Shown: in pieces, positions 1 through 64,000 of the stretch | Layout: every line of letters starts with the position of its first letter | How positions within the stretch are numbered: the stretch's first letter is position 1 | Assembly (NCBI GenBank): GCA_018816865.1 | Contig: JAHIUW010000004.1 | Location: forward strand, 1 to 64,000 | DNA from: Pseudomonadota bacterium | GTDB lineage: Bacteria; Desulfobacterota; Desulfovibrionia; Desulfovibrionales; Desulfovibrionaceae | Direction of reading: 5' to 3' | Length of the DNA: 64,000 nucleotides | Program-made: the position numbers and the translations under genes | Notes under the pieces: model-generated | Database searches by the model: none | What the model was told of the DNA's origin: nothing | Seen by the model: only the letters and a program-made list of their open reading frames with translations

Positions 1-16
1 CCCGGTTCCGGTCGGC

Positions 17-298
17 CTACGCCCTCCCTCCACCGGGGAGGAGGCTCCTTGGCCCCTTACTCCGTCCTTCGTCATCGAACACCTCCTGGAGGTCATTCCT
101 TACCCCCAATTCGGTGTCCAAGAAAACCCTACACCGCCCCACCATCTCTTCTTGAGTGAAACCATAGTGTCTTTCGCATGCCTTGTTTACGTACAACATA
201 CGGTAGTTGTTGTCGTAGATGATGATCTCATCGTGCATTTCATCGATGAGTCGTGCAAAGGTGTCGAAATCTAGACCGAAATGTTCTATTTTTTCCAT
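17..298 (-). pseudogene. PAS-domain protein fragment, probably truncated
   Basis: The first 55 or so residues read as a PAS sensor domain: IIIYDNNYRMLYVN followed by HYGFTQEEMVGR, the style found at the N terminus of sigma54-dependent activators of sulfate reducers. After that motif the translation turns Arg/Gly-rich, loses PAS character and stops at residue 93, so no output domain is present. I infer a frameshift or degradation of a longer regulator whose remainder would lie left of the window. It is divergent from the amino-acid importer, so it may once have regulated it. The PAS identity is fairly safe; the function of the remnant is not. Confidence 0.45.
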
Positions 299-863
299 GG
301 GTTGGCCTTCATGCTCTGCCTGCCGATATTGTTGAGATCAGGAAATGATATCAGCTAAATGTGGTTACCCTCTAACAAAGGGTTGCAGGAAAGACTACGT
401 CATTTTTCCAGGTGGAATATAGAGATGGCCTCGGTTCTTTGGACCACTGAGCGACGGATTTAAGGTGGACATGTTGTCGGGCTGTAAACCTCTCTTTTTG
501 AATGCAGCAAGTGTGGCAGTTAGACATTGTCCTTTAAGAGAACCGTTGATAAACGACAACGCGGGCTCGGCTGGCACGTCGTCTAAAATTGTCATATGGG
601 GGGGTGGGGCCTTGCCTCTTCTTAAACTAAGTTTTCACTTTCACGCCCAGCGCCCGGACGATTGGCCTGGTGGACAACTCCGTCGAATCGACTCACGCTC
701 TGACTGGAGCAATCATTGATTAAGACCACCTTTCTTTCGTGGCGTGTTTTCTAAACGAAGGATTGACCGTTCTGTAGCATAACCGTAAATGATCTGTAAC
801 AAATCAGTAGAAACTCCACCCAGCATCAATCGGATGTCTACAGCCAAACCCAAGGAGAATAAT
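299..863. other. Intergenic region between PAS fragment and amino-acid importer
   Basis: This stretch of about 565 bases lies between the divergent PAS remnant and the importer. I see no convincing gene. Open frames inside it lack ribosome sites and family resemblance. A weak promoter-like pair, TTGACC at 763-768 and TAAATG at 786-791 with 17 bases between, could serve the importer. A sigma54-like TGGCAC occurs near 567 but lacks a matching -12 GC element. Confidence 0.4.
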
Positions 864-1877
864 GTGAAATCAGTCTGTAAACTTTTCATGGTGATTGCCC
901 TTCTCAGCATAACCGCCAGCGCCATGGCCGGTACTCTGCAGAAAGTCCAAGAAAACAAGGAGCTTGTCTTGGGCGTCAGTGAAGGCGTCGCAGGATTCTC
1001 CGCCCCCGACTCCAACGGCAAATGGGCCGGTTTCGACGTCGACATGGGCAAGGCCGTTGCTGCTGCAGTGCTGAAAGACCCGAACGCCATCAAGTTCGTG
1101 CCCTTGGCCTCCAAGCAAAAGATCGTGGCAGTCTCCTCCGGGCAAGTGGACCTGTCCCGAGGCACCACCTGGACCATGAAGCGCGACTGCAAGCAGGGCG
1201 TGGATTTTACTGCGGTCCTGTTCTATGACGGGCAGGGCCTCATGGTGAAAAAGAGCCAGGGCGTAAGCAAGGCCCTCGACCTGGACGGTGCTTCCGTGGC
1301 CGTGGTCTCCGGTACCACCTCCGAGCTCAACGTTGCCGACTTCGCACGCGCGAACAACATCAAGCTGGAAATTGTGGTCTTCGAATCCAAGAAGGAAGCC
1401 TTCAACGCCTATGTGGCCGGACGTGCTGACGCCTTCACCACCGACATCAGCCAGTTGGCCTCTCTGCGCGCAGGCGCCGCCAACCCGGACGGGCACATCA
1501 TCCTGCCCGAGGTCTTCTCCAAGGAACCTCTGTGTCCCTTCGTCCGCCACGGTGATCAGCAGTGGAAAGACTTGGTTACCTGGGTTCTCTTCGGTCTCAT
1601 CGAAGCCGAGGAAAAGGGCATCACTCAGGCCAACGTCCTGACGATGAAGGCCTCATCCACTGACCCGGTGATCCAACGCATGCTCGGTGCCACCGGTGAC
1701 GTAGGTTCCTTCGTCGACCTGGACAACGACTGGCTGGTCCGGGCCGTCCAGGCCGTAGGTAACTACGGCGAGATGTACGACCGCAACTTCGGGCCCGATA
1801 GTGCACTGAAGATTCCCAGGGGTCACAACAATCTGTGGACCAAGGGCGGCTTAATCTACGCCATGCCCATCCGTTAG
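864..1877 (+). CDS. aapJ: General L-amino-acid ABC transporter, periplasmic substrate-binding protein (AapJ-like)
   Basis: Periplasmic binding component of a polar amino-acid importer. The GTG at 864 is chosen because AAGGAG (852-857) sits just upstream and the protein then opens with a normal signal peptide (K-S-V-C-K, a hydrophobic stretch, then A-M-A-G). The mature part carries type-3 solute-binding features, for instance GKWAGFDVDMGKAVAAAV and the RGTTWTMKRD segment typical of AapJ/YhdW proteins. At 337 residues it matches the usual AapJ length. It is first of four collinear genes, followed by two permeases and an ATPase, which is the AapJQMP order. A 12-bp hairpin follows the stop. The specificity (broad polar L-amino acids) is inferred from the family. 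Confidence 0.9.
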   Translation: MKSVCKLFMVIALLSITASAMAGTLQKVQENKELVLGVSEGVAGFSAPDSNGKWAGFDVDMGKAVAAAVLKDPNAIKFVPLASKQKIVAVSSGQVDLSRGTTWTMKRDCKQGVDFTAVLFYDGQGLMVKKSQGVSKALDLDGASVAVVSGTTSELNVADFARANNIKLEIVVFESKKEAFNAYVAGRADAFTTDISQLASLRAGAANPDGHIILPEVFSKEPLCPFVRHGDQQWKDLVTWVLFGLIEAEEKGITQANVLTMKASSTDPVIQRMLGATGDVGSFVDLDNDWLVRAVQAVGNYGEMYDRNFGPDSALKIPRGHNNLWTKGGLIYAMPIR

Positions 1878-1902
1878 CGGCATACCGCAATAGGAAACAA
1901 TG

Positions 1903-1928
1903 CGTGCCGCACCGACCGGTGCGGCACG
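1903..1928 (+). terminator. Intercistronic hairpin downstream of the binding-protein gene
   Basis: CGTGCCGCACCG (1903-1914) pairs perfectly with CGGTGCGGCACG (1917-1928). No U-run follows, so it is probably not a full terminator. In binding-protein-dependent transporters such hairpins often stabilise the upstream message or damp read-through, giving more binding protein than permease; that role is inferred here. Confidence 0.55.
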
Positions 1929-1965
1929 ATCTTACTTCATCCCCCCTTAAAGGATACCGATCGTC

Positions 1966-3117
1966 TTGAACACTTCCAAGCTGAGAGAACAGTTGCCCGC
2001 AATCCTGACTCAGGTTCTGCTGGTCGGGGCAATCCTCTATGTGGCCCTGCAACTCTTCCACAACACCCAAGCTAACCTAGAGGCGCGCAACATCGCCTCG
2101 GGTTTCCGTTTCCTGTCCGTGGAGGGTGGACTGCCCATCAATGACAGCCTCCTGGCCTATTCTCCCGCCGACACCTACGGCCGTGCCTTTACCATCGGCA
2201 TCCTGAACACCCTCTTCGTGTCCGCTCTGTCCATCATGCTGGCCACTATACTCGGCGTCCTCGTCGGCGTGGCCCGCGTGTCGAGCAACTGGCTGGTGGC
2301 CCGGCTGGCCGCAGTGTACGTGGAGGTACTCAGGAACGTCCCGCTGCTGCTGACCCTTTTCTTTTGCTACTCCACGCTGTTGGCTTTCCTACCGTCTCCG
2401 CGCAAGAGCCTGGCGCCCTTCGGCGGAATATTCATCAATAACCGGGGAGTGTTCATCCCCCGCCCGCTCTTCCAGGAAGGCATCGGCTGGGTGTTCCTCG
2501 CCCTGGGGGCAGCCATTGTGGCCTCGGTGGTCCTGGTGCGCGTATCCAAAAGGATGCGCGACGAAACAGGAAACGCCCCTCCTTCCGGATGGATTTCCCT
2601 TGGGCTGATCCTCGGTCTGCCCGCTGCTGTCTATTTCTTCACAGGCCAACCGCTCGAATTCGACGCGCCGGTGCTTAGCGGATTCAATTTCAAGGGTGGC
2701 ATGATCCTTCGTCCGGAATTCACAGCCCTGCTCATCGGTCTGGTTATGTACACCGCCGCTTTCATCGGCGAGAATGTACGCAGCGGGATTCAGTCCGTGG
2801 ACAAGGGGCAGCTCGAAGCGGCCAAGGCTCTTGGCTTGAAATCCGGCGTGATCATGCGCAAGGTCATTCTCCCCCAGACCCTGCGCGTTTGCATCCCGAC
2901 CACCACCAACGATTATACCAGCCTGGTCAAGAACAGCTCGTTGGCCGTGGCCATCGGGTATCCGGACATGGTTTCCATCGGCGGGACCATCATCGGCCAA
3001 AACGACCAGGCCATCGAGGTCATTGGAATGTGGATGGCGGTCTACCTGTCCATCAACCTGATCGTTTCCCTGGTCATGAACTGGCTCAACGCCAAAGTGC
3101 AGTTGGTGGAGCGATGA
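1966..3117 (+). CDS. aapQ: Amino-acid ABC transporter permease (AapQ-like)
   Basis: Inner-membrane permease of the polar amino-acid importer, 383 residues. The TTG at 1966 is the chosen start, with AAAGGA at 1949-1954 upstream. The C-terminal half has the HisM-type permease fold: a GENVRSGIQSVDKGQLEAAK segment followed by ALGLKSG and the PQTLRVCIPT loop, the EAA-type site that contacts the ATPase. The long N-terminal part with extra membrane segments and a central loop (roughly residues 145-230) is normal for AapQ. The stop overlaps the start of the next gene in ATGA, which suggests translational coupling. Confidence 0.9.
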   Translation: MNTSKLREQLPAILTQVLLVGAILYVALQLFHNTQANLEARNIASGFRFLSVEGGLPINDSLLAYSPADTYGRAFTIGILNTLFVSALSIMLATILGVLVGVARVSSNWLVARLAAVYVEVLRNVPLLLTLFFCYSTLLAFLPSPRKSLAPFGGIFINNRGVFIPRPLFQEGIGWVFLALGAAIVASVVLVRVSKRMRDETGNAPPSGWISLGLILGLPAAVYFFTGQPLEFDAPVLSGFNFKGGMILRPEFTALLIGLVMYTAAFIGENVRSGIQSVDKGQLEAAKALGLKSGVIMRKVILPQTLRVCIPTTTNDYTSLVKNSSLAVAIGYPDMVSIGGTIIGQNDQAIEVIGMWMAVYLSINLIVSLVMNWLNAKVQLVER

Positions 3118-4205
3118 GTTCGCAAGTTAAAAAATTCATCCCCTCGCCATCTTCCCCGCCGCCCATAGCGGCAAGGGGCGTGGTTCACGGGCTTCGGACC
3201 AACCTTTTTTCGAACTTGTTTAACTCGGTGCTCACGGTGCTGGTCGTGCTGCTTATGATCAAGACTGTCCCGCCGCTGGTCGACTGGGCGTTCACCCATG
3301 CCGTGTGGTCCGGAGGGCCGGAGATGTGTGACGGTTCGGGCGCATGCTGGGCGTTCGTTATCGACAAGGCGCGCATCATGCTCATCGGCACCTATCCGAT
3401 GGAACAGGCATGGAGACCCTTGGCCGCAAGCATTCTGTTCGCGGGCGTGGTCGCAGCCACGGTAAGCGGACGATGCAAAAAGCGCACGCTGACCACCGCC
3501 TGGCCCGTGTTCTTCGTCGCCGCCCTATGGCTCATTGGCGGAGGCGCGGGCCTCTCCGAAGTGGATCAATCCATGTGGGGTGGGCTGATGCTCTCCCTCG
3601 GACTGGCCACCATAGGCATCCTCTTTTCGGTGCCCTTCGGCATCCTTCTGGCCCTGGGACGGCAGTCCCGGATGGTCGGCGTCAGTTCTGTCTGCGTCGG
3701 CTTCATCGAATTGGTCCGGGGCGTCCCACTCATCACCATTCTGTTTATGGCCTCGGTGATGATGCCCCTGTTCCTGCCCGTAAACCTTCAGATTAACAAT
3801 CTGCTGCGGGTGCAAGTGGGTATCATCTTGTTTTCGTCGGCGTACATCGCCGAGGTCGTGCGTGGCGGATTGCAGGCCGTGTCGAGCGGCCAACTCGACG
3901 CTGCCAAGGCGCTGGGTCTGTCCCGCTGGATGATCACGCTGCTCGTGGTTTTACCGCAGGCCCTGCGCTACGTGCTCCCAGCCCTGATCGGACGCTGCAT
4001 CGCCTTGTTCAAGGACACCTCGCTGGTCATCATCGTGGGCTTGCTGGACTTCCTCGGCATGACCAAGGCCGCGTCCCAGGACCAGCTCTGGCTCGGCCAC
4101 GACGTCGAGGGGTATGTCTTCTGCGCCGTGATCTACTGGTGCATCTGCTTCGGAATGAGCCGATACGGCCGCAGCCTCGAAAAACGCGGTCCCCAAACCA
4201 ATTGA
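3114..4205 (+). CDS. aapM: Amino-acid ABC transporter permease (AapM-like)
   Basis: Second permease of the importer, about 363 residues. The ATG at 3114 overlaps the aapQ stop (ATGA). The open frame extends further upstream but there it only shadows aapQ. After a short Pro-rich N terminus come hydrophobic segments near residues 30-50, 100-120 and 130-150, then the HisM-type core with FIELVRGVPLITILFMASV and a VVRGGLQAVSSGQLDAAKAL coupling loop. It should form the AapQM heterodimer. The ATPase gene begins 12 bases after its stop. Confidence 0.9.
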   Translation: MSSQVKKFIPSPSSPPPIAARGVVHGLRTNLFSNLFNSVLTVLVVLLMIKTVPPLVDWAFTHAVWSGGPEMCDGSGACWAFVIDKARIMLIGTYPMEQAWRPLAASILFAGVVAATVSGRCKKRTLTTAWPVFFVAALWLIGGGAGLSEVDQSMWGGLMLSLGLATIGILFSVPFGILLALGRQSRMVGVSSVCVGFIELVRGVPLITILFMASVMMPLFLPVNLQINNLLRVQVGIILFSSAYIAEVVRGGLQAVSSGQLDAAKALGLSRWMITLLVVLPQALRYVLPALIGRCIALFKDTSLVIIVGLLDFLGMTKAASQDQLWLGHDVEGYVFCAVIYWCICFGMSRYGRSLEKRGPQTN

Positions 4206-4217
4206 AAAAGGGTTCCC

Positions 4218-4964
4218 ATGACTTCTAACGAAATCATCATCGACGTGAAGGGCCTGAACAAGTGGTACGGCGACTTCCACGTCCTCAAGAATATCGACCT
4301 CGAGGTGCGAAAGGGCGAACGCATCGTCATTTGCGGCCCGTCCGGGTCCGGCAAGTCCACGTTGATCCGCTGTATGAACCGGCTGGAACGACACCAGAAA
4401 GGAACCATCATCGTGGACGGCACGGAGTTGACCGGTAGCCTCAAGGGCCTGGAAAAAATTCGCCGCGAAGTGGGCATGGTGTTCCAGGACTTCAATCTCT
4501 TCCCGCACATGACCGTGCTGGAGAATCTCGCCCTGGCCCCGATCTGGGTACGCAAATTACCCCGCAGGGAAGCGGAAGAAAAAGCCATGTACTACCTTGA
4601 TAGGGTGCACATCGCGGAGCAGTCCGGTAAATATCCCGGACAACTTTCCGGAGGCCAGCAGCAACGCGTGGCCATTGCCCGCGCCCTGTGTATGAGCCCG
4701 AACGTCCTGCTCTTCGACGAACCCACATCCGCCTTGGACCCGGAGATGATCAAGGAAGTCCTCGACGTCATGATTAGCTTGGCCGAGGAACACATGACCA
4801 TGGTCTGTGTGACCCACGAAATGGGCTTTGCCCGCACCGTGGCAGACCGCATCGTCTTCATGGACAGTGGTGAAATTGTGGAGCAGAACATCCCTGAAGT
4901 GTTCTTTTCCAACCCTCAATACGACCGCACCAAAGCTTTCTTGAGCCAGATCCTGCACCACTGA
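4218..4964 (+). CDS. aapP: Amino-acid ABC transporter ATP-binding protein (AapP-like)
   Basis: Cytoplasmic ATPase that drives the importer, 248 residues, the standard size for the GlnQ/HisP/AapP group. Visible motifs in order: Walker A GPSGSGKS near residue 39, Q-loop at [11 protein letters not shown], signature LSGGQQQR, Walker [13 protein letters not shown], and the H-loop in CVTHEMGF. It is the last gene of the apparent four-gene operon. I see no obvious terminator before the opposite-strand gene at 5129. Confidence 0.95.
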
Positions 4965-5128
4965 TCGAGTCCGCGCTGCCCATCGTCGTTGACATGGCAA
5001 CTCTCGCTCCCACGCCCAGCAGGGGCCGTACTGATCTCAACACTTGATGCGTGATGTGATTCGCAGCTTGCAGGCGCACCTTAAACCCAAATTGCTAAAG
5101 CGCCCGTGTCTCTCCCCCCACGGCAGGC

Positions 5129-5461
5129 CTATTCGCTCAATGCGGTGTGGCATTCGTCGCAGAGCCAACACCATTCGCTTTCGTCAAGGGGGCTGGCACA
5201 CCAGGTGACTGCGTCACTCTCTGTCGATTCACGCCCGCAGCTGTCGCAGGGCTCGGATGAGCCCTGGCTGGACAGCCAATCGCCAATGGCTTTTTCCAAA
5301 ATTGCCAGGTCCTTGTCTTCGTCCATCAAGGCGAGTTGGCAGTTGAAGCCGCAGAGCGGGCTATGTCTGTTGGTGCAGGTGAAAAGTCCTCCCTCCGGAT
5401 TGTGAACAACGCTCAGATGATGCTTCTGGGTGATGGCGTTTATTTTTTCTGTGGTGCTCAT
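5129..5461 (-). CDS. Small Cys-rich protein, probably metal-binding
   Basis: A 110-residue protein of unknown function. It has three cysteine clusters: CTNRHSPLCGFNC in the middle, then CDSCGRES, then WCWLCDEC near the end, which suggests one or two structural zinc sites. The central part (LALMDEDKDLAILEKAIGDW) is an acidic amphipathic helix. No membrane segment or signal peptide is seen. The ATG at 5461 is preceded by a purine-rich AGGGAAAG. It stands alone, convergent with the amino-acid importer. I do not recognise a named family. Confidence 0.65.
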   Translation of the reverse strand: MSTTEKINAITQKHHLSVVHNPEGGLFTCTNRHSPLCGFNCQLALMDEDKDLAILEKAIGDWLSSQGSSEPCDSCGRESTESDAVTWCASPLDESEWCWLCDECHTALSE

Positions 5462-5831
5462 TCTTTCCCTTTTATTGGTTCCACCTGTCCGCCCAGGGTG
5501 ATTTTTAGCGTGGGCCTCATTGGATATTGGTGACGTGTGCGACTTGTTGTCGTCCGTTGATTGGTCTGTCCTCTCAGTTTATTAAAATTCCAGGGAATTG
5601 ATGAATACAGCTGGGCAGTGATACGGGTATGAGCAAGCCATATCTCATTTTTATCCTCGAGTGTATGGATTTAAAGAGAGAGATTTTGGCCGTGGGTGGA
5701 TTTTTGCAAACCCGACGCAATTCTGGCGTGTGATAAGGCCGATTGGTGTGTTTCTGTCCATGTTTGTCTTGGTTACTTTCCCCTTGACTCTGCCTGGGAA
5801 CCTCCGTAATCACTTGCTCCATGCCCATTTC
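5462..5831. other. Intergenic region upstream of tRNA-Thr
   Basis: About 370 bases between the Cys-rich gene and the tRNA, with no supported gene. A TTGACT at 5784-5789 lies a typical distance upstream of the tRNA and could be its -35 element, although the matching -10 (TAATCA at 5807-5812) is poor. An opposite-strand open frame covering the tRNA is an artefact of the tRNA sequence. Confidence 0.4.
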
Positions 5832-5907
5832 GCCAGCGTAGCTCAGTTGGTAGAGCAGCTGATTCGTAATCAGCAGGTCTGGAGTTCGACTCTCCACGCT
5901 GGCTCCA
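5832..5907 (+). tRNA. tRNA-Thr, anticodon CGT
   Basis: A complete cloverleaf can be drawn: acceptor GCCAGCG pairs with CGCTGGC, the D arm is GCTC/GAGC, the anticodon stem is GCTGA/TCAGC around the loop TTCGTAA, and the T arm is TGGAG/CTCCA around TTCGACT. The anticodon is CGT at 5865-5867, reading ACG threonine codons. The 3' CCA is encoded at 5905-5907. A strong terminator follows 11 bases later, so it is likely a monocistronic tRNA. Confidence 0.97.
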
Positions 5908-5918
5908 AGTGATCGTAA

Positions 5919-5955
5919 GGGCCCCGGCATCCATTCAGGATGCCGGGGCCCTTTT
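5919..5955 (+). terminator. Rho-independent terminator of tRNA-Thr
   Basis: A perfect 14-bp stem, GGGCCCCGGCATCC (5919-5932) with GGATGCCGGGGCCC (5938-5951), closes a 5-base loop and is followed by TTTT. Confidence 0.95.
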
Positions 5956-5979
5956 CGTTGCTTGCCTTGCGCTGTTTGG

Positions 5980-6558
5980 TCAGCGGGTGGCCAGGGTGTT
6001 TTTTGGTGTGGGCTTCAGGTAGACCACGGACATGGCGCTCATCTTCTTGTCGATCTCCCGTCCGGCTTCGTGGGCCCGGGCCTTGAGTTCGGAGAGTTCG
6101 CCGAAGGTGATGGCGTCGGTCAGGCAGACCTCAGCGCACACGGGCTTTTCTCCGAAAACCACACGCTCAAAGCACAGGTCGCACTTGTGGGCGTAGTTTT
6201 CGGCCACGTTGAACTGGATCACGTTGTAGGGACATTCCTCGATACACTTGCGCGCACCTGTGCACTTGGTTTTATCGATGCGCACGATGCCGGTCTGCGC
6301 ATCCTTGGCGATGGCCTCGGACGGACAGGCCTTGATGCACTGGGCGTTCTTGCAGTGTTGGCAGGGCACCACCCAACTGCGCGCGGTGATATGGGGGAAG
6401 GTGCCCTCACGGGCGCTTTCCACACGCAGGTAGTGCGGAATTTCCCCCGGCATGGCCCCGGCGTGGTCCACCAGCCCCTTGTTGTTGCGGCAGGCCACGA
6501 TGCAGGTCTTGCAGCCTATACAGCGGTCAAGGTCGATCATCAGACCTAGTTGTTTCAT
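5980..6558 (-). CDS. Four-cluster ferredoxin-like electron-transfer subunit of a molybdopterin oxidoreductase (DmsB/PhsB/NrfC type)
   Basis: A 192-residue iron-sulfur subunit. Cysteine groups for four [4Fe-4S] clusters are visible: CIGCKTCIVAC near residue 15, CQHCKNAQCIKAC near 70, CTGARKCIEEC near 100, and CDLCFERVVFGEKPVCAEVC near 125. In the DmsB/PhsB family this chain passes electrons between a partner and the catalytic Mo subunit. The gene begins 12 bases after the catalytic-subunit gene, so the two should form a complex. No export signal is seen, consistent with a cytoplasmic enzyme. No NrfD/PsrC-type quinone subunit is encoded alongside, so the electron partner is unknown. Confidence 0.9.
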   Translation of the reverse strand: MKQLGLMIDLDRCIGCKTCIVACRNNKGLVDHAGAMPGEIPHYLRVESAREGTFPHITARSWVVPCQHCKNAQCIKACPSEAIAKDAQTGIVRIDKTKCTGARKCIEECPYNVIQFNVAENYAHKCDLCFERVVFGEKPVCAEVCLTDAITFGELSELKARAHEAGREIDKKMSAMSVVYLKPTPKNTLATR

Positions 6559-6570
6559 AGCGAGCCTCCT

Positions 6571-8709
6571 TTAGGCGCTGAGCCGGACTCGGGTGGAAAC
6601 GTGCGATTCGCCGCCCACCACATCCTGCCACTTGAGGGTCATACCGGAATCGGGGATGAGCACGTTGTCGCTCACACCCTTGCCCGTGGTCGCCACGCGG
6701 CCAACGCTTGAGCCGAAACCGTGGTGCAGGCCGATGCAGTCGGGCCGGATGCGCTCGGTGAGCTTGGCCCGGACCTGCAACTGCCCGGTGCGCGAGGTCA
6801 GGGTCACGGTCTGGCCGTCCTTGATGCCCAGCTTCTTGGCCGTGGCGGAGTTGATGAGCGCAGGGTTCTCGAACATGCCACTCACCGGGTCGCGCAGTTG
6901 TGGATTGTTGTGTGTCCATTGGCCGGTGCCCTGGTGGAAGATGGTACGGTAGGAGATGAGCACAAAGGGGTAGTCCTGGGTGTCGGCCTCGTATTCCGCG
7001 GCCAGTCCGGGGCGGGGCAGGGCCTGATCAACGTCTTTGAGGTCTTCCCAGTAGAGATGGATCTTCTTGGACGGGGTGCCGAATCCGCCAGCATCCTTGT
7101 ACTTGTAGAAGCCCATGGTTCCGGGCGACCAGATGCCGCCCATTTCCTGGAGTTTCTTGACCGACAGGCCAAGTCCCGTGAGTTGGATATCGTAGAAGGC
7201 CACGTCGTCGGCGAAGTCGAAGTACTTGGGCTCCAGGCGCTTGCCCAATTCGATGAAGACCTCGTTGGAGTGACGACACTCGCCCGGGGCCTTCACCACC
7301 GGCTGGCGTAGCAGCACGCCCTGGCCGAAGTTGTACCACCAGGGCATGTACAGCAGTTCATAGCGCTCGAAGTAGGACTTGTCGGGCAGCACCAGATCGG
7401 CGTAGCGCGAGGTCTCCGAATGCATCAGTTCGTAGCTGACGAGCATCTCCAGGCGGTATTCCTCGCCGCCCTCGCCGGGCAGGCACACGGCCTTGCGCCA
7501 TTCCTCCTGGCCCATCTCGGTCATGGCCGGGTTGCACTCGGCGGTGATCAGGACCTTCAAGTCACCGTTCTTGATGGCCTGGGCCTCGTACCAGGTGGGT
7601 TCCATGATGAAGGAGTAATGGCTGAAAGCGTCCTTGTCCGGACCGGTCTTGTGCCAGCCGAGGGTACCCAGGTCCGGACCGGCGGGCGCGGGCTCGACCG
7701 GGGACATTGGCGTCAGATCGGGCAGGGGTTGGCCGCCGGGGTTGTCGATGTTGCCGGTGACGGCCAACAGGATGGTCCAGGCGTGGCCGAAATCCAGGGC
7801 CTGGCCGAGCATGATGCCCTTGAAACTGTCCACGCCCACCGAGGGGGCCTTGGCGCACATCTCGGCCAGCTTGCGGATATCCGCTTCGGGCACGCCGCAG
7901 ATGGCGCTCATGGCCTTGGGGGTCTTGTCCTTGAGGTAGGCCGTGAGCTGCTCAAAGTCGCCCTCGCGGACCCACTTCTCCACGAAGTCCTTGTCGTGCA
8001 GTCCGTTGGCCACGATGTGCTGGGTCATGCCCAGGAACAGGGCTGTGTCGCCCGAGGGTTTGATGGGAATCCACCAGTCGGCCTTGGCCGCGTCGGCGGT
8101 GAAGATCGGGTCGAGGACCACCAGCTTGGCGCCCCGGGCCTGTGCCTCCAGGATATCCCTGGGCACGGCGGCGTCGTCCAGACAGCCGAAGGCATGCCGC
8201 CCGGCCAGGATGATGATGCCGTCCTTGGGCACGGTGTCGAAGGCGGGCGGGATGTGGTGGTTGGGCACGCCGCCCATGGCCTTGATGAAGGCCACGATCT
8301 TGGCCGAATCGCAATGCGGCAGGGCGGTATTGATGAATCCGCCGTAGGCGTTGAGGAAGCGCCACTTGGGGTCGGTGATGGAGTGCGGGAAGAAGCTCGC
8401 GGTGAGCTTGTGGGCCTCGCCCTTGGCCTTGAGAGCCTTGAGCTTGCTGGTCAGCATGTCCAGCGCCTCGTCCCAGGAGATTTCCTTGAACTTGCCCTCG
8501 CCGCGTTTGCCCACCCGTTTCAGGGGCTTTGTCAGGCGGTCCTTGTTATACTGCAGGGAGATTCCGGCCATGCCCTTGACGCAGGCCTTGCCCCGGGCCT
8601 TGGGGTTGCCCCGGATCTCCTTGACCACACCATCCTCGACGTGCGCCAGGATGGCGCACTCGGCCTTGCATTGGTAGCAGGCTGTGGGTATCCACCCGTC
8701 CTTGACCAT
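6571..8709 (-). CDS. Molybdopterin-dependent oxidoreductase, catalytic subunit (PhsA/PsrA-like, substrate unknown)
   Basis: Catalytic subunit of the DMSO-reductase superfamily, 712 residues. The N terminus has the [4Fe-4S] motif C11-x2-C14-x3-C18-x24-C43, and the molybdopterin domains follow, ending with the C-terminal dinucleotide-binding barrel (HNNPQLRDPVSG, LTSRTGQLQVRAKLTERI). Cys133, in ALPHCDSAK, falls where a Mo ligand is expected, as in thiosulfate, polysulfide and arsenate reductases; this assignment is inferred. There is no twin-arginine signal, unlike typical PhsA/PsrA proteins, so the enzyme should be cytoplasmic. It lies between a small membrane-protein gene and its Fe-S subunit. 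Substrates such as a sulfur oxyanion, polysulfide, nitrite or formate cannot be distinguished here. Confidence 0.88.
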   Translation of the reverse strand: MVKDGWIPTACYQCKAECAILAHVEDGVVKEIRGNPKARGKACVKGMAGISLQYNKDRLTKPLKRVGKRGEGKFKEISWDEALDMLTSKLKALKAKGEAHKLTASFFPHSITDPKWRFLNAYGGFINTALPHCDSAKIVAFIKAMGGVPNHHIPPAFDTVPKDGIIILAGRHAFGCLDDAAVPRDILEAQARGAKLVVLDPIFTADAAKADWWIPIKPSGDTALFLGMTQHIVANGLHDKDFVEKWVREGDFEQLTAYLKDKTPKAMSAICGVPEADIRKLAEMCAKAPSVGVDSFKGIMLGQALDFGHAWTILLAVTGNIDNPGGQPLPDLTPMSPVEPAPAGPDLGTLGWHKTGPDKDAFSHYSFIMEPTWYEAQAIKNGDLKVLITAECNPAMTEMGQEEWRKAVCLPGEGGEEYRLEMLVSYELMHSETSRYADLVLPDKSYFERYELLYMPWWYNFGQGVLLRQPVVKAPGECRHSNEVFIELGKRLEPKYFDFADDVAFYDIQLTGLGLSVKKLQEMGGIWSPGTMGFYKYKDAGGFGTPSKKIHLYWEDLKDVDQALPRPGLAAEYEADTQDYPFVLISYRTIFHQGTGQWTHNNPQLRDPVSGMFENPALINSATAKKLGIKDGQTVTLTSRTGQLQVRAKLTERIRPDCIGLHHGFGSSVGRVATTGKGVSDNVLIPDSGMTLKWQDVVGGESHVSTRVRLSA

Positions 8710-8790
8710 GGTTGCCTCCTTAACGCGCCCGGCTCCTTGCGGAGTTCCGCGGCGTCAGTTTGACGTACTTCCGGGTCTGGGCCCCGAATT

Positions 8791-8925
8791 TTACTCGTCT
8801 TTCTCAGGCCACTTGCCAGGGTAGCCCGGATGCTTCGAACGATGGCTGCGCACGGTGATCCAGACCACGCCGACAAAGCCGATAAACAGTCCCCAGATAA
8901 CTGGATTCAAGGCTGAGTAGTCCAC
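8791..8925 (-). CDS. Small single-pass membrane protein (44 residues)
   Basis: This very short gene starts with GTG at 8925, six bases after an AAGGAG that overlaps the stop of the upstream channel gene, so translation is well supported. The product has one hydrophobic segment (ALNPVIWGLFIGFVGVVWIT) and a basic, Pro/Lys-rich tail ending in KWPEKDE. It sits 10 bases after the channel gene and about 80 bases before the Mo enzyme gene. I do not recognise a family. By position it could anchor the enzyme or modulate the channel. Confidence 0.6.
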   Translation of the reverse strand: MDYSALNPVIWGLFIGFVGVVWITVRSHRSKHPGYPGKWPEKDE

Positions 8926-8935
8926 ACATGGCTCC

Positions 8936-9817
8936 TTACAGCTTGAGCATGAAATTCGTCTTTTCTTTATATAACTCGGCGACCTTGGCAGGGTTGGACA
9001 CCAGCTGGAAGGGGATGCCCACAAAGAGGATGCCACCCACCAGGTTGCCAAGCACCGTGTACAGTTGATTGAAGGCCCAGCCATACTGGCCGAACCCCCA
9101 ATGCAGCAGCACCGGATCGGTCAGGCCCATGCGGGCGGCCTCGGCCAGAAACAGGTCTTGTTGAAACAGGGGCAGAGCCAGAAAGCCGATGTTGGCGATG
9201 CAGTGCTCGGTCATGCCGGCCACGAAGGCCAGCGGTCCGTAGGCGGCCATGGCGATCTTGGCCGCATCGCCCTCGGCCTTGACGAAAAGCACCGCTGCGG
9301 TCTGGAGCATCCAGGTACAGACAATGCCCATAACGAAGATCTGTGTGGCCGTGTAGCCCATCTTGGCCACGCCGATGGCGTGTGATTTGGCCAGCCAGGG
9401 CCAGGCCGCATAGGCCCCGCTCAGGGAGATGAGCCACATGAAGAACATGCTCCCCAGGAAATTTCCCAGATAGCCCAGCAGGATGCCCCAGGAAAATCGG
9501 CCCCAGCCGATGCGGCCATGAAATACGCCGATGATGCCGATGTACATGTCCGCCGTGACCAGGGTCATGCCCGAAACCATGATCACCACCAAGGAAAACA
9601 TGAACACCAGCCCCATGAGCAGGTTCGCCAGGCCCGGCGCCAGATTCTCGGCCACTCCGGCGGAGACGGACAGGGCCAGGGTCGCTCCGAAGACCACCAT
9701 GGCCCCGCCTGTGAAGGCGGATATCAAGTAGGCCAGGGGCCTGTGGCGGATCATGTCCCACTTGTAGGTGCAGATGTCCGCAACGCGGACCACCAGATCG
9801 TCGATGTTGGCGGGCAT
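8936..9817 (-). CDS. Formate/nitrite transporter (FNT) family channel
   Basis: A 293-residue inner-membrane channel of the FocA/NirC/HSC family. It shows the six-helix pattern and conserved stretches of the family: TGGAMVVFGATLALSVSAG near the first half-repeat, GNFLGSMFFMWLISLSGAY, the conserved His in MTEHCIANIGF, and GNLVGGILFVG near the end. Members carry small monovalent anions (formate, nitrite, hydrosulfide). The AGGAGG site directly before the ATG is strong. It is the first gene after the sigma-factor fusion and heads the Mo-enzyme genes, so it probably imports the enzyme's substrate or exports its product. Confidence 0.92.
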   Translation of the reverse strand: MPANIDDLVVRVADICTYKWDMIRHRPLAYLISAFTGGAMVVFGATLALSVSAGVAENLAPGLANLLMGLVFMFSLVVIMVSGMTLVTADMYIGIIGVFHGRIGWGRFSWGILLGYLGNFLGSMFFMWLISLSGAYAAWPWLAKSHAIGVAKMGYTATQIFVMGIVCTWMLQTAAVLFVKAEGDAAKIAMAAYGPLAFVAGMTEHCIANIGFLALPLFQQDLFLAEAARMGLTDPVLLHWGFGQYGWAFNQLYTVLGNLVGGILFVGIPFQLVSNPAKVAELYKEKTNFMLKL

Positions 9818-9899
9818 GCCTCCTCCTGAATGCTATTCTGCCTTGGCCTTTGCCTGGGGCTTGCATGGAGAAGAGCCTGAGAAAGGGAAAAAGGTTCGG

Positions 9900-11306
9900 T
9901 TATTTTTGGAGGGAATCGTAGGCCATGAAGGCATCCAGGTTGCAGGGCCGCTTGAGGGCGCCCGCGGCCAGCGCCAACCCCATGACCTGTTCCGCCCGCC
10001 CCCTGTCCGGTGTTAGGTCGGAAAAGGTGATGTAGCCCTTGTTCAGGATATGCTCTGCGATATCCCGATCCACCCCGGTATACCGTGCCTGAATGTCTGC
10101 GGCCCCAGCGGAATTAAGCCTGATATATGCCCTCGCATCTTCCAGGTCCGCGAGAAACTGACGCAGCAGGTCTGGCTGGTTTCGCATGAAGTGTTCGGTG
10201 ATTACGACAACGCAGCAGACGTGGCCCGGAGACAAGTCTCCGGAACGGGCCAGAATACGCCCCTCGCCCTGGGCCACGGATGTAGTGTTCCAGGGTTCCG
10301 AACAGAAGAAGCCGTCAATCTCGTGGCGGGCCAGGGAGCCAATGACGTAGGAGGGGCTGATGAAGCGGGTGGTCAGGTCGCTCGTGCCCTGCTTGTCCGA
10401 CGGGCTGTCTCCGCCAAGCAGGGCACGAAGCAGCAGGCTGTGGGTGGAGATGGAATGCGGCAAGGCCATGGTCGAACCCATTCCGATGTGGCGCGTGGCG
10501 ACGCCCTTGCGAACTGTGACCGCGCTGCCGTCGTGGTGACCATCCAGGACGTAACGGATGGGCAGGCCCTGGTTGTGCAGGCACATGGCCAGGGGTGCCA
10601 TGATAAAGGCTGCTTCCAACAGACCGCCCGTGAGGGCTTTGACCAGACGGCCCCAGGACAGGAATTTGGAGAGGTGCAGGTCGTAGGTTGCCTTGTCGTG
10701 TCTGTGGTGGGTGACCATGCCCAACAAATGGTCGGAGATGGGCAGATAGCCCAGGCGTACGGAACGTCCGTTTCGGGCGCCGAATTCGGCTATGATTCTG
10801 TTTCGGGCGTCATGGATGCGCCGCTTGATCGTTCCCTTGGGAAGTTGAAGCTGGTTGGTGATGTCCTTGTAGGAATGTCCGTGGACGAAGCGCAGGATGC
10901 AGGCTTCCCGGGCCACGCCAGGCAGGGCGGCCAGGATGCGCCGGATCATGAGTTGGTCCAGGTGGCAGGTGTAGAGATGAAAGGGGTCTGTGCCGTCTCC
11001 GGCCGGGATGTCCGCTGCTTCTACTGAGAAGGGGAGCAACCCTTCCTGACGGGTGCGGATGCGCTTGCAGTGGCGCAGCAGGATGGTCCGGAACCAGCCT
11101 GGGAAGGCATCGTGATCCTGGAGCATGGGCAGCTTGATGAAGGCCGCCAGAAAGGCCTCCTGCACGGCGTCCTCGGCCAGAGAGCGGTCGTGCAACTGGG
11201 CGGTGGCCAAGGCCATGGCCATGTCTTTGAACATGAGCATGATCTCGCCAAAGGTGTTCTTGTTACCAGCCAGGACCTTTTGGATATGGTCGCGATAGCT
11301 GTCCAT
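9900..11306 (-). CDS. ECF-type sigma factor fused to an NrtA/SsuA-like ligand-binding domain
   Basis: A 468-residue protein with two unrelated halves in one frame. Residues 17-85 are sigma region 2 (AEDAVQEAFLAAF, then GWFRTILLRHCKRIRTR), and residues 119-172 are sigma region 4 with its helix-turn-helix (YKDITNQLQLPKGTIKRRI). From about residue 183 to the end it reads as the type-2 periplasmic-binding fold of nitrate/bicarbonate/sulfonate proteins: VRLGYLPISDHLL, then GLLEAAFIMAPLAMCL. There is no signal peptide or membrane segment, so the binding domain is in the cytoplasm. No anti-sigma gene is adjacent. I infer a one-component sigma factor gated by a small anion and acting on the operon 82 bases downstream. 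ATG 11306 is chosen because GGAGG precedes it closely; ATG 11318 is an alternative. Confidence 0.85.
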   Translation of the reverse strand: MDSYRDHIQKVLAGNKNTFGEIMLMFKDMAMALATAQLHDRSLAEDAVQEAFLAAFIKLPMLQDHDAFPGWFRTILLRHCKRIRTRQEGLLPFSVEAADIPAGDGTDPFHLYTCHLDQLMIRRILAALPGVAREACILRFVHGHSYKDITNQLQLPKGTIKRRIHDARNRIIAEFGARNGRSVRLGYLPISDHLLGMVTHHRHDKATYDLHLSKFLSWGRLVKALTGGLLEAAFIMAPLAMCLHNQGLPIRYVLDGHHDGSAVTVRKGVATRHIGMGSTMALPHSISTHSLLLRALLGGDSPSDKQGTSDLTTRFISPSYVIGSLARHEIDGFFCSEPWNTTSVAQGEGRILARSGDLSPGHVCCVVVITEHFMRNQPDLLRQFLADLEDARAYIRLNSAGAADIQARYTGVDRDIAEHILNKGYITFSDLTPDRGRAEQVMGLALAAGALKRPCNLDAFMAYDSLQK

Positions 11307-11790
11307 GATCCTCCCCATTCTTATGCTCTCAGCATTCCAATAAGTAGCCCATTGCACAGCCCGTGACAAGGGATCCTCTGCATGGACCCCCTTGGTGCCG
11401 TCAGATAATGTGCTGTGTCACTTGAGAATTGCTGCTCGTAGTTGCTTGTTGTTGCCGTTGACCGCTCACGTCCTGTCGCTGTGTATGGAGCCGTGCCGCC
11501 AAGGATCTGTGGTGTGGTTCCGCCGGGGGGATGCCCCCTGCGAAGACAGGGCGTGGGCAGGGAGCTGAGGGACGCTGTTCTGTCGTTGCCGTATTCGTCA
11601 CACAGGGTGATTTGCAGCGGGCTTCAGTGCAATGAGGCACTGTGTCTTGACTGTTGTGGTGCGTCTAGATTCTCCTGTATGGATGGTGATGGCGTTCATT
11701 CTTGGCTCCTCTCGACAACCATCCCTGAGACGATGTATAAGCTGTGCTCACAACTCGCTGTGTGACCAAAAGAATCGGAGGGGTTCGAAG
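11307..11790. other. Intergenic region between sigma fusion and exported-protein gene
   Basis: About 484 bases between two divergent genes. No gene is supported. A good promoter lies near the right end. On the minus strand I could not pick a convincing promoter for the sigma-factor gene; candidates would need transcript mapping. Confidence 0.4.
11712..11741 (+). promoter_or_regulatory. Sigma70-type promoter for the exported-protein gene
   Basis: TCGACA (11712-11717) and TATAAG (11736-11741) each match five of six consensus bases and are separated by 18 bases. The predicted start would leave a leader of roughly 40 bases before the ATG at 11791. Confidence 0.5.
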
Positions 11791-12600
11791 ATGCGTCGAG
11801 TGCTACTGAGTGTTTGTGTTTTGCTGGTGTGGTCTGCTGTCGCCTGTGCAGCGTCGGATGTGGTCGCCACATACAAGTATCAGGACGGGAGCATGATGAC
11901 CCTGTGCGTGCGCGATGCCGAGCATGTGCGCATGGACACCTCGCCCACCAGCTACATGCTGCTCAAGGGCAACAGGGTCTATTCCGTGAACAGGGACGAT
12001 GACGGCAACTGGCAAGTTATGGACATGGAGAAGATGGGGGCCATGGCCAGTGGCATGGGCAGCATGTTCGGCGGCGGCACGACCGACCCTGTGGACTATG
12101 AGATGGGCTACACCAAGACCGGGAAGACGGAGAAGATCGCGGGTTACACCGGACAGGTCTATACTGCCGAGGTCAAGGAGAACGGCAAACTGGTCAGTCG
12201 TGACGAGGTCGTGCTGTCCCCCCATGGGGACCTTAAGAAGGTCAACGAGGGCTGGGTCGCCCTTGCCCGGCGCATGACGGGGGCCATGAATCACTCCGGC
12301 GGCGCGGCCCTGGAAAAGAGTCTCCAGGAAGCAGAAGAGTCCGGGTATGGGGGGATGTTGCGCTCTGGGGATGATCTTCGCCTGCACGACTTGAAGAAGA
12401 AAGATTTGGCCGCGTCCTACTATGCGTTGCCTGCCGGTAGCCAAGAGCACGAGGTTCAGTCGTCCCCGCAGTCGACCGATGACGCCGGGCTGGGACAGGA
12501 TGCCAAGGATGTGGGCCAGGCCGCCCGCGACGAGGCTAAGGATTCCACCATCGAGGGTGTACGTGAAGGCGTACGCGATATGTTCAAGAGTATTTTCTAG
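11791..12600 (+). CDS. Exported protein of unknown function (DUF4412-like)
   Basis: A 269-residue secreted protein. The ATG at 11791 follows GGAGGGG and gives a clear signal peptide (M-R-R-V, a hydrophobic run, then A-V-A-C-A-A-S). The mature N-terminal half (DVVATYKYQDGSMMTLCVRD, then YMLLKGNRVYSV) resembles DUF4412-type periplasmic proteins, and GMGSMFGGG forms a flexible Gly/Met stretch near residue 92. The C-terminal third is charged and probably helical, with DAKDVGQAARDEAKDSTIEG resembling a coiled or LEA-like segment. A promoter lies upstream and a strong terminator downstream, so it is likely transcribed alone. The function is not known to me. Confidence 0.75.
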   Translation: MRRVLLSVCVLLVWSAVACAASDVVATYKYQDGSMMTLCVRDAEHVRMDTSPTSYMLLKGNRVYSVNRDDDGNWQVMDMEKMGAMASGMGSMFGGGTTDPVDYEMGYTKTGKTEKIAGYTGQVYTAEVKENGKLVSRDEVVLSPHGDLKKVNEGWVALARRMTGAMNHSGGAALEKSLQEAEESGYGGMLRSGDDLRLHDLKKKDLAASYYALPAGSQEHEVQSSPQSTDDAGLGQDAKDVGQAARDEAKDSTIEGVREGVRDMFKSIF

Positions 12601-12617
12601 TTCGAACCAATCCTTTT

Positions 12618-12654
12618 GCCCCGTAACGGCTGACACCGTTGCGGGGCTTTTTTA
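12618..12654 (+). terminator. Rho-independent terminator after the exported-protein gene
   Basis: GCCCCGTAACGG (12618-12629) pairs with CCGTTGCGGGGC (12636-12647), including one G-U pair, around CTGACA. A run of T follows. Confidence 0.92.
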
Positions 12655-12679
12655 TTTGCAGAAGGGCTTGATTTTAGTG

Positions 12680-12699
12680 GACTGAGTGAATACTCAGTC
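12680..12699. promoter_or_regulatory. TetR-type operator, distal copy
   Basis: The palindrome GACTGAGTGAATACTCAGTC has 8-bp arms around four bases. A second copy matching at 17 of 20 positions lies at 12814-12833. Both are in the leader of the TetR gene, and palindromes of this kind are typical TetR-family binding sites. Confidence 0.75.
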
Positions 12700-12777
12700 T
12701 TGACGAAAGAAGTATCGCGATCCTTGATACTTGGATCCTAATCACCCTTTTTAATGCCAGATTGTGGTTGTATCCCC

Positions 12778-12806
12778 TTGACATGGGGTTTGATTGCGAA
12801 TTAAAT
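12778..12806 (+). promoter_or_regulatory. Sigma70-type promoter of the TetR gene
   Basis: A perfect TTGACA (12778-12783), then 17 bases, then TTAAAT (12801-12806). The proximal operator begins 8 bases after the -10 element, over the expected start point, which fits repression by steric block. Confidence 0.7.
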
Positions 12807-12813
12807 AACAAAC

Positions 12814-12833
12814 GACTGAGCGATTACTCAGTC
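12814..12833. promoter_or_regulatory. TetR-type operator, proximal copy
   Basis: GACTGAGCGATTACTCAGTC is a palindrome with 7-bp arms. It lies over the expected transcription start and 20 bases before the TetR start codon. Confidence 0.78.
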
Positions 12834-12852
12834 AGGCTTTTTGGAGAAGAAA

Positions 12853-13437
12853 TTGACGAAGAAAGACAAGATACTGCTCATGGCCACCAGGATGTTTGCC
12901 GGCAAAGGCTTTGCCGATACGAGCACTGCTGAACTCGCCGGAATCACCGGGGTGGCCGAGAGTACGATCTTTTATCATTTCAAGAATAAGGAAGAGCTGT
13001 TTCTTGAAGTCCTGCGCAAGGTCCGTGAGGAAATCGTGCAGCATTTCGAAGAGCATGAGCAAAGCCAGGGGTTCGAATCCGGATTGGACAAGGTGGAGGG
13101 GCTGTTGGGCTACTACCTGTACCTCGCCGGTGCCATGGAGGATGCATTTCTTCTTCTGCATCGCCATTATCCCTATATGCTGGCTCAGGACAATGAGGTC
13201 TGCCGGGAAAACCTGGAAGCTGTCTACAACTGCATGGCCGATATCTTTCAACGGGCCATCGAGGAAGGGCAGCGAGACGGTAGCATTGCCGACATTCCCG
13301 CTCGCAAGACGGCATTGATCTTATTCACCATGGTCGATGGCTTGGTCCGGTTCAAGACGTACAACCTGTACGATGCCGGGACACTTTTCAAAGAAATGGT
13401 CGCCTCTGCGCGAAAAATTCTGGTTCACGCACATTAA
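12853..13437 (+). CDS. TetR/AcrR-family transcriptional regulator
   Basis: A 194-residue regulator. The N-terminal helix-turn-helix is clear: KILLMATRMFAGKGFADTST, then ITGVAESTIFYHFKNKEEL. The remainder is the all-helical ligand and dimer domain. TTG at 12853 is preferred because GGAGAAG lies six bases upstream; an in-frame TTG at 12841 has no such site. Two near-identical palindromes flank its promoter, so autorepression is likely. The SulP permease gene starts 17 bases after its stop and is probably cotranscribed, so the inducer may be linked to anion or sulfur status. The ligand is unknown. Confidence 0.9.
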   Translation: MTKKDKILLMATRMFAGKGFADTSTAELAGITGVAESTIFYHFKNKEELFLEVLRKVREEIVQHFEEHEQSQGFESGLDKVEGLLGYYLYLAGAMEDAFLLLHRHYPYMLAQDNEVCRENLEAVYNCMADIFQRAIEEGQRDGSIADIPARKTALILFTMVDGLVRFKTYNLYDAGTLFKEMVASARKILVHAH

Positions 13438-13454
13438 GACAGGACGGAATACCT

Positions 13455-15578
13455 ATGCTCACGAGAATCTTGCCCTTTCTCGCCTGGTTCAAGGGCTACG
13501 GCGGCGATAAATTCAAGCTTGATGCCGTAGCCGGCATCACGGTCGCACTGGTCCTCATCCCCCAAAGCATGGCCTATGCCCAGCTGGCGGGGCTGCCCGC
13601 CTACTATGGCCTGTACGCGGCCTTCATGCCCCCGATGGTCGCTGCCCTGTTTGGCTCCAGCCGACAGCTGGCCACCGGCCCCGTGGCCGTGGTCTCGCTG
13701 ATGACAGCCGCCAGTCTGGAACCATTGGCCACAGCGGGAAGCGAGGGCTACATCGCCTACGCCATCCTGCTGGCGATCCTGGTGGGCGTCTTCCAGCTGT
13801 CCTTGGGCATCCTGCGCCTGGGGCTGGTGGTGAACTTCCTGTCCCACCCTGTGGTCAACGGTTTTACCAACGCTGCGGCCATCATCATCGCCTCGAGCCA
13901 ATTGTCCAAGATGTTCGGCGTCTATGTGGACAAGGCCGAGCACCATTACGATACCATCATTCGGGTTGTTCAGGCCGCCGGGCACTACACCCACTGGCCG
14001 ACACTGGGGATGGGGGCGCTGGCCTTCGCCATCATGTATGGCCTGAAACGCACCATGCCCAAGATCCCCAACGTCCTGGTGGCTGTGGTCCTGACCACGG
14101 TGCTGTCCTGGGCCATGGGCTTTCAGCATGACGCACGCGTCGATGTGGCCGCCATCCAGGTTCCTGAAGTCGCTGCCTCCCTGCAGACGTTCAATACCGC
14201 TGTCCAGGCAGTGAAGAATCTCTCCGATGAACGATCCGAGCTCACGGCCGGTCTGGACAAGGCCAAGAAGGCCGACGATTTTGATGCGGCCAACGATGCA
14301 ACCCACGATCTGATTCGCATCAACCATACCATCAACAGCCAGAAGCAGGTTGCTCATGTCGAACGGGAACGCCTGCGCTCGATGCTCTTTTCAGGCGTGG
14401 AGGGCGCGGATGGCCTGACCCTCTATCTCCAGGATGCCGTGCCTGCCGGTCTCGAGACCGATGGCCGCACCTGGCGCCTGAAGGTCGGGAACACGCTGTT
14501 GGATACAGCTTCGTTGCTGGTCATGGGCGGTGGTGCCGTGGTTGGCGTCATCCCCGAGGGCCTGCCTGCGTTGACCGTGCCCAAGTTTGACCTGGGCATC
14601 ATCATGCACCTGTTGTCCTATGCTGCCATCATTTCCCTGCTGGGTTTCATGGAGGCCATCTCCATTGCCAAGGCCATGGCCGCCAAGACCGGCCAGCGCC
14701 TTGACCCCAACCAGGAACTCATCGGCCAGGGCCTGGCCAACATCCTGGGCGCACTGACCCGGAGTTATCCGGTGTCCGGTTCCTTCTCGCGCTCGGCGGT
14801 TAACCTTCAGGCCGGTGCCGCCACCGGGTTGTCCAGCGTGTTCACCAGCGCCATGGTCGTCATTGCACTGTTGTTCTTTACCCCGCTGCTGTATCATCTG
14901 CCCCAGGCCGTGTTGGCCGCGGTCATCATGCTGGCCGTCATCGGGTTGATCAACGCTTCGGGATTCATCCATGCCTGGAAGGCTCAGCGTCATGACGGAA
15001 TCATCTCTGTGATCTCGTTTCTGGCAACCCTGGCCTTTGCACCGCACCTGGACAAGGGCATCATGGTCGGCGTTGCGTTGTCCCTGGGTGTATTTCTGTA
15101 CAAAAGCATGCGTCCCAACGTGCGTTCCCTCGCCATGGCCGACGACAAGTCGTTGCGTTGTGCCGAGGAATACAGTCTGATGGAGTGCGACTACGTGGAT
15201 GTGATCCGTTTTGACGGCCCACTGTTCTTCGCCAATGCCAGTTTCCTGGAAGACAAGATCAATGAGCGCATCTCCTTGAAGCCCAAGCTGAAGCACATGG
15301 TGCTTGTGGCCAACGGCATCAACGATTTGGACGCCTCGGGCGAGGAAGTTCTGTCTCTGCTGGTGGACCGTTGTCGCAAGGGCGGGGTGGATATCTCCCT
15401 GGCTGGCGTGAACGAGTCCGTACGCAAGGTTCTGGTCCGGACCCATCTGCTGGAAAAGATCGGTGAGGATCACCTCTTCTCCAGTTCTGAACGGGCGTTG
15501 GAGGCCATCCATGCGGAGGCCCACAAGGTGGCTGAAGAGAATTCCTGCCCCTTGAAGACGGTCTGCTACAACTCCTAA
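13455..15578 (+). CDS. SulP-family anion permease with STAS domain and a large internal insert
   Basis: A 707-residue inner-membrane transporter of the SLC26/SulP family. The N-terminal transport domain is typical (GITVALVLIPQSMAYAQLAG near residue 28, GSSRQLATGPVAVVSL near 72). The second half includes GLPALTVPKFD, SFSRSAVNLQAGA and the final membrane helices. The cytoplasmic STAS domain covers about 570-690 (FANASFLEDKI, then NGINDLDASGEEVL). Unusually, residues 220-352 form a charged, partly coiled-coil insert between two membrane segments where relatives have a short loop. Substrate (sulfate, bicarbonate or another anion) is not determinable. It follows the TetR gene and precedes a signalling chain, probably in one transcript. 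Confidence 0.9.
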   Translation: MLTRILPFLAWFKGYGGDKFKLDAVAGITVALVLIPQSMAYAQLAGLPAYYGLYAAFMPPMVAALFGSSRQLATGPVAVVSLMTAASLEPLATAGSEGYIAYAILLAILVGVFQLSLGILRLGLVVNFLSHPVVNGFTNAAAIIIASSQLSKMFGVYVDKAEHHYDTIIRVVQAAGHYTHWPTLGMGALAFAIMYGLKRTMPKIPNVLVAVVLTTVLSWAMGFQHDARVDVAAIQVPEVAASLQTFNTAVQAVKNLSDERSELTAGLDKAKKADDFDAANDATHDLIRINHTINSQKQVAHVERERLRSMLFSGVEGADGLTLYLQDAVPAGLETDGRTWRLKVGNTLLDTASLLVMGGGAVVGVIPEGLPALTVPKFDLGIIMHLLSYAAIISLLGFMEAISIAKAMAAKTGQRLDPNQELIGQGLANILGALTRSYPVSGSFSRSAVNLQAGAATGLSSVFTSAMVVIALLFFTPLLYHLPQAVLAAVIMLAVIGLINASGFIHAWKAQRHDGIISVISFLATLAFAPHLDKGIMVGVALSLGVFLYKSMRPNVRSLAMADDKSLRCAEEYSLMECDYVDVIRFDGPLFFANASFLEDKINERISLKPKLKHMVLVANGINDLDASGEEVLSLLVDRCRKGGVDISLAGVNESVRKVLVRTHLLEKIGEDHLFSSSERALEAIHAEAHKVAEENSCPLKTVCYNS

Positions 15579-15592
15579 GGAGGAAGATGAAT

Positions 15593-16816
15593 ATGCCTAT
15601 TATCAATATCTTCGGTGGCTCCTTTTGCAGAAAGGAGCAGGTGGTGCGCAAGCTCATGTCCGCCACCGGTTTTGTGCGCCTCAGTGATGAGCAGATCGTG
15701 TCCACGGCGGCCAAGCTGTCGGGCCTGGCCGAGGACAAGATTGCCAAGGCCCTGACTTGCAAGGCCTCCGTCTTCAACCGTTTCACCCGCGAGAAGGAAC
15801 GCGCCGTGGCCTGGCTCAGGCTGGCCACAGCGCAGACCCTGACCGGCGAGGATCTGATCCTGGACGGGGCCGTGGGCCTTTTGGTGCCTTCGCGCGTCAG
15901 CCATTGCCTGCGCGTCTGCCTGATCGCCGACATCCAGCACCGGCTGCTGGTGGCCAAAGAGGACAAGCAACTGGACGAGAAGGAAGCCCTGAAACGCATC
16001 CGTAAGGACGACACCGAAAGCGCTCTCTGGGTCGATATGGTCCTCAGCGCCAAGGATCCCTGGACCACTGGCCTCTATGACATGCTGATCCCCATGGACA
16101 AGCAGGGCGTGGATGGCGCGACAGCCCTGATCACGCAGAACCTGTCCCGTGAGGCCTTGACCGTCACGGAGGCCTCGCGCCGGGCCCTGGATGATTTCAG
16201 GCTGGCCGCCACGGCCGAGGTGTATCTTGTGGGCGAGGGCCATGACGTGGGCGTACGGGCCGAAAATGGCACGCTCATCCTGACCATCAACAAGAACGTC
16301 ATGATGCTCGAGCGACTGAAGGACGAACTGTTGCATGCCGCGTCCAAGGTTGCAGGCGTCACGGATGTGGAGGTCAAAGTGGGAAGCGGATTCTACCAGA
16401 CCGACATCTACCGCAGGGTCGATTTCGAAATGCCGTCCAAGGTCCTGCTCGTGGATGACGAGCGTGAATTCGTACAGACCCTGTCCGAGCGCCTCGAAAT
16501 GCGTGATGTGGGCTCGCATGTGGTCTTTGACGGCGAATCGGCGCTGGACATGATGCGTTCCGACGAGCCCGAGGTCATGATTCTCGACCTCAAGATGCCC
16601 GGCATCGACGGCATCGAGGTCTTGAGGCGCGTTAAGTCCGAGAACCCGGCCATTGAGGTGATCATTCTCACCGGCCATGGCTCCGAGGAAGACCGCAAGA
16701 CCTGCATGGATCTGGGCGCGTTCGCCTACCTGCACAAGCCTGTGGATATTGAGGTTCTCTCTCAGACCCTCAAACTGGCCAACGCAAAGATCCACAACCG
16801 CCCCGTCGGTAGCTGA
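15593..16816 (+). CDS. Cytidylate-kinase-like domain fused to a response-regulator receiver
   Basis: About 407 residues in two parts. The N-terminal 200 residues resemble the cytidylate-kinase-like family, but the nucleotide loop reads IFGGSFCRKEQVV instead of a normal P-loop, so kinase activity is doubtful. A linker of about 80 residues follows. From about residue 280 there is a full receiver: VLLVDDEREF, phospho-acceptor near 332 in MILDLKMPG, the Thr of IILTGHG, and the Lys of YLHKPVD. ATG 15593 is chosen because AAGGAGG is nine bases upstream; ATG 15587 is only three bases from it. It lies between the SulP permease and a histidine kinase and should be phosphorylated by one of the neighbouring kinases. 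Confidence 0.75.
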   Translation: MPIINIFGGSFCRKEQVVRKLMSATGFVRLSDEQIVSTAAKLSGLAEDKIAKALTCKASVFNRFTREKERAVAWLRLATAQTLTGEDLILDGAVGLLVPSRVSHCLRVCLIADIQHRLLVAKEDKQLDEKEALKRIRKDDTESALWVDMVLSAKDPWTTGLYDMLIPMDKQGVDGATALITQNLSREALTVTEASRRALDDFRLAATAEVYLVGEGHDVGVRAENGTLILTINKNVMMLERLKDELLHAASKVAGVTDVEVKVGSGFYQTDIYRRVDFEMPSKVLLVDDEREFVQTLSERLEMRDVGSHVVFDGESALDMMRSDEPEVMILDLKMPGIDGIEVLRRVKSENPAIEVIILTGHGSEEDRKTCMDLGAFAYLHKPVDIEVLSQTLKLANAKIHNRPVGS

Positions 16817-16838
16817 GAGCGCGGGGCAAGGGAAGGGC

Positions 16839-18572
16839 ATGAGAGACTTTATCCTGCCGAGATTCTGGCGCAGTGCTTCGGACTCCGCCCGTTTCAAGGG
16901 ACTGTTCAACTACAGGGCGGCCTGGGTGCTGGCCATCGTACTGACGGCGTTCTCGTCCCTTGCCCCTTTGCTGGCCATGGTTTCCTTCGATTATCAGATC
17001 AGTCGCTCAGCAGCGGAGTCCGAGGTGCGGTTGCGCACCTCGCGCACCGTGTCCAACGCCAAGCGGTCGATCTCGTTCTATCTCAAGGAGCGCATCAGCG
17101 CCCTGCAGTTTGTGCTGCGGGACAACACCTATAAGACCCTGAGCGCCCGTGGACGGCTGACCCTGTTGCTCCAGGACCTGGCGGAAAGCCATGGTGGGTT
17201 CATCGACCTGGGCATCATCGATCAGGATGGAACGCAGAAGACCTATGCCGGGCCGTACAATCTTGAGGGCAAGAACTACAAGGGGCAGGACTGGTTCGGG
17301 CTGGCCGCTTCCCGGGGCAGCTACATCAGCGGAGTGTTCCTGGGGTTCCGCAACGTACCGCATTTGGTCGTGGTCGTGCGCCATGATCTGCCGGGCGGAG
17401 GATTCTTCCTGCTGCGGGCCACCCTGGACACCGAGCAGTTCAGCTCCCTTGCCCGCCTGGAATTGTCCTTGGGCGGCGACTCCTTCATCATCAACCACAG
17501 CGGTGTATTGCAGACACCATCGCGCTATCATGGCGATGTGCTTTCGACCTTGAATCTCCCTGTGCCGAATTATTCCGAGCATACGGAAGTCATCGGCGAC
17601 GAGGCCCCTGGCGGGCGGGTATTTGTCGGTTACGCCTACATCCCGGATTCGCCGTTCGTTTTGATGGTCATCAAGGACCGTGCGGAGCTTTTGGCCTCAT
17701 GGTATCAGACCCGGGTCCAGCTCCTTGGTTTTCTGATCGCCAGTATCTTTGTGGTCCTGCTTGTGGTGTTCGCGGTGGCGACCTACCTGGTCAACAGCAT
17801 CTTCATCGCCGACCAGAACCGAGTCGCCGTGCTGCACCATGCCGAGCATTCCAATAAGCTGGCTTCCATCGGTAGGCTGGCCGCAGGCGTGGCCCACGAG
17901 ATCAACAATCCGCTGGCGGTCATCGGGGAAAAGACCGGACTGCTCAAGGACCTCTTGACCTACGGAGGCTCAAGCGTCAGCCATGACCGGCTGTTGGCGT
18001 TGTCCAGGGACATTGAACGGTCCGTGGAGCGTTGCGGCAATATCACCAAGCATCTGTTGGGATTCGCCAGGCATATCAATGTCTCGGTGGAGAGGATCAA
18101 TCTGGCGGCCGTTGTTGATGAGACATTGGGCTTTTTGCGTAAGGAAGCGGAGTATCGTAGTATCGAAATCATAACCGCCGTGGGTGAAGGCCAGTTGGAT
18201 TTTGAATGCGACCGGGGCAAGCTGCAACAAATTCTGCTGAACCTTGTGAATAACGCCTTCCAGGCCGTTTCCGACGGAGGACACGTGTCGGTGACCGCTG
18301 ACAGCCCGGACGAAGAGCATATCAGAATCCAGGTCAGTGACGACGGCTGCGGAATCGCTGCGGTTGATCGCGAACGGATTTTTGAACCGTTTTTCTCAAC
18401 CAAGAAGGACTTTGGCGGGACCGGACTCGGCCTGTCCATTACGTATGGGCTCGTGCGCAAGCTGTCGGGTGACATCAGTGTTGAGAGCACCGAGGGTGAG
18501 GGGACCATCTTCACCATCGTGTTGCCCCGGAAATGTGGTGGAGGAAATGGGGACTCATGCGAATATTGCTAG
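16839..18572 (+). CDS. Membrane sensor histidine kinase with extracytoplasmic Cache-like domain
   Basis: A 577-residue kinase. The ATG at 16839 follows GGAAGGG. Membrane helices lie near residues 28-50 and 295-320 and enclose a Cache-like periplasmic sensor (GGFIDLGIIDQDGTQKTYAG, then FLGFRNVPHLVVVVRHD). The cytoplasmic part has an H-box with His353 in GVAHEINNPLAV and a complete ATPase domain: NLVNNAFQAV, DDGCGI, FFSTKKDFGGTGLGLSI. It is an NtrB-like class enzyme and likely phosphorylates the receiver whose gene overlaps its 3' end. Confidence 0.9.
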   Translation: MRDFILPRFWRSASDSARFKGLFNYRAAWVLAIVLTAFSSLAPLLAMVSFDYQISRSAAESEVRLRTSRTVSNAKRSISFYLKERISALQFVLRDNTYKTLSARGRLTLLLQDLAESHGGFIDLGIIDQDGTQKTYAGPYNLEGKNYKGQDWFGLAASRGSYISGVFLGFRNVPHLVVVVRHDLPGGGFFLLRATLDTEQFSSLARLELSLGGDSFIINHSGVLQTPSRYHGDVLSTLNLPVPNYSEHTEVIGDEAPGGRVFVGYAYIPDSPFVLMVIKDRAELLASWYQTRVQLLGFLIASIFVVLLVVFAVATYLVNSIFIADQNRVAVLHHAEHSNKLASIGRLAAGVAHEINNPLAVIGEKTGLLKDLLTYGGSSVSHDRLLALSRDIERSVERCGNITKHLLGFARHINVSVERINLAAVVDETLGFLRKEAEYRSIEIITAVGEGQLDFECDRGKLQQILLNLVNNAFQAVSDGGHVSVTADSPDEEHIRIQVSDDGCGIAAVDRERIFEPFFSTKKDFGGTGLGLSITYGLVRKLSGDISVESTEGEGTIFTIVLPRKCGGGNGDSCEYC

Positions 18573-18922
18573 TGGATGACGAACGGGATCTTGTGTCGGC
18601 TTTGGCCGAGAGATTCAGCTTTCGTAATATTGATGCGGATTTTGCCACATCAGGGGACGAAGCCCTGAAGATGGCCCAGACCACAGCCTACGATTTGGCT
18701 ATCCTGGACGTGAAAATGCCCAAGATCAACGGTCTGGAGCTTTCCAAGCGGCTGTTGAAAATTCTTCCGGAGTTGAAATGCATCTTCCTTACGGGGCACG
18801 GCTCGGAGCTTGATTTTCAGGCCGGGGCGTCCATGGGGGTGGCTTATCTGGTCAAACCCGTAAATATCGACCTTTTGGTCCGGGAAATCCATAAGGTGTT
18901 GGGCCAAGGCAAGGACGGGTAA
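18557..18922 (+). CDS. Single-domain response regulator
   Basis: A 121-residue receiver with no output domain. Conserved positions are present: the acidic pair in ILLVDDERD, the phospho-acceptor in LAILDVKMP, Thr in IFLTGHG and Lys in YLVKPVN. The ATG at 18557 lies inside the end of the upstream kinase gene and has GGAGG before it, so the two are translationally coupled. It may act as a phosphorelay intermediate or bind a partner. Its sequence resembles the receiver at 19611, which suggests duplication. Confidence 0.9.
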   Translation: MRILLVDDERDLVSALAERFSFRNIDADFATSGDEALKMAQTTAYDLAILDVKMPKINGLELSKRLLKILPELKCIFLTGHGSELDFQAGASMGVAYLVKPVNIDLLVREIHKVLGQGKDG

Positions 18923-18926
18923 GCGC

Positions 18927-19580
18927 ATGACGGAAAACTGGGATGAATTGGGGCCGGCGGGACTGACTTTTTATGGCGGCGTCTGCGCCTCCATCTCGCA
19001 TGAACTCAAGAACAGCTTGGCGCTGATCAATGAGAACGCGGGCCTGATGAATGATCTGCTGCTTCGGGCAGGACAGGGCCATGCGCTGGACCACGAGAAG
19101 ATGGCGCTGATTGCCGAGCGCATCGCCAAACACGTTGCCAAGGCCAACATGACCATTGCCAATCTCAACCGCTTCGGGCATTTGATTGACGAGCCAGTGC
19201 GTCTGGTGAACTTGCACGAGTCCGTTACGCTGGCCTTGAATCTCTCTCAGCGGCTGGCCAGTCAACAGCGGGTGGAACTGGTTCTGGAATCTCAGGATGA
19301 AGGCCTTGTATTGACCTCGCGGCCTTTTGAACTGGTCAACGCCCTGGGCCTGTGCATCAAGGCCGCGCTGCCTGCCGTTAAACAGGGCATGCTCAGCCTC
19401 CGGATCGCACCCATGGATGATGGAGTCGAGATTCATTTCTCCGGGTTCGATCCCGGAGCCCTGGAGCTTCCTTCGGGAAGTGTTGCTGGAGCGTTGCTGG
19501 ATGCCTTGGCCGCAACGTGCGAGGTACGGTCCGAAACCCTCTGTTTGACTCTTGGCCTGAGACAAGCGTCCCAGGTCTGA
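18927..19580 (+). CDS. Short histidine-kinase-like protein lacking ATP-binding motifs
   Basis: A 217-residue soluble protein that begins with an H-box-like helix (SISHELKNSLALINENAG, His25) followed by a long helical dimerisation region. The C-terminal half occupies the place of the ATPase domain (RPFELVNALGLCIKAALPAV resembles a worn N-box), but the G-boxes are absent. I infer a phosphotransfer protein or pseudokinase that could pass phosphate between the two flanking receivers. It starts four bases after the upstream receiver gene. Confidence 0.7.
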   Translation: MTENWDELGPAGLTFYGGVCASISHELKNSLALINENAGLMNDLLLRAGQGHALDHEKMALIAERIAKHVAKANMTIANLNRFGHLIDEPVRLVNLHESVTLALNLSQRLASQQRVELVLESQDEGLVLTSRPFELVNALGLCIKAALPAVKQGMLSLRIAPMDDGVEIHFSGFDPGALELPSGSVAGALLDALAATCEVRSETLCLTLGLRQASQV

Positions 19581-19610
19581 AGACAACCGCATGCCCACAG
19601 GAGGCATATC

Positions 19611-20039
19611 ATGACGAAGAAAGTGTTGCTCGTGGATGATGAGAAGGATTTTCTGGATACCCTGTCCGAACGCCTGAGAAGCCGTGACATGGAAGTTACT
19701 TCCTCCACCGACCCTGAAGAGGCCCTTGAGATCGCCCGTGACGGCGTTTTTGATGTGATTGTCGTGGACTTGAAGATGCCTGGCATGAACGGCATCGAGT
19801 TCTTGCGCTGCATCAAGGACGATCGCCCCGAGATGCAGGTGATTCTGCTCACGGGCCATGCCACAGTGGACAAGGGGATCGAGGCCGTGAAGCTCGGGGC
19901 TATGGATGTTCTTGAAAAGCCTGCCGATTTCGATACCCTTCTGGATCGGATCGCCAAGGCCAGCGCCAAGAAACTGGTGCTTTTGGAAAAGAAGGACCAG
20001 GACAAGATCCACGACATCATCACGAAACATGGCTGGTAG
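19611..20039 (+). CDS. Response regulator receiver protein
   Basis: A 142-residue receiver ending in a Lys-rich helical tail of about 25 residues (KKLVLLEKKDQDKIHDIITK). Conserved residues: VLLVDDEKDF, phospho-acceptor in IVVDLKMPG, Thr in ILLTGHA and Lys in VLEKPAD. An AGGAGG lies 7 bases before the ATG. It is the last gene of the signalling chain and is followed by a terminator. No DNA-binding domain is present. Confidence 0.9.
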   Translation: MTKKVLLVDDEKDFLDTLSERLRSRDMEVTSSTDPEEALEIARDGVFDVIVVDLKMPGMNGIEFLRCIKDDRPEMQVILLTGHATVDKGIEAVKLGAMDVLEKPADFDTLLDRIAKASAKKLVLLEKKDQDKIHDIITKHGW

Positions 20040-20075
20040 GCCGTGCGCCCGAAGCTTGCCGTTCAGAGGCTCTCC

Positions 20076-20102
20076 AGGCTCCGCTAAACGCGGAGCCTTT
20101 TT
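20076..20102 (+). terminator. Rho-independent terminator of the signalling chain
   Basis: AGGCTCCGC (20076-20084) pairs with GCGGAGCCT (20090-20098) around TAAAC. Five T follow, shared with the end of the stem. It closes the apparent transcription unit that begins with the TetR gene. Confidence 0.88.
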
Positions 20103-20247
20103 CATGGTGAGGACTTCGCCAGGCGCGAAGGCGCGCATCGGCAATGGCAGGGATCATCTCTGTCTGGTGACAGGAAGTCTTGCCAAATAGTTTGATTCGG
20201 ATAGGATGCTAATAGTCCTGTAATTTTCGCCTTAATGAGTCCTCCGT

Positions 20248-22560
20248 ATGAAGAAGCAAGCGAGTCTGTCTACCCGTATCGTGATCACCCTGATCCTGGG
20301 TTCGGTGATGATCCTTGCGCTGTTTGCAGTGGGCTCTCAGTATTATCAGCGCGAAACCCTGCGCCAGGACATCCGCCAGACGGCCCAGGTAGCAGTCGGG
20401 CGAGCGGCCACCACGTTGTCCACTGCCCTCTGGGAATACAACGACACTTATATATATGAATATATTGGATCTTTGCTTCAACAGCCCGATGTGGCCTTTG
20501 TCCGTGTCAGGAGCGAAGGGGATGCCTACGAAAAACGGGCTATGGCCTATGCCCTGTACGGCGTGGATTCTTTCCGGGACAGTTCGGCCTTTTACTGGGA
20601 GGAGCAGCCGATCCTGCACAACGGCGTGTCCATCGGCATGATCGAGCTTGCGGTGTCTTACGCCTCGATGAACGAACGGTTAAGGGTCAACGTCCAGCAG
20701 TTCGTGTTCATGATGGCGGTTTTGGTCCTTGCCTTGGCTGTGATCACGCTGTTTATGTTCCGCAGGTATATCATCAAGCCGATCCATGCCCTGGAGCGTG
20801 TGGCTGCGAAGGTCTCCATGGGGGATCTGGGCGCCAGATCGGGAATCACAAGCAACGATGAGATCGGTCGGTTGGCGACCTCCATGGACGTGATGGTCGA
20901 GGGGCTCGCACGGGTCACAGCCTCGCGCGACGATCTGAATCAGGAGATCGACAGGCGCATCCTGGCCGAGACGGAACTGAAGATCGAACGTGACCGGATC
21001 AAACTGTATCTGGATACCGTTGGGGTTGTGCTGGTGGCGCTGGACAGGACTGGGCGAATCTCCCTGCTGAACCGTAAGGGCTGCGAACTCCTGGGATATA
21101 ACGCCCGCGAGGTCGAAGGTCGGGACTGGTTCGAGACGTTTATCCCTGCTCGTGAGCGGGAGGATGTCAGGGCAGTGTTCAAGGGCTTGATGGCCGGAAC
21201 AGTGGAACCCTTCGCTCGTCACGAGAATGAGATCATGACCAGGGACGGGAGTCTGAGACTTTTTTCCTGGAACAATACCATGATCAGGGGGGGCAGCGGT
21301 GCCATTCTGGGCACATTGGGTTCGGGGCAGGACATCACGGACGAGCGTCGTCAGGAACAGGCTCTGAGGCAAAGCGAGGAACGCTTCAGGGTTCTTGTTG
21401 AATCCATGAGCGAGGGCGTCGTGGCCTTGAGCAGGATGGGCACACTTGAATACGCCAACCAGCGCTTCAGCGAGATGCTGGGCATCCCCCACGAGAGCCT
21501 TGCGGGTAAGCGGATCGAAGAGTTTCTGGACCGGGAGAACAGTGAGCGCTTCAGGACCCATTTGGATATGGACTACGGGCGCTGTAGTGAGGCGCACGAA
21601 TTGGTCTGGACCCATGCGGACGGACACGTGGTTCCAACCTATGTCTCTCCGGCCCTGATCTTCAGCGCCAACGGCGAACTGGAGGGGGCCACAGTGGCCA
21701 TTGCCGACATCTCCAAGCTCAAGGGGCTTGAGGGCCAACTGGTGCAGGCGCAGATGCTGGAGTCGCTGGGGTCCCTGGCTGCGGGCATCGCCCATGAGAT
21801 CAATACCCCCTGCCAGTATGTGCTCAACAACCTTCAGTTCCTGCAAAAGGCCATGGTCATCATCCTGGGCGTCCTGCGGTTGTACGAGGGCTTGCGCAGC
21901 GCAGAGGCGCAGGGCCAGGAGACGCTCCCACTCATTGAGGAACTGGCGCGTGAACTGGAGAGGCAACAGATCGACTACCTGCAGCAGGATGTGATGTCCT
22001 CCATTGGCGAGAGTCTGGAAGGCATCGACCGCATCGCCGCCATTGTGCGTTCGGTCAAGCAGTTCGCCAACCCCGGGCCCGAGGAAAAGGTCTCCATCGA
22101 TTTGAACGCGCTGGTGCGCAACACCGTGATTGTCTCCACCAATGAGTGGAAATATCTGGCCGACCTGACCATGGAGCTGGATGAGACCCTGCCGCTGGTC
22201 CCCTGCGTGGCCGGGCAACTCAATCAGGTGCTTTTGAACCTGATTGTCAACGCGGCCCAGGCCATTGGCGCCAGAGTGGAGACCCAGGACTATCCCAAGG
22301 GCGAGATCAGAATCAGCACGTCTCATGAACCGGGCAGGGTGTTTGTCGAGGTCACGGACAACGGCGGTGGCATTCCGCAAGAGGTACGCGAGCATGTCTT
22401 CAGGCCGTTCTTCACGACCAAGGCTCCGGGAAAGGGAACGGGCCAGGGGCTGGCCATTTCGCAGACAGTCATCAGGGAGACCCATCAAGGGGAATTGACC
22501 TTTGAAACCATGGAAGGTCAGGGCACCACGTTCCGTATCGCCCTGCCCGTGGGTGGTTGA
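20248..22560 (+). CDS. Hybrid-sensor-type histidine kinase with HAMP and two PAS domains
   Basis: A 770-residue membrane kinase. Two membrane helices (about residues 11-31 and 150-172) enclose a periplasmic sensor. A HAMP domain follows ([20 protein letters not shown]), then PAS domains near 245-360 ([20 protein letters not shown]) and 375-490 ([20 protein letters not shown]). His516 sits in [16 protein letters not shown]. The ATPase domain is complete ([31 protein letters not shown]). No receiver is attached and no regulator gene is adjacent downstream, so it may signal to one of the receivers encoded just upstream or elsewhere. It is separated from that chain by a terminator. Confidence 0.9.
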
Positions 22561-22593
22561 CGAGGGGCTTGTCCGTGGAATGGGCGCGTTTCC

Positions 22594-23781
22594 TCAGGGA
22601 GTGAATCGGCCCGAGCGTAGCAGTGCGGCGATGGCAGCCCCGAGGAGGAAGCCCACGGCCAGATTCGAGGCCAGGGTGATGCCCAGTACGGTGACGCAGA
22701 CAAAGAGATCCTGGCGTTCTTTCATGTCCAGGATTGCCAGGGCCAACTGGCTGCCCGCAAAGAAGAGCAGCACGCCCAGCACGGACAAGGGAATCAAGCG
22801 CACGGCGTCCAGAATGGTGTCGCCCAGTAGGAGCGCCGTGGCGACGAACAACCCGCCGATGAAGAGATTAGAACCCGCTGTGCGTGCCCCAAAGCGGTAG
22901 TGCGCCGCCAGTCCGCCCGCGCCATGGCACATCGGGATTCCTCCAAGCAGAAAGCTCCCCACGTTGGCCAACCCCATGGAAATGCACAGGGCCTTGCCCG
23001 TGGTGCGCCGGGCGTCCTGGCCGAAGTATTGCTTGGCGAGGTCGGCGTTGGCGATGACGGCGTTGCCCAGGGTCATGGGCAGCTGGGGCAGGGTCAAAGC
23101 CACGAAGGCGGCTGTGAGGACATCCAGGGAAGGCATGCCCTCGGGCATCAGGCGGGGCAGCTGGGGGGCCAGGGCGATGCTGTTTGTCTGTGCGCCGAGG
23201 ACCAAGCCGGCCAGGATGCCGAAGGCGACCACGACCAGTCCGGCGGGAAAGCGCTTGCTGTTCAGCAGGGCCAGGGTCAGGGCCAGGGCCGCGGCCCCGA
23301 GCAGCCAGTTGATGGGCAGCGGCCCCAGATGGTTGATGGCAAGAAAAGGCTCGGCGCTTTGCTCAAGCAGTTGCAGGGGGGCCTTGCCCAGCACGAAGCG
23401 CACACTCTGCGCCATGAGCAGGGTTCCCGTGGAAAGCTGGATGCCCCGGATTACGGGCTTGGGGATCAGGCGCATGATGCGCTCCATGGAGCCGGACAGG
23501 CCGATCAGCAGCAGCACCAGCCCGATGCTCAGGCTCGCCGCGTGGATTTCTGAAGCGGCCAGCCCCATGGTGATGGCGTAGGAGCCAATGACCTTCATGG
23601 GTTGCACCGGGGTGGTGATCCCGAAATAGATGCCCGAGACGAGGTAGAACAGGCCCACCGCAAGGAAGACACCCTGGGGTGAGATTTTATTGATCATGAT
23701 CATGCCCACGGCGATGGGCAGGATGACGCCCAAGTCGCCAAGGGATCCGGCAATCTCAAGCTTGTTGAAACGATACGTCAT
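22594..23781 (-). CDS. Putative sulfate/molybdate transporter (MOT1/SulP-like without STAS)
   Basis: A 395-residue polytopic membrane protein. Its N terminus (FNKLEIAGSLGDLGVILPIAVGM) and the TPVQPMKVIGSYAI segment match the MOT1-like branch of the SulP superfamily, which lacks a STAS domain and includes molybdate and sulfate carriers. Later helices contain LTLPQLPMTLGNAVIANADL. The ATG at 23781 is chosen because a GGAG is upstream and the extra 14 residues of the longer frame look non-coding. The gene is convergent with the PAS kinase. Molybdate transport would suit the nearby Mo enzyme, but this is speculative. Confidence 0.82.
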   Translation of the reverse strand: MTYRFNKLEIAGSLGDLGVILPIAVGMIMINKISPQGVFLAVGLFYLVSGIYFGITTPVQPMKVIGSYAITMGLAASEIHAASLSIGLVLLLIGLSGSMERIMRLIPKPVIRGIQLSTGTLLMAQSVRFVLGKAPLQLLEQSAEPFLAINHLGPLPINWLLGAAALALTLALLNSKRFPAGLVVVAFGILAGLVLGAQTNSIALAPQLPRLMPEGMPSLDVLTAAFVALTLPQLPMTLGNAVIANADLAKQYFGQDARRTTGKALCISMGLANVGSFLLGGIPMCHGAGGLAAHYRFGARTAGSNLFIGGLFVATALLLGDTILDAVRLIPLSVLGVLLFFAGSQLALAILDMKERQDLFVCVTVLGITLASNLAVGFLLGAAIAALLRSGRFTP

Positions 23782-24062
23782 GATGCCGCTCCGGTGGTGT
23801 ACGTGCCGGGGACACATCACCATGAAGTGGTGAATGTGTAGTCTGTTGTCAATGGCTGCTCAGGGCTGATCATCGCCCCTGACCAGCCGCGAGGGTGGTC
23901 TGCGGTGCCGGGCGGTCTGCCATGTCGGATCAGGTTCTGCTGCTGGGGGACAGGGGGCTTGCTCCGTCACCCGCCATTGGGAGGGACGAGGGACAGACTC
24001 CGTTCGTTGGCCATTCCCTGCAGGTCGTGGGCAGGATCGCTGCCAAAGTCGAGAATGATTAT

Positions 24063-25208
24063 TCACGAACAGGCCGCAGCGCCCTTTTGACTCTTGTCGG
24101 CCAGGACACGGATGGGCTCGTTCACCCCCAGGGCGACGTAGAAGGCCTGCAGGCGGATGAGCGAGGCCTTGCTGACGCCTTGGCCGCGCAGCATGAGTTT
24201 GGTGCCTTCCCGATTGATCATGTCTTCGGCCATGACCATGCCTTCCTCAAGCTCGCTGATGCAGATTTCACGGACGGCCGAGGGCTCGGGGGCAGCGGGT
24301 GCTGCCGCACTCTCCAGGTGCAGCATGGCGTCCACGGCTTTGGTGTCGTAGACTTTGTCCTTGGTGCGCATGAGTTTCAGGATGGCCGGAGCCTTGGCTC
24401 CCTTCTGGAGCATGCGGTCCAGATCCAGCGCGATCTTGATGATGCGCGACCCCTGGGATTGTTTCTCATGCAGTGGCGCGAGCTGGTGACGGATTATTTC
24501 GGCCACGGGGGCCATCTGCTCGATGTTGGTCAGCAGGTTGGCGGCGATGCGCGGATGCATGCTGAAGATCTGCTGTTCCTCCGGGGTCAGGTTTTCACCC
24601 CGGTCGATCTTCTTGATGATTTCCCCGGGCAGGGCGACGCAGCCGATGTGTGACAGCGTCACTGCGAGGTCCAGTTGCCACAGCGGTTTGACACCCATGG
24701 CCTTGCCCGTGTCCATGACCCGGGAGCGGATACGCTTGGAGAGGCCCATGGCCTCGGGGTTGACCAAGTCCAGGATGTCCACCAGGGCCTTGACGCTGCC
24801 GATCAGGCTGTTTCGTGAGGCTTGGCGTTCCTTGGCCTTCTGGGCGTGACGGCGCACCGCCGAGGCCAGGGCCTTGAGCAGGTCCGGCGGTGTGCAGGGC
24901 TTCTTGATGTAGAGGAAGGCATGGGCCACGTTCAGGGCGTTCACGGCATCGCTGAACTTGTCCTTGGTCGTGAGGATGATGCGCACCGTTTCGGGGGCAT
25001 CGCGCCGGGCTTCGGCCAGGAACGCGATGCCGTTCTCTCCGTTCAGGCCCAGTTCGCTGACGATGATGGCGACTTCTCCCTTGCCCTTCAAGCGCAGAGC
25101 GGCCTCCTTGTAGGAGGTCGCCAATTGCAGGTCGAACTTCTCGTGCGCGATCTGGGGCAGACTCGCCAGGATGGCGTCGTTTTTATCGACAAACAGGATG
25201 GTGGTCAT
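24063..25208 (-). CDS. Receiver plus HD-GYP-like protein with degenerate active sites
   Basis: A 381-residue protein. The N-terminal domain folds like a receiver (TTILFVDKNDAIL), but the usual phospho-Asp position reads VAIIVSELGLNG. The central region resembles HD-GYP domains (LDLAVTLSHIGCVALPGEI, then MHPRIAANLL, IIRHQLAP), yet the HD pair is SH and other metal positions are altered. A C-terminal domain of about 70 residues follows an Ala/Pro linker. I infer loss of cyclic-di-GMP hydrolysis and a scaffolding or sensing role. It is 32 bases downstream of the FapA-like gene and probably cotranscribed with it. Confidence 0.75.
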   Translation of the reverse strand: MTTILFVDKNDAILASLPQIAHEKFDLQLATSYKEAALRLKGKGEVAIIVSELGLNGENGIAFLAEARRDAPETVRIILTTKDKFSDAVNALNVAHAFLYIKKPCTPPDLLKALASAVRRHAQKAKERQASRNSLIGSVKALVDILDLVNPEAMGLSKRIRSRVMDTGKAMGVKPLWQLDLAVTLSHIGCVALPGEIIKKIDRGENLTPEEQQIFSMHPRIAANLLTNIEQMAPVAEIIRHQLAPLHEKQSQGSRIIKIALDLDRMLQKGAKAPAILKLMRTKDKVYDTKAVDAMLHLESAAAPAAPEPSAVREICISELEEGMVMAEDMINREGTKLMLRGQGVSKASLIRLQAFYVALGVNEPIRVLADKSQKGAAACS

Positions 25209-25240
25209 CAGCTTCTGCGCTCTCCTGTGGCTGGCCCGAC

Positions 25241-26875
25241 TTAATCAATTTCGATCTGACGATCGTGCTGGTTCCAGTGGAACCTTGGGGCTTCCATGTC
25301 CTCGGTCAATTGGAACGGCTTGCCGCCGAAGATGACCTCCGTTCCGTTGAAGGCGATTTGCTCGGCCTTGATCTGCCTTTCGGCCAAAAGTTCTTCCAGG
25401 GCTTTGCGCTCGGCGGCGATGGATTCGTCGAGGATGCGGATGTCGGCCTGGATCTTGCCCCGGACCTTGACCAGCTCGGCCAGGATGCGTCGATCCTCTT
25501 CCGGGGCGGTCATCAGCATGGTTAAGGCGTCTTCCGCTCCGATGGCCTTGTCCAGCTTGCCGAGTTCATCGGTCAACTGGTTGCGGGCGGCGGTCAACTG
25601 GTCCTGCTTGGGTGACGGCAGGCGAATCTCGACGATGGTTCTTGAACGGGACTCGTTGCCGATGATCTTGGCAATGATGTCGCTGCCGCTGACAACGTGT
25701 CCGCCGCTGATGATCCCTTTTCCTCCCACAGCGAGGATTCTGCCACCGGCGATGATGTCGCAGTGGGAGATTTCCAGTTTTGCCGTGACGTCGCCCCCGG
25801 CCCTGATGGTGGCGTTCTGGAAGAATTTGGCCGTGACATTGCCCTCGGCCTGGATGATGTTTTTGCTGCTCATGATGATGCCGCCGGCAACGACCAAGCC
25901 TCCGGCAGTCACGTCGGCCTCCTCGATCAGACCATCCACGATGACGTCGCCCGAGGCCACGACCTTGAAACCGCTCTTGATGGCCCCATGGATGTGCACG
26001 GAACCGTGCTCGGCATGGATGTTGCCGGATTCGTAGTCCACGTCCCCCGGGATTTTTAGAAGCTCAGAGACTTCCAGGACGGCGTTCACGAAATGGGCGA
26101 CACCTGCACGCGCCGCCTTGAAGGTCGTGGTGCCGTCGGCGTCGTTGTGGGTGCTGGCCACTCCCTGACCTGCCTTGACGTGGGCCGGCTTGGGCACGGG
26201 CGCGGGGATGACGGCGCCGAAGATGTCGTGCCCCGGAGTGCCGGGGATGGGAGGGTGGAGGACGCCCAACTCATCCCCTTCGACCACGAAATGGATGCCT
26301 CCACGTTCGCGAAAGTCGATGCTGCCATCCTCCCGCAGGGAGCCGGCGGCCTGTTTTGGTTCAAAGGTCAGTTTCAGCCGTCCGTCCTGACCAGGTTCAG
26401 GCAGCAGGCCCCGCGCCATGACTGCGGGGGCATTCTGCTTGCTTTCAAGGGCCCGGGCCATGGCCGCATTCAGGGCGTCGAAGTCCAGCTCAAGATCCTT
26501 GGCAGCGGGCGGGATGGTGGCCAGGAGGCGTCCGGAAGAGATGTCTTCACCGTTGAAGTCCACGGGGTGGACATCCACGGTGAGCAGTGTCTTGTCGCTG
26601 GACAGTTCCCAGGAGGGAATGACCTTGATACCCTGGTTGGTGAAGCGGACCGTGCCGAAGACCGTGGACGTCAGGGACCGCGTTTCCGGGTCAAACTCGC
26701 AGCCCGGAGACTCGTCGTCCAGGGGCGGGTAGGGCAGTTCCGAACTCGCAAGGATTTTTTCGACCTCCCGCTGGGTGGGTATGATTCCAAAGCGGGTACC
26801 GATGGGTACCGGCCTTGCCAGTTTGCCATCGGTCTTGAGGATTTTCTTGAGGGCGGGGTAGTCCTGATGCTCCAT
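25241..26875 (-). CDS. FapA/DUF342-family polymer-like protein
   Basis: A 544-residue cytoplasmic protein with the DUF342/FapA architecture. An N-terminal region of about 200 residues is followed by the FapA signature (GVLHPPIPGTPGHDIFGAVI) and then a long right-handed beta-helix (repeats such as GDVIVDGLIEEADVTAGG and GGDVTAKLEISHCDIIAGG). It ends in a coiled-coil segment of roughly 90 residues. Related proteins are linked with flagellar assembly or act as polymeric scaffolds. No flagellar genes lie nearby. It is followed by the degenerate receiver/HD gene, which may be its functional partner. Confidence 0.85.
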   Translation of the reverse strand: MEHQDYPALKKILKTDGKLARPVPIGTRFGIIPTQREVEKILASSELPYPPLDDESPGCEFDPETRSLTSTVFGTVRFTNQGIKVIPSWELSSDKTLLTVDVHPVDFNGEDISSGRLLATIPPAAKDLELDFDALNAAMARALESKQNAPAVMARGLLPEPGQDGRLKLTFEPKQAAGSLREDGSIDFRERGGIHFVVEGDELGVLHPPIPGTPGHDIFGAVIPAPVPKPAHVKAGQGVASTHNDADGTTTFKAARAGVAHFVNAVLEVSELLKIPGDVDYESGNIHAEHGSVHIHGAIKSGFKVVASGDVIVDGLIEEADVTAGGLVVAGGIIMSSKNIIQAEGNVTAKFFQNATIRAGGDVTAKLEISHCDIIAGGRILAVGGKGIISGGHVVSGSDIIAKIIGNESRSRTIVEIRLPSPKQDQLTAARNQLTDELGKLDKAIGAEDALTMLMTAPEEDRRILAELVKVRGKIQADIRILDESIAAERKALEELLAERQIKAEQIAFNGTEVIFGGKPFQLTEDMEAPRFHWNQHDRQIEID

Positions 26876-27057
26876 GGTCCGTCCGTGAGCCCTGAGGTGC
26901 TGCTGAGTTTCGAAAATAGTTAAATCAAATGGGTCTGTTTCAATTGTCAGCCTAACATATGTGCGTGATCATAGGCAATCATGGTGAGTGACTCGCGACC
27001 ATGGTTTTTATGCTGCCGAAGATGGACCGGACGTTGAACCGGGGAGAGGGAGAAAGG

Positions 27058-27951
27058 ATGTCTGATGCACGGTTCGAAAAGCTCGCCAGGGCCCTGACGC
27101 TGGGGCTGGGGGCGATGTCCCCCGTGGACGGCGAGGTCTTGCGATTTGCCGAGGATGCCTTGGGTCTTGCCGATTCCTGGCAGTGGAACACGGTGTTCAA
27201 TGATCCGGGCGACCCCCACCGCGAGATGTTGGTCGAGTTGCTGCTGTTTCCGGATTCCGGGATGATGCAGACCTTGGAATCGCTGTTGGTCGGGGAGCAC
27301 GGCACGGATGCCGAGGCCGCTGCCTTGACGGATGCCCTGATCGGGAAGCCGGCCTGTTTTCTGCTGCCCCAAGGGGAGGCGTTGCGCTTTTTGCTGAGTG
27401 CTGCCGATGCGCGATTGTTGGTCCGCAGGCTGCGCCTGACCCGCAGCACCCCTGTTCATGTCCAGGCTGCCCTGGAAGGTCTGTCTGAAGAGGTGATTCT
27501 TGTGGCGCGTCTGCGGCTGCGTCGGGCCAGGTTCACCTGGAACGCCCGTGCGGGGCATTTCATGCGAGCCTTGATCGCCAGCCTGGGGCTGCATCCGATC
27601 TTTCCGGAGTTGCTGGACTACTCCTGCCTGTTTCTTGAGGCCGAAGACGAGGGTGACGATTTGGCCGCCGCCATGGTCAGGCGTCGACAGGAAGCCGAGC
27701 TGCATCTGAAGAACCACCAAGCCTTCCAGGAACGATTGGCGAAGAGTAATTTCGAGACCATGCACCTGGCCGGGGATCAGGCCCCGCATGTCGAGCCCAC
27801 GGCGCTTGTGCGCGAGATTCGGGCCTTGGACATGATCTGTCCGGCGGTGTTCGGACGACCTGCTGTTTCTGGCCGGATGGACCGGAACCTGGGGCAATTC
27901 GCCGGTGCGCAGGGTGTACGGGACCTGTTGCGCCTCTTGGATGACGATTGA
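27058..27951 (+). CDS. Conserved hypothetical protein
   Basis: A 297-residue soluble protein that I cannot assign. The ATG at 27058 is chosen because GGAG lies five bases upstream; the frame is open further upstream without a ribosome site. The protein is rich in Leu, Ala and charged residues and looks largely helical (for example LRLRRARFTWNARAGHFMRA near residue 160). No signal peptide, membrane helix or metal motif is seen. It is divergent from the FapA-like gene and ends about 190 bases before bipA. Confidence 0.65.
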   Translation: MSDARFEKLARALTLGLGAMSPVDGEVLRFAEDALGLADSWQWNTVFNDPGDPHREMLVELLLFPDSGMMQTLESLLVGEHGTDAEAAALTDALIGKPACFLLPQGEALRFLLSAADARLLVRRLRLTRSTPVHVQAALEGLSEEVILVARLRLRRARFTWNARAGHFMRALIASLGLHPIFPELLDYSCLFLEAEDEGDDLAAAMVRRRQEAELHLKNHQAFQERLAKSNFETMHLAGDQAPHVEPTALVREIRALDMICPAVFGRPAVSGRMDRNLGQFAGAQGVRDLLRLLDDD

Positions 27952-28143
27952 TCCTGCTGTTGCAGAACGATCAGACCAGAAGATGCCCTTGGCGCAGTGA
28001 TTCCGGAATCAACTCTGCTCTCGACGGTGGAGATCGTATTGGGCTGTCATGAAAATGCTGTAAGACTTTCTATTGCCATCCCCCTCGTGGTAGGATACCT
28101 AGGGCCTCCCATCCCGGGGTCTCCCATACTATAAGGAATTGAC

Positions 28144-29988
<1,845 letters not shown>

Positions 29989-30040
29989 GAGCCTCTTTGG
30001 GGCCCTGACCATCTCCTTTTGTTTTTTGTCATAGTATTCT

Positions 30041-30117
30041 ACACCCCTGCGTGGAGACTGACTCGCCTGCGTCCCTTTGGGAACCCAGGTGGGCACCATG
30101 TCCCCGGGCAGGGGTGT
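30041..30117 (+). ncRNA. Candidate structured leader RNA upstream of EamA exporter
   Basis: ACACCCCTGC (30041-30050) pairs perfectly with GCAGGGGTGT (30108-30117), enclosing 57 bases. Inside, CGCCTG (30064-30069) pairs with CAGGTG (30086-30091) and caps a TCCC/GGGA hairpin. The element lies 33 bases before the EamA start and is followed by a T-rich stretch. It could be a riboswitch or attenuator, or simply the hairpin of a terminator for the upstream gene. I could not match it to a known riboswitch consensus. Confidence 0.45.
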
Positions 30118-30150
30118 TGTTTTATTTCCAGAGAGAAGAGTGAACCCACA

Positions 30151-31035
30151 ATGAAGACCCGTGATCTTGTATTGGCCCTGATTGTGGCCGTGGTTTGGGG
30201 GTTCACCTTCGTGGTCATCGAGGTGGGGCTGACAAGCTTTCCTCCGCTGTTGTTTTCGGCCCTGCGGTTCTTCGCAGCGGCCTTTCCGGCGGTCTTCTTC
30301 GTGCGCCGGGGCAATGTTCCTTGGAATGTGATTTTTTCCGTGGGCCTGATTTTTGGGGCAGCTTATTTTGGTTTGCTGTTCGTGGGCATGAAGCTGGGGG
30401 TTCCGGCGGGATTGGCTTCACTGCTTGTGCAGATTCAAGCGGCGTTCACGGCCATTCTGGCTGCGGTCATATTGAAGGACCCGCCTGTTGCGGCCCAAAA
30501 GCTCGGCATGGGTATTGCCTTTGTCGGTATCGGCCTCATCGCCTGGGAATTTGTGGGCGAATCCTCCGGACTGGGGTTGACCATGGTTCTGGCCTCGGCC
30601 TTTGTCTGGTCCCTGTCCAACATCATCCTGAAGCGTGCCGGGAGCATCGACATGTTCCGGTTGATGATCTGGATGAGCCTGGTGCCCATCCTGCCGCTGC
30701 TGGGCCTGTCCGCCCTGACAGAAAGCGGACAGCTTGAGGCTCTGGCCTCGCTGGACCTGCGGGGCATCGGGGCAGTGCTCTATGTGGGTTATTGCGCCAC
30801 GGTGTTCGGGTTCGGAGTCTGGGGCGACCTCTTCAAGCGCTATCCACCCAACGTGGTGGCTCCGTTCTCCCTGCTGGTCCCGGTCTTTGGCATGACCTTT
30901 TCCTGGTTGCTGCTGGGCGAGGAATTCACCCTGCTCAAGCTGGGGGCCTCGGCCCTGGTGTTTGTGGGCCTGGCCACCAACGTCCTGGGGCGGATGCGCT
31001 ATGATGCGGTGTGCGCACGTCGTCGGATCCTGTGA
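30151..31035 (+). CDS. EamA-family (DMT superfamily) metabolite exporter
   Basis: A 294-residue inner-membrane protein with ten predicted helices arranged as two EamA repeats: VVWGFTFVVIEVGLTSFPPL opens the first and AFVWSLSNIILKRAG the second. Family members export amino acids or other metabolites. The ATG at 30151 follows a purine-rich AGAGAAGAG and gives the normal N terminus; the open frame runs upstream through the structured leader and is not credible there. The substrate is unknown, and no adjacent gene hints at it. Confidence 0.88.
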   Translation: MKTRDLVLALIVAVVWGFTFVVIEVGLTSFPPLLFSALRFFAAAFPAVFFVRRGNVPWNVIFSVGLIFGAAYFGLLFVGMKLGVPAGLASLLVQIQAAFTAILAAVILKDPPVAAQKLGMGIAFVGIGLIAWEFVGESSGLGLTMVLASAFVWSLSNIILKRAGSIDMFRLMIWMSLVPILPLLGLSALTESGQLEALASLDLRGIGAVLYVGYCATVFGFGVWGDLFKRYPPNVVAPFSLLVPVFGMTFSWLLLGEEFTLLKLGASALVFVGLATNVLGRMRYDAVCARRRIL

Positions 31036-31123
31036 CGGGGTTTTTTTCTCTGCCCCCTTGTCCATTTTGAACAATCGATAGATTCCTGTTGTACCCTGTA
31101 CGAAGCCGGTGTATTTGGGCTTC

Positions 31124-31729
31124 ATGTACAGAAATATTTCGCCCGAACAGGCTCTCGAACGGCTTCACAAGGGCAATCAGCGCTGGCTTTCCGGCAAACT
31201 TGAACACCCCAATCACGATGAGGAGCGCCGCCGCGCCACGGCTAGGGAAGGCCAGAAGCCTTTTGCCACCGTGCTGACCTGTTCCGACTCCAGGGTCGCT
31301 CCGGTGGTGCAATTCGACGTGGGCATCGGCGATATCTTCCAGGTGCGCGTGGCGGGCAACGTCTGTGGTCCGGATGTCTTGGGATCCATCGCCTTTGCGG
31401 TCCATGAACTGGGCACACCGGTGGTGCTCGTCCTGGGACATACGGGCTGTGGGGCCATTCAGGCCGCACTGGGCGGCAATCTGCCCGAGGGCGCGATCCC
31501 CCCGCTGGTGGAGAAGCTGAAGTCCGTGGTGGAACAGGCCAGGCGCGAATGCCCCCATTGTGGGCCGTTCACCTTGGGCAACCACGCCGCAGCCATCAAT
31601 GTGCGGAGCGTCTGCCGCGAAATCCTGGACGACAGTCCTGTGGTGCGCCGGGCCGTGGATGAGGGCCACACCGTGGTGGTGGGGGCGATGTACGATCTGG
31701 ACAGCGGCGAGGTGAGCTGGCTGGACTAA
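31124..31729 (+). CDS. Beta-class carbonic anhydrase
   Basis: A 201-residue enzyme that interconverts CO2 and bicarbonate. The zinc site is visible: Cys in LTCSDSRVAP, with the Asp-Arg dyad next to it, and His and Cys in GHTGCGAI. The N-terminal helix YRNISPEQALERLHKGNQRW is typical of this class. No signal peptide is seen, so it is cytoplasmic. ATG 31124 is chosen; a GTG at 31109 is in frame and equally possible, as neither has a strong ribosome site. A strong terminator follows. Confidence 0.93.
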   Translation: MYRNISPEQALERLHKGNQRWLSGKLEHPNHDEERRRATAREGQKPFATVLTCSDSRVAPVVQFDVGIGDIFQVRVAGNVCGPDVLGSIAFAVHELGTPVVLVLGHTGCGAIQAALGGNLPEGAIPPLVEKLKSVVEQARRECPHCGPFTLGNHAAAINVRSVCREILDDSPVVRRAVDEGHTVVVGAMYDLDSGEVSWLD

Positions 31730-31762
31730 CGGATCAACCCTTTCCCCGTGAAAACCCGCTTG

Positions 31763-31798
31763 CAGGCCGTTCCTAAGGAGCGGCCTGAGCTTTTTTTT
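31763..31798 (+). terminator. Rho-independent terminator after carbonic anhydrase
   Basis: An 11-bp stem (31763-31773 with 31777-31787, one G-U pair) closes on TAA and is followed by eight T. Confidence 0.93.
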
Positions 31799-32040
31799 CC
31801 GGGACGGTTAGGGTGCTGCTCCTCTCTCCCCGGATGTGAGTAAACCTGCCTGTTCTTCTCTGCGTCTCGGCGTTGGGCCGAATTCATCCGCTTCTTTGAC
31901 CTTTCCCCCCCTGGCACCAGATTCATCCTGCCGCCCCATCCAGATCAACACGGGCTGTTGAGGGCACCTCGCTGTAGACAGTTCGCATTGACGAAATCTC
32001 GCCCGTGGGGGTATTGTGATGGCTAATCAGGAGTGTCTTC

Positions 32041-33285
32041 ATGCCGCACGATGACAACGCAGAAACCCAAGGCCATGTGTTCTTTTCCAAGCAGCCCATC
32101 CTGGACGCCGACCGGCGCATCTGGGGCTATGAACTGCTCGGAGGGGAGGTGCGCCAGGGCATTTTTCGAGTCTTTCCAAAACAGGAAAGCACCGCCGCAA
32201 GCTTGAGTTCCAGTACCTATTATGGATTGCAGGAAGCCATGGCACGCGGCAAACGGGTGATGATCGCCTTTGACGCGGACAGCATCAGGGAAGGCTTGGC
32301 CAACGCCCTGCCTTCGGACCTGGGCTGGGTGCATCTGGCCCTGGATGCCAAGCCCGATGCGGCTCTGTTGAAGACCCTGGCGGATTTGCGTGCCGAGGGT
32401 TACGGCGTGGCCCTGGATGTGTCCCCCGGGTCACCGTCCCTGGCCGCCGCCAAGCAGGCCGATGTGCTGGTCATGGAACAAGTCCCCGGCGCGTTGCCTC
32501 CGGCCTTTGCCCGGCTGGCCGCAAAGAACGCCGATATGCTGGCCCGAGGCGTGCGCAGTCTGGAGCAGTTCCAGACCGCCCGCGACCAGGGCTACACCCT
32601 GTTCCAGGGGCCATTCTTCAAGGAACCAGAGATGGTGCCCGGCCGCAAGTTGACTTCCAATGAGGTCTCGCGCCTGCAGATGCTGCGCCTGCTGGAGGCC
32701 AAGGACCCGGACCCCGAAGGCCTGGGCGCAGTGATCAAGGGCGACATGGCCGTGAGTTTTCGGCTGCTCACCTTGCTCAACAGCCCGGCCTTTGGCCTGT
32801 TGCAGAAGGTGGAATCCGTGGACCATGCAGTGCGCTTGCTGGGTTGGGCCAAGCTCAAGAGCTGGCTGCGGGCCGTGCTTCTGGTCGACATGTCCGGTCA
32901 GGACGAGGCCCCCCAGGAGTTGGCCGCTCTGTCCATGCAGCGCGGGCGGTTTCTGGAATTGGTCACCACCGAGTATGACTACTGGGGCTTCAACCCGGGG
33001 ACTATGTTTCTGCTAGGCATGTTTTCGCTACTGGACACCATTCTGGGAATGCCCATGGCCGAGGTGGTGGAGCTGTTACCTTTGGACTCCAAGCTCAAGG
33101 CCTCGTTGCGGCGCGATCCCGGCAACGATCATCAATCCCTGTTCGATCTGATCACGAGTCTGGAGGATGGCGACTGGTCTGCATTCCAGAATATGGCCGG
33201 ACGGTTGGGCTTCGAGCAGGAGTCGATCAAGACCTCGTATGCCGCGGCCATGGAGTGGACAGGGGTCTTTTTTGCAGCGAAATAG
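32041..33285 (+). CDS. EAL-like and HDOD domain signalling protein (YuxH type)
   Basis: A 414-residue protein. Residues 10-205 resemble an EAL domain that has lost its catalytic residues: it begins FFSKQPILDADRRIWGYELL, where the EAL motif is replaced by YELL, and later metal ligands are absent. Residues 210-405 form an HDOD domain (MAVSFRLLTLLNSPAFGLLQ, LGWAKLKSWLRAVLLVD). Such proteins are regulatory scaffolds rather than phosphodiesterases. No partner is adjacent. It is transcribed alone. Confidence 0.85.
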   Translation: MPHDDNAETQGHVFFSKQPILDADRRIWGYELLGGEVRQGIFRVFPKQESTAASLSSSTYYGLQEAMARGKRVMIAFDADSIREGLANALPSDLGWVHLALDAKPDAALLKTLADLRAEGYGVALDVSPGSPSLAAAKQADVLVMEQVPGALPPAFARLAAKNADMLARGVRSLEQFQTARDQGYTLFQGPFFKEPEMVPGRKLTSNEVSRLQMLRLLEAKDPDPEGLGAVIKGDMAVSFRLLTLLNSPAFGLLQKVESVDHAVRLLGWAKLKSWLRAVLLVDMSGQDEAPQELAALSMQRGRFLELVTTEYDYWGFNPGTMFLLGMFSLLDTILGMPMAEVVELLPLDSKLKASLRRDPGNDHQSLFDLITSLEDGDWSAFQNMAGRLGFEQESIKTSYAAAMEWTGVFFAAK

Positions 33286-33379
33286 CGGGAGTCCCGCAAG
33301 GCCCACAAGTTGCCTGCGTGCTTTGGATGCCGACAAGACAGGGCCGACGCACGGCGATCATCTGCGAGTGCAAGGACAG

Positions 33380-33424
33380 ACGAAAACAACAAGGTCCGCC
33401 GTTCCCCTGGGGAACGGCGGACCT
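33380..33424 (-). terminator. Rho-independent terminator of glgP
   Basis: A nearly perfect palindrome with 16-bp arms spans 33392-33424, core CCGTTCCCC/GGGGAACGG. On the minus strand it is followed by TGTTGTTTTCG, a T-rich tail, so it terminates the phosphorylase gene that ends at 33475. Confidence 0.85.
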
Positions 33425-33474
33425 CCATTATGTCCTGGGCAACGCCAGGCTGAAGTCGCGTTCGAGAGGGGGCT

Positions 33475-35946
33475 CTACGCCCCCAGCGGCGGGGCATTCC
33501 AAATGCGCGAGGCGTATTCCTTCACCGCCCGGTCGCTGGAGAACTTGCCCATGTTCGCCGTGTTCAGGATGGAGATGCGCGTCCAGGCTTCGGGGTCGTC
33601 GTACAGTCGGTCCACGCCGGCCTGGGCGTCCATGTACGCCCGGAAATCGGCCAGCAGCAGATACCAGTCGCCGTGCTCCACCAGCGCATCCTTGATGGGC
33701 GCAAAGCGTCCCGGGTCGTCCGGGCTGAAGGTCCCGTCACCGAGCATCTGTAACACCCGGGCGAGTTCCGGATCGTTTTCGTAATACTTGGACGGGTCGT
33801 AGCCGCCGCTGCGCAGGGCCTCGACCTCGGGGGCCGTGAGTCCGAAGATAAAGATGTTCTCCGGCCCCACCTCTTCCATGATCTCCACGTTGGCGCCGTC
33901 CAGGGTGCCGATGGTCAGGGCTCCGTTCAGGGAAAACTTCATGTTGCCCGTGCCCGAGGCCTCCATGCCCGCCGTGGATATCTGCTCCGAGAGGTCGGCG
34001 GCAGGGATGATCTTTTCGGCTTGGGAGATGCAGTAGTTGGGCAGGAAGATGACCCGCAGCAGGCCCTGCATGGCCGGATCGGCGTTGACCTTGTCGGCCA
34101 CGGAGTTGATGAGCTTGATGATCAGCTTGGCCTGATGATAGCCGGGAGCGGCCTTGCCGCCGATGAACATCGTGCGCGGCGTGTGCCCCCCGCCTGGATC
34201 ATCCTTGATGCGGTTGTAGCGCGCAATGATGTGCATCACGTTCAGCAGCTGGCGCTTGTATTCGTGCATCCGCTTGACCTGCACGTCGAACATGGATTTT
34301 GGGTTCACCCCCATATTCACCTTGCGCAGCACGTAGCGCGCAAAGCGTTTCTTGTTCTCCAGCTTGGCCTCGGCCCAGCGGGCGCGAAAGGCCGGGTCCT
34401 CGGCCAGGGGCACCAGTTTCTTCAGCTGGTCCAGATCGACGATCCAGTCAGCTCCGATGGTTTCGGTGATCAGCCGTGAGAGGATGGGGTTGGCCTGGAG
34501 CAGCCAGCGCCGGGGCGTGATGCCGTTGGTCACGTTGATCAGTTTGCCGGGGTAGAAGGTGTTGAAATCACGGAACAGTCCATCCTGCAGAATCTTGCTG
34601 TGCAGGGCGGCCACACCGTTGACGCAATGGCTGCCGACGATGGCCAGGTTGGCCATGCGCACCGTGCGCACGTCCCCCTCGCCGATGATCGACATGCGCG
34701 ACAGACGGCCCTCGTCGCCGGGATAGCGCGCGGCCACCTCAGCCAGGAAGCGGCGGTTGATCTCGAAGATGATCTCCAGATGCCGGGGCAGCAGGTTGCC
34801 TACCAGTTCCAGGGGCCAGGTCTCCAGGGCCTCGGGCAGCACGGTGTGGTTGGTGTAGGCGAAGGTGCGGGAGCTGATGTCCCAGGCCGCTTCCCAGGTC
34901 AGGAAATGCTCGTCCAGCAGGATGCGCATCAGTTCCGGGATGGCGATGGACGGATGCGTGTCGTTGAGCTGCACGGCCACGTAGTCCGGGAACGAGGTGA
35001 GCGAGCCGTGCAGTTTCATGTGCCTGCGCATGATGTCGCAGAAGGTGGCGGCCACCAGAAAATACTGCTGTTTGAGGCGCAGCTCGCGGCCCTGCTCCAG
35101 CTTGTCGTTGGGGTACAGGACCTTGGTGATATTTTCGCTGACCACCTTTTGTTCCATGGCTCCCATGTAGTCGCCCTGATTGAACTCCGTTAAACCAAAG
35201 CCCTCGCTGGACTGGGCGGACCAGAGGCGCATGTTGGTCACGTGGCTGGCGCCGTAGCCCGGGATGAGGATGTCGCAGGGCATGGCCTTGACCTTCTCGG
35301 TCTCCACCCAGCGGCTGAGTTGCTTTCCATCCTGGTCCTCGTAGACCTCTGTATGGCCGTAGAAATACACGTCGTACAGGCTCTCGCGGCGCACGACCTC
35401 CCAGGGACTGCCGTGCCTGCGCCAGTTGTCGCAGCGCTCCTCCTGCCAGCCGTTGTTGATGGTCTGATGGAAGATGCCGTAGTCGTACATGATGCCGTAG
35501 CCGTAACCGGGGATGCGCAGGCTGGCCATGGAATCCATGTAGCACGAGGCCAGACGCCCCAGGCCGCCGTTGCCCAGGCCCGCGTCCCACTCCTCCTCCT
35601 CCAGGTCCTCCAGGGTGAAGCCGAGGCCTTCCACCACGGGGCGGGTGGCCTCGTCCATCTTCATGTTCACCAGATAGTTCATGAGAAACCGCCCGGGCAG
35701 GAACTCCATGGACAGGTAATAGACGCGTTTGACCATGGCGTCGTAATAGGAGCGTTGGGTCTCGATCCACATATTGATCAGCCGGTCGCGGACGCTGTAG
35801 GCCAGGCCCTGGAAATAGCGGTATTTGTTTTTGGCCACGGGATCGTTGGCCAGGTTGGACAGGATGTGCCGTTGGATGTCCTGGGCCAAGGTATCCATAT
35901 TCTGGAGCTGTTCGATTTTGGGACGCTTGTCGGTCTTTTTGGACAT
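33475..35946 (-). CDS. glgP: Glycogen/starch phosphorylase
   Basis: An 823-residue enzyme releasing glucose 1-phosphate from alpha-1,4-glucans, the normal length. Conserved stretches are seen: GLGNGGLGRLASCYMDSMA near the N-terminal third, the TNHTVLPEALE loop, the pyridoxal-phosphate lysine in EASGTGNMKFSLNGAL and the TIGTLDGANVEI segment. ATG 35946 is preferred because GAGG lies upstream; the longer frame adds residues absent from the family. No other glycogen genes are in the window. Confidence 0.97.
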   Translation of the reverse strand: MSKKTDKRPKIEQLQNMDTLAQDIQRHILSNLANDPVAKNKYRYFQGLAYSVRDRLINMWIETQRSYYDAMVKRVYYLSMEFLPGRFLMNYLVNMKMDEATRPVVEGLGFTLEDLEEEEWDAGLGNGGLGRLASCYMDSMASLRIPGYGYGIMYDYGIFHQTINNGWQEERCDNWRRHGSPWEVVRRESLYDVYFYGHTEVYEDQDGKQLSRWVETEKVKAMPCDILIPGYGASHVTNMRLWSAQSSEGFGLTEFNQGDYMGAMEQKVVSENITKVLYPNDKLEQGRELRLKQQYFLVAATFCDIMRRHMKLHGSLTSFPDYVAVQLNDTHPSIAIPELMRILLDEHFLTWEAAWDISSRTFAYTNHTVLPEALETWPLELVGNLLPRHLEIIFEINRRFLAEVAARYPGDEGRLSRMSIIGEGDVRTVRMANLAIVGSHCVNGVAALHSKILQDGLFRDFNTFYPGKLINVTNGITPRRWLLQANPILSRLITETIGADWIVDLDQLKKLVPLAEDPAFRARWAEAKLENKKRFARYVLRKVNMGVNPKSMFDVQVKRMHEYKRQLLNVMHIIARYNRIKDDPGGGHTPRTMFIGGKAAPGYHQAKLIIKLINSVADKVNADPAMQGLLRVIFLPNYCISQAEKIIPAADLSEQISTAGMEASGTGNMKFSLNGALTIGTLDGANVEIMEEVGPENIFIFGLTAPEVEALRSGGYDPSKYYENDPELARVLQMLGDGTFSPDDPGRFAPIKDALVEHGDWYLLLADFRAYMDAQAGVDRLYDDPEAWTRISILNTANMGKFSSDRAVKEYASRIWNAPPLGA

Positions 35947-36370
35947 GAAGTTGACCTCGACTTGTGGTGGACGGATTGCCCAGTTCTCGGGACATACAAT
36001 AGGATGTCCCAACTCCCGGGCTTTTCGTCAAGGGAGATTTATCCACCGGGCGAACGCTTTCGGCATGCGGATAGCCGTTTTCGCCACCTGAGATCGCGTA
36101 TCGAACGGGGCTATCGTTGTGCCAAGGGCTTGACAATGGTCCAACCTTCATGCCGCGAAACTCGTCCATGCCTGGGCGTAGGCGTGTTCGGGAAGCGCGG
36201 TTTTGATCTCTCCTGTCCGCGACAGGAAGCCATGGAGGATCAATCCTGTCGGTCATGGAGGGGAGGGGCAAAGGCAGCGTCTGCGCAGCCGGGGGTCGCC
36301 TGAAAGAAGGCGTTTCCCTGCCTGCCGTGAGGCTGGGCGTATTTCATTTCCGGCGCAGGCGATGTGCTGC
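35947..36370. other. Intergenic region upstream of glgP
   Basis: About 424 bases between two minus-strand genes. It holds an inverted repeat, GGGACAT at 35989-35995 with ATGTCCC at 36004-36010, some 45 bases before the glgP start, which could be an operator. No gene is supported. Confidence 0.4.
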
Positions 36371-37486
36371 TCAACCCTGGCGGCAGGGCGGTTGTGGCGT
36401 CCCGGGTTTGGTGAACACGATCTGCCAGAGCTGGATGTCCCGTGCCCGGAAGGCCCCGGCGCACGACAGCAGATAATACTCCCACATCCGTCTGAAGTCC
36501 TCCGTGTATCGTTCCTTGAGGTTCTCCCAGCCGTTGCTGAAGCGTCTGTGCCAGGCCATGAGGGTTTTGTCGTAATGCGTGCCGAGGTTGTGCCAGTCTT
36601 CGACGACGAACAGGCCCTCGGCCGCGCCGGCGATCTGCTTGATGGAGGGCAGCATGCCCCGGGGGAAGATGTAGCGCCGGATCCAGGGATCGCAGGAGCG
36701 CATGGACTCGTTGCCGCCGATGGTGTGCAGCAGGAAGCTCCCTCCGTCCTTCAGGCGCTGGTGGCAGGTTTCCATGAAGGTCCTGTAATTCTTGATGCCC
36801 ACATGCTCGAACATGCCCACTGAAACGATTCTGTCGAAGCTGCCGTCCACGTCGCGATAGTCCTTGAGTTGCACGGAGACGGGCAGTCCCTGACAGGCCT
36901 GGCTGGCAAAGGCTACCTGTTCGCGGGAGATGTTCACGGCCGTGACCTCGGTCCCGTGCTCTGAGGCCAGGTAGCGCGCCAGCCCACCCCAGCCGCAGCC
37001 GATATCCAGCACCCTGAGGCCGGGGGCGAGGCTCAGCTTGGCGGCGATCAACTCCATCTTGGCCTGCTGGGCCTGGTCCAGGTCGTCGCAGTCCTTGAAG
37101 TAGGCGCAGCTGTAAAGGTTGTGCCGGTCCAGGAAGGTTCCGAACAGGTCGTTGCCAAGGTCGTAGTGCCTGCGCGCCACGTGCCTGGCCCCATTGCGTG
37201 TCTGGAGGTTGAACAGCAGGTCGGGCAGTGCGGAGAGGACGAGCCGCCAATTGTTGCGCAGCCTCTTGTCCAGTTGGGCCTTCAAGACGCGGCAGATCAT
37301 TTCGTCGATCCGCTCGCAGTCCCACCAGCCGTCCATATAGGCCTCGCCCATTCCGAGGTTTCCTTCTCGCAGGATTCTGGGGAAGAGTCTCTCGTCGTGG
37401 ACTTGGATGTCCCAGGGCCGGTTGCCGTTGGTATGGACGCCCGCCAGTGCCAGTAACCGTTCGATGATGCGCCGAGCCCGATGCAT
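36371..37486 (-). CDS. cfa: Cyclopropane-fatty-acyl-phospholipid synthase
   Basis: A 371-residue S-adenosylmethionine-dependent enzyme that adds a methylene across phospholipid double bonds. The SAM-binding motif VLDIGCGWGGLARYLA is intact, with ARRHYDLGNDLFGTFLD before it and the family signature in SVGMFEHVGIKNY and DNWHNLG-like WHNLGTHYDKTL. The N-terminal region of about 100 residues is the lipid-binding part. ATG 37486 is chosen because GGAGG sits five bases upstream. It is probably a single gene in stress-related membrane adaptation. Confidence 0.95.
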   Translation of the reverse strand: MHRARRIIERLLALAGVHTNGNRPWDIQVHDERLFPRILREGNLGMGEAYMDGWWDCERIDEMICRVLKAQLDKRLRNNWRLVLSALPDLLFNLQTRNGARHVARRHYDLGNDLFGTFLDRHNLYSCAYFKDCDDLDQAQQAKMELIAAKLSLAPGLRVLDIGCGWGGLARYLASEHGTEVTAVNISREQVAFASQACQGLPVSVQLKDYRDVDGSFDRIVSVGMFEHVGIKNYRTFMETCHQRLKDGGSFLLHTIGGNESMRSCDPWIRRYIFPRGMLPSIKQIAGAAEGLFVVEDWHNLGTHYDKTLMAWHRRFSNGWENLKERYTEDFRRMWEYYLLSCAGAFRARDIQLWQIVFTKPGTPQPPCRQG

Positions 37487-37720
37487 GGTTCCTCCATGGC
37501 ATGGTTGGGCAGGGAGAGTGGACAAAAGTGGCTGGCGTCGTTGATTCGCAAGTCGGGTCATTGCATGGGGTGGCGAGCTGTCCCTGCCAATGTTCAGGGG
37601 GCGCCCCTGCCCCCGCAGCCCCTCAAATGGGCGGGAGCCAGGGCGTGGCCGAAAAACTCTTGGCTATAAATAGCCTAGTCGATTGTCCCTGGGGTTGGCA
37701 AGGCCTTGCTCAAACGGAGG

Positions 37721-38998
37721 TCAGCCGCGCAGCAGCATGAAGTAGCCCAGGCCGAAGGCCATCAACAGCAGGCAGGGCACGGCCAGCCTGCGCCAGGCCA
37801 GGCCGAGATCCACCTTAAAATGCTGGCAGGTCAGCAAAAAGCAGATGTGGATGGGGGAGACCATGACCCCCGTGTACCCGGCAAACTGCCCAAGTACGAG
37901 ATAAGGCATGACCTGGTCCATCATGTCCAACTGGGCCAGCAGCCCGAGCATCAGGGGGAAGGTTGCTCCCACGAAGGCCACATTGATGCCGGAGATCAGG
38001 CCCACGATAAACGGCAGGAGTACGGCCGAGGCGATGAGCGCCACGCTGCCGCCTGCCATGCGCGACAGTTGGGAGACCACGCCCGAGGCCTGCATGAACT
38101 CCTTGAAGATGAAGATGGCTACGATGACGAAAAGCATCTGGCCCAAGTGTTTGGAAAACAAAATCTTACCCAGATCCGAGGTCGACATCCTGTTCTGGAC
38201 AACGGCGCAGAGGATGGCCGCGCCCAGCGCGATGAGCACCCCCCATTCGAAGGCTATCCCCGGCATGAATAGGCCGATGCCCATTTCCAGGCCCACCGCT
38301 CCGCAGATGGCGATCAACAGCGGCAGCCCCATGGACAGGGTGTGGCCCAGGTTCCGCTCGCTGCTGGTCGAAGAGCAGTTCTGGGCGGGAATCTTGACCC
38401 GTCGCAGGACGAAAAACCAGCCCAGCAGGAACATCACCGGAATGGCGGGGAAGGTATAAGCGATGAGCCGATGCAGGGGGATGTCCGCCAGGGATGCCGA
38501 GAGGATGATTCCGGGATACAGGGGCCAGGCCAGCTCCCAGACATGACGGAACCAATAGTTGAGCATCACCTTGTCGGTGTTGTCCAGGCCCATGTCGCGC
38601 GAGACCTCGTCCACCATGGGTGCGGAAAAGACAGCGCCTCCGGGCATGGGCAGCAGCCCGATGAGAGCCGGAAAGAAGACCAGGCGGAGCTTTGGGCTGC
38701 GCAGGTAGCCGGTCAGGGAGTCCATGAGGCGTTTGGACTGACCGGTCTGGGCCAGGGTGCCGGAGAGCAGCATGATCAGGCCCACGATGGCCGACAGGAA
38801 CAGGGTTTTTTCGTTGCTCAGGGCGTCAAAAGTGGCACCGGGCCACTGCCCCAGGGGCAGACCGAAGAACAGGCCGGTCAAAGCGGCTCCCGCCAGGATG
38901 GAGGCGCCCAGGCCGATGCGCAGCCGGATGCCCAGCAGCATGGCAGCGAAGGCCGCAAGGATCTTGATCAGCGGCAAGAGGGAGGCGACGGTGTCCAT
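37721..38998 (-). CDS. DUF401-family membrane transport protein
   Basis: A 425-residue protein with about ten to twelve membrane helices. Distinct stretches are FFPALIGLLPMPGGAVFSAP near residue 108, with helix-breaking Pro/Gly, and the NYWFRHVWELAWPLYPG segment, both typical of DUF401 proteins. A hydrophilic loop near residue 200 separates two halves. They belong to the ion-transporter superfamily of citrate/lactate-type carriers, but substrates are not established. The upstream neighbour is on the same strand about 120 bases away; it is likely its own unit. Confidence 0.8.
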   Translation of the reverse strand: MDTVASLLPLIKILAAFAAMLLGIRLRIGLGASILAGAALTGLFFGLPLGQWPGATFDALSNEKTLFLSAIVGLIMLLSGTLAQTGQSKRLMDSLTGYLRSPKLRLVFFPALIGLLPMPGGAVFSAPMVDEVSRDMGLDNTDKVMLNYWFRHVWELAWPLYPGIILSASLADIPLHRLIAYTFPAIPVMFLLGWFFVLRRVKIPAQNCSSTSSERNLGHTLSMGLPLLIAICGAVGLEMGIGLFMPGIAFEWGVLIALGAAILCAVVQNRMSTSDLGKILFSKHLGQMLFVIVAIFIFKEFMQASGVVSQLSRMAGGSVALIASAVLLPFIVGLISGINVAFVGATFPLMLGLLAQLDMMDQVMPYLVLGQFAGYTGVMVSPIHICFLLTCQHFKVDLGLAWRRLAVPCLLLMAFGLGYFMLLRG

Positions 38999-39118
38999 GG
39001 ATCTGTGCTCCGGTCAGGCTCTCGGCCCCGTTGGATGAGGGGGAAACAATGGTATATCAGCAAGGTGGGCGCAAAATTACACCTTCATGGAACGGGAGGC
39101 AACGCTTTTGCCAGGCCT

Positions 39119-39556
39119 TCAGCGACGGGTGCGTGGGTTCGGGGGGACCAACCACCAGGTGGCGAGCATCAAACCGAAAAAGAGTGCGTAGCTGAAAAGG
39201 AACAAGCCTGCGGGGAGGTCCCAATACAAGAGCTTCTGGGCCCAATAGTCCATGAAGGTGGTCTCGTAGCGTCCGGATTGGCCCGCCAGGCGGCGCAGTT
39301 GATATTCCCACTCGGTCAGCGGGCAGAAGACGCCCAACAGGGATTCGGCCAGGACGACCCCCATGGCCCCAAGGTGCGTCAGGCGCAGGGGGCGTGAACG
39401 GATGAAACCCCAACCCAGGCAGCGACCGAACCAGATCACGGCCAGACCCAGCCCGATGAAGGCCGCGAAGGTCCAATGCAGGGCCAGAATCAGGTCGGCC
39501 AGGAGCAGTGCTGTCTCGGGGGTCATGAAACGATTGTGACTCAAGACCAGGGGCAA
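39119..39556 (-). CDS. DUF2784-family small membrane protein
   Basis: A 145-residue protein with four hydrophobic segments, including LADLILALHWTFAAFIGLGL and a C-terminal LFLFSYALFFGLMLATWWLV. The LTEWEYQLR segment followed by YLLYWDL-like LLYWDLP is characteristic of DUF2784. The TTG at 39556 has GAGG upstream, while the ATG at 39526 lacks a clear site but gives a more usual N terminus. The function is unknown. Confidence 0.75.
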   Translation of the reverse strand: MPLVLSHNRFMTPETALLLADLILALHWTFAAFIGLGLAVIWFGRCLGWGFIRSRPLRLTHLGAMGVVLAESLLGVFCPLTEWEYQLRRLAGQSGRYETTFMDYWAQKLLYWDLPAGLFLFSYALFFGLMLATWWLVPPNPRTRR

Positions 39557-39705
39557 GGCAACCGTTCCTCAATCGCTGGGGAGCGCCTGTCTCTGTCGAG
39601 TTTGGGCCTTGTGAGCCGGTCTCTCTGATCGTGTGGTGTGATGTCCCGCAGCCTCCTTGCTTGCTGGAGATCTCTTGGCTGTCAGGGGGCGCAGAAAAAG
39701 CTTGA

Positions 39706-39717
39706 TTGATTAATCAA
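39706..39717. promoter_or_regulatory. Palindrome upstream of the receiver-like gene
   Basis: TTGATTAATCAA is a perfect 12-bp palindrome 68 bases before the gene at 39785. It resembles FNR/CRP half-sites (TTGAT/ATCAA), but the spacer is two bases rather than four, so it does not fit that consensus. Confidence 0.3.
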
Positions 39718-39784
39718 CCAGTTTTATCTTGAATGCAGCAACGGGGATTGAATCTCTGACAACGATAGTAAGGATCTTACCGAT

Positions 39785-40207
39785 ATGAAAAATGAAATTA
39801 CTGTTCTTGTGGTTGAGGACGGCACGGCTGCGGGGCCCAAGGCATCGACCATGCTGCGCGGTGCAGGCATGCAGGTCCAGGTGGTTGATTCCTGCGGACA
39901 GGCCATGAACAAGATGCTGGAATACATGGATCTGATCGTGGTTGATTCCCGCGTTCAGGGTTGCACAGGCAAGACCCTGGAGATGATCAAGAGCCGGATC
40001 ACCACGACCCGTGTGGTCGTCGTCTGTCCAGAAAGTGAGTTGAGCGCCGTTCGCCTGGGAGGTCGGGTGCGGGCGGATGCTTACGTTTCACTGGGCTGTG
40101 GCGGGGTTGAATTTGGCCTGACCATGCAGTCCGTCTACGCTGGAAGTGCCCGGGCCGTATGGGTCGGGGCGAAAACTCCGCGCCGCAGGTTTTTCACGGC
40201 CGCATAA
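39785..40207 (+). CDS. Receiver-like protein, divergent
   Basis: A 140-residue protein that resembles a response-regulator receiver. It has an acidic residue in VLVVEDGTAAG and a plausible phospho-acceptor in LIVVDSRVQGCTG, but the usual Thr/Ser and Lys positions are weak (VVVCPESELSAVRL, then ADAYVSLGCGG). No output domain follows; the C terminus is basic (KTPRRRFF). It may be a degenerate receiver acting by binding. A GC-rich hairpin follows. Confidence 0.65.
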   Translation: MKNEITVLVVEDGTAAGPKASTMLRGAGMQVQVVDSCGQAMNKMLEYMDLIVVDSRVQGCTGKTLEMIKSRITTTRVVVVCPESELSAVRLGGRVRADAYVSLGCGGVEFGLTMQSVYAGSARAVWVGAKTPRRRFFTAA

Positions 40208-40559
40208 ATTCACCTCCTCCAACCGACCGACCAACGGGAGAGGAAGGCCCGGGGTGTTACGCGACGTCCCGGGCCTTCCCGCGTTTGATGGGCAGCTGAT
40301 GAAGCAAGTCGTTGCGTCGAGGCACTTGTCGATAGGCCTTTGCTTGCCGGAACGGGAGCGTTGCGCTCACCCCGGTGGGGGCGGCAAGGCGCAATCATGG
40401 GACAGGAGCAACTCCCGGGGCTGGTTCCGGGGGGCCTTCATACCGCCAGAGCTTGGTGTGGGAGCGATGCAGGAGATGATCTTTGCCCGTGTGGCCCGGC
40501 GGGCGGTTTGAGCCGGTTGTCCGCCTTGCGGGGGTGGTGCTGCGTCCAGGAACAGTGCT
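40208..40559. other. Intergenic region with hairpin
   Basis: About 350 bases. A 12-bp stem, GGAAGGCCCGGG (40242-40253) with CCCGGGCCTTCC (40268-40279), follows the receiver-like gene but has only a short T run, so it is at best a weak terminator. No gene is supported in the remainder. Confidence 0.4.
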
Positions 40560-41091
40560 ATGGAACGGATACGGGAATTGCACAACAGGCCTGGAGGTAT
40601 GCAGGAGATGGAAGGGAAGAAGACGCTCTGGAAGCCAGCCTATCTGCTGGAGATCGACGAGATTGACGATCAGCACAAGCGGTTTTTCGAGCTGTGCATG
40701 GAGCAGTCCCAACTGTGCGAACGGGCCAGGAAGGGCGAGGCCATCACCATTCGGCACATCATCCGGGCCATGTTCGCCCTGCGTAACTATGCATTCTACC
40801 ATTTTCACACCGAGGAGGCCCTGCTCGTCAAGTATCGCTTTCCGGATGTCTACGGCCACATTCGCCTGCACGACACATTCCTGCGCAAGCTGATGGAATT
40901 TTCAGATGAGCTGGAGGGCTATGTCGGAGTGCAGGACACCGAGGCCAACGCGCTCTTTCTTGTGCTGTCCGATCGTCTTCTCGGACTATGCGGCTGACTG
41001 GTGGGGGGAGCATATCCTTGCGGTGGACAAGCAGTATGCGCAGCACCTCCGGGGTTGCAAGGGGCGTGCTCCAGGCAAGGAGTGTTCTTGA
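40560..41091 (+). pseudogene. Bacteriohemerythrin interrupted by a frameshift
   Basis: The reading frame 40560-40997 encodes a hemerythrin fold with iron ligands in DDQHKRFFELC, HFHTEEALL and HIRLHDTFLRKL. It then stops before the last helix. The next frame, from about 40965 to 41091, continues with ADWWGEHILAVDKQY, which is the conserved last motif with the final His and Asp ligands. One extra base between about 40950 and 40980 would explain this. Without it the protein lacks two of the iron ligands. Hemerythrins bind O2 and are common in sulfate reducers. It may be a genuine lesion or a sequencing error. Confidence 0.75.
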
Positions 41092-41169
41092 CCGCCTGGG
41101 GGCGGACAGGTAGCTAAGACGCCCTTCCGGCATACGCCTGGAGGGTGTTTGTAAAAGAAGAGAGTGGGC

Positions 41170-42336
41170 ATGAATACCTGGGATGTCATCGTCATTGGGG
41201 CCGGAGCTGCGGGCCTGTTCTTTGCCGGACACGCTGCGGGGCGAGGGCGCTCCGTGCTTGTGCTCGACCCCGGGGCCAAGCCCGCCCGCAAGGTGCGCAT
41301 CTCCGGTGGCGGGCGTTGCAATTTTACCAATCTGGATATGGATGCCGGACGGTTTGTCTGTGGCAATCCGCATTTTGTGAAATCCGCCCTGGCGTGTTTC
41401 ACGCCTTGGGACATGGTGGAGTTTCTGGGGACGCATGGCCTGACTTACGAGGAAAAGGCCCTGGGACAACTGTTCTGCGCCGAGGGGGCGGGGGCCGTGG
41501 CTCGCGCCCTGGAGAGGTTCGCCACAGGGGCCGGGGCAAACCTCAGGCTTGGCGAGGCGGCCGTGGAGGTCCAGCGGGAGGAGGGTGCCTTTGGCGTGAC
41601 CACGGGACAGGGCCGTTACCGGGCCAATTCCCTGGTCGTGGCCACAGGCGGTCCTTCCTGGCCCGGGGTGGGGGCCACCTGGTTTGGTTACGACGTGGCC
41701 CGGCAGTTTGACCTGCGGGTGGAACCGCCGCGGCCCGCGCTGGTGCCGCTTGTCTGCGGCCAATGGAGCTACGTCGATCTGGCGGGTTTGTCATTGCCCG
41801 TGCGTGTCTCCTGCGCCGAAACGGTCATTGCCGACGATCTGCTGTTCACGCACAAGGGGCTGTCCGGCCCGGCCATCCTGCGTATCTCCATGCATTGGAA
41901 AAAGGGCGAGTTCCTGGTCCTTGATCTGCTTCCCGGGTTGAACATGGCCGCGCTTATCGACGCTGCCCGTCAGGAGACCGGCAAGACCCTGGTTCGCAAA
42001 TTGTTGGCCAGGCACTTCCCGTCCCGGCTGGCAGAGCGGTTGGGAGGTCAGGCAGGGGGGCTGGCCGTGGCTGAACTGGACCGTGAGGCCATGGATTCGC
42101 TGGTCTCGCGTGTGCATCAATGGCAGGTGATGCCCACCCGCAGCGAGGGCTGGGAAAGGGCCGAAGTCGCGGCCGGCGGCGTGGATACCCGTGCCTTTTC
42201 GTCCAAGACCATGGAGGCCAACGGTTTGCCGGGGCTGTATTTCATCGGCGAGGTCCTGGACGTGACCGGCGAACTCGGGGGCTACAATCTCCATTGGGCC
42301 TGGGCCTCGGCCCATGCCGCTGCTCAGGCCGTCTGA
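41170..42336 (+). CDS. FAD-dependent oxidoreductase of the HI0933/YhiN family
   Basis: A 388-residue flavoprotein. The FAD site is clear at the N terminus: WDVIVIGAGAAGLFFA, then RKVRISGGGRCNFTN, which is the family hallmark. A second FAD contact lies near the end (LPGLYFIGEVLDVTGELGGY). The physiological reaction of these proteins is poorly known; some reduce unsaturated bile acids. ATG 41170 is preferred to the GTG at 41164. It is 78 bases after the broken hemerythrin and probably independent. Confidence 0.88.
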   Translation: MNTWDVIVIGAGAAGLFFAGHAAGRGRSVLVLDPGAKPARKVRISGGGRCNFTNLDMDAGRFVCGNPHFVKSALACFTPWDMVEFLGTHGLTYEEKALGQLFCAEGAGAVARALERFATGAGANLRLGEAAVEVQREEGAFGVTTGQGRYRANSLVVATGGPSWPGVGATWFGYDVARQFDLRVEPPRPALVPLVCGQWSYVDLAGLSLPVRVSCAETVIADDLLFTHKGLSGPAILRISMHWKKGEFLVLDLLPGLNMAALIDAARQETGKTLVRKLLARHFPSRLAERLGGQAGGLAVAELDREAMDSLVSRVHQWQVMPTRSEGWERAEVAAGGVDTRAFSSKTMEANGLPGLYFIGEVLDVTGELGGYNLHWAWASAHAAAQAV

Positions 42337-42472
42337 TCCCTGCGCTGGCGCAGCCGTTCTGAGCCTGTGCAGGGAATATCCTTCCCGATCAGGACGTGTC
42401 CGGGACGTATTCGCCACTTGGTGGGGGGCGGGGCGTGCCCCTTGCCCTTGCAACCGAAAGCTCTCTCCTTGG

Positions 42473-42513
42473 CAAAAAAACAGGCCGTTCCCCGGTAATG
42501 GGGAACGGCCTGT
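42473..42513 (-). terminator. Rho-independent terminator of the cyclophilin gene
   Basis: A 14-bp perfect stem (42480-42493 with 42500-42513) closes on six bases and on the minus strand is followed by seven T. Its core CCGTTCCCC/GGGGAACGG equals that of the glgP terminator. Confidence 0.95.
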
Positions 42514-42535
42514 TGCAGCTGTATCTGGTGCGCTC

Positions 42536-43048
42536 CTACCACTCGAAGGGGCGGATGGAGTTGATGTAGATCGGGTCCACGGGGACGTCGTCATGGAAGC
42601 CCATGGTCTTGGTGCGGACCTTGCGGATTTTGTCCACAGCTTCCATGCCTTCGACGACCTTGCCGAAGACGCAGTAGCCCCAACCCGCCTCGTTTTCGGC
42701 CTTGAAGTTCAAAAAGTCGTTGTCTTCGACGTTGATGAAGAACTGGGCCGTGGCCGAATGGGGCTCCATGGTGCGGGCCATGGCCAGGGTGCCGCGCTCG
42801 TTCTTCAGACCATTGTTGGCCTCGTTTTTGACGGGCGCGCCGCAGGGCTTTTCCTTCATCATGCCGTTGAAGCCGCCGCCCTGGATCATGAAGGTGGGGA
42901 TCACGCGGTGGAAGATGGTGCCGTCGTAATGTTCCTCTTCCACATATTTCAGAAAATTCTTCACGGTCTCGGGGGCCTTGTCTGCGTAGAGTTCGATGAC
43001 GACTTCGCCCATGGCGGTCTCCATCATGACCATCGGATGCTCGGACAT
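42536..43048 (-). CDS. Peptidyl-prolyl cis-trans isomerase, cyclophilin type
   Basis: A 170-residue cytoplasmic isomerase (PpiB size). The catalytic core is present: HYDGTIFHRVIPTFMIQGGGF, then GTLAMARTMEPHSATAQFFI, with the substrate-pocket residues of the family. ATG 43048 follows GGAGAG with six bases between. It is upstream of a strong terminator and downstream of the glycosyltransferase gene, with a 94-base gap. Confidence 0.95.
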   Translation of the reverse strand: MSEHPMVMMETAMGEVVIELYADKAPETVKNFLKYVEEEHYDGTIFHRVIPTFMIQGGGFNGMMKEKPCGAPVKNEANNGLKNERGTLAMARTMEPHSATAQFFINVEDNDFLNFKAENEAGWGYCVFGKVVEGMEAVDKIRKVRTKTMGFHDDVPVDPIYINSIRPFEW

Positions 43049-43142
43049 ATTGTTCTCTCCTGGGATTTGGTTTTGGGTCCCCCGGCTATAGGCCAAAATA
43101 GGCCAAAGGCCAAGAGCCGAAGTCCGGGGAAGGCCGCGAGCC

Positions 43143-44138
43143 CTAGCCGAGCGGCGGAGTTGTCGCGGATAGGCGGATGTAGGCCTTGCGCAGGTCGTGA
43201 AAGGGGATGTTTTCGGCCAGATGCAGGTACAACAGCTTGAGCACGCCCTCGTGAATCTCCGGTGCGAGCGCCAGTCTCCGGCCAGGGACCCCGGCAGGCT
43301 GGGCCCGGAGCCAGTCCGAGTATTCCCGGGCGCGGTGCGAGGCGCGGTGCCCCGCGTCGATCTTGGCGAGGCCGCATTTTCCGGCCTGATCGCAGGGGCC
43401 GTCCAGGGCCAGGAGCCGTTGTGCCTGTTTGATCAGGGCGTCCATGTCGTCCACCGGATAGGTGAACAGGTCCTCGCCCGGGGTGAACAGCTCCTCCTGC
43501 CCATGGCCGACCACCGGGGTCAGCAGGCAGGCTCCCGTGCCCAGGGCCTCGAAGACCCTGAAGTTCAGGTCCCCGCGTTCGCAGTAGTTGAGCACGACCC
43601 TGGCCTTGGGGAAGAGCTCGCGAAAATTGCCCGAGGTCACGTGCAGGGTCGGGAAACGGCGTTTGAGCTCCTTCAGGAAGGTGTGACGGATGGGCGTGGT
43701 TTCGCGGTTCACGGTCCCAGCGAAGAGCAGGTCCCATTCTTTTTCCACATCCCGGGGGCGCATGTTGTCGGGGGCCCAGGGGGGTAGCCATTTCAGACGG
43801 TCGTCCGGGAGGTGGTGGCCTCTGAAGCTGGGCAGGTGATCTTTGAGGCTCACGGAGCAGAGGTCGAAGGCCTGGGCGTAGATCTGGTGCCAGGAATGGA
43901 TGTGGGAGTCCACGCTGTGAAAGACCGTGAGACAGGGCCAGGCCTCGATGCCCGCCAGGATGGGCGGCAGGCTGGAATCACCCAGGATCACGGCATCGGG
44001 CGCACCGCCGCAGCGGGCCATGACCTCGCCCCAGGTGACCATCTCGGGCACATGCCGTTTGATGCTGGTGATTTCCCAACCCAGAGGGGCCATTTCGTTG
44101 GCGAAATAGGAATTTCCGATCCAGCAGACTTTGTTCAT
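43143..44138 (-). CDS. Glycosyltransferase-like protein (CgeB/group 1 type)
   Basis: A 331-residue protein with the two-lobed fold of GT4-type transferases. The C-terminal lobe has WDLLFAGTVNRE, the VVLNYCERGDLNFRVFEALG sugar-nucleotide segment and GACLLTPVVGHGQEELF. The N-terminal lobe is short. Such proteins are often linked to flagellar or surface glycans in Desulfovibrio, but no related genes are near. ATG 44138 is chosen because GGAGG is five bases upstream; ATG 44141 is too close to it. Confidence 0.8.
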   Translation of the reverse strand: MNKVCWIGNSYFANEMAPLGWEITSIKRHVPEMVTWGEVMARCGGAPDAVILGDSSLPPILAGIEAWPCLTVFHSVDSHIHSWHQIYAQAFDLCSVSLKDHLPSFRGHHLPDDRLKWLPPWAPDNMRPRDVEKEWDLLFAGTVNRETTPIRHTFLKELKRRFPTLHVTSGNFRELFPKARVVLNYCERGDLNFRVFEALGTGACLLTPVVGHGQEELFTPGEDLFTYPVDDMDALIKQAQRLLALDGPCDQAGKCGLAKIDAGHRASHRAREYSDWLRAQPAGVPGRRLALAPEIHEGVLKLLYLHLAENIPFHDLRKAYIRLSATTPPLG

Positions 44139-44348
44139 CATGGCCTCCGCGCGCACGGTAGCGCAATTCATGCCCGGGGTGAAGAGGGGCACGCGGGGTC
44201 ATGCTGGGGGACCCTGGCGGGGGGCTGAGTCAGGCACCACGCCGAGGGGTGTGGCCGAGGGTTGCGGACAAGGGTTGAGGCCAAGGCCCAAAGAGGATAT
44301 GCACTCCCCGACGAGGGAGATTCCCCGCACCAAGAGAAGGAGAGCCGC

Positions 44349-44876
44349 ATGAGTAAGATACAAGTGACCCCTTTGACGACTCAGCCCGAATTCGAGTTGA
44401 TGTATTTCCTTGAGGTCTGTGGCGAAAGCCGCATCGAGCATGACCTGATGGAAAAACTTGAGGCCGCCTGGCAGGATTGGAGGGACCGTGTGCACGCCTT
44501 CAAGCTGACACCGTCCACGTCCAAGAATGATGATGGCTTTCTGTTGGTCTATTTGAGCGAAGGCGTCGAAGACGCCGTGGAATTGGCCTGGCAGGAGTCT
44601 CCCGACGCGGGCATGTTCTTCCATAACTTGGCCATTACCTTGGTCATGAGCGCCGCGAGCAGCCTGATTCCCGAGATGGCCGAAGGCTGTGCGCCGTTGC
44701 CCCGGCCCGGCCAGGAAGTGCTGGAGGTTTTCGAGCAGATGGAGCTGGAGTGGAATCCGGCCATCGGCTCCCTGAACCGCCAGTACGCCGTCTACACCCC
44801 CATGCCCTATCGCGGCGGATGTGAGGTCTGCATGCAGTCCGATACCTGCCCCAATTCGACTCTCAGAGGTGAGTAG
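44349..44876 (+). CDS. Hypothetical protein with C-terminal Cys pair
   Basis: A 175-residue protein. The ATG at 44349 follows GGAG with a normal spacer. The N-terminal half is mixed alpha/beta and acidic. The C terminus holds GGCEVCMQSDTCPNS, a Cys-x2-Cys-x5-Cys group that may bind a metal. The next gene starts two bases after its stop, so the two are coupled. I do not recognise a family. Confidence 0.65.
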   Translation: MSKIQVTPLTTQPEFELMYFLEVCGESRIEHDLMEKLEAAWQDWRDRVHAFKLTPSTSKNDDGFLLVYLSEGVEDAVELAWQESPDAGMFFHNLAITLVMSAASSLIPEMAEGCAPLPRPGQEVLEVFEQMELEWNPAIGSLNRQYAVYTPMPYRGGCEVCMQSDTCPNSTLRGE

Positions 44877-44878
44877 CC

Positions 44879-45346
44879 ATGACCATGCCCGAACAGTCCT
44901 TGCGTGAACACGTCCGGAGCGTGGTGCTGGAGCGGTTGGACCAGGATGCGGACAGGCGGACCGAGGCCTTGACCGAGTTCTTCGGCGTGACCATGGGCGG
45001 GGCTGATTCCGTGCCCATGGAACGGCTGGCTGATCTGGTGCCCCCGCTGATGTCCAAGCTGTACTTGCGGTGGGTGAATATGTTCGTGGAGCGGTTTTTC
45101 GAGACCGTGCCCATGGAGCAGATCGAGTTGCTGTGCGATGGCAGCGCGGAGAACAACGCGGCCATTCTGTTGGTCTATCTGATGTTTCTGGAATCCAAGC
45201 GGATGGAGGAGCAGATCGACAAGGATTTGAAGGACTACGGTCAGGAGATGGCCGGGGCCGGAGACTCGGGCGATCTGGCCGCCAACTATATTCGGGCCAA
45301 GATGGCCCAGCTGGGTAAGACCCTCAGGAAACAGGGCGACAACTGA
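44879..45346 (+). CDS. Hypothetical helical protein
   Basis: A 155-residue, mostly helical and acidic protein (LVPPLMSKLYLRWVNMFVER near residue 50, YLMFLESKRMEEQIDKDLKD near 100). No signal peptide or motif is seen. It is cotranscribed with the gene just upstream and is followed by a hairpin terminator. The function is unknown. Confidence 0.65.
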   Translation: MTMPEQSLREHVRSVVLERLDQDADRRTEALTEFFGVTMGGADSVPMERLADLVPPLMSKLYLRWVNMFVERFFETVPMEQIELLCDGSAENNAAILLVYLMFLESKRMEEQIDKDLKDYGQEMAGAGDSGDLAANYIRAKMAQLGKTLRKQGDN

Positions 45347-45385
45347 TCGCCCTTGACCGCTGGCTCTTCGTTGCGATGCAATGCA

Positions 45386-45420
45386 AAAGCCCGCTTGGCT
45401 ATGTGCCGGGCGGGCTTTGT
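45386..45420. terminator. Terminator hairpin between convergent genes
   Basis: AAAGCCCGC (45386-45394) pairs with GCGGGCTTT (45410-45418). It lies between convergent genes and may serve both, although T runs on each side are short. Confidence 0.7.
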
Positions 45421-45440
45421 TATGCGCAGCAAGGATGTGG

Positions 45441-45710
45441 CTACCAGCGGCGCGGGGGGCGGGGTTCGCGGGGTTTGGCCTCGCTGATGCGCAGGGTGCG
45501 GCCGCCGAACTCCGTGCCTTCCAGGGCCTCAATGGCCTTCTGGGCATCGGGCTCTTCCATTTCCACAAAGCCGAAACCGCGGGGACGACCTGTTTCGCGG
45601 TCTTCGACGAGCTTGACGGCGGAGATTGTGCCGAATGCTCCGAACAAGTTCCTGATTTCTTCTTCCGTTGCGCTCCAGGGCAGGTTGCCGACATAGATGG
45701 ACTTGACCAT
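45441..45710 (-). CDS. RNA-binding protein with a single RRM domain
   Basis: An 89-residue glycine-poor RRM protein. RNP2 is IYVGNLPW at residues 5-12 and RNP1 is RGFGFVEM at residues 44-51. It ends in an Arg/Pro-rich tail (EPRPPRRW). Such proteins resemble the cold-responsive Rbp proteins of cyanobacteria and are common in sulfate reducers. AAGGAG lies about seven bases before the ATG. Confidence 0.95.
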   Translation of the reverse strand: MVKSIYVGNLPWSATEEEIRNLFGAFGTISAVKLVEDRETGRPRGFGFVEMEEPDAQKAIEALEGTEFGGRTLRISEAKPREPRPPRRW

Positions 45711-45789
45711 GGTGGAAAACTCCTTGAAAATGAAAAACATTTCACCACTTGATCTGATCGTGCACCATGCACGAGATGAATTGTCCAGT

Positions 45790-45818
45790 ACAATGGGATA
45801 TCTATACAATGCTGTCAA
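45790..45818 (-). promoter_or_regulatory. Candidate promoter of the RRM gene
   Basis: On the minus strand TTGACA (45818-45813) is followed by 17 bases and then CATTGT (45795-45790). The -35 is perfect and the -10 poor. It would give an untranslated leader of about 70-75 bases, as seen for some cold-shock genes. Confidence 0.4.
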
Positions 45819-45930
45819 TGGGTGCTGAAGAAGTTGCGTCAGTTTTTCACGGTCTTCACTACTGTCTGGCAGGAGATGACATGCCTCTTGTGCATGACTC
45901 TGCGCTGAGATGCGAGCCACTGGAGGGCTG

Positions 45931-46782
45931 ATGCCTGGTTTACCGTTTCCGTTTGCCATGGTCATCAGGCCGCGTTGTGTTTTTGATTCTCTTGGGGGGC
46001 TGTTTTTCAGGGCAGTTGTCATTGCGGTTGTGTTGCTGGCCCATGCCTCGTTTCAGGTCTGCCATGCCGCAGCGCCGACGCAAGGTGCCGGGCCTGCCCC
46101 TGTGCATCAGGTCAGGGAGGTCTATCGTCTGCCGCATGAGCCGGGTGCCTTTACCCAGGGATTGTTTTTTGTCCATGGTCGGCTGTTCGAAACCACCGGA
46201 CGGCATGGACAATCACGGCTGATGGAATTGAACCCGCAGACGGGCCGGGTACTGCGGTCCCGCTTTCTGCCTGCCCAGTATTTCGGTGAAGGGGCGGTCG
46301 CCGTGGGCCAGAGGATCATCTGGTTGACATGGACCAGTCAACAGGCGTTTGTGTTCGACTTGGAGACCTTCGAGCCTGTGGGAGAATATCCCTATCAGGG
46401 CGAGGGCTGGGGGCTGACCTTTGACGGGGCACGGTTGATCATGAGCGACGGGGGCAGCAGCCTTGTCCTGCGCGATCCCCAGAGCTTCGAGCCCCTGGGG
46501 AGTGTGCAGGTGACGGACGGCGGCGTTGCCGTGGACTTGCTCAATGAACTGGAATGGGCAGCTGGGTTCGTCTACGCCAATGTCTGGCGGGAGTCGCGCA
46601 TCGCCGTCATCGACCCGGGCACAGGTTCCGTCGTGTGCTGGCTGGACCTGGAGCCCGTCGTGCCCTTGGTGCTTGATCCCTCTGCGGTGGCCAACGGTAT
46701 CGCCTTTGATGAGCGTAACGACTGCCTGCTGATCACCGGCAAGCTTTGGCCGGAGATGATCTGCGTGCAACCCCTGCCCTGA
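45931..46782 (+). CDS. Glutamine cyclotransferase-like exported protein
   Basis: A 283-residue protein with an N-terminal membrane or signal segment (AVVIAVVLLAHASFQVCHA). The mature part is a five-bladed propeller of the plant-type glutaminyl cyclase family: HEPGAFTQGLFFVHGRLFET, GEGWGLTFDGARLIMSDG and ELEWAAGFVYANVW. Such enzymes turn N-terminal Gln into pyroglutamate, but bacterial roles are little known. The ATG at 45931 follows GGAGG with a four-base spacer, giving this start a good site. Confidence 0.82.
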   Translation: MPGLPFPFAMVIRPRCVFDSLGGLFFRAVVIAVVLLAHASFQVCHAAAPTQGAGPAPVHQVREVYRLPHEPGAFTQGLFFVHGRLFETTGRHGQSRLMELNPQTGRVLRSRFLPAQYFGEGAVAVGQRIIWLTWTSQQAFVFDLETFEPVGEYPYQGEGWGLTFDGARLIMSDGGSSLVLRDPQSFEPLGSVQVTDGGVAVDLLNELEWAAGFVYANVWRESRIAVIDPGTGSVVCWLDLEPVVPLVLDPSAVANGIAFDERNDCLLITGKLWPEMICVQPLP

Positions 46783-46895
46783 GTTCATCCCTGGGCCGAA
46801 TGATGGTCAGTGAGACTTTTTTGGGGCGCGTGTGTATTGCTAAACATTGTTGGGAGTTGCCCGGTAGAACATTGTTCATTGCTCTAGAAAAAGTC

Positions 46896-46925
46896 TTGAT
46901 TTCCTGCGCCGAATGCGGATATAGA
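46896..46925 (+). promoter_or_regulatory. Promoter of the hypothetical gene at 46981
   Basis: TTGATT (46896-46901) and TATAGA (46920-46925) are 18 bases apart, with a leader of about 50 bases before the gene. Confidence 0.45.
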
Positions 46926-46980
46926 GACAGGAGTAGATGTCAAGAGAAATCTTCACTGGTTTCAGGACAAGGGGGATTAC

Positions 46981-47406
46981 ATGCCTCAGGTAGCCGCACG
47001 GGTTTCCGACGAGCACGAGCAATGGCTCAAGGAATACTTTCGGACCAAAAGCGCCGGAGCAGAGTTCGTGGTCCCTTGGGCCGTGGATACCTTTTTTCGT
47101 TCCATCAACGCGGTGCGTGGTCAGCTTTCCACCGCTGAGCTGAAGACCATCCTTGAGGCGCATAAGGATGTGAAGCTCCTGCCGGATCAGTCCCGGTTGG
47201 CGTATCTGCAACTGCGTGTTCAGGATGCTTGCGAACTGAACATGGTCCATACCAAGTACGGCGCGTCCAAGGCCAATCTTGAGGCCAAGCTGAAGCGTCT
47301 GAACGACACCCAGGCCGCGGCCTTGATGATCTGGGCCACTGCCTTCTGGGTCAGCAAGGAGCATCACGAATCTGAAATGGAAGAGTACGTTCGTCAGATC
47401 AGTTAG
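46981..47406 (+). CDS. Hypothetical protein
   Basis: A 141-residue soluble protein that I cannot assign. It is helical, with Ala/Leu-rich segments (NVHTKYGASKANLEAKLKRL-like helix near residue 95). It has its own promoter and terminator and looks like a single-gene unit. No motif or membrane segment is seen. Confidence 0.7.
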   Translation: MPQVAARVSDEHEQWLKEYFRTKSAGAEFVVPWAVDTFFRSINAVRGQLSTAELKTILEAHKDVKLLPDQSRLAYLQLRVQDACELNMVHTKYGASKANLEAKLKRLNDTQAAALMIWATAFWVSKEHHESEMEEYVRQIS

Positions 47407-47442
47407 CCTTTGTCCTTCCCGAGTCCACCATTTTGTTCTTCG

Positions 47443-47468
47443 AGGCCGCGCCCTGCGCGGCCTTTTTT
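47443..47468 (+). terminator. Rho-independent terminator after 46981 gene
   Basis: AGGCCGCGC (47443-47451) pairs with GCGCGGCCT (47455-47463) around a three-base loop, followed by a run of T. Confidence 0.92.
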
Positions 47469-47654
47469 GTGGTGTCTGATGTCCCTCCTCCTGGAGAGAT
47501 GATCCGAATTGTGGCCTCAAGGAGGGCTTGGTGCTAAAGTAATGGCCGGACCCGACCGATAGGATGGAAGAGCGCTTCCATACGGCACCATGTCGTGTTC
47601 GCGCGACAGCCAGGTGTTATGGTTCGGCCTCGTAACCCGGAAAAGGAACTCGTC

Positions 47655-48348
47655 ATGACCAAAAGGCTCCTCTTGCTTGCGTTGCCGGCCTTGTTGCTGG
47701 TCGGATGCCAGTCCCAATTGCCGATGGCCAGCAGTTATCCCAATGACTACTCAGCACAAGATGCAGGCTGCCGAACATTGGGACATCCTTGCAGCCGATG
47801 TGGCCGATCAGATCAAGTTGGCCGTGGACGAGCGGGTTGAGCTGCGGCTTCTGGCCATCGACGTCGATACCGACCAACGCGGTCCGTTCAACGACGTGTT
47901 CCAGAACCTGCTGAAGTCCCAGTTGGTGTTTCGGGGTTTGCAGGTGGCCGACAAGCAAGAGAATCAGCTCAAGGTGAAATACAGGGTGCAGGTGGTCAGG
48001 CACGGCTCGCGCTTTCAGCGGCCTCCTCCGGGGCTGTTGACGGCCATCGGGGCGGGCATTGCCGTGATGCGCGATCATCTGACGGTCAAGGCCAACTATG
48101 CCGCCGCGCCCATCGGGTTGCTGGCGGATATCGGTGTCGGATATCTGAATTTCCACTCCAACCATGAGGTGGTCATCACCACCGAGATGGTCTGGAAGAA
48201 TCGCTTCGTGGTGCATTGCTCGGACATCTATTACATCAACGACCCGGACTACAAACACTACGGCGAACCCATTCCCGGAGTCGCTGCGGGCCAAGCCATT
48301 CCCATGGCCGACGTTGGCGTCGCCACCATGGGTGTGGTCAACGAATAG
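47655..48348 (+). pseudogene. Lipoprotein gene interrupted by a frameshift
   Basis: From ATG 47655, after a purine-rich AAAAGGA, the reading gives a lipoprotein signal (TKRLLLLALPALLLVGCQSQ, Cys18), then MASSYPN. After about 47740 this frame turns into low-quality sequence and stops at 47840. The next frame continues from MTTQHKMQAAEHWDILAADV and runs to 48348 as a consistent protein of about 200 residues. One extra base around 47739-47742 would join them. The mature domain is of unknown function. Its partner is the FlgO-like gene, which starts 17 bases later. Sequencing error is possible. Confidence 0.65.
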
Positions 48349-48364
48349 CGGAGGACGCACAGCC

Positions 48365-49150
48365 GTGCCAGGAAGAATCATCATCGTCTGCATGCTGTTG
48401 ACCGTCATGGCCGCTTTGACCGGATGCGGGAGCATGTTAGCCCAGACCGCTCAGGAGCCCGCGCCGCCCGCTAACTACATCCAACCCATGAGCCATGCCT
48501 GGGAGGGCGACGCCTTGATCGCCCAGAGCCATGTGGCGGCGGATGGCATGATTGCCAACCTCGAGGACAGACTGCCGCGCGGGGTGCGTATCCTGGCCGC
48601 CACGTTTGTCAGTCGCGACAATTTCGACGAGTCCTCGGCCTTTGGCCGACTGGTGGCCGCCCAGTTTATGACACGCCTTTCCCAGGCCGGGTTCGGGGTC
48701 ATGGAGATCCGGCTGCGCAGCGAGATGGGCATCCGCGTGCGCGAGGGCGAATTCGCCCTGTCGCGCAAGACCGCGCAATTTATGCATCAGAACTTTGATG
48801 CCAGCGCCATCCTGGTGGGCGACTACACCGTGGACAGGGAGGCGGTGTTCGTCTCCAGCCGCCTGGTGCGTCTGGATACCGGAATCGTGGTTGCGGCCTA
48901 TGATTTCGTGATTCCCAACCGGGGGGCGGTCACACGACTGCTGCGCAATGGGGTCGAGGACGTGGTTTTTGCCCAGTACCTGCGTCAGCGCGCCTATGGC
49001 CCGGTGGCGCAGGCCCCGATGCAGAGCCCGGCCATGGGGCTGTACCCCATGGACATCCAGGAGATTCCTCTGGTGCCCCCCACGGAACAGGGCGGCCCCA
49101 CTGAGGTGCCCGGTCCGTTCCGACTCTTTCCGCCGGCCACTCTCCAATAG
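48365..49150 (+). CDS. FlgO-family outer-membrane lipoprotein
   Basis: A 261-residue lipoprotein: signal RIIIVCMLLTVMAALTGCGS with lipobox LTGC. The body holds the FlgO signature (LPRGVRILAATFVSRDNFDE, FGRLVAAQFMTRLSQAGFGV). FlgO proteins act in flagellar outer membrane stability in Vibrio, but no flagellar genes lie nearby here. GTG 48365 is chosen because GGAGG is ten bases upstream and the signal peptide is complete. It is coupled with the frameshifted lipoprotein. Confidence 0.85.
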   Translation: MPGRIIIVCMLLTVMAALTGCGSMLAQTAQEPAPPANYIQPMSHAWEGDALIAQSHVAADGMIANLEDRLPRGVRILAATFVSRDNFDESSAFGRLVAAQFMTRLSQAGFGVMEIRLRSEMGIRVREGEFALSRKTAQFMHQNFDASAILVGDYTVDREAVFVSSRLVRLDTGIVVAAYDFVIPNRGAVTRLLRNGVEDVVFAQYLRQRAYGPVAQAPMQSPAMGLYPMDIQEIPLVPPTEQGGPTEVPGPFRLFPPATLQ

Positions 49151-49200
49151 CTTCAACGGCACGTTGAGGCGACGTCGGCAGTCCGCGCATTCCAGCCACA

Positions 49201-49230
49201 AAAACGGCCGCTCTCCGGGGCGGCCGTTTT
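49201..49230 (+). terminator. Rho-independent terminator after FlgO-like gene
   Basis: AAAACGGCCGC (49201-49211) pairs with GCGGCCGTTTT (49220-49230), which ends in four T. Confidence 0.9.
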
Positions 49231-49353
49231 CATGGCTCGGGGTATTATATGCTCAGGACTGTTCCTCTCAGTGTGTCTCCAGCCCAGGCTTTTCATCCCG
49301 GGGCTTTTCCGGGAAGGGCGCGTGAGGTATGACAAATAAAACACGGAGGCCTT

Positions 49354-50331
49354 ATGTCGCGTTTACGAATTTTGCTGATCCTCGTCCTGGTCCTTGCGGC
49401 CTCGGGCTGCGCCATCCATGTGGATACCTTCCGCGACTACGACGAACCGCTGCAGGAGATCGTGCTCCAGGGCGAGGCCAAGGCCAAGGTGTTGGTCATC
49501 CCCGTGCGGGGCATCGTGTCCACCAGCCCCAGCGAAGGCCTGGTTTCGCGCGGGCCAAGCCTGGTGCAGGAGGTGGTCTCGCACCTGAACCGGGCCCAGG
49601 ACGACCCGGACGTCAGGGCCGTGGTCCTGCAGATCGACAGCCCAGGCGGCACCGTGGTGGCCAGCGAGATCCTGTATAACGAGGTCATGCGCTGGCGTGA
49701 ACGCACCGGCACCAAGGTTGTGGCCCTGCAAATGGGCGTGGCGGCCAGCGGGGGGTACATGGCTTCCCTGGCCGGAGATGTCATCGTGGCCCATCCTTCC
49801 ACGGTGACGGGCTCCATCGGTACCCTGTTCATCTCGCCCAATGTGGCCGGGCTGATGGACAAGCTCGGCGTCTCGGCCGAGGTCTATAAATCCGGCAGCC
49901 ACAAGGATATCGGTTCACCACTGCGCGATGCCACGGACGAGGAACGGGTGATCATGCAGGCCATGATCGATGAGATGAATGGCCGGTTCCTGGCCCTGGT
50001 GGCCCAGCGCAGGGGGCTTGACCGAACGGCCCTTGAGGATGTAGCCGATGCGCGGGTGCTTACGGCCCAACAGGCCCTTGTCCTGGGGCTGGTGGACCGG
50101 GTGGGTTACGTCCAGGACGCCCTGGACGAGGCCAAGCGGCTGGCTGATATGCCCGGGGACGCGCGAGTGGTTGTCTACCGGCGCACGAAATTCGCCGAGG
50201 ACAACCTGTACAACTCGGCCACCAATGACTATCAAGGGCGCACACCGGTCCTGATGGACTTGGGGCTGCCAGCCTTGAGCGGTGCCGGGGTGTCAGGCTT
50301 CTGCCATCTCTGGGCACCGGATTTCGACTGA
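49354..50331 (+). CDS. sppA: Signal peptide peptidase SppA, 36 kDa type
   Basis: A 325-residue membrane-associated serine protease that degrades cleaved signal peptides. It has a lipobox-like start (LAASGC). The catalytic Ser is in AASGGYM and the Lys in VYKSGSHKD. QIDSPGGTVVASEILYNEV and VTGSIGTLFISPN are family hallmarks. It is the short SppA form, half the size of E. coli SppA. The next small gene starts about 50 bases later. Confidence 0.93.
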   Translation: MSRLRILLILVLVLAASGCAIHVDTFRDYDEPLQEIVLQGEAKAKVLVIPVRGIVSTSPSEGLVSRGPSLVQEVVSHLNRAQDDPDVRAVVLQIDSPGGTVVASEILYNEVMRWRERTGTKVVALQMGVAASGGYMASLAGDVIVAHPSTVTGSIGTLFISPNVAGLMDKLGVSAEVYKSGSHKDIGSPLRDATDEERVIMQAMIDEMNGRFLALVAQRRGLDRTALEDVADARVLTAQQALVLGLVDRVGYVQDALDEAKRLADMPGDARVVVYRRTKFAEDNLYNSATNDYQGRTPVLMDLGLPALSGAGVSGFCHLWAPDFD

Positions 50332-50382
50332 CCCTGTTTGCGACAACAATGCGCCGCCCTGGCGTGACCGAGGAGGATACGG

Positions 50383-50589
50383 ATGAGTGAAGAGTGGTTT
50401 TCCGTGGGAAGCTTTCCCGAATACAATGACGAGGCCTGGTCCGAGCAGAAGCGTTGGTCCGACGTGGCCGAGGATGTGGCCCTGTACCCCGAGCGCAACG
50501 TGCGCGTGGTCAAGACCGACGACAAGGGCGGAGTGCGTATTGAAGTCTCCGAAGAACTGTATAGCTTTTTCAAGGGCAGGCCTCTGTAG
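50383..50589 (+). CDS. Small acidic hypothetical protein
   Basis: A 68-residue acidic protein (EEWFSVGSFPEYNDEAW at the start, EVSEELYSFFKG near the end). No signal or motif is seen. A GAGGA lies before the ATG and a terminator follows. The function is unknown; such small proteins occur behind sppA in relatives, which I recall only loosely. Confidence 0.65.
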   Translation: MSEEWFSVGSFPEYNDEAWSEQKRWSDVAEDVALYPERNVRVVKTDDKGGVRIEVSEELYSFFKGRPL

Positions 50590-50610
50590 CCGCCAATTGC
50601 TGGGAAAGGA

Positions 50611-50647
50611 AAAGGCCGGGAGCGTTTGCCCCCGGCCTTTTTTATTT
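50611..50647 (+). terminator. Rho-independent terminator
   Basis: AAAGGCCGGG (50611-50620) pairs with CCCGGCCTTT (50631-50640), followed by a T-rich tail. Confidence 0.92.
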
Positions 50648-50680
50648 GTGGACCGTCCCGAAGACGATTCGGGGCGGTGG

Positions 50681-51949
50681 CTAGTGGTCGCAGATGTTCT
50701 GGCCCAGGGTCAGGTCGCCGGCGAGGTAGGATTTCACCACGTCTTCGGCCGGGGCCGGGCTTGCGCCCACCAGGACCTTCAGTCCGCGCTCGGTGAACAG
50801 GGACTGGGCGCGTGAGCCCATGCCTCCGGCGATGATCATGTTCGCGCCCTGGTCCGCCAGCCAGTTGGGCAACACGCCCGGCTCGTGCGGCGGGGGGGTG
50901 CGGTCCTCGGAGGCCTTGATGGTCTTGGTGGCGTTGTCCACGGTCACAAAGGTGAACACGTCGCAATGCCCGAAGTGCTGGCACAACTGGCCGCCGGAGA
51001 CGGGCACGGCGATGACTGACTCGCCATTGTTGGACAGCACGGGTTGGGCCTTGGCGCTGGCCGCACCGGGGAGCACCAGCTCCTGCAGGCGCTCGGCCAT
51101 GCCCAGCATGGGCTTGATGATGCGGTTCAGGGCCTCGGAAGTGGGGGTGTGCTCTCCGAGCTTCAGGATGGAGTAACCCTCGTCGCCGGAGCGGGCCACG
51201 GCCGGGTCCAGGGGGATGCGGCCCAGGAACTTGACGCCCATCTCCTTGGCCAGGTCCTCGCCGCCGCCGGAGCTGAAGATGTCCTCGACGTGGCCGCACT
51301 TGGTGCAGGCGTAGCCGCTCATGTTTTCCACGATGCCGAAGACCTTGTTGCCCAGCTGGTTGCAGAAGGTCACCGAACGACGCACGTCGTCGATGGCCAC
51401 GCCCTGGGGGGTGGTGACGATGACGGCCTGGGCGTCGGGCCCCAGTTCCTGCAGGGTGGTCAGAGGCTCGTCACCGGTGCCCGGAGGGCAGTCAACGATC
51501 AAAAAGTCCAGCTCGCCCCAGACCACGTCGGAGATGAACTGACGGATCAGGCCGATCTTCACGGGGCCGCGCCAGATCACGGCGTCGTTCTTGCTGGGCA
51601 GCAAAAAGCCCAGGGACATGACATAGAGGTTGTCCGAATAGGGCACCGGCTCCATGCAGTCGCGCTCCATGTGGGGCTTGGCGTCGGACAGGGACAACAG
51701 GCGCGGTACGCTGGGGCCATGCACGTCCACGTCCAACAGGCCGACCTTCATGCCCGCCATGGACAAGGCCACGGCGATGTTGGTGGCCACGGTGGATTTG
51801 CCCACGCCACCCTTGCCGGACATGACCACCAGCTTGCGCTTGATCTTGGACAGGGTGTGTTTGATCTTTTCGTCCTGGGGATTGGTTCCGCAGCTATCGG
51901 GGGAGCAGCTGCCGTCGTCGCCGGAACAGCTTCCGCATTCGTGACTCAT
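50681..51949 (-). CDS. Mrp/NBP35-type Fe-S ATPase fused to a NifX/NifB-like domain
   Basis: A 422-residue protein. A Cys-rich N terminus (HECGSCSGDDGSCSPDSCG) precedes a Mrp ATPase with Walker A VMSGKGGVGKST and the Cys pair CTKC, which holds a bridging Fe-S cluster. The last 110 residues are a NifX-like domain (AVPVSGGQLCQHFGHCDVFT). The ATG at 51949 has GGAGG upstream. It resembles DVU2109 in D. vulgaris, part of the ORP complex, and should assemble or carry a metal cluster. It is the last gene of the cluster. Confidence 0.92.
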   Translation of the reverse strand: MSHECGSCSGDDGSCSPDSCGTNPQDEKIKHTLSKIKRKLVVMSGKGGVGKSTVATNIAVALSMAGMKVGLLDVDVHGPSVPRLLSLSDAKPHMERDCMEPVPYSDNLYVMSLGFLLPSKNDAVIWRGPVKIGLIRQFISDVVWGELDFLIVDCPPGTGDEPLTTLQELGPDAQAVIVTTPQGVAIDDVRRSVTFCNQLGNKVFGIVENMSGYACTKCGHVEDIFSSGGGEDLAKEMGVKFLGRIPLDPAVARSGDEGYSILKLGEHTPTSEALNRIIKPMLGMAERLQELVLPGAASAKAQPVLSNNGESVIAVPVSGGQLCQHFGHCDVFTFVTVDNATKTIKASEDRTPPPHEPGVLPNWLADQGANMIIAGGMGSRAQSLFTERGLKVLVGASPAPAEDVVKSYLAGDLTLGQNICDH

Positions 51950-51968
51950 ATGGTTTCCTCCTGGGAAT

Positions 51969-52880
51969 TTATTGGTTGTCTTGGTCCAGTCGTGCCTGGA
52001 TGCGATTCCAGAGGCCCAAGAGGTCTCTGCCCCGACCTTCGGGATCGTATTCCACCACTGACAAGGCCCGTATCTGGGCCTGGGTAAAGGCGTTGTCGTA
52101 GGGCAGGGTGCCCGCCATCTCGACGCCATTGTCCTTACAATAGTCACCAATGGTCTTGGTGATTTCTTCGTTGATGCCGGATTTGTTGATAATCACCATC
52201 AAGGGAATGTCAAAGTGTTTCGTCAGATCGTGCACACGTTTCAGGTCATGCAGGGCGCTGGTGGTGGGCTCGGCCACGGCCAAGGCCAGATCCGCGCCGC
52301 CCAGGGAGGCGATGACCGGGCAGCCGATGCCGGGAGGGCCATCGGTGAGGATCAGGGAGGCACCCTGTTCTTCGGCCAGCTTGCGGGCGGCTTGGCGCAC
52401 CGTGGTCACCAGTTTGCCGGAGTTTTCCTCGGCGACGCCCAGGCGGGCATGCACCAGGGAACCGAAGCGGGTCTTGGCAATATGCCAGACCCCGCAGTGT
52501 CGTGGCAGCATCACGGCGGCGTCCTCGGGGCAGACAAAGGCGCAGACCCCGCAGCCCTCGCAATTCTCGTTGATGATTTCGAACTGTGCCGAGACGGCTC
52601 CGTAGCGGCAATGCTCGAGGCACAGGCCGCAGCCCACGCAGGCGTCCGCATTGATGAAGGCGCGTTCTCCGGCGATGAAGTCCTCGGTGCGTATATTGTC
52701 CGGTGCCAGGACCAGGTGCAGGTCCGCCGCATCTACGTCGCAGTCGGCCAGGACCTTTTTGGGACCCAGGGCGGCCAGGGCGGCGGTGACGGAGGTCTTG
52801 CCCGTGCCGCCCTTGCCGCTGATGACCACCACTTCCTGGATTGCCTTGGCGTTCTTGTTTGGTTTGCTCGCTGGACTCAT
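51969..52880 (-). CDS. MinD-like ATPase with ferredoxin insert, downstream copy
   Basis: A 303-residue ATPase. The deviant Walker A is VISGKGGTGKTS near residue 20. An inserted pair of [4Fe-4S] motifs follows (CVGCGLCLEHC, then CEGCGVCAFVC). Later switch residues lie in LTDGPPGIGCPV. The ATG at 52880 overlaps the stop of the sister gene. In D. vulgaris two such ATPases (DVU2103 and DVU2104) belong to the ORP complex. It likely couples ATP hydrolysis with electron or cluster transfer. Confidence 0.92.
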   Translation of the reverse strand: MSPASKPNKNAKAIQEVVVISGKGGTGKTSVTAALAALGPKKVLADCDVDAADLHLVLAPDNIRTEDFIAGERAFINADACVGCGLCLEHCRYGAVSAQFEIINENCEGCGVCAFVCPEDAAVMLPRHCGVWHIAKTRFGSLVHARLGVAEENSGKLVTTVRQAARKLAEEQGASLILTDGPPGIGCPVIASLGGADLALAVAEPTTSALHDLKRVHDLTKHFDIPLMVIINKSGINEEITKTIGDYCKDNGVEMAGTLPYDNAFTQAQIRALSVVEYDPEGRGRDLLGLWNRIQARLDQDNQ

Positions 52881-53740
52881 GAGTGGATCTCCCCGATTTG
52901 CTGGCGGATGTTGTCCCAGAGCCGGGCGTAGTGGGCTTCGAAGCCTTGCACATGCCCCACGTGCAACTGACCTCTGGAATAGGCCTGGGCCGCTTCCAAG
53001 GAGTGGGGGATGGTCCCCAGCAGGGCGATGCCTTCGCGCTCCAGATAGTCATGTACGCATGAGTTGCCCATGCCGTCGCGGTTGATGACCACGCCGAAGG
53101 GGATGCGCAGCTGGCGCAGGGTCTGCACGGCCAGGTCCAGGTCGTGCAGGCCGAAGGGCGTGGGCTCGGTGACGAGCACGGAAAAATCAGCGCCATCCAG
53201 GGACTTGATGACTGGGCAGGAGGTGCCTGGCGGGCAATCGATGAGTTCCACTTCGTTCTTCGGTGAGGCGGATTTGACCGCTTCGATGAGCGGCGGGGAC
53301 ATGGCTTCGCCGATGCGCAGTTCACCTTCGGTGAAGGGCATGCAGCCGACCATGCCGCTGCGCACCACGCCAATGATCCGGCTGTCTTCGATGATGGCCT
53401 TCTCAGGGCAGGCCAGGGTGCACAGGCCGCAGCCGTGGCACAACTCGGCAAAAACCATGACCTCACCGGCCATGAGAATCAGGGCCTTGAAGCGACAGAG
53501 CTGCGCGCATAAGCCGCAGTCGTCCCCTGTGCAGCGCTCGGGGTCTACTTTCGGGACAGGCACGGTGGTGGTTTTTTCGATGTCCAGCCTGGGGTTCAGA
53601 AACAGATGCAGATTGGGCTCTTCCACATCGCAATCCGCGACCGAGACGTTCAGGCCCGAGAGCTTGAGATAGGTGGCAAGATTGGCGACCACGGTCGTCT
53701 TGCCCGTACCGCCCTTGCCGCTGGCTATGACTATTCGCAT
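52877..53740 (-). CDS. MinD-like ATPase with ferredoxin insert, upstream copy
   Basis: A 287-residue paralogue of the next gene. Walker A is IASGKGGTGKTT near residue 5. The ferredoxin insert has CTGDDCGLCAQLC and CHGCGLCTLACP, the first with a longer spacing than usual. The ATPase switch lies in LIDCPPGTSCPVI. ATG 53740 is chosen because GAGG lies upstream; the longer frame adds 22 residues before the P-loop. Its stop overlaps the downstream copy, so both are made together. Confidence 0.92.
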   Translation of the reverse strand: MRIVIASGKGGTGKTTVVANLATYLKLSGLNVSVADCDVEEPNLHLFLNPRLDIEKTTTVPVPKVDPERCTGDDCGLCAQLCRFKALILMAGEVMVFAELCHGCGLCTLACPEKAIIEDSRIIGVVRSGMVGCMPFTEGELRIGEAMSPPLIEAVKSASPKNEVELIDCPPGTSCPVIKSLDGADFSVLVTEPTPFGLHDLDLAVQTLRQLRIPFGVVINRDGMGNSCVHDYLEREGIALLGTIPHSLEAAQAYSRGQLHVGHVQGFEAHYARLWDNIRQQIGEIHS

Positions 53741-53826
53741 GGAGTGTTTGACCTCATTTAATAACTGATGCGCCGGGGTGGCGGGATGGTTCGGAGGAAA
53801 CCCCACCCCGGCGCGTGGGGTAAGGC

Positions 53827-54186
53827 CTACCAGTGTCCCTGTTTGTCTGGGCTGGTGGCGGGCTGCATGGTCCCGTTCTTGTAAGCCTCAAGGGACTCGG
53901 CCACGGTGCCTGATGCGCCAAGAAAGATTTGGATGTTGCCCTTGTTCAGGGCCAGGTAGGCCTTGGGGCCGACATGACCGGTGATGACGGCCGTGGCACC
54001 GGTCTTGGCAACGTTCTGTGCGGCCTGGATGCCGGCGCCCTGAGCCAGTTGCAGGTTCTGTTCGTTGTCGGAATAGCTGTGTTTACCGCTGTCGGTATCC
54101 ACGACCACGAAACCGGCGGCGCGTCCGAAGCGGGGGTCCACCTGGCTTTCCAGGCCGGGTCCCTGGCTGGAGATGGCAATGATCAT
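53827..54186 (-). CDS. orp: Orange protein (ORP)-like NifX/NifB-family protein
   Basis: A 119-residue protein of the dinitrogenase Fe-Mo cofactor family. It has DPRFGRAAGFVVVDTDSG near residue 17 and ITGHVGPKAYLAL later. Length and context match the ORP of Desulfovibrio, which carries a Mo-Cu-sulfide cluster; the cluster itself cannot be seen in sequence. The start overlaps the stop of the upstream gene in ATGA. It lies inside the cluster of ATPases and NifX-like proteins, which supports the assignment. Confidence 0.85.
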   Translation of the reverse strand: MIIAISSQGPGLESQVDPRFGRAAGFVVVDTDSGKHSYSDNEQNLQLAQGAGIQAAQNVAKTGATAVITGHVGPKAYLALNKGNIQIFLGASGTVAESLEAYKNGTMQPATSPDKQGHW

Positions 54187-54704
54187 GTGAGGTCTCCTGT
54201 CTTGCCGCCCTGGCGACGTGTGCGTCCCGGGCGGGTATTTGATTCATCGGTGCAGTGGCCGCTTGGCCGATCTTGGTCCTGGCTGTGGTCGCAACCCTGC
54301 CGTTGGCCGCAGCCCTGGCCCCTGGCCCCCTGTTCGGGAGCGTTGCCGGTCTTGCCGCCCGCGTTGCAACGCGGGCCACCGCAGCCCGGCATGGACAGCG
54401 TGCTCAGGGTGCCCAACAGCCAGGCGTTCAACACCTCGTCCAGGGTTCCCTTGACCCAGGGATGGACCGTGATGCCCGCCTGGGTCAGGCAGCGCCGGGT
54501 GCAGCCGGTCATGCCGCCGCAGATCAACTCCTGTACGCCGCATGAAGTCAGCGTAGCCGAGAGGGCGGCGGGTTCCCGACCGGGAGGGTTGATACTGCCC
54601 TCCTTGTTGGGAACACCGCCGTCCACTCGGTAGAGGCGGAAACAATCTGCATTTTCGGCCAAAGAGGCCAGGCGGTCGCCGTAGCAGGCCAGACACAACA
54701 GCAC
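54183..54704 (-). CDS. NifX-like protein with Cys-rich tail (DVU2107-like)
   Basis: A 173-residue protein. The N-terminal 105 residues resemble a NifX/NifB domain (LLCLACYGDRLASLAENADC near the start, ELICGGMTGCTRRCL later). The tail is Gly/Cys-rich (CGGPRCNAGG, CGQRQGCDHS) and looks metal-binding. It is the first gene of the ORP-like operon and has a sigma54-type promoter 55 bases upstream. D. vulgaris has a similar protein in the same setting. Confidence 0.8.
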   Translation of the reverse strand: MLLCLACYGDRLASLAENADCFRLYRVDGGVPNKEGSINPPGREPAALSATLTSCGVQELICGGMTGCTRRCLTQAGITVHPWVKGTLDEVLNAWLLGTLSTLSMPGCGGPRCNAGGKTGNAPEQGARGQGCGQRQGCDHSQDQDRPSGHCTDESNTRPGRTRRQGGKTGDLT

Positions 54705-54758
54705 GAGGTTCTCCTTGTTTTCTTGGGACGCAAAAGCTGTGCGCCATGGGAACAGGGA

Positions 54759-54774
54759 AGCACAATGAATGCCA
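54759..54774 (-). promoter_or_regulatory. Sigma54 (-24/-12) promoter of the ORP-like operon
   Basis: On the minus strand the sequence reads TGGCATTCATTGTGCT. The GG and GC elements have the exact spacing for sigma54 (TGGCAC-N5-TTGCW), with two mismatches in the flanking bases. It lies about 55 bases before the first gene and the gene upstream encodes a sigma54 activator. This agrees with the published D. vulgaris ORP system. Confidence 0.8.
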
Positions 54775-54864
54775 ACAGATAAAGGTCAATATTCCAGATG
54801 ATTAGAAAGAGAGGCTGGGGATGGCAGGCGCAGAGTACGCCAATTCTCAGGGGGGCGAGGCTTA

Positions 54865-56205
54865 TTATGAGCCCGATTCTTCGCAGCGGGCCAGCAGGCG
54901 GCGCAGGGTGTCCTTGGAGATGTCCAGTTCGCGGCAGGTGGCCATGCGTTTGCCGTGATTGCGTGTGAGCGCGGCTAGCACGGCGCGGCATTTGGCTTCA
55001 TCGAGGGTCATGGGGTAGTCCTGTGCGGCAGGGTTCCGGGCGGGAGGGCCTTGGGGCTGCAGCTGTTCGGGCAGGTGCTCGACCTGGATGAACCCCGAGG
55101 GACAGAGGATGGCAGCGAATTCCAGGATGTTTTCCAGTTCGCGGACATTGCCCGGAAAGTCGTGTCGCATCAGCAGGGCCATGACGTCCTCGGACACGCC
55201 CCCGAGGTCCTTGCCCTGCATGGCGTTCAGGCGGCGCAGGCAATGGTTGACCAGCAGCGGCAGGTCCTCGCGGCGCTCACGCAGGGACGGCAGGTTGAGC
55301 TGGACCACGTTCAGGCGATAAAAGAGGTCTTGGCGGAAGCGGCCCTCGGCCACCAGGGTGGCCAAGTCATGGTTGGTGGCGGCCACAACGCGGGCGTTGC
55401 TGGTCTCGCTGCGGATCGAGCCCAGGGGCTCGTAGGTCTTGTCCTGGAGCACACGCAGCAGCTTGACCTGCAGGGCCATGGGCATGTCGCCGATCTCGTC
55501 CAGGAAGATGGTGCCACCGCGGGCCTGGTGGAAACGGCCGGGCTTGTCGCGTTTGGCGTCGGTGAAGGCCCCGGCCTTGTAGCCGAAGAGTTCGGACTCC
55601 AGCAGGGTTTCCGGCAAAGCGCCGCAGTTGACGGTGACGAACGGCCCCTTGGCGCGTTCCGAAAGGTTGTGCAGGGCCCGGGCAAAGAGTTCCTTGCCGG
55701 TGCCCGAATCGCCCAGGATCAGGGCGGTGGCGTTGGAGCGCGCCACCTGCGGCAGGATGCCGAAGATCTTTTCCAAGGCAGGGCTTTTGCCCACGATGTC
55801 CTCGAAGGTGTGCGAGCGTTCCACCTCGCGGCGCAGACGCTGGATCTCGGACAGGTCGCGGAAGGTCTCCACCCCGCCGATCAGGTTGCCCTGGGCGTCG
55901 TACAAGGCGGCTGCGGAGATGGAGACCGGAATCTTTTCGCCGTCGGGGCGGACGATGAAGATGGACTTGCAGCCGATGGGCGGCGCGCCCTTCATGCAGG
56001 CCTTGAGCGCACAGGCGCCGTCGCACAGGCTGGAGTGGAAGACCTCCCAGCATTTCTGGCCCAAGGCCTCGTCGTGGGGGACGCCGGTGATGCGGGTGGC
56101 GGCCTGGTTGAAGGACGTGACGTTCCAGTCCAGGTCGACGGTGAAGACGCCGTCGGCGATGCTTTCGAGGATGGCCTCGCAGGGCAGTTGGTCTGGAATG
56201 GCCAC
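54865..56205 (-). CDS. Sigma54-dependent transcriptional activator with PAS domain (DVU2106-like)
   Basis: A 446-residue activator with three domains. The N-terminal PAS (residues 10-120) has several Cys (KCWEVFHSSLCDGACALKAC), which may sense redox or metals. The AAA+ domain has Walker A LGDSGTGKELFARA, Walker B TIFLDEIGDMP and the sigma54-contact loop reading GAFTDA instead of GAFTGA. The C-terminal helix-turn-helix is CRELDISKDTLRRLL. GTG at 56205 has GGAGG upstream. By position and analogy it activates the ORP-like operon directly downstream. Confidence 0.9.
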   Translation of the reverse strand: MAIPDQLPCEAILESIADGVFTVDLDWNVTSFNQAATRITGVPHDEALGQKCWEVFHSSLCDGACALKACMKGAPPIGCKSIFIVRPDGEKIPVSISAAALYDAQGNLIGGVETFRDLSEIQRLRREVERSHTFEDIVGKSPALEKIFGILPQVARSNATALILGDSGTGKELFARALHNLSERAKGPFVTVNCGALPETLLESELFGYKAGAFTDAKRDKPGRFHQARGGTIFLDEIGDMPMALQVKLLRVLQDKTYEPLGSIRSETSNARVVAATNHDLATLVAEGRFRQDLFYRLNVVQLNLPSLRERREDLPLLVNHCLRRLNAMQGKDLGGVSEDVMALLMRHDFPGNVRELENILEFAAILCPSGFIQVEHLPEQLQPQGPPARNPAAQDYPMTLDEAKCRAVLAALTRNHGKRMATCRELDISKDTLRRLLARCEESGS

Positions 56206-56270
56206 GCGGTCCTCCGCTTCGCAAGCTGTTGAAAAACGAACGCTTGCAAGTAAGGATATTAAAACTTGGT

Positions 56271-56930
56271 CTAGGCTTCCTTCTTTTCTTTGGTCTTGGC
56301 GCGCAGCCAGTCGTACCAGGCACCCATGCCCTCTGCGGTCTTGCAGGAGATGGGGAAGATATCGAGGTTCTTGTTCAGTGCCTTGGCAAACTTGGAGGCG
56401 CGTTCCAGGCTGAAGTCCACGTAAGGCAACAGATCTGTCTTGTTCAGCAGCATGACCTGGGATTCGGCGAACAGCAGGGGGTATTTCTCGGGTTTGTCGT
56501 CGCCCTCGGTCACGGACAGCAGGGAGATTTTGTAGTCTTCACCGACCTCGAACTCGGCCGGGCAGACCAGGTTGCCCACGTTCTCCACGAACAGGATGTC
56601 CAGACCCTCGAGGTCCAGGGAGTCCAGGGCCTGGAGCACCATGGAACTGTCCAGATGGCAGGCCCCATCGGTGTTGATCTGTACGGCCTGGGCCCCGGTG
56701 GCGGCCACGCGGCGGGCGTCGTTGTCGGTGACCAGGTCGCCTTCGATAACGGCCATCTTCAGCTCGTCGCGCAGGTCGGTCAGGGTGCGCTCCAAGGTGG
56801 AGGTTTTGCCCGAGCCCGGCGAACTGATGAGGTTCAGGACCAGGATCTGTTTGGCCTTGAAAATCTTGCGCAGCTGGTTGGAAATACGGTCGTTGGCTTC
56901 CAGAATATTGCGGATGACGGGGATATCCAT
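56271..56930 (-). CDS. hypB: Hydrogenase/urease nickel-incorporation GTPase HypB
   Basis: A 219-residue GTPase that helps load nickel into hydrogenase. The P-loop is ISSPGSGKTS. The switch and GTP contacts lie in VIEGDL, ENVGNLVCPAEF and LLNKTDLLP. The N-terminal His-rich nickel store of some HypB proteins is missing. AAGGAG precedes the ATG. It follows hypA by 80 bases, so the two likely form one unit. Confidence 0.95.
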   Translation of the reverse strand: MDIPVIRNILEANDRISNQLRKIFKAKQILVLNLISSPGSGKTSTLERTLTDLRDELKMAVIEGDLVTDNDARRVAATGAQAVQINTDGACHLDSSMVLQALDSLDLEGLDILFVENVGNLVCPAEFEVGEDYKISLLSVTEGDDKPEKYPLLFAESQVMLLNKTDLLPYVDFSLERASKFAKALNKNLDIFPISCKTAEGMGAWYDWLRAKTKEKKEA

Positions 56931-57010
56931 TGAATGCTCCTTGTCTGGTTTGGTCTCGGGGGAAAACGTAACTGTCCGGTTGGGATTTGGCAATGCCCTG
57001 GAACCGGGGA

Positions 57011-57361
57011 CTATTCGGCTTCCATGTTGTCTAGGTAGAGTTCCTTGCCCTGGAGAACCTCGTGCCCCAGGCCTTCGTCGCAGTTGGGGCAGGGCATGAA
57101 CAGGTCCGACTTGTCGGGGGAGAATTGTTCCCCGCATTCGGAGCATTTGAGGATCACCGGGATGGGGACCATCTCCAGGGTCGCGCCTTCCATGTCCGTG
57201 CCCAGGGTGCAGGCCTCGAAGGCAAAGGTCAGGGCTTCGGGCACCAATGCCGCCATTTGCCCGTACGCCACGCGTACGCTGTGCAGCTTGGTGACCTCGT
57301 GTTTTTCCATCTCTTCCTTGATAATGGCGACCAGACCTTGGGCGATGGATAACTCGTGCAT
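57011..57361 (-). CDS. hypA: Hydrogenase nickel-incorporation protein HypA
   Basis: A 116-residue metallochaperone. It starts MHELSIAQ, with His2 as nickel ligand, and has a zinc site of two Cys pairs, CSEC and CPNC. It works with HypB to insert nickel into [NiFe]-hydrogenase. GGAGAGAG lies before the ATG. Hydrogenase structural genes are not in the window. Confidence 0.95.
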   Translation of the reverse strand: MHELSIAQGLVAIIKEEMEKHEVTKLHSVRVAYGQMAALVPEALTFAFEACTLGTDMEGATLEMVPIPVILKCSECGEQFSPDKSDLFMPCPNCDEGLGHEVLQGKELYLDNMEAE

Positions 57362-57757
57362 GGGCGGGCTCTCTCCTGGGGAAGATGGGTGACAGCATTA
57401 GGCTTTTCGTGCCGGTCGTTGTTGTATACTCCGGGATGAAAATTGCCAAGGGGCAATCCGTGGGCAGCCCATGAGGGAGAGACTATTGATATATCACGCA
57501 AATGACTTGACGAAGTGATCGATTATGATGGTATAGACCACAAAACGACTAACTCGCTTTATCCATTATGTTTGCCGTACAACTACGACTACTATAAAAT
57601 CCTCTCTATGAGGACAGGTCCCCCGGTCACGGGGGCACTTCGTCCGTTCATGGAAAACGTACGGCAAATGTCCTTGTCTTCATTGTAAGACGCTTTTTCT
57701 CAAAACACCCCAGCCTCACAGATGAGCCGAATGCTGTTTCGGCAAAGGAGACGCACT
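57362..57757. other. AT-richer intergenic region with inverted repeats
   Basis: About 396 bases between divergent hypA and the Liv operon. TTTGCCGTAC (57571-57580) and GTACGGCAAA (57659-57668) form a perfect 10-bp inverted repeat enclosing 78 bases. Inside are hairpins CCTC/GAGG (57601-57613) and CCCCC/GGGGG (57620-57635). TATAAA near 57592 may be a -10. A short stem with T-rich tail follows near 57680-57700. It may be a structured leader of the Liv operon. Confidence 0.4.
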
Positions 57758-58411
57758 ATGTACGTCGGTCTGAAGATGCTAACGGATTTCGTGACCATCA
57801 CACCCGAAACACTGGTCAGTGACGCCGACAAGCTCATGGAAAAGGAGCAGCTGTGGATGCTGCTGGTCAAGCAGGGCGACAAGCTTGCAGGGTATGTCCG
57901 CAAAGAGGACGTGCGCAAGGCCATGCCTTCGGATGCCACCACTCTGGAGCGCCACGAGCTGAACTACCTGCTCTCCAAGCTCAAGATTGACAAGATCATG
58001 CGCACGGACCTGACCACAGTCTCGCCCGAGACCGAGATCGAAGAGGCCGCGGAGCTGATGTACCGCAAGAATCTTGCGGGGCTGGCGGTGGTGGATGTGA
58101 AGAACAACCTCTTGGGCTTCATCAACCGTAACGTCATGCTGGACGTGCTGGTCGAGGAGATGGGCCTTCGCCAGGGCGGCTCGCGCATCGTCTTCGAGGT
58201 GGAGGACCGCACGGGCGTGATCTACGAGGTCTCCGGAATCATCAAGGCCATGGGCGTGTCCATCATCTCCACGGGTACGTTCTTCCACAACGGCACCCGC
58301 ATCGTGGTTTTCCGGGTACAGGCCGATGATCCCACTCCCATTGCCAAGGCAATCAGCGACCGCGGCTACAAGCTGGTCGGTCCGGATACATTTAAAGAGA
58401 ACTGGAAATGA
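57758..58411 (+). CDS. CBS-pair and ACT domain protein (AcuB-like)
   Basis: A 217-residue regulatory protein. Two CBS repeats cover residues 1-140 (VTITPETLVSDADKLMEKEQ, then MRTDLTTVSPETEIEEAAEL) and an ACT domain follows (SRIVFEVEDRTGVIYEVSGI). CBS pairs bind adenine nucleotides and ACT domains bind amino acids, so this protein may sense energy and amino-acid status for the transporter behind it. AAGGAG precedes the ATG at 57758. The stop overlaps the next gene in ATGA. Confidence 0.88.
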   Translation: MYVGLKMLTDFVTITPETLVSDADKLMEKEQLWMLLVKQGDKLAGYVRKEDVRKAMPSDATTLERHELNYLLSKLKIDKIMRTDLTTVSPETEIEEAAELMYRKNLAGLAVVDVKNNLLGFINRNVMLDVLVEEMGLRQGGSRIVFEVEDRTGVIYEVSGIIKAMGVSIISTGTFFHNGTRIVVFRVQADDPTPIAKAISDRGYKLVGPDTFKENWK

Positions 58412-59190
58412 AAACCCTGCTTTCCGTAGACAATGTCACCCTGACGTTCAAGGGCATCGCCGCCCTGCTGAACGTCAGCTTTCAGGTTGGCGAGGGGCAG
58501 ATCGCCTCGCTCATCGGCCCCAACGGCGCGGGCAAGACCAGCATGCTGAACTGCATCAGTGGCCGGTACACCCCGGATGAGGGCGGCATCAGCCTGAACG
58601 GCGCCGCCCTGCTGGGCAAGAAGGCCCATCAGCGCACCCACGACGGCCTGTCGCGCACCTTTCAGAACATCGCTCTGTTCCGAGGGCTGTCGGTCCTGGA
58701 CAATCTGATGGTGGGGCGCCACAGCCGTATGGACTACGGGCTGCTGGCGTCGCTGTGCTATTTCGGCAAGGCCCGCCGCGCCGAGGACGCCCACCGTCGT
58801 CGCGTGGAGGACGTCATCGATTTTCTGGGCCTGTCCTCGTACCGCCATCAGCCCGCGGGGCGGCTGCCCTATGGAGTGCAGAAACGCGTTGAGCTGGGGC
58901 GCGCCCTGGCCGCGGAGCCCAAGCTCATCCTGCTGGACGAGCCCATGGCGGGCATGAACCTCGAAGAGACCGAGGACATGGCGCGTTACATCCTGGACAT
59001 CAACGAGGAGTGGGGCATGACCGTGCTGCTGGTGGAGCACGACATGGGCGTGGTCATGGATCTTTCGGACCATGTTGTGGTCCTGGACTTCGGGCAGGTG
59101 CTGGCCTCCGGGAGTCCCGATGAAGTGAAGAACAACAAGGACGTGGTCGCCGCCTATCTGGGCAGCGACGCGGCCTATGCCGGACGTTAG
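58408..59190 (+). CDS. livG: Branched-chain amino-acid type ABC transporter ATP-binding protein (LivG-like)
   Basis: A 260-residue ATPase. Walker A is GPNGAGKTS near residue 36, the signature reads LPYGVQKRVELGRALA, and Walker B is LILLDEPMAGM. The extended LivG insert is present (RHSRMDYGLLASLCYFGKAR). It is coupled to the CBS-ACT gene by an ATGA overlap and precedes an acyl-CoA synthetase gene. The real substrate may be a branched-chain amino acid or a carboxylic acid, as with other Liv-type systems. Confidence 0.9.
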   Translation: MKTLLSVDNVTLTFKGIAALLNVSFQVGEGQIASLIGPNGAGKTSMLNCISGRYTPDEGGISLNGAALLGKKAHQRTHDGLSRTFQNIALFRGLSVLDNLMVGRHSRMDYGLLASLCYFGKARRAEDAHRRRVEDVIDFLGLSSYRHQPAGRLPYGVQKRVELGRALAAEPKLILLDEPMAGMNLEETEDMARYILDINEEWGMTVLLVEHDMGVVMDLSDHVVVLDFGQVLASGSPDEVKNNKDVVAAYLGSDAAYAGR

Positions 59191-59196
59191 GGAGGC

Positions 59197-61089
59197 GTGA
59201 TGAGTCAAGTATACGAAACCACGCTGCCCAAGCTGCTGCTGGAGCAGGCCCGCCGTCACGGAGACCGCGTGGCCCTGCGCGAAAAGGAGTGGGGCGTTTG
59301 GCAGCCCTTCAGCTGGAACGAATATCTTCAGGCAGCCAGCGAATTTGCGGGAGGGTTGAAGGCCCTGGGCTTTGGCCGGGGCGATATCGTGATCCTCATC
59401 GGCGACAACCGGCCCGAGTGGCTATGGGCCGAGTTGGGAATTCAGGCTCTGGGCGGCATGGCCTTGGGGTTGTATCAGGATGCGACCCCCGATGAGGTGG
59501 GCTACATCTTTGAGCTTGCACAAGCGAAGATGGTCATCGCAGAGGATCAGGAGCAGGTGGACAAGATCCTGACCCTGCGCCAGGACCTGCCGGATCTGAA
59601 ATACATCGTCTACCACGATCCCAAGGGGCTGACTCCCTACGACGACCAGGGGCTGCAATCCTTTGACGAGATTCGTGCCATCGGCAGGGACCAGGCCTCC
59701 GGTTTCGAGGCCTGGGTCGATGAATTGTCCCCCGACGACCCCTGTCTTATCGCCACGACCTCGGGCACCACGGGCCGACCCAAGTTGGCCGTGATGAGCC
59801 ACAAAAACATGCTTTCCATGGCCGCCAACCTGGGGCAGGCGGACCCCAAGCGCGATTCCGACGAGTTCGTGTCCTTTCTGCCCCTGGCCTGGATGGGCGA
59901 GCAGATGATGGCCGTGGCCTCGGCCCTGCTGTTCGGGTTCACCGTGAACTTCCCCGAGGAGCCCGACACCGTGCAGGAGAACATCCGCGAGATCGGGCCG
60001 AATCTGATCTTCAGCCCGCCACGGGTCTGGGAAAACCTGGCCGCCAAGGTCCAGGTCAAGATCATGGAAACCACACCCGTCAAGCGTCTGCTCTACAATC
60101 TGCTGCTGCCCTGGGGCACCACCTGGGCCGATCGCCTCCTGGCGGGCGAGCCGGCCAGCTTCACAGAGCGCTTGAAGCACGGAGTCGCGGACTGGCTGCT
60201 GTTCCGCGCCCTGCGTGACCGGCTTGGCTTTTCCAATCTGCGCAGCGCCTCCACCGGCGGCGCTGCCCTGGGGCCGGACACCTTCCGTTTCTTCCATGCC
60301 CTGGGCGTGAATCTGAAGCAGATCTACGGCCAAACCGAGATCGCGGGCATCTCCTGCATCCATCGCGATGGGGCCATTGATTTCGACACCGTGGGCGAAC
60401 CCATCCCGGGCACCGAGATCAAGCTCAGCGAGCAGGGCGAAATACTCTCCCGCAGCCCGGCCGTGTTCCTGGGGTATTACAAGAACGAGGCCGCCACGGC
60501 CGAGACCCTGGAGGATGGCTGGCTGCTTTCCGGAGACGCCGGATATTTCAAGGACAACGGCCAGTTGGTGGTCATCGATCGCTTAAAGGACGTGATGCAG
60601 CTGAACCAGGGCACCCGTTTCTCGCCGCAGTTCATGGAAAACAAGCTGAAGTTCTCGCCCTTCATCAGGGAGGCCGTGGTCCTGGGTGAAATGCGCGACT
60701 CCATCGCCGCCATCATCTGCATCGATGCCGAGATCGCAGGACGTTGGGCCGAGTCCAAGCTGATCACCTACACCACCTACCAGGACCTGGCGGCCAAGGA
60801 CCAGATCTATGAGCTTGTGGCGCAAGAAGTGCGCCAGATCAACGCTACGCTGCCTGCCGAGACGCGGATCAAGCGCTTTGTACTGTTGTTCAAGGAACTG
60901 GACGCCGACGATGGTGAACTGACCCGGACCCGCAAGGTGCGCCGCAAAGTGGTCGGTGAACGCTATGGCGAGGTCATTGAGGGGCTGTATTCTGGCAAGA
61001 CCAGCGTGGAACTCACGGCCTGCATTCAGTACCAGGACGGCCGGACCAGGGAGATGTGCGGAACCATGCAACTTCGAGACGTCGAGTAG
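59197..61089 (+). CDS. AMP-dependent acyl-CoA synthetase (long-chain type)
   Basis: A 630-residue ligase. The adenylate motif is ATTSGTTGRPKLAVMSHKN near residue 187. Further motifs include QIYGQTEIAG and the GWLLSGDAGYFKDNG aspartate loop. The enzyme joins a carboxylic acid to CoA through an acyl-AMP. It lies between the ATPase and permease genes of the Liv-type transporter, with gaps of under 10 bases, so it is almost surely cotranscribed. This suggests that the imported solute, or its product, is activated to a CoA ester. Confidence 0.92.
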   Translation: MMSQVYETTLPKLLLEQARRHGDRVALREKEWGVWQPFSWNEYLQAASEFAGGLKALGFGRGDIVILIGDNRPEWLWAELGIQALGGMALGLYQDATPDEVGYIFELAQAKMVIAEDQEQVDKILTLRQDLPDLKYIVYHDPKGLTPYDDQGLQSFDEIRAIGRDQASGFEAWVDELSPDDPCLIATTSGTTGRPKLAVMSHKNMLSMAANLGQADPKRDSDEFVSFLPLAWMGEQMMAVASALLFGFTVNFPEEPDTVQENIREIGPNLIFSPPRVWENLAAKVQVKIMETTPVKRLLYNLLLPWGTTWADRLLAGEPASFTERLKHGVADWLLFRALRDRLGFSNLRSASTGGAALGPDTFRFFHALGVNLKQIYGQTEIAGISCIHRDGAIDFDTVGEPIPGTEIKLSEQGEILSRSPAVFLGYYKNEAATAETLEDGWLLSGDAGYFKDNGQLVVIDRLKDVMQLNQGTRFSPQFMENKLKFSPFIREAVVLGEMRDSIAAIICIDAEIAGRWAESKLITYTTYQDLAAKDQIYELVAQEVRQINATLPAETRIKRFVLLFKELDADDGELTRTRKVRRKVVGERYGEVIEGLYSGKTSVELTACIQYQDGRTREMCGTMQLRDVE

Positions 61090-61098
61090 GAACGGACC

Positions 61099-61986
61099 AT
61101 GGAATATTATCTTCAACTGATCATCAACGGTCTGGTCGTGGGCAGCATTTACAGCCTTGTGGCCCTTGGCTTCGTGATCATCTACAAGGCCACCAAGGTC
61201 GTGAACTTCGCCCAGGGCGAGCTGGTCATGGTCGGCGCGTACATCTGCTTCTCGCTGACCGTGCAGTTTCACATCCCGTTCCTGCTGGCTTTTCTGATGA
61301 CGCTGGTTTTTTCGGTGATCCTGGGCTTGGTCATTGAGCGATTGATCTTAAGGCCTTTGATCGGCGAGCCCATCATCAGCGTGATCATGGTCACCGTCGG
61401 CTTGTCCAGCGTGCTGAAGGCGTTGGTGCAGATGTTCTGGGGTACGCAGCTGCGGGCCTATCCGCCCGTGCTGCCCCAGGAGCCGTTGTTTGTCGCCGGG
61501 TTGCCCATCTCCCCGGTGTACATCGTGGCCTTCTTGCTCTCTGTGCTGCTGTTCGCCGTGTTTTCGACCTTTTTCAAGTACTCGTCCGTTGGCATCGCCA
61601 TGCGAGCCACGGCCCAGGACCAGCAGGCAGCCCAGAGCATGGGCATCGGCATCAAGAACATCTTTGCCCTTTCCTGGTGCATCGCGGCCGTGGTCTCGAG
61701 CATCGGCGGCGTGATTCTGGGCAACATCAACGGCATCAATTCGCAGCTCGGGCACCTTGGGCTCAAGGTCTTCCCGGCAGTGATTCTGGGCGGGCTGGAC
61801 AGCCTGTTGGGGGCTGCTCTGGGCGGGCTGATCATCGGTGTGCTGGAGAATCTCGGCGACGGCTTTGCCAAGGATCTCCTTGGCTTGAGCGGTTTTCGCG
61901 AGGTGGCGGCCTTCGTCATTCTGGTGCTGATTCTGATGATCAAGCCCTACGGCCTGTTCGGAACCAAAGAGATTGAGAGGGTCTAG
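61099..61986 (+). CDS. livH: Branched-chain type ABC transporter permease (LivH-like)
   Basis: A 295-residue permease. The opening (LIINGLVVGSIYSLVALGFVI) and FAQGELVMVGAYICF are LivH hallmarks; later come MRATAQDQQAAQSMGI and PAVILGGLDSLLGAALGGLI. About eight membrane helices are expected. It starts 10 bases after the synthetase gene and is followed at once by livM. Confidence 0.93.
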   Translation: MEYYLQLIINGLVVGSIYSLVALGFVIIYKATKVVNFAQGELVMVGAYICFSLTVQFHIPFLLAFLMTLVFSVILGLVIERLILRPLIGEPIISVIMVTVGLSSVLKALVQMFWGTQLRAYPPVLPQEPLFVAGLPISPVYIVAFLLSVLLFAVFSTFFKYSSVGIAMRATAQDQQAAQSMGIGIKNIFALSWCIAAVVSSIGGVILGNINGINSQLGHLGLKVFPAVILGGLDSLLGAALGGLIIGVLENLGDGFAKDLLGLSGFREVAAFVILVLILMIKPYGLFGTKEIERV

Positions 61987-61989
61987 GGC

Positions 61990-63039
61990 ATGAGCAACGG
62001 TAAATGCGGACTGTTTTTCGAGACGTACCGTGACGAGGCCCAGCTGCTGCCCAGCGCCTTCCAGAAATGGTGTCTGGGGCTGTTCATGGTGGCTCTGCTG
62101 GGTGCGCCCCTGGTGCTGGATTCCTATATGGTCTCTGTGTTGAACTTGGTGAACATCGCGGTCATCGGCGCGGTGTCCCTGAACCTGCTGACCGGATATT
62201 GCGGTCAGATTTCACTGGGGCATGGAGCTTTCATCGGGGTCGGGGCCTACGCCACCGCGAAGTTCACGGCCTTGGGCGCACCGTTTCTGCTGGCGCTGCC
62301 CATGGGTGGGGCCGTGGCCGCCATGGTGGGCATGATCTTCGGCATCCCCTCTCTGCGATTGAAGGGGATCTATCTGGCCATCGCCACCCTGGCCGCCCAG
62401 CTGATCCTGGAATACGTGTTCCTGCACTGGGAAAGCGCCACCGGGGGCTCGTCGGGCATGGCTGTGCCTTCGCCGGAGTTGTTCGGGTTCACCTTCGATA
62501 CCGACGAGAAGATGTTCTATCTGATCCTGACCGTGGCCGTGCTGGCCGTGCTGGCTGTGAGCAACCTGGTGCGTTCCCGACAGGGCAGGGCATTCGTGGC
62601 CATTCGCGACTACTACCTGTCCGCTGAGATCGTGGGTGTGAACCTGTTCACCACCAAGCTCCAGGCCTTTGGCGTCAGCTCTTTTCTGGCGGGCGTGTCG
62701 GGCGGTCTGTGGGCCTATTACACCATGTACATCAGCCCCGAGCAGTTCAATATCGGGCTGTCCATCAGCTATCTGGCGATGATCATCATCGGCGGCATGG
62801 GCAGTGTGCAGGGGGCTATCTTCGGGGCTGTGTTCATTACCCTGTTGCCGGAGTTCCTGAACGTGTCGGCCAGTGCCCTGGGCGATGTCTTTCCCAACGT
62901 GAGCATGTATCTGCTAGCCATGAAGGAAGGCATCTTCGGCCTGGTTCTGGTCCTGTTCCTGATCTTCGAACCCGAGGGCCTTGCACATCGCTGGCGGCTC
63001 GTGAAGGCCTATTGGAAGTTGTTTCCCTTTGCGCATTAG
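61990..63039 (+). CDS. livM: Branched-chain type ABC transporter permease (LivM-like)
   Basis: A 349-residue permease partner of LivH. Hallmarks are NLLTGYCGQISLGHGAFIGVGAYATA and GVNLFTTKLQAFGVSSFLAGV, plus IIGGMGSVQGAIFGAVFITLLPEF. It begins three bases after livH. No second ATPase (LivF) appears before the right edge; it may lie beyond. Confidence 0.93.
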   Translation: MSNGKCGLFFETYRDEAQLLPSAFQKWCLGLFMVALLGAPLVLDSYMVSVLNLVNIAVIGAVSLNLLTGYCGQISLGHGAFIGVGAYATAKFTALGAPFLLALPMGGAVAAMVGMIFGIPSLRLKGIYLAIATLAAQLILEYVFLHWESATGGSSGMAVPSPELFGFTFDTDEKMFYLILTVAVLAVLAVSNLVRSRQGRAFVAIRDYYLSAEIVGVNLFTTKLQAFGVSSFLAGVSGGLWAYYTMYISPEQFNIGLSISYLAMIIIGGMGSVQGAIFGAVFITLLPEFLNVSASALGDVFPNVSMYLLAMKEGIFGLVLVLFLIFEPEGLAHRWRLVKAYWKLFPFAH

Positions 63040-63516
63040 CCACCGGCGCGCTCTACGGGCGCTCGTTCGGGAGGTGACCGCGCAAAGAGTCATGATCGGA
63101 GTTCATTGCATCCTGGGCAGGGCGGTTGCGCCATGCGGGTGATGCAGGTCCTGCCCCGGAACAGGGCGAGATGATTTCTGAACTGAACGCATGCCAGGGC
63201 GTGAGTACGCAGAAGACAGGGGCGAGCAGGCCTGTTCCCCTGCCCTGGATGACCGTTTACCGGAAATCGCTGTCCAGTGCATCGGGAAGTGGAGCATTGG
63301 TCTTCGTGTACCGGGAGTGCTCGCGGATACGGGAGAAATGCTTTCTGAAGGAGCGTTGCGATACGAGGATGCGGAGGGCGTTGTGCAAGAGCACCGGGGA
63401 CGTGAGGTGCTGATCATTGAAAACGATGAGGGGTTGATTCGCCTCGTCGTGCCAGAGGATTGAGATACAACGCAGATTGATGGTCCCATACTTTTTATGT
63501 TGATGAGGAGGAACTC
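63040..63516 (+). other. Intergenic region between livM and livK-like gene
   Basis: A 477-base gap inside an otherwise tight operon. It may hold a small gene at 63191-63463. Otherwise I see no clear promoter or hairpin. Confidence 0.35.
63191..63463 (+). CDS. Possible small acidic protein
   Basis: A 90-residue open frame with acidic, plausible protein composition (VLIIENDEGLIRLVVPED at its end). There is no good ribosome site before the ATG and an overlapping frame on the other strand is equally long, so reality is uncertain. No family is recognised. Confidence 0.3.
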   Translation: MPGREYAEDRGEQACSPALDDRLPEIAVQCIGKWSIGLRVPGVLADTGEMLSEGALRYEDAEGVVQEHRGREVLIIENDEGLIRLVVPED

Positions 63517-64000
63517 ATGAAACGTTTGCTCGCGCTTATCATTGCCCTGGTCATGGTTGCCGCCCTGGCGGCCTGCGGTGACGAGGAGAAAAAGGAAGAG
63601 GCGAAATCCGAAGCCCCTGCACCTGTTGTCCAGGCTGAGATCATGATCGGCGTCTTGTCCGATTTGTCCGGTCCCACCTCGGCTGTGGGGCAGCCCTACG
63701 CCGAAGGTATCAAGGCCTGCGCCGAGTATCTCAACGAGAACGGCGGCATCAACGGCAAGCAGATCAAGTTGCTGCAGGTTGACTATGCCTACAACGTGCA
63801 GCAGGCCCTGGCCGCCTACAAGCGTTTCAAGAGCGAGGGCATGGTCGCCCTGCAGGGCTGGGGGACCGCGGACACCGAGGCTCTGACCCAGTTCGTGTCC
63901 AATGACAAGATGCCCACTTGGTCGGCTTCCTACTCCGCGCACCTGACCGATCCCGCCAAGGCCCCTTACAATTTCTTCGTGGCTGCGGATTACACCACTC
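63517..64000 (+). CDS. livK: Branched-chain type ABC transporter substrate-binding lipoprotein, 5' part (LivK-like)
   Basis: The reading starts at ATG 63517 after GAGGAGG and runs off the right edge after about 161 codons. The product has a lipoprotein signal (KRLLALIIALVMVAALAACG) and an acidic linker, then the Leu/Ile/Val-binding fold (IMIGVLSDLSGPTSAVGQPY, EYLNENGGINGKQIKLLQVD). It is the binding protein of the Liv-type importer. The sequence QGWGTADTEALTQFV is typical of the subgroup near acyl-CoA ligases. Confidence 0.9.
   Translation, partial: MKRLLALIIALVMVAALAACGDEEKKEEAKSEAPAPVVQAEIMIGVLSDLSGPTSAVGQPYAEGIKACAEYLNENGGINGKQIKLLQVDYAYNVQQALAAYKRFKSEGMVALQGWGTADTEALTQFVSNDKMPTWSASYSAHLTDPAKAPYNFFVAADYTT

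Follow-up and report, generated by a model that had tools for sequence, protein, structure and literature searches.

We identified, in the 64,000-nucleotide stretch of DNA analysed here (the window), a single gene that joins an ECF sigma factor to a cytoplasmic solute-binding domain and lies directly upstream of a cassette encoding a transporter, a molybdopterin oxidoreductase and a ferredoxin-type subunit. This architecture, which belongs to sulfate-reducing bacteria, and its local circuit are real, conserved and well supported. As judged from sequence and predicted structure, the protein is probably a dedicated, ligand-gated sigma factor for the neighbouring operon. The features of the locus are given below (MOX, molybdopterin oxidoreductase; FER, 4Fe-4S subunit; FNT and HPP, transporter families).

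9900..11306, minus strand: fusion protein, ECF sigma plus NMT1_2/NrtA-SsuA-type binding domain (open reading frame, Pfam, predicted structure)
9889..9899, minus strand: -35 box CCGAACCTTTT, predicted target of the fusion sigma (motif alignment, 37 gaps)
9872..9877, minus strand: -10-like box GGCTCT of the same predicted promoter (motif alignment)
8936..9817, minus strand: FNT (formate/nitrite transporter family) channel, 293 aa (PF01226, E 2.5e-42, Pfam)
8791..8925, minus strand: small open reading frame, 44 aa, GTG start, one likely membrane helix by eye (no Pfam match)
6571..8709, minus strand: MOX, 712 aa, PsrA/PhsA-like (Pfam, NCBIfam and PDB profiles; in 36/37 loci)
5980..6558, minus strand: FER, 4Fe-4S ferredoxin-type subunit, 192 aa (Fer4_11, E 1.2e-25; in 36/37 loci)

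The open reading frame of the fusion runs on the minus strand from an ATG at 11306 to a stop at 9900 and encodes 468 residues, with sigma regions 2 and 4 in residues ~1-178 and the binding domain in residues ~180-468. Pfam placed Sigma70_r2 at residues 28-87 (27.3 bits, cut-off 24), Sigma70_r4_2 at residues 119-170 (37.3 bits, cut-off 25.7) and NMT1_2 at residues 179-403 (94.8 bits, cut-off 24.7), the last being the sole Pfam match in the C-terminal half at E <= 0.01. Together with the score against TIGR02937 (47.0 bits, cut-off 42.9), the two sigma matches identify the N-terminal half as an ECF sigma factor. In an AlphaFold2 model built from 30 homologues (mean pLDDT 84), the final sigma-4 helix stops at residue 178 and strand 1 of the binding fold begins at residue 182, leaving a linker of about three residues; the placement of the domains relative to each other is not reliable, because the pTM is 0.64. 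Structure alignment matched residues 180-468 to 3un6 with a Z score of 36.9 (2.5 Å over 281 residues), followed by NrtA (33.7), the CmpBCD regulatory domain with nitrate (33.3), CmpA (31.5), NrtC (30.8), TauA (27.6) and SsuA (27.4). An earlier note, made from the sequence of this DNA, had proposed an ECF sigma fused to a cytoplasmic type-2 binding fold, with the halves at residues 17-172 and 183-468. The Pfam scores above cut-off, the model and the Z score of 36.9 bear this out, and the proposed limits are correct to within about ten residues. A C-terminal half without a periplasmic-binding fold had been named there as one of three ways to refute the proposal; the fold claim was right, since this half aligns on 3un6 (Z 36.9), NrtA (Z 33.7) and the Cmp proteins.

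At E <= 1e-20, the fusion is present in 32 of 348 genomes of Desulfovibrionales; the matches number 33, two copies being found in the home genome. One of these (L051) begins at a contig edge and comprises the binding half only, its sigma half lying off the contig. Among the matches listed from a sample of 395 genomes of the phylum, those covering both halves were confined to the home genome and three further genomes of its family; the remaining ones were a binding protein alone or a sigma alone. A scan with the binding half against one genome per species returned 23 loci, 19 of them already in our set (titled as Desulfovibrionales members or unplaced MAGs) and four new, from a Desulfobacteraceae MAG (Eth-SRB1), a Desulfobacterales MAG, a Proteobacteria MAG and a Desulfocapsa MAG. 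All four carry the fusion (Pfam was run on three of them); Desulfobacteraceae belong to Desulfobacterales and Desulfocapsa to Desulfobulbales. The distinct fusion loci thus total 37, from three orders; wherever the gene is complete (36 loci), it includes the binding half in frame. The same fusion across 37 loci rules out an assembly chimera. That the two halves might be separate genes in close relatives, raised earlier as a way for the proposal to fail, is likewise rejected: the searches of the order and the phylum found no close relative of this kind and, among the matches listed, those outside the fusion loci cover one half only. We also considered viral origin and plasmid spread. The one IMG/VR match is a near copy of L031 (about 96-98%) that contains the fusion, HPP and part of MOX. 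Of 209 plasmid records matching the fusion query, none covers more than 80% of it, and the best 15 of the 209 matches begin at residue 160 or later.

The fusion gene comes first in each of the 37 loci, and the cassette genes found lie on the same strand. The gene order is fusion-FNT-MOX-FER in 13 loci, fusion-HPP-MOX-FER in 8 and fusion-MOX-FER-HPP in 15; in the remaining locus (L036), the contig stops after part of HPP, before MOX. The channel in the window belongs to the FNT family (145.4 bits against PF01226, cut-off 34.6) and scores under the cut-offs of the FocA and NirC equivalog models. HPP was assigned by Pfam TM_HPP (E 1e-26 and 5e-22 in two examples). FNT and HPP occur together in none of the 37 loci. 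The proposed company of FNT and Mo-oxidoreductase genes therefore holds for the Mo enzyme (36/37) and in part for FNT (13/37), HPP being found in 24/37, and the 82-bp gap between the fusion and FNT genes is as the earlier note gave it. Members of the FNT family transport formate and nitrite, as the family name says. A plant HPP protein is a nitrite transporter candidate, according to the consulted part of PMC4137279. That FNT and HPP replace each other in the same operon hints at a small monovalent anion as the compound transported. Our literature search, mostly of non-subscription papers, found no report of an FNT/HPP-MOX-FER cassette.

The 44-aa reading frame lies between FNT and MOX, and stretches resembling it occur in L039, in L123 (the L038 contig) and in L117, which lacks the fusion; all three loci are of the FNT type. 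A tRNA gene at 5832-5904 (plus strand) lies just beyond the 3' end of the cassette and would suit a mobile insertion. A scan of the DNA for sigma-70 promoters and terminators gave results near chance.

Upstream of the fusion gene, no anti-sigma family recurs in a Pfam search of 68 predicted proteins, which come from home-made gene calls. Among the 25 of 79 families listed, none is an anti-sigma family and the commonest matches 4 of the 68 proteins; the other families match one protein at most. The earlier proposal that there is no adjacent anti-sigma gene is supported to this extent. The fusion thus has the make-up of a C-terminally extended ECF sigma factor: an extension after sigma-4 and no neighbouring anti-sigma gene.

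Some cassettes lack the fusion gene. MOX is present in 37 of the 348 Desulfovibrionales genomes, with 40 rows that represent 39 loci because one gene appears split over two contigs, and the fusion is absent from seven of these 39 (L113, L114, L115, L116, L117, L118 and L119/L120). Two further loci without it (L153 and L154) come from other families of the phylum, giving a lacking set of nine. The genes flanking L113-L115 match those of the fusion-bearing loci L034-L037 (translations compared by eye), so the fusion gene comes and goes at a fixed position. That cassettes exist without it in 7/39 loci indicates that the sigma is not indispensable. At L118:6335-7500, a second, fusion-less MOX copy has a transposase-like gene pair directly upstream, at the place where the sigma gene would lie (by eye).

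The gaps that follow the fusion gene share a two-box pattern, SSKAACYTTTT ([GC][GC][GT]AAC[CT]TTTT), then about 11-13 nt, then GGCTCT. A permissive expression detects the -35 box in 37/37 gaps and a stricter one in 34/35; its forms are CCGAAC/GCGAAC, GGGAAC and GGTAAC. GGAAC-type -35 boxes are typical of ECF promoters, and an ECF-type -35 box lies upstream of the target operon in all 37 loci. When one expression was applied equally to both sets, over the 400 bases that precede the cassette, the two-box site was found in 31/37 fusion loci (missing from L038, L052, L053, L054, L057 and L125) versus 0/9 fusion-less loci, and the -35 box alone in 37/37 versus 2/9. Both fusion-less matches (L118, 52 bases before the gene; L153, 30 bases) lack the second box, as do looser 10-mers in the fusion-less L115 (212 bases before the gene) and L119 (223 bases).

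The two-box form occurs in 28/35 gaps, whereas 1000 first-order random versions gave 0.047 on average and 3 at most. Over 512,935 bp of 32 loci, the two-box expression gave 30 matches: 25 placed in gaps by script, two more placed there by position (L035 and L045) and three elsewhere. In the 64-kb window, the permissive two-box expression matches three times, at the promoter, at 56837 and at 29096. In the home genome (3,638,116 bp), the exact form of the window occurs once, at C17:9872-9898 on the minus strand, in its gap; the form of the second fusion copy also occurs once, at C32:82732-82758, in its own gap, and reversed-pattern controls for both exact forms gave 0 matches in that genome. The first two-box expression, for which 30 loci had been used, matched 30/35 gaps, including 4/4 loci outside its training set. 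The expression counts are partly circular, because most of these loci had served to define the expressions; independent checks are the uniqueness in the home genome, the nine fusion-less loci and the four loci unused for the first expression.

The second base of the -35 box covaries with the protein. A C at the second -35 base goes with the sigma-4 helix GTxKRR in 9/9 loci and a G with GTx[KR]K[RH] in 21/21, residue 162 being Arg with C and Lys with G. Four further loci fit this residue-162 rule, for a total of 34/34. The Fisher value of 7e-8 for 30 loci ignores descent, the 30 sequences forming 22 clusters at 80% identity, and the Arg/Lys-C/G split may reflect only a few events. The covariation points to this -35 box as the partner of the sigma in the fusion. 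The home genome itself holds two cassettes of different clades, one in C17 (window) and one at C32:81260-86110, with MOX proteins 62% identical and each with its own -35 variant. Taken as sequence evidence, these patterns make it very likely that the fusion sigma reads the predicted promoter. An autoregulatory site before the fusion gene itself was rejected: within 300 bases upstream, none of 35 loci has a two-box site. With no promoter copy found before the sigma gene, control should be post-translational.

We propose that the fusion acts as a one-component, ligand-gated initiation factor. Together with RNA polymerase, the ECF sigma at its N terminus would recognise one type of promoter, which lies in the gap separating the fusion gene from the operon under its control. 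The C-terminal binding domain, in the cytoplasm and joined to the sigma-4 helix by only ~three residues, would sense a small molecule. In the empty, open state, this domain would keep sigma-2/sigma-4 inactive; ligand binding would close the domain and release the sigma, such that the transporter (FNT or HPP), MOX and FER would be made only when the compound is inside the cell. The cell would thereby maintain a standing pool of sigma that its own binding domain, while empty, keeps inactive and that ligand sets free. This appears the simplest reading because there is no recurring anti-sigma gene, no autoregulatory site was found and there is one dedicated target. We consider it likely that the C-terminal domain is a ligand-responsive regulator; that the empty rather than the bound form inhibits the sigma is a choice of direction that we favour on balance.

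The binding half is the better conserved part of the protein, with 37 invariant of 282 columns and a mean identity of 0.50, versus 9 invariant of 143 columns and 0.42 in the sigma core. Its invariant residues include D192 H193, H257 H258, G260 S261, S287 T288 H289, C335, P338 W339, H362 and C364 C365, and we take these motifs to line the ligand cleft. The resulting cleft signature (HH, STH, EPW, HxCC) differs from those of the nitrate and bicarbonate relatives. Compared with the CmpC regulatory domain, the fusion keeps the S and H of STH, EPW and H362, and has His258 and Cys365 at the Arg and Lys positions of CmpC. The Lys aligned to Cys365 presumably contacts nitrate in NrtA. Because of these two replacements, binding of nitrate in the NrtA manner seems unlikely; another small anion or a metal-linked anion is a candidate ligand.

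The wealth of invariant His, Cys and Asp residues (D192 H193, H257 H258, H289, C335, H362, C364 C365) might instead mean that the domain takes a metal or a thiol-reactive species, making the protein a metal- or redox-gated sigma like CorE. The closest solved relative, 3un6, is titled zinc-bound, and metals gate CorE by way of the Cys-rich extension at its C terminus (PMC8999054, in the part consulted). However, the zinc of 3un6 may stem from crystallisation, there is no metal-handling family among the conserved cassette genes, and a related HxCC signature also occurs in stand-alone binding proteins and in REC-NMT1_2-CheW proteins, which suggests a common small solute. Among 23 binding domains outside fusions, HxCC is found in 16 and SS in its place in five, and L103 and L112 show CC in a setting that differs slightly (by eye); those in which the motif was found have Arg or Lys at the His258 position. 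We therefore regard metal or redox gating as unlikely.

Still less probable is a scaffold, in which the domain would dock the sigma to the transporter or the enzyme and ligand would play no role. In CmpC and NrtC, a transporter ATPase does bear a cytoplasmic regulatory domain of similar type, and the extensions of ECF42 are predicted to work by protein interaction (PMC8999054, same part). Yet the invariant motifs align with motifs common to the CmpC regulatory domain, and the same domain is paired with two transporter families, FNT and HPP. A further alternative, in which the sigma is constitutively active and its binding half a functionless relic of an ancestral fusion, is very improbable: the fusion gene is missing from some cassettes, but conservation in the binding half (37 invariant columns in 30 sequences) exceeds that in the sigma half, and all 36 loci with the whole gene keep the binding half in frame.

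Under the preferred ligand-gated reading, clues to the ligand come from genomic context. The neighbourhoods of nine stand-alone binding proteins include several with ABC-type genes (by eye), and in two of them (L094:7001-9840 and L103:6369-9375) the binding protein and ABC-type genes adjoin a CO dehydrogenase gene, its product being an anaerobic CO dehydrogenase catalytic subunit (TIGR01702, above cut-off). After the cassette in L042, L046 and L047 lies an FmdE-MoCF_biosynth protein (Pfam on the L047 copy). From the CO dehydrogenase and FmdE-MoCF_biosynth links and the FNT gene, we would favour a one-carbon or nitrite-type anion. Our tentative candidate is a small monovalent anion of the formate/nitrite type, with a chance we place slightly short of even.

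MOX shares 59-82% identity with the window copy in 21 aligned relatives, and its best PDB profile match is PsrA (2vpw, E 1.8e-73), followed by acetylene hydratase and a formate dehydrogenase subunit. It falls under the cut-off of every NCBIfam model among the 25 listed, and scores 273.5 bits against the PhsA model, whose cut-off is 694. C133 and H109 of MOX align with positions 173 (Cys) and 145 (His) of the PsrA chain, as counted by hand, and the invariant F296 aligns with position 332 (Arg); we take these three PsrA positions to be functional residues. PsrA/PhsA reductases consist of an exported enzyme with an NrfD-type membrane subunit; by eye, MOX has no export signal, and the conserved cassette genes are only FNT or HPP, MOX and FER. 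Formate dehydrogenases have an active site with a Cys/Sec-His pair and an Arg, and the invariant C133-D134 together with F296 reject such an identity for MOX. Acetylene hydratase is rejected by K15, which the PDB profile alignment places where the catalytic Asp is expected, presumably after the second cluster Cys. The identity of the ligand would point to the substrate class of this conserved enzyme, which no family model used here names.

Each half of the proposed switch has a precedent, one in extended ECF sigma factors and the other in NasS. The extension of ECF41 is a SnoaL-like domain. According to the part of PMC8999054 consulted, ECF sigma factors most commonly sense via an anti-sigma partner, and at least 26 ECF groups have C-terminal extensions. 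The fusion resembles these extended factors in its sigma-2/sigma-4 core, the lack of a neighbouring anti-sigma gene and a C-terminal domain expected to gate (PMC8999054, in part). It differs from them in that a complete type-2 binding fold, about 290 residues long, forms its extension; the SnoaL, TPR and Cys-rich extensions of ECF41, ECF42 and ECF238 (CorE) are absent, NMT1_2 being the only Pfam domain there. No type-2 binding-fold extension is named in that part of PMC8999054, a comparison that leaves the 2021 ECF classification aside.

NasS is a cytoplasmic NrtA-like sensor that releases the RNA-binding NasT and keeps all nitrate-coordinating residues (PMC3795266, in the part consulted). Like NasS, the fusion would be a cytoplasmic NrtA-like sensor controlling an oxyanion-handling operon. 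Unlike NasS, a separate protein that acts on NasT, its sensor is covalently joined to the sigma, and it has His and Cys at the Arg and Lys positions of CmpC. Neither source, within the parts consulted, describes a combination of sigma and binding fold, and a literature search (titles and the start of abstracts, mostly of non-subscription papers) found no sigma fused to an NMT1 or solute-binding domain. The C-terminal regulatory domains of CmpC and NrtC have the same cytoplasmic fold (Z about 31 to 33), but are fused to a transporter ATPase rather than to a transcription factor.

It seems rather likely that the fusion founds an ECF group not described before: a whole ABC-transporter-type binding protein and a sigma forming a one-protein switch from ligand to promoter, with one target promoter per copy, a -35 specificity that has diverged between clades along with the sigma and two insulated copies able to share a cell. 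A sigma factor with a built-in solute-binding protein would be a minimal, portable sensor. As the ligand-driven closure of the binding fold is well studied, release of the sigma by domain movement is directly testable. As the promoter pattern occurs once in the home genome, and the second fusion copy there has another -35 box, the two copies might constitute an orthogonal pair of natural origin.

The REC-NMT1_2-CheW proteins represent another case in which this binding family serves as a cytoplasmic sensor; they account for 8 of the 23 non-fusion binding domains (L106:5388-7340, L107, L108, L109, L110, L098:14761-16698, L101:3886-5805 and L102:7820-9856). No publication on this architecture was apparent by title among the literature matches listed. 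These three-domain proteins of about 650 aa (Pfam on L106) belong to the same phylum and, like the fusion, join the same binding family, with a related signature, to signalling domains; their output is of the chemotaxis type, in contrast to transcription initiation for the fusion.
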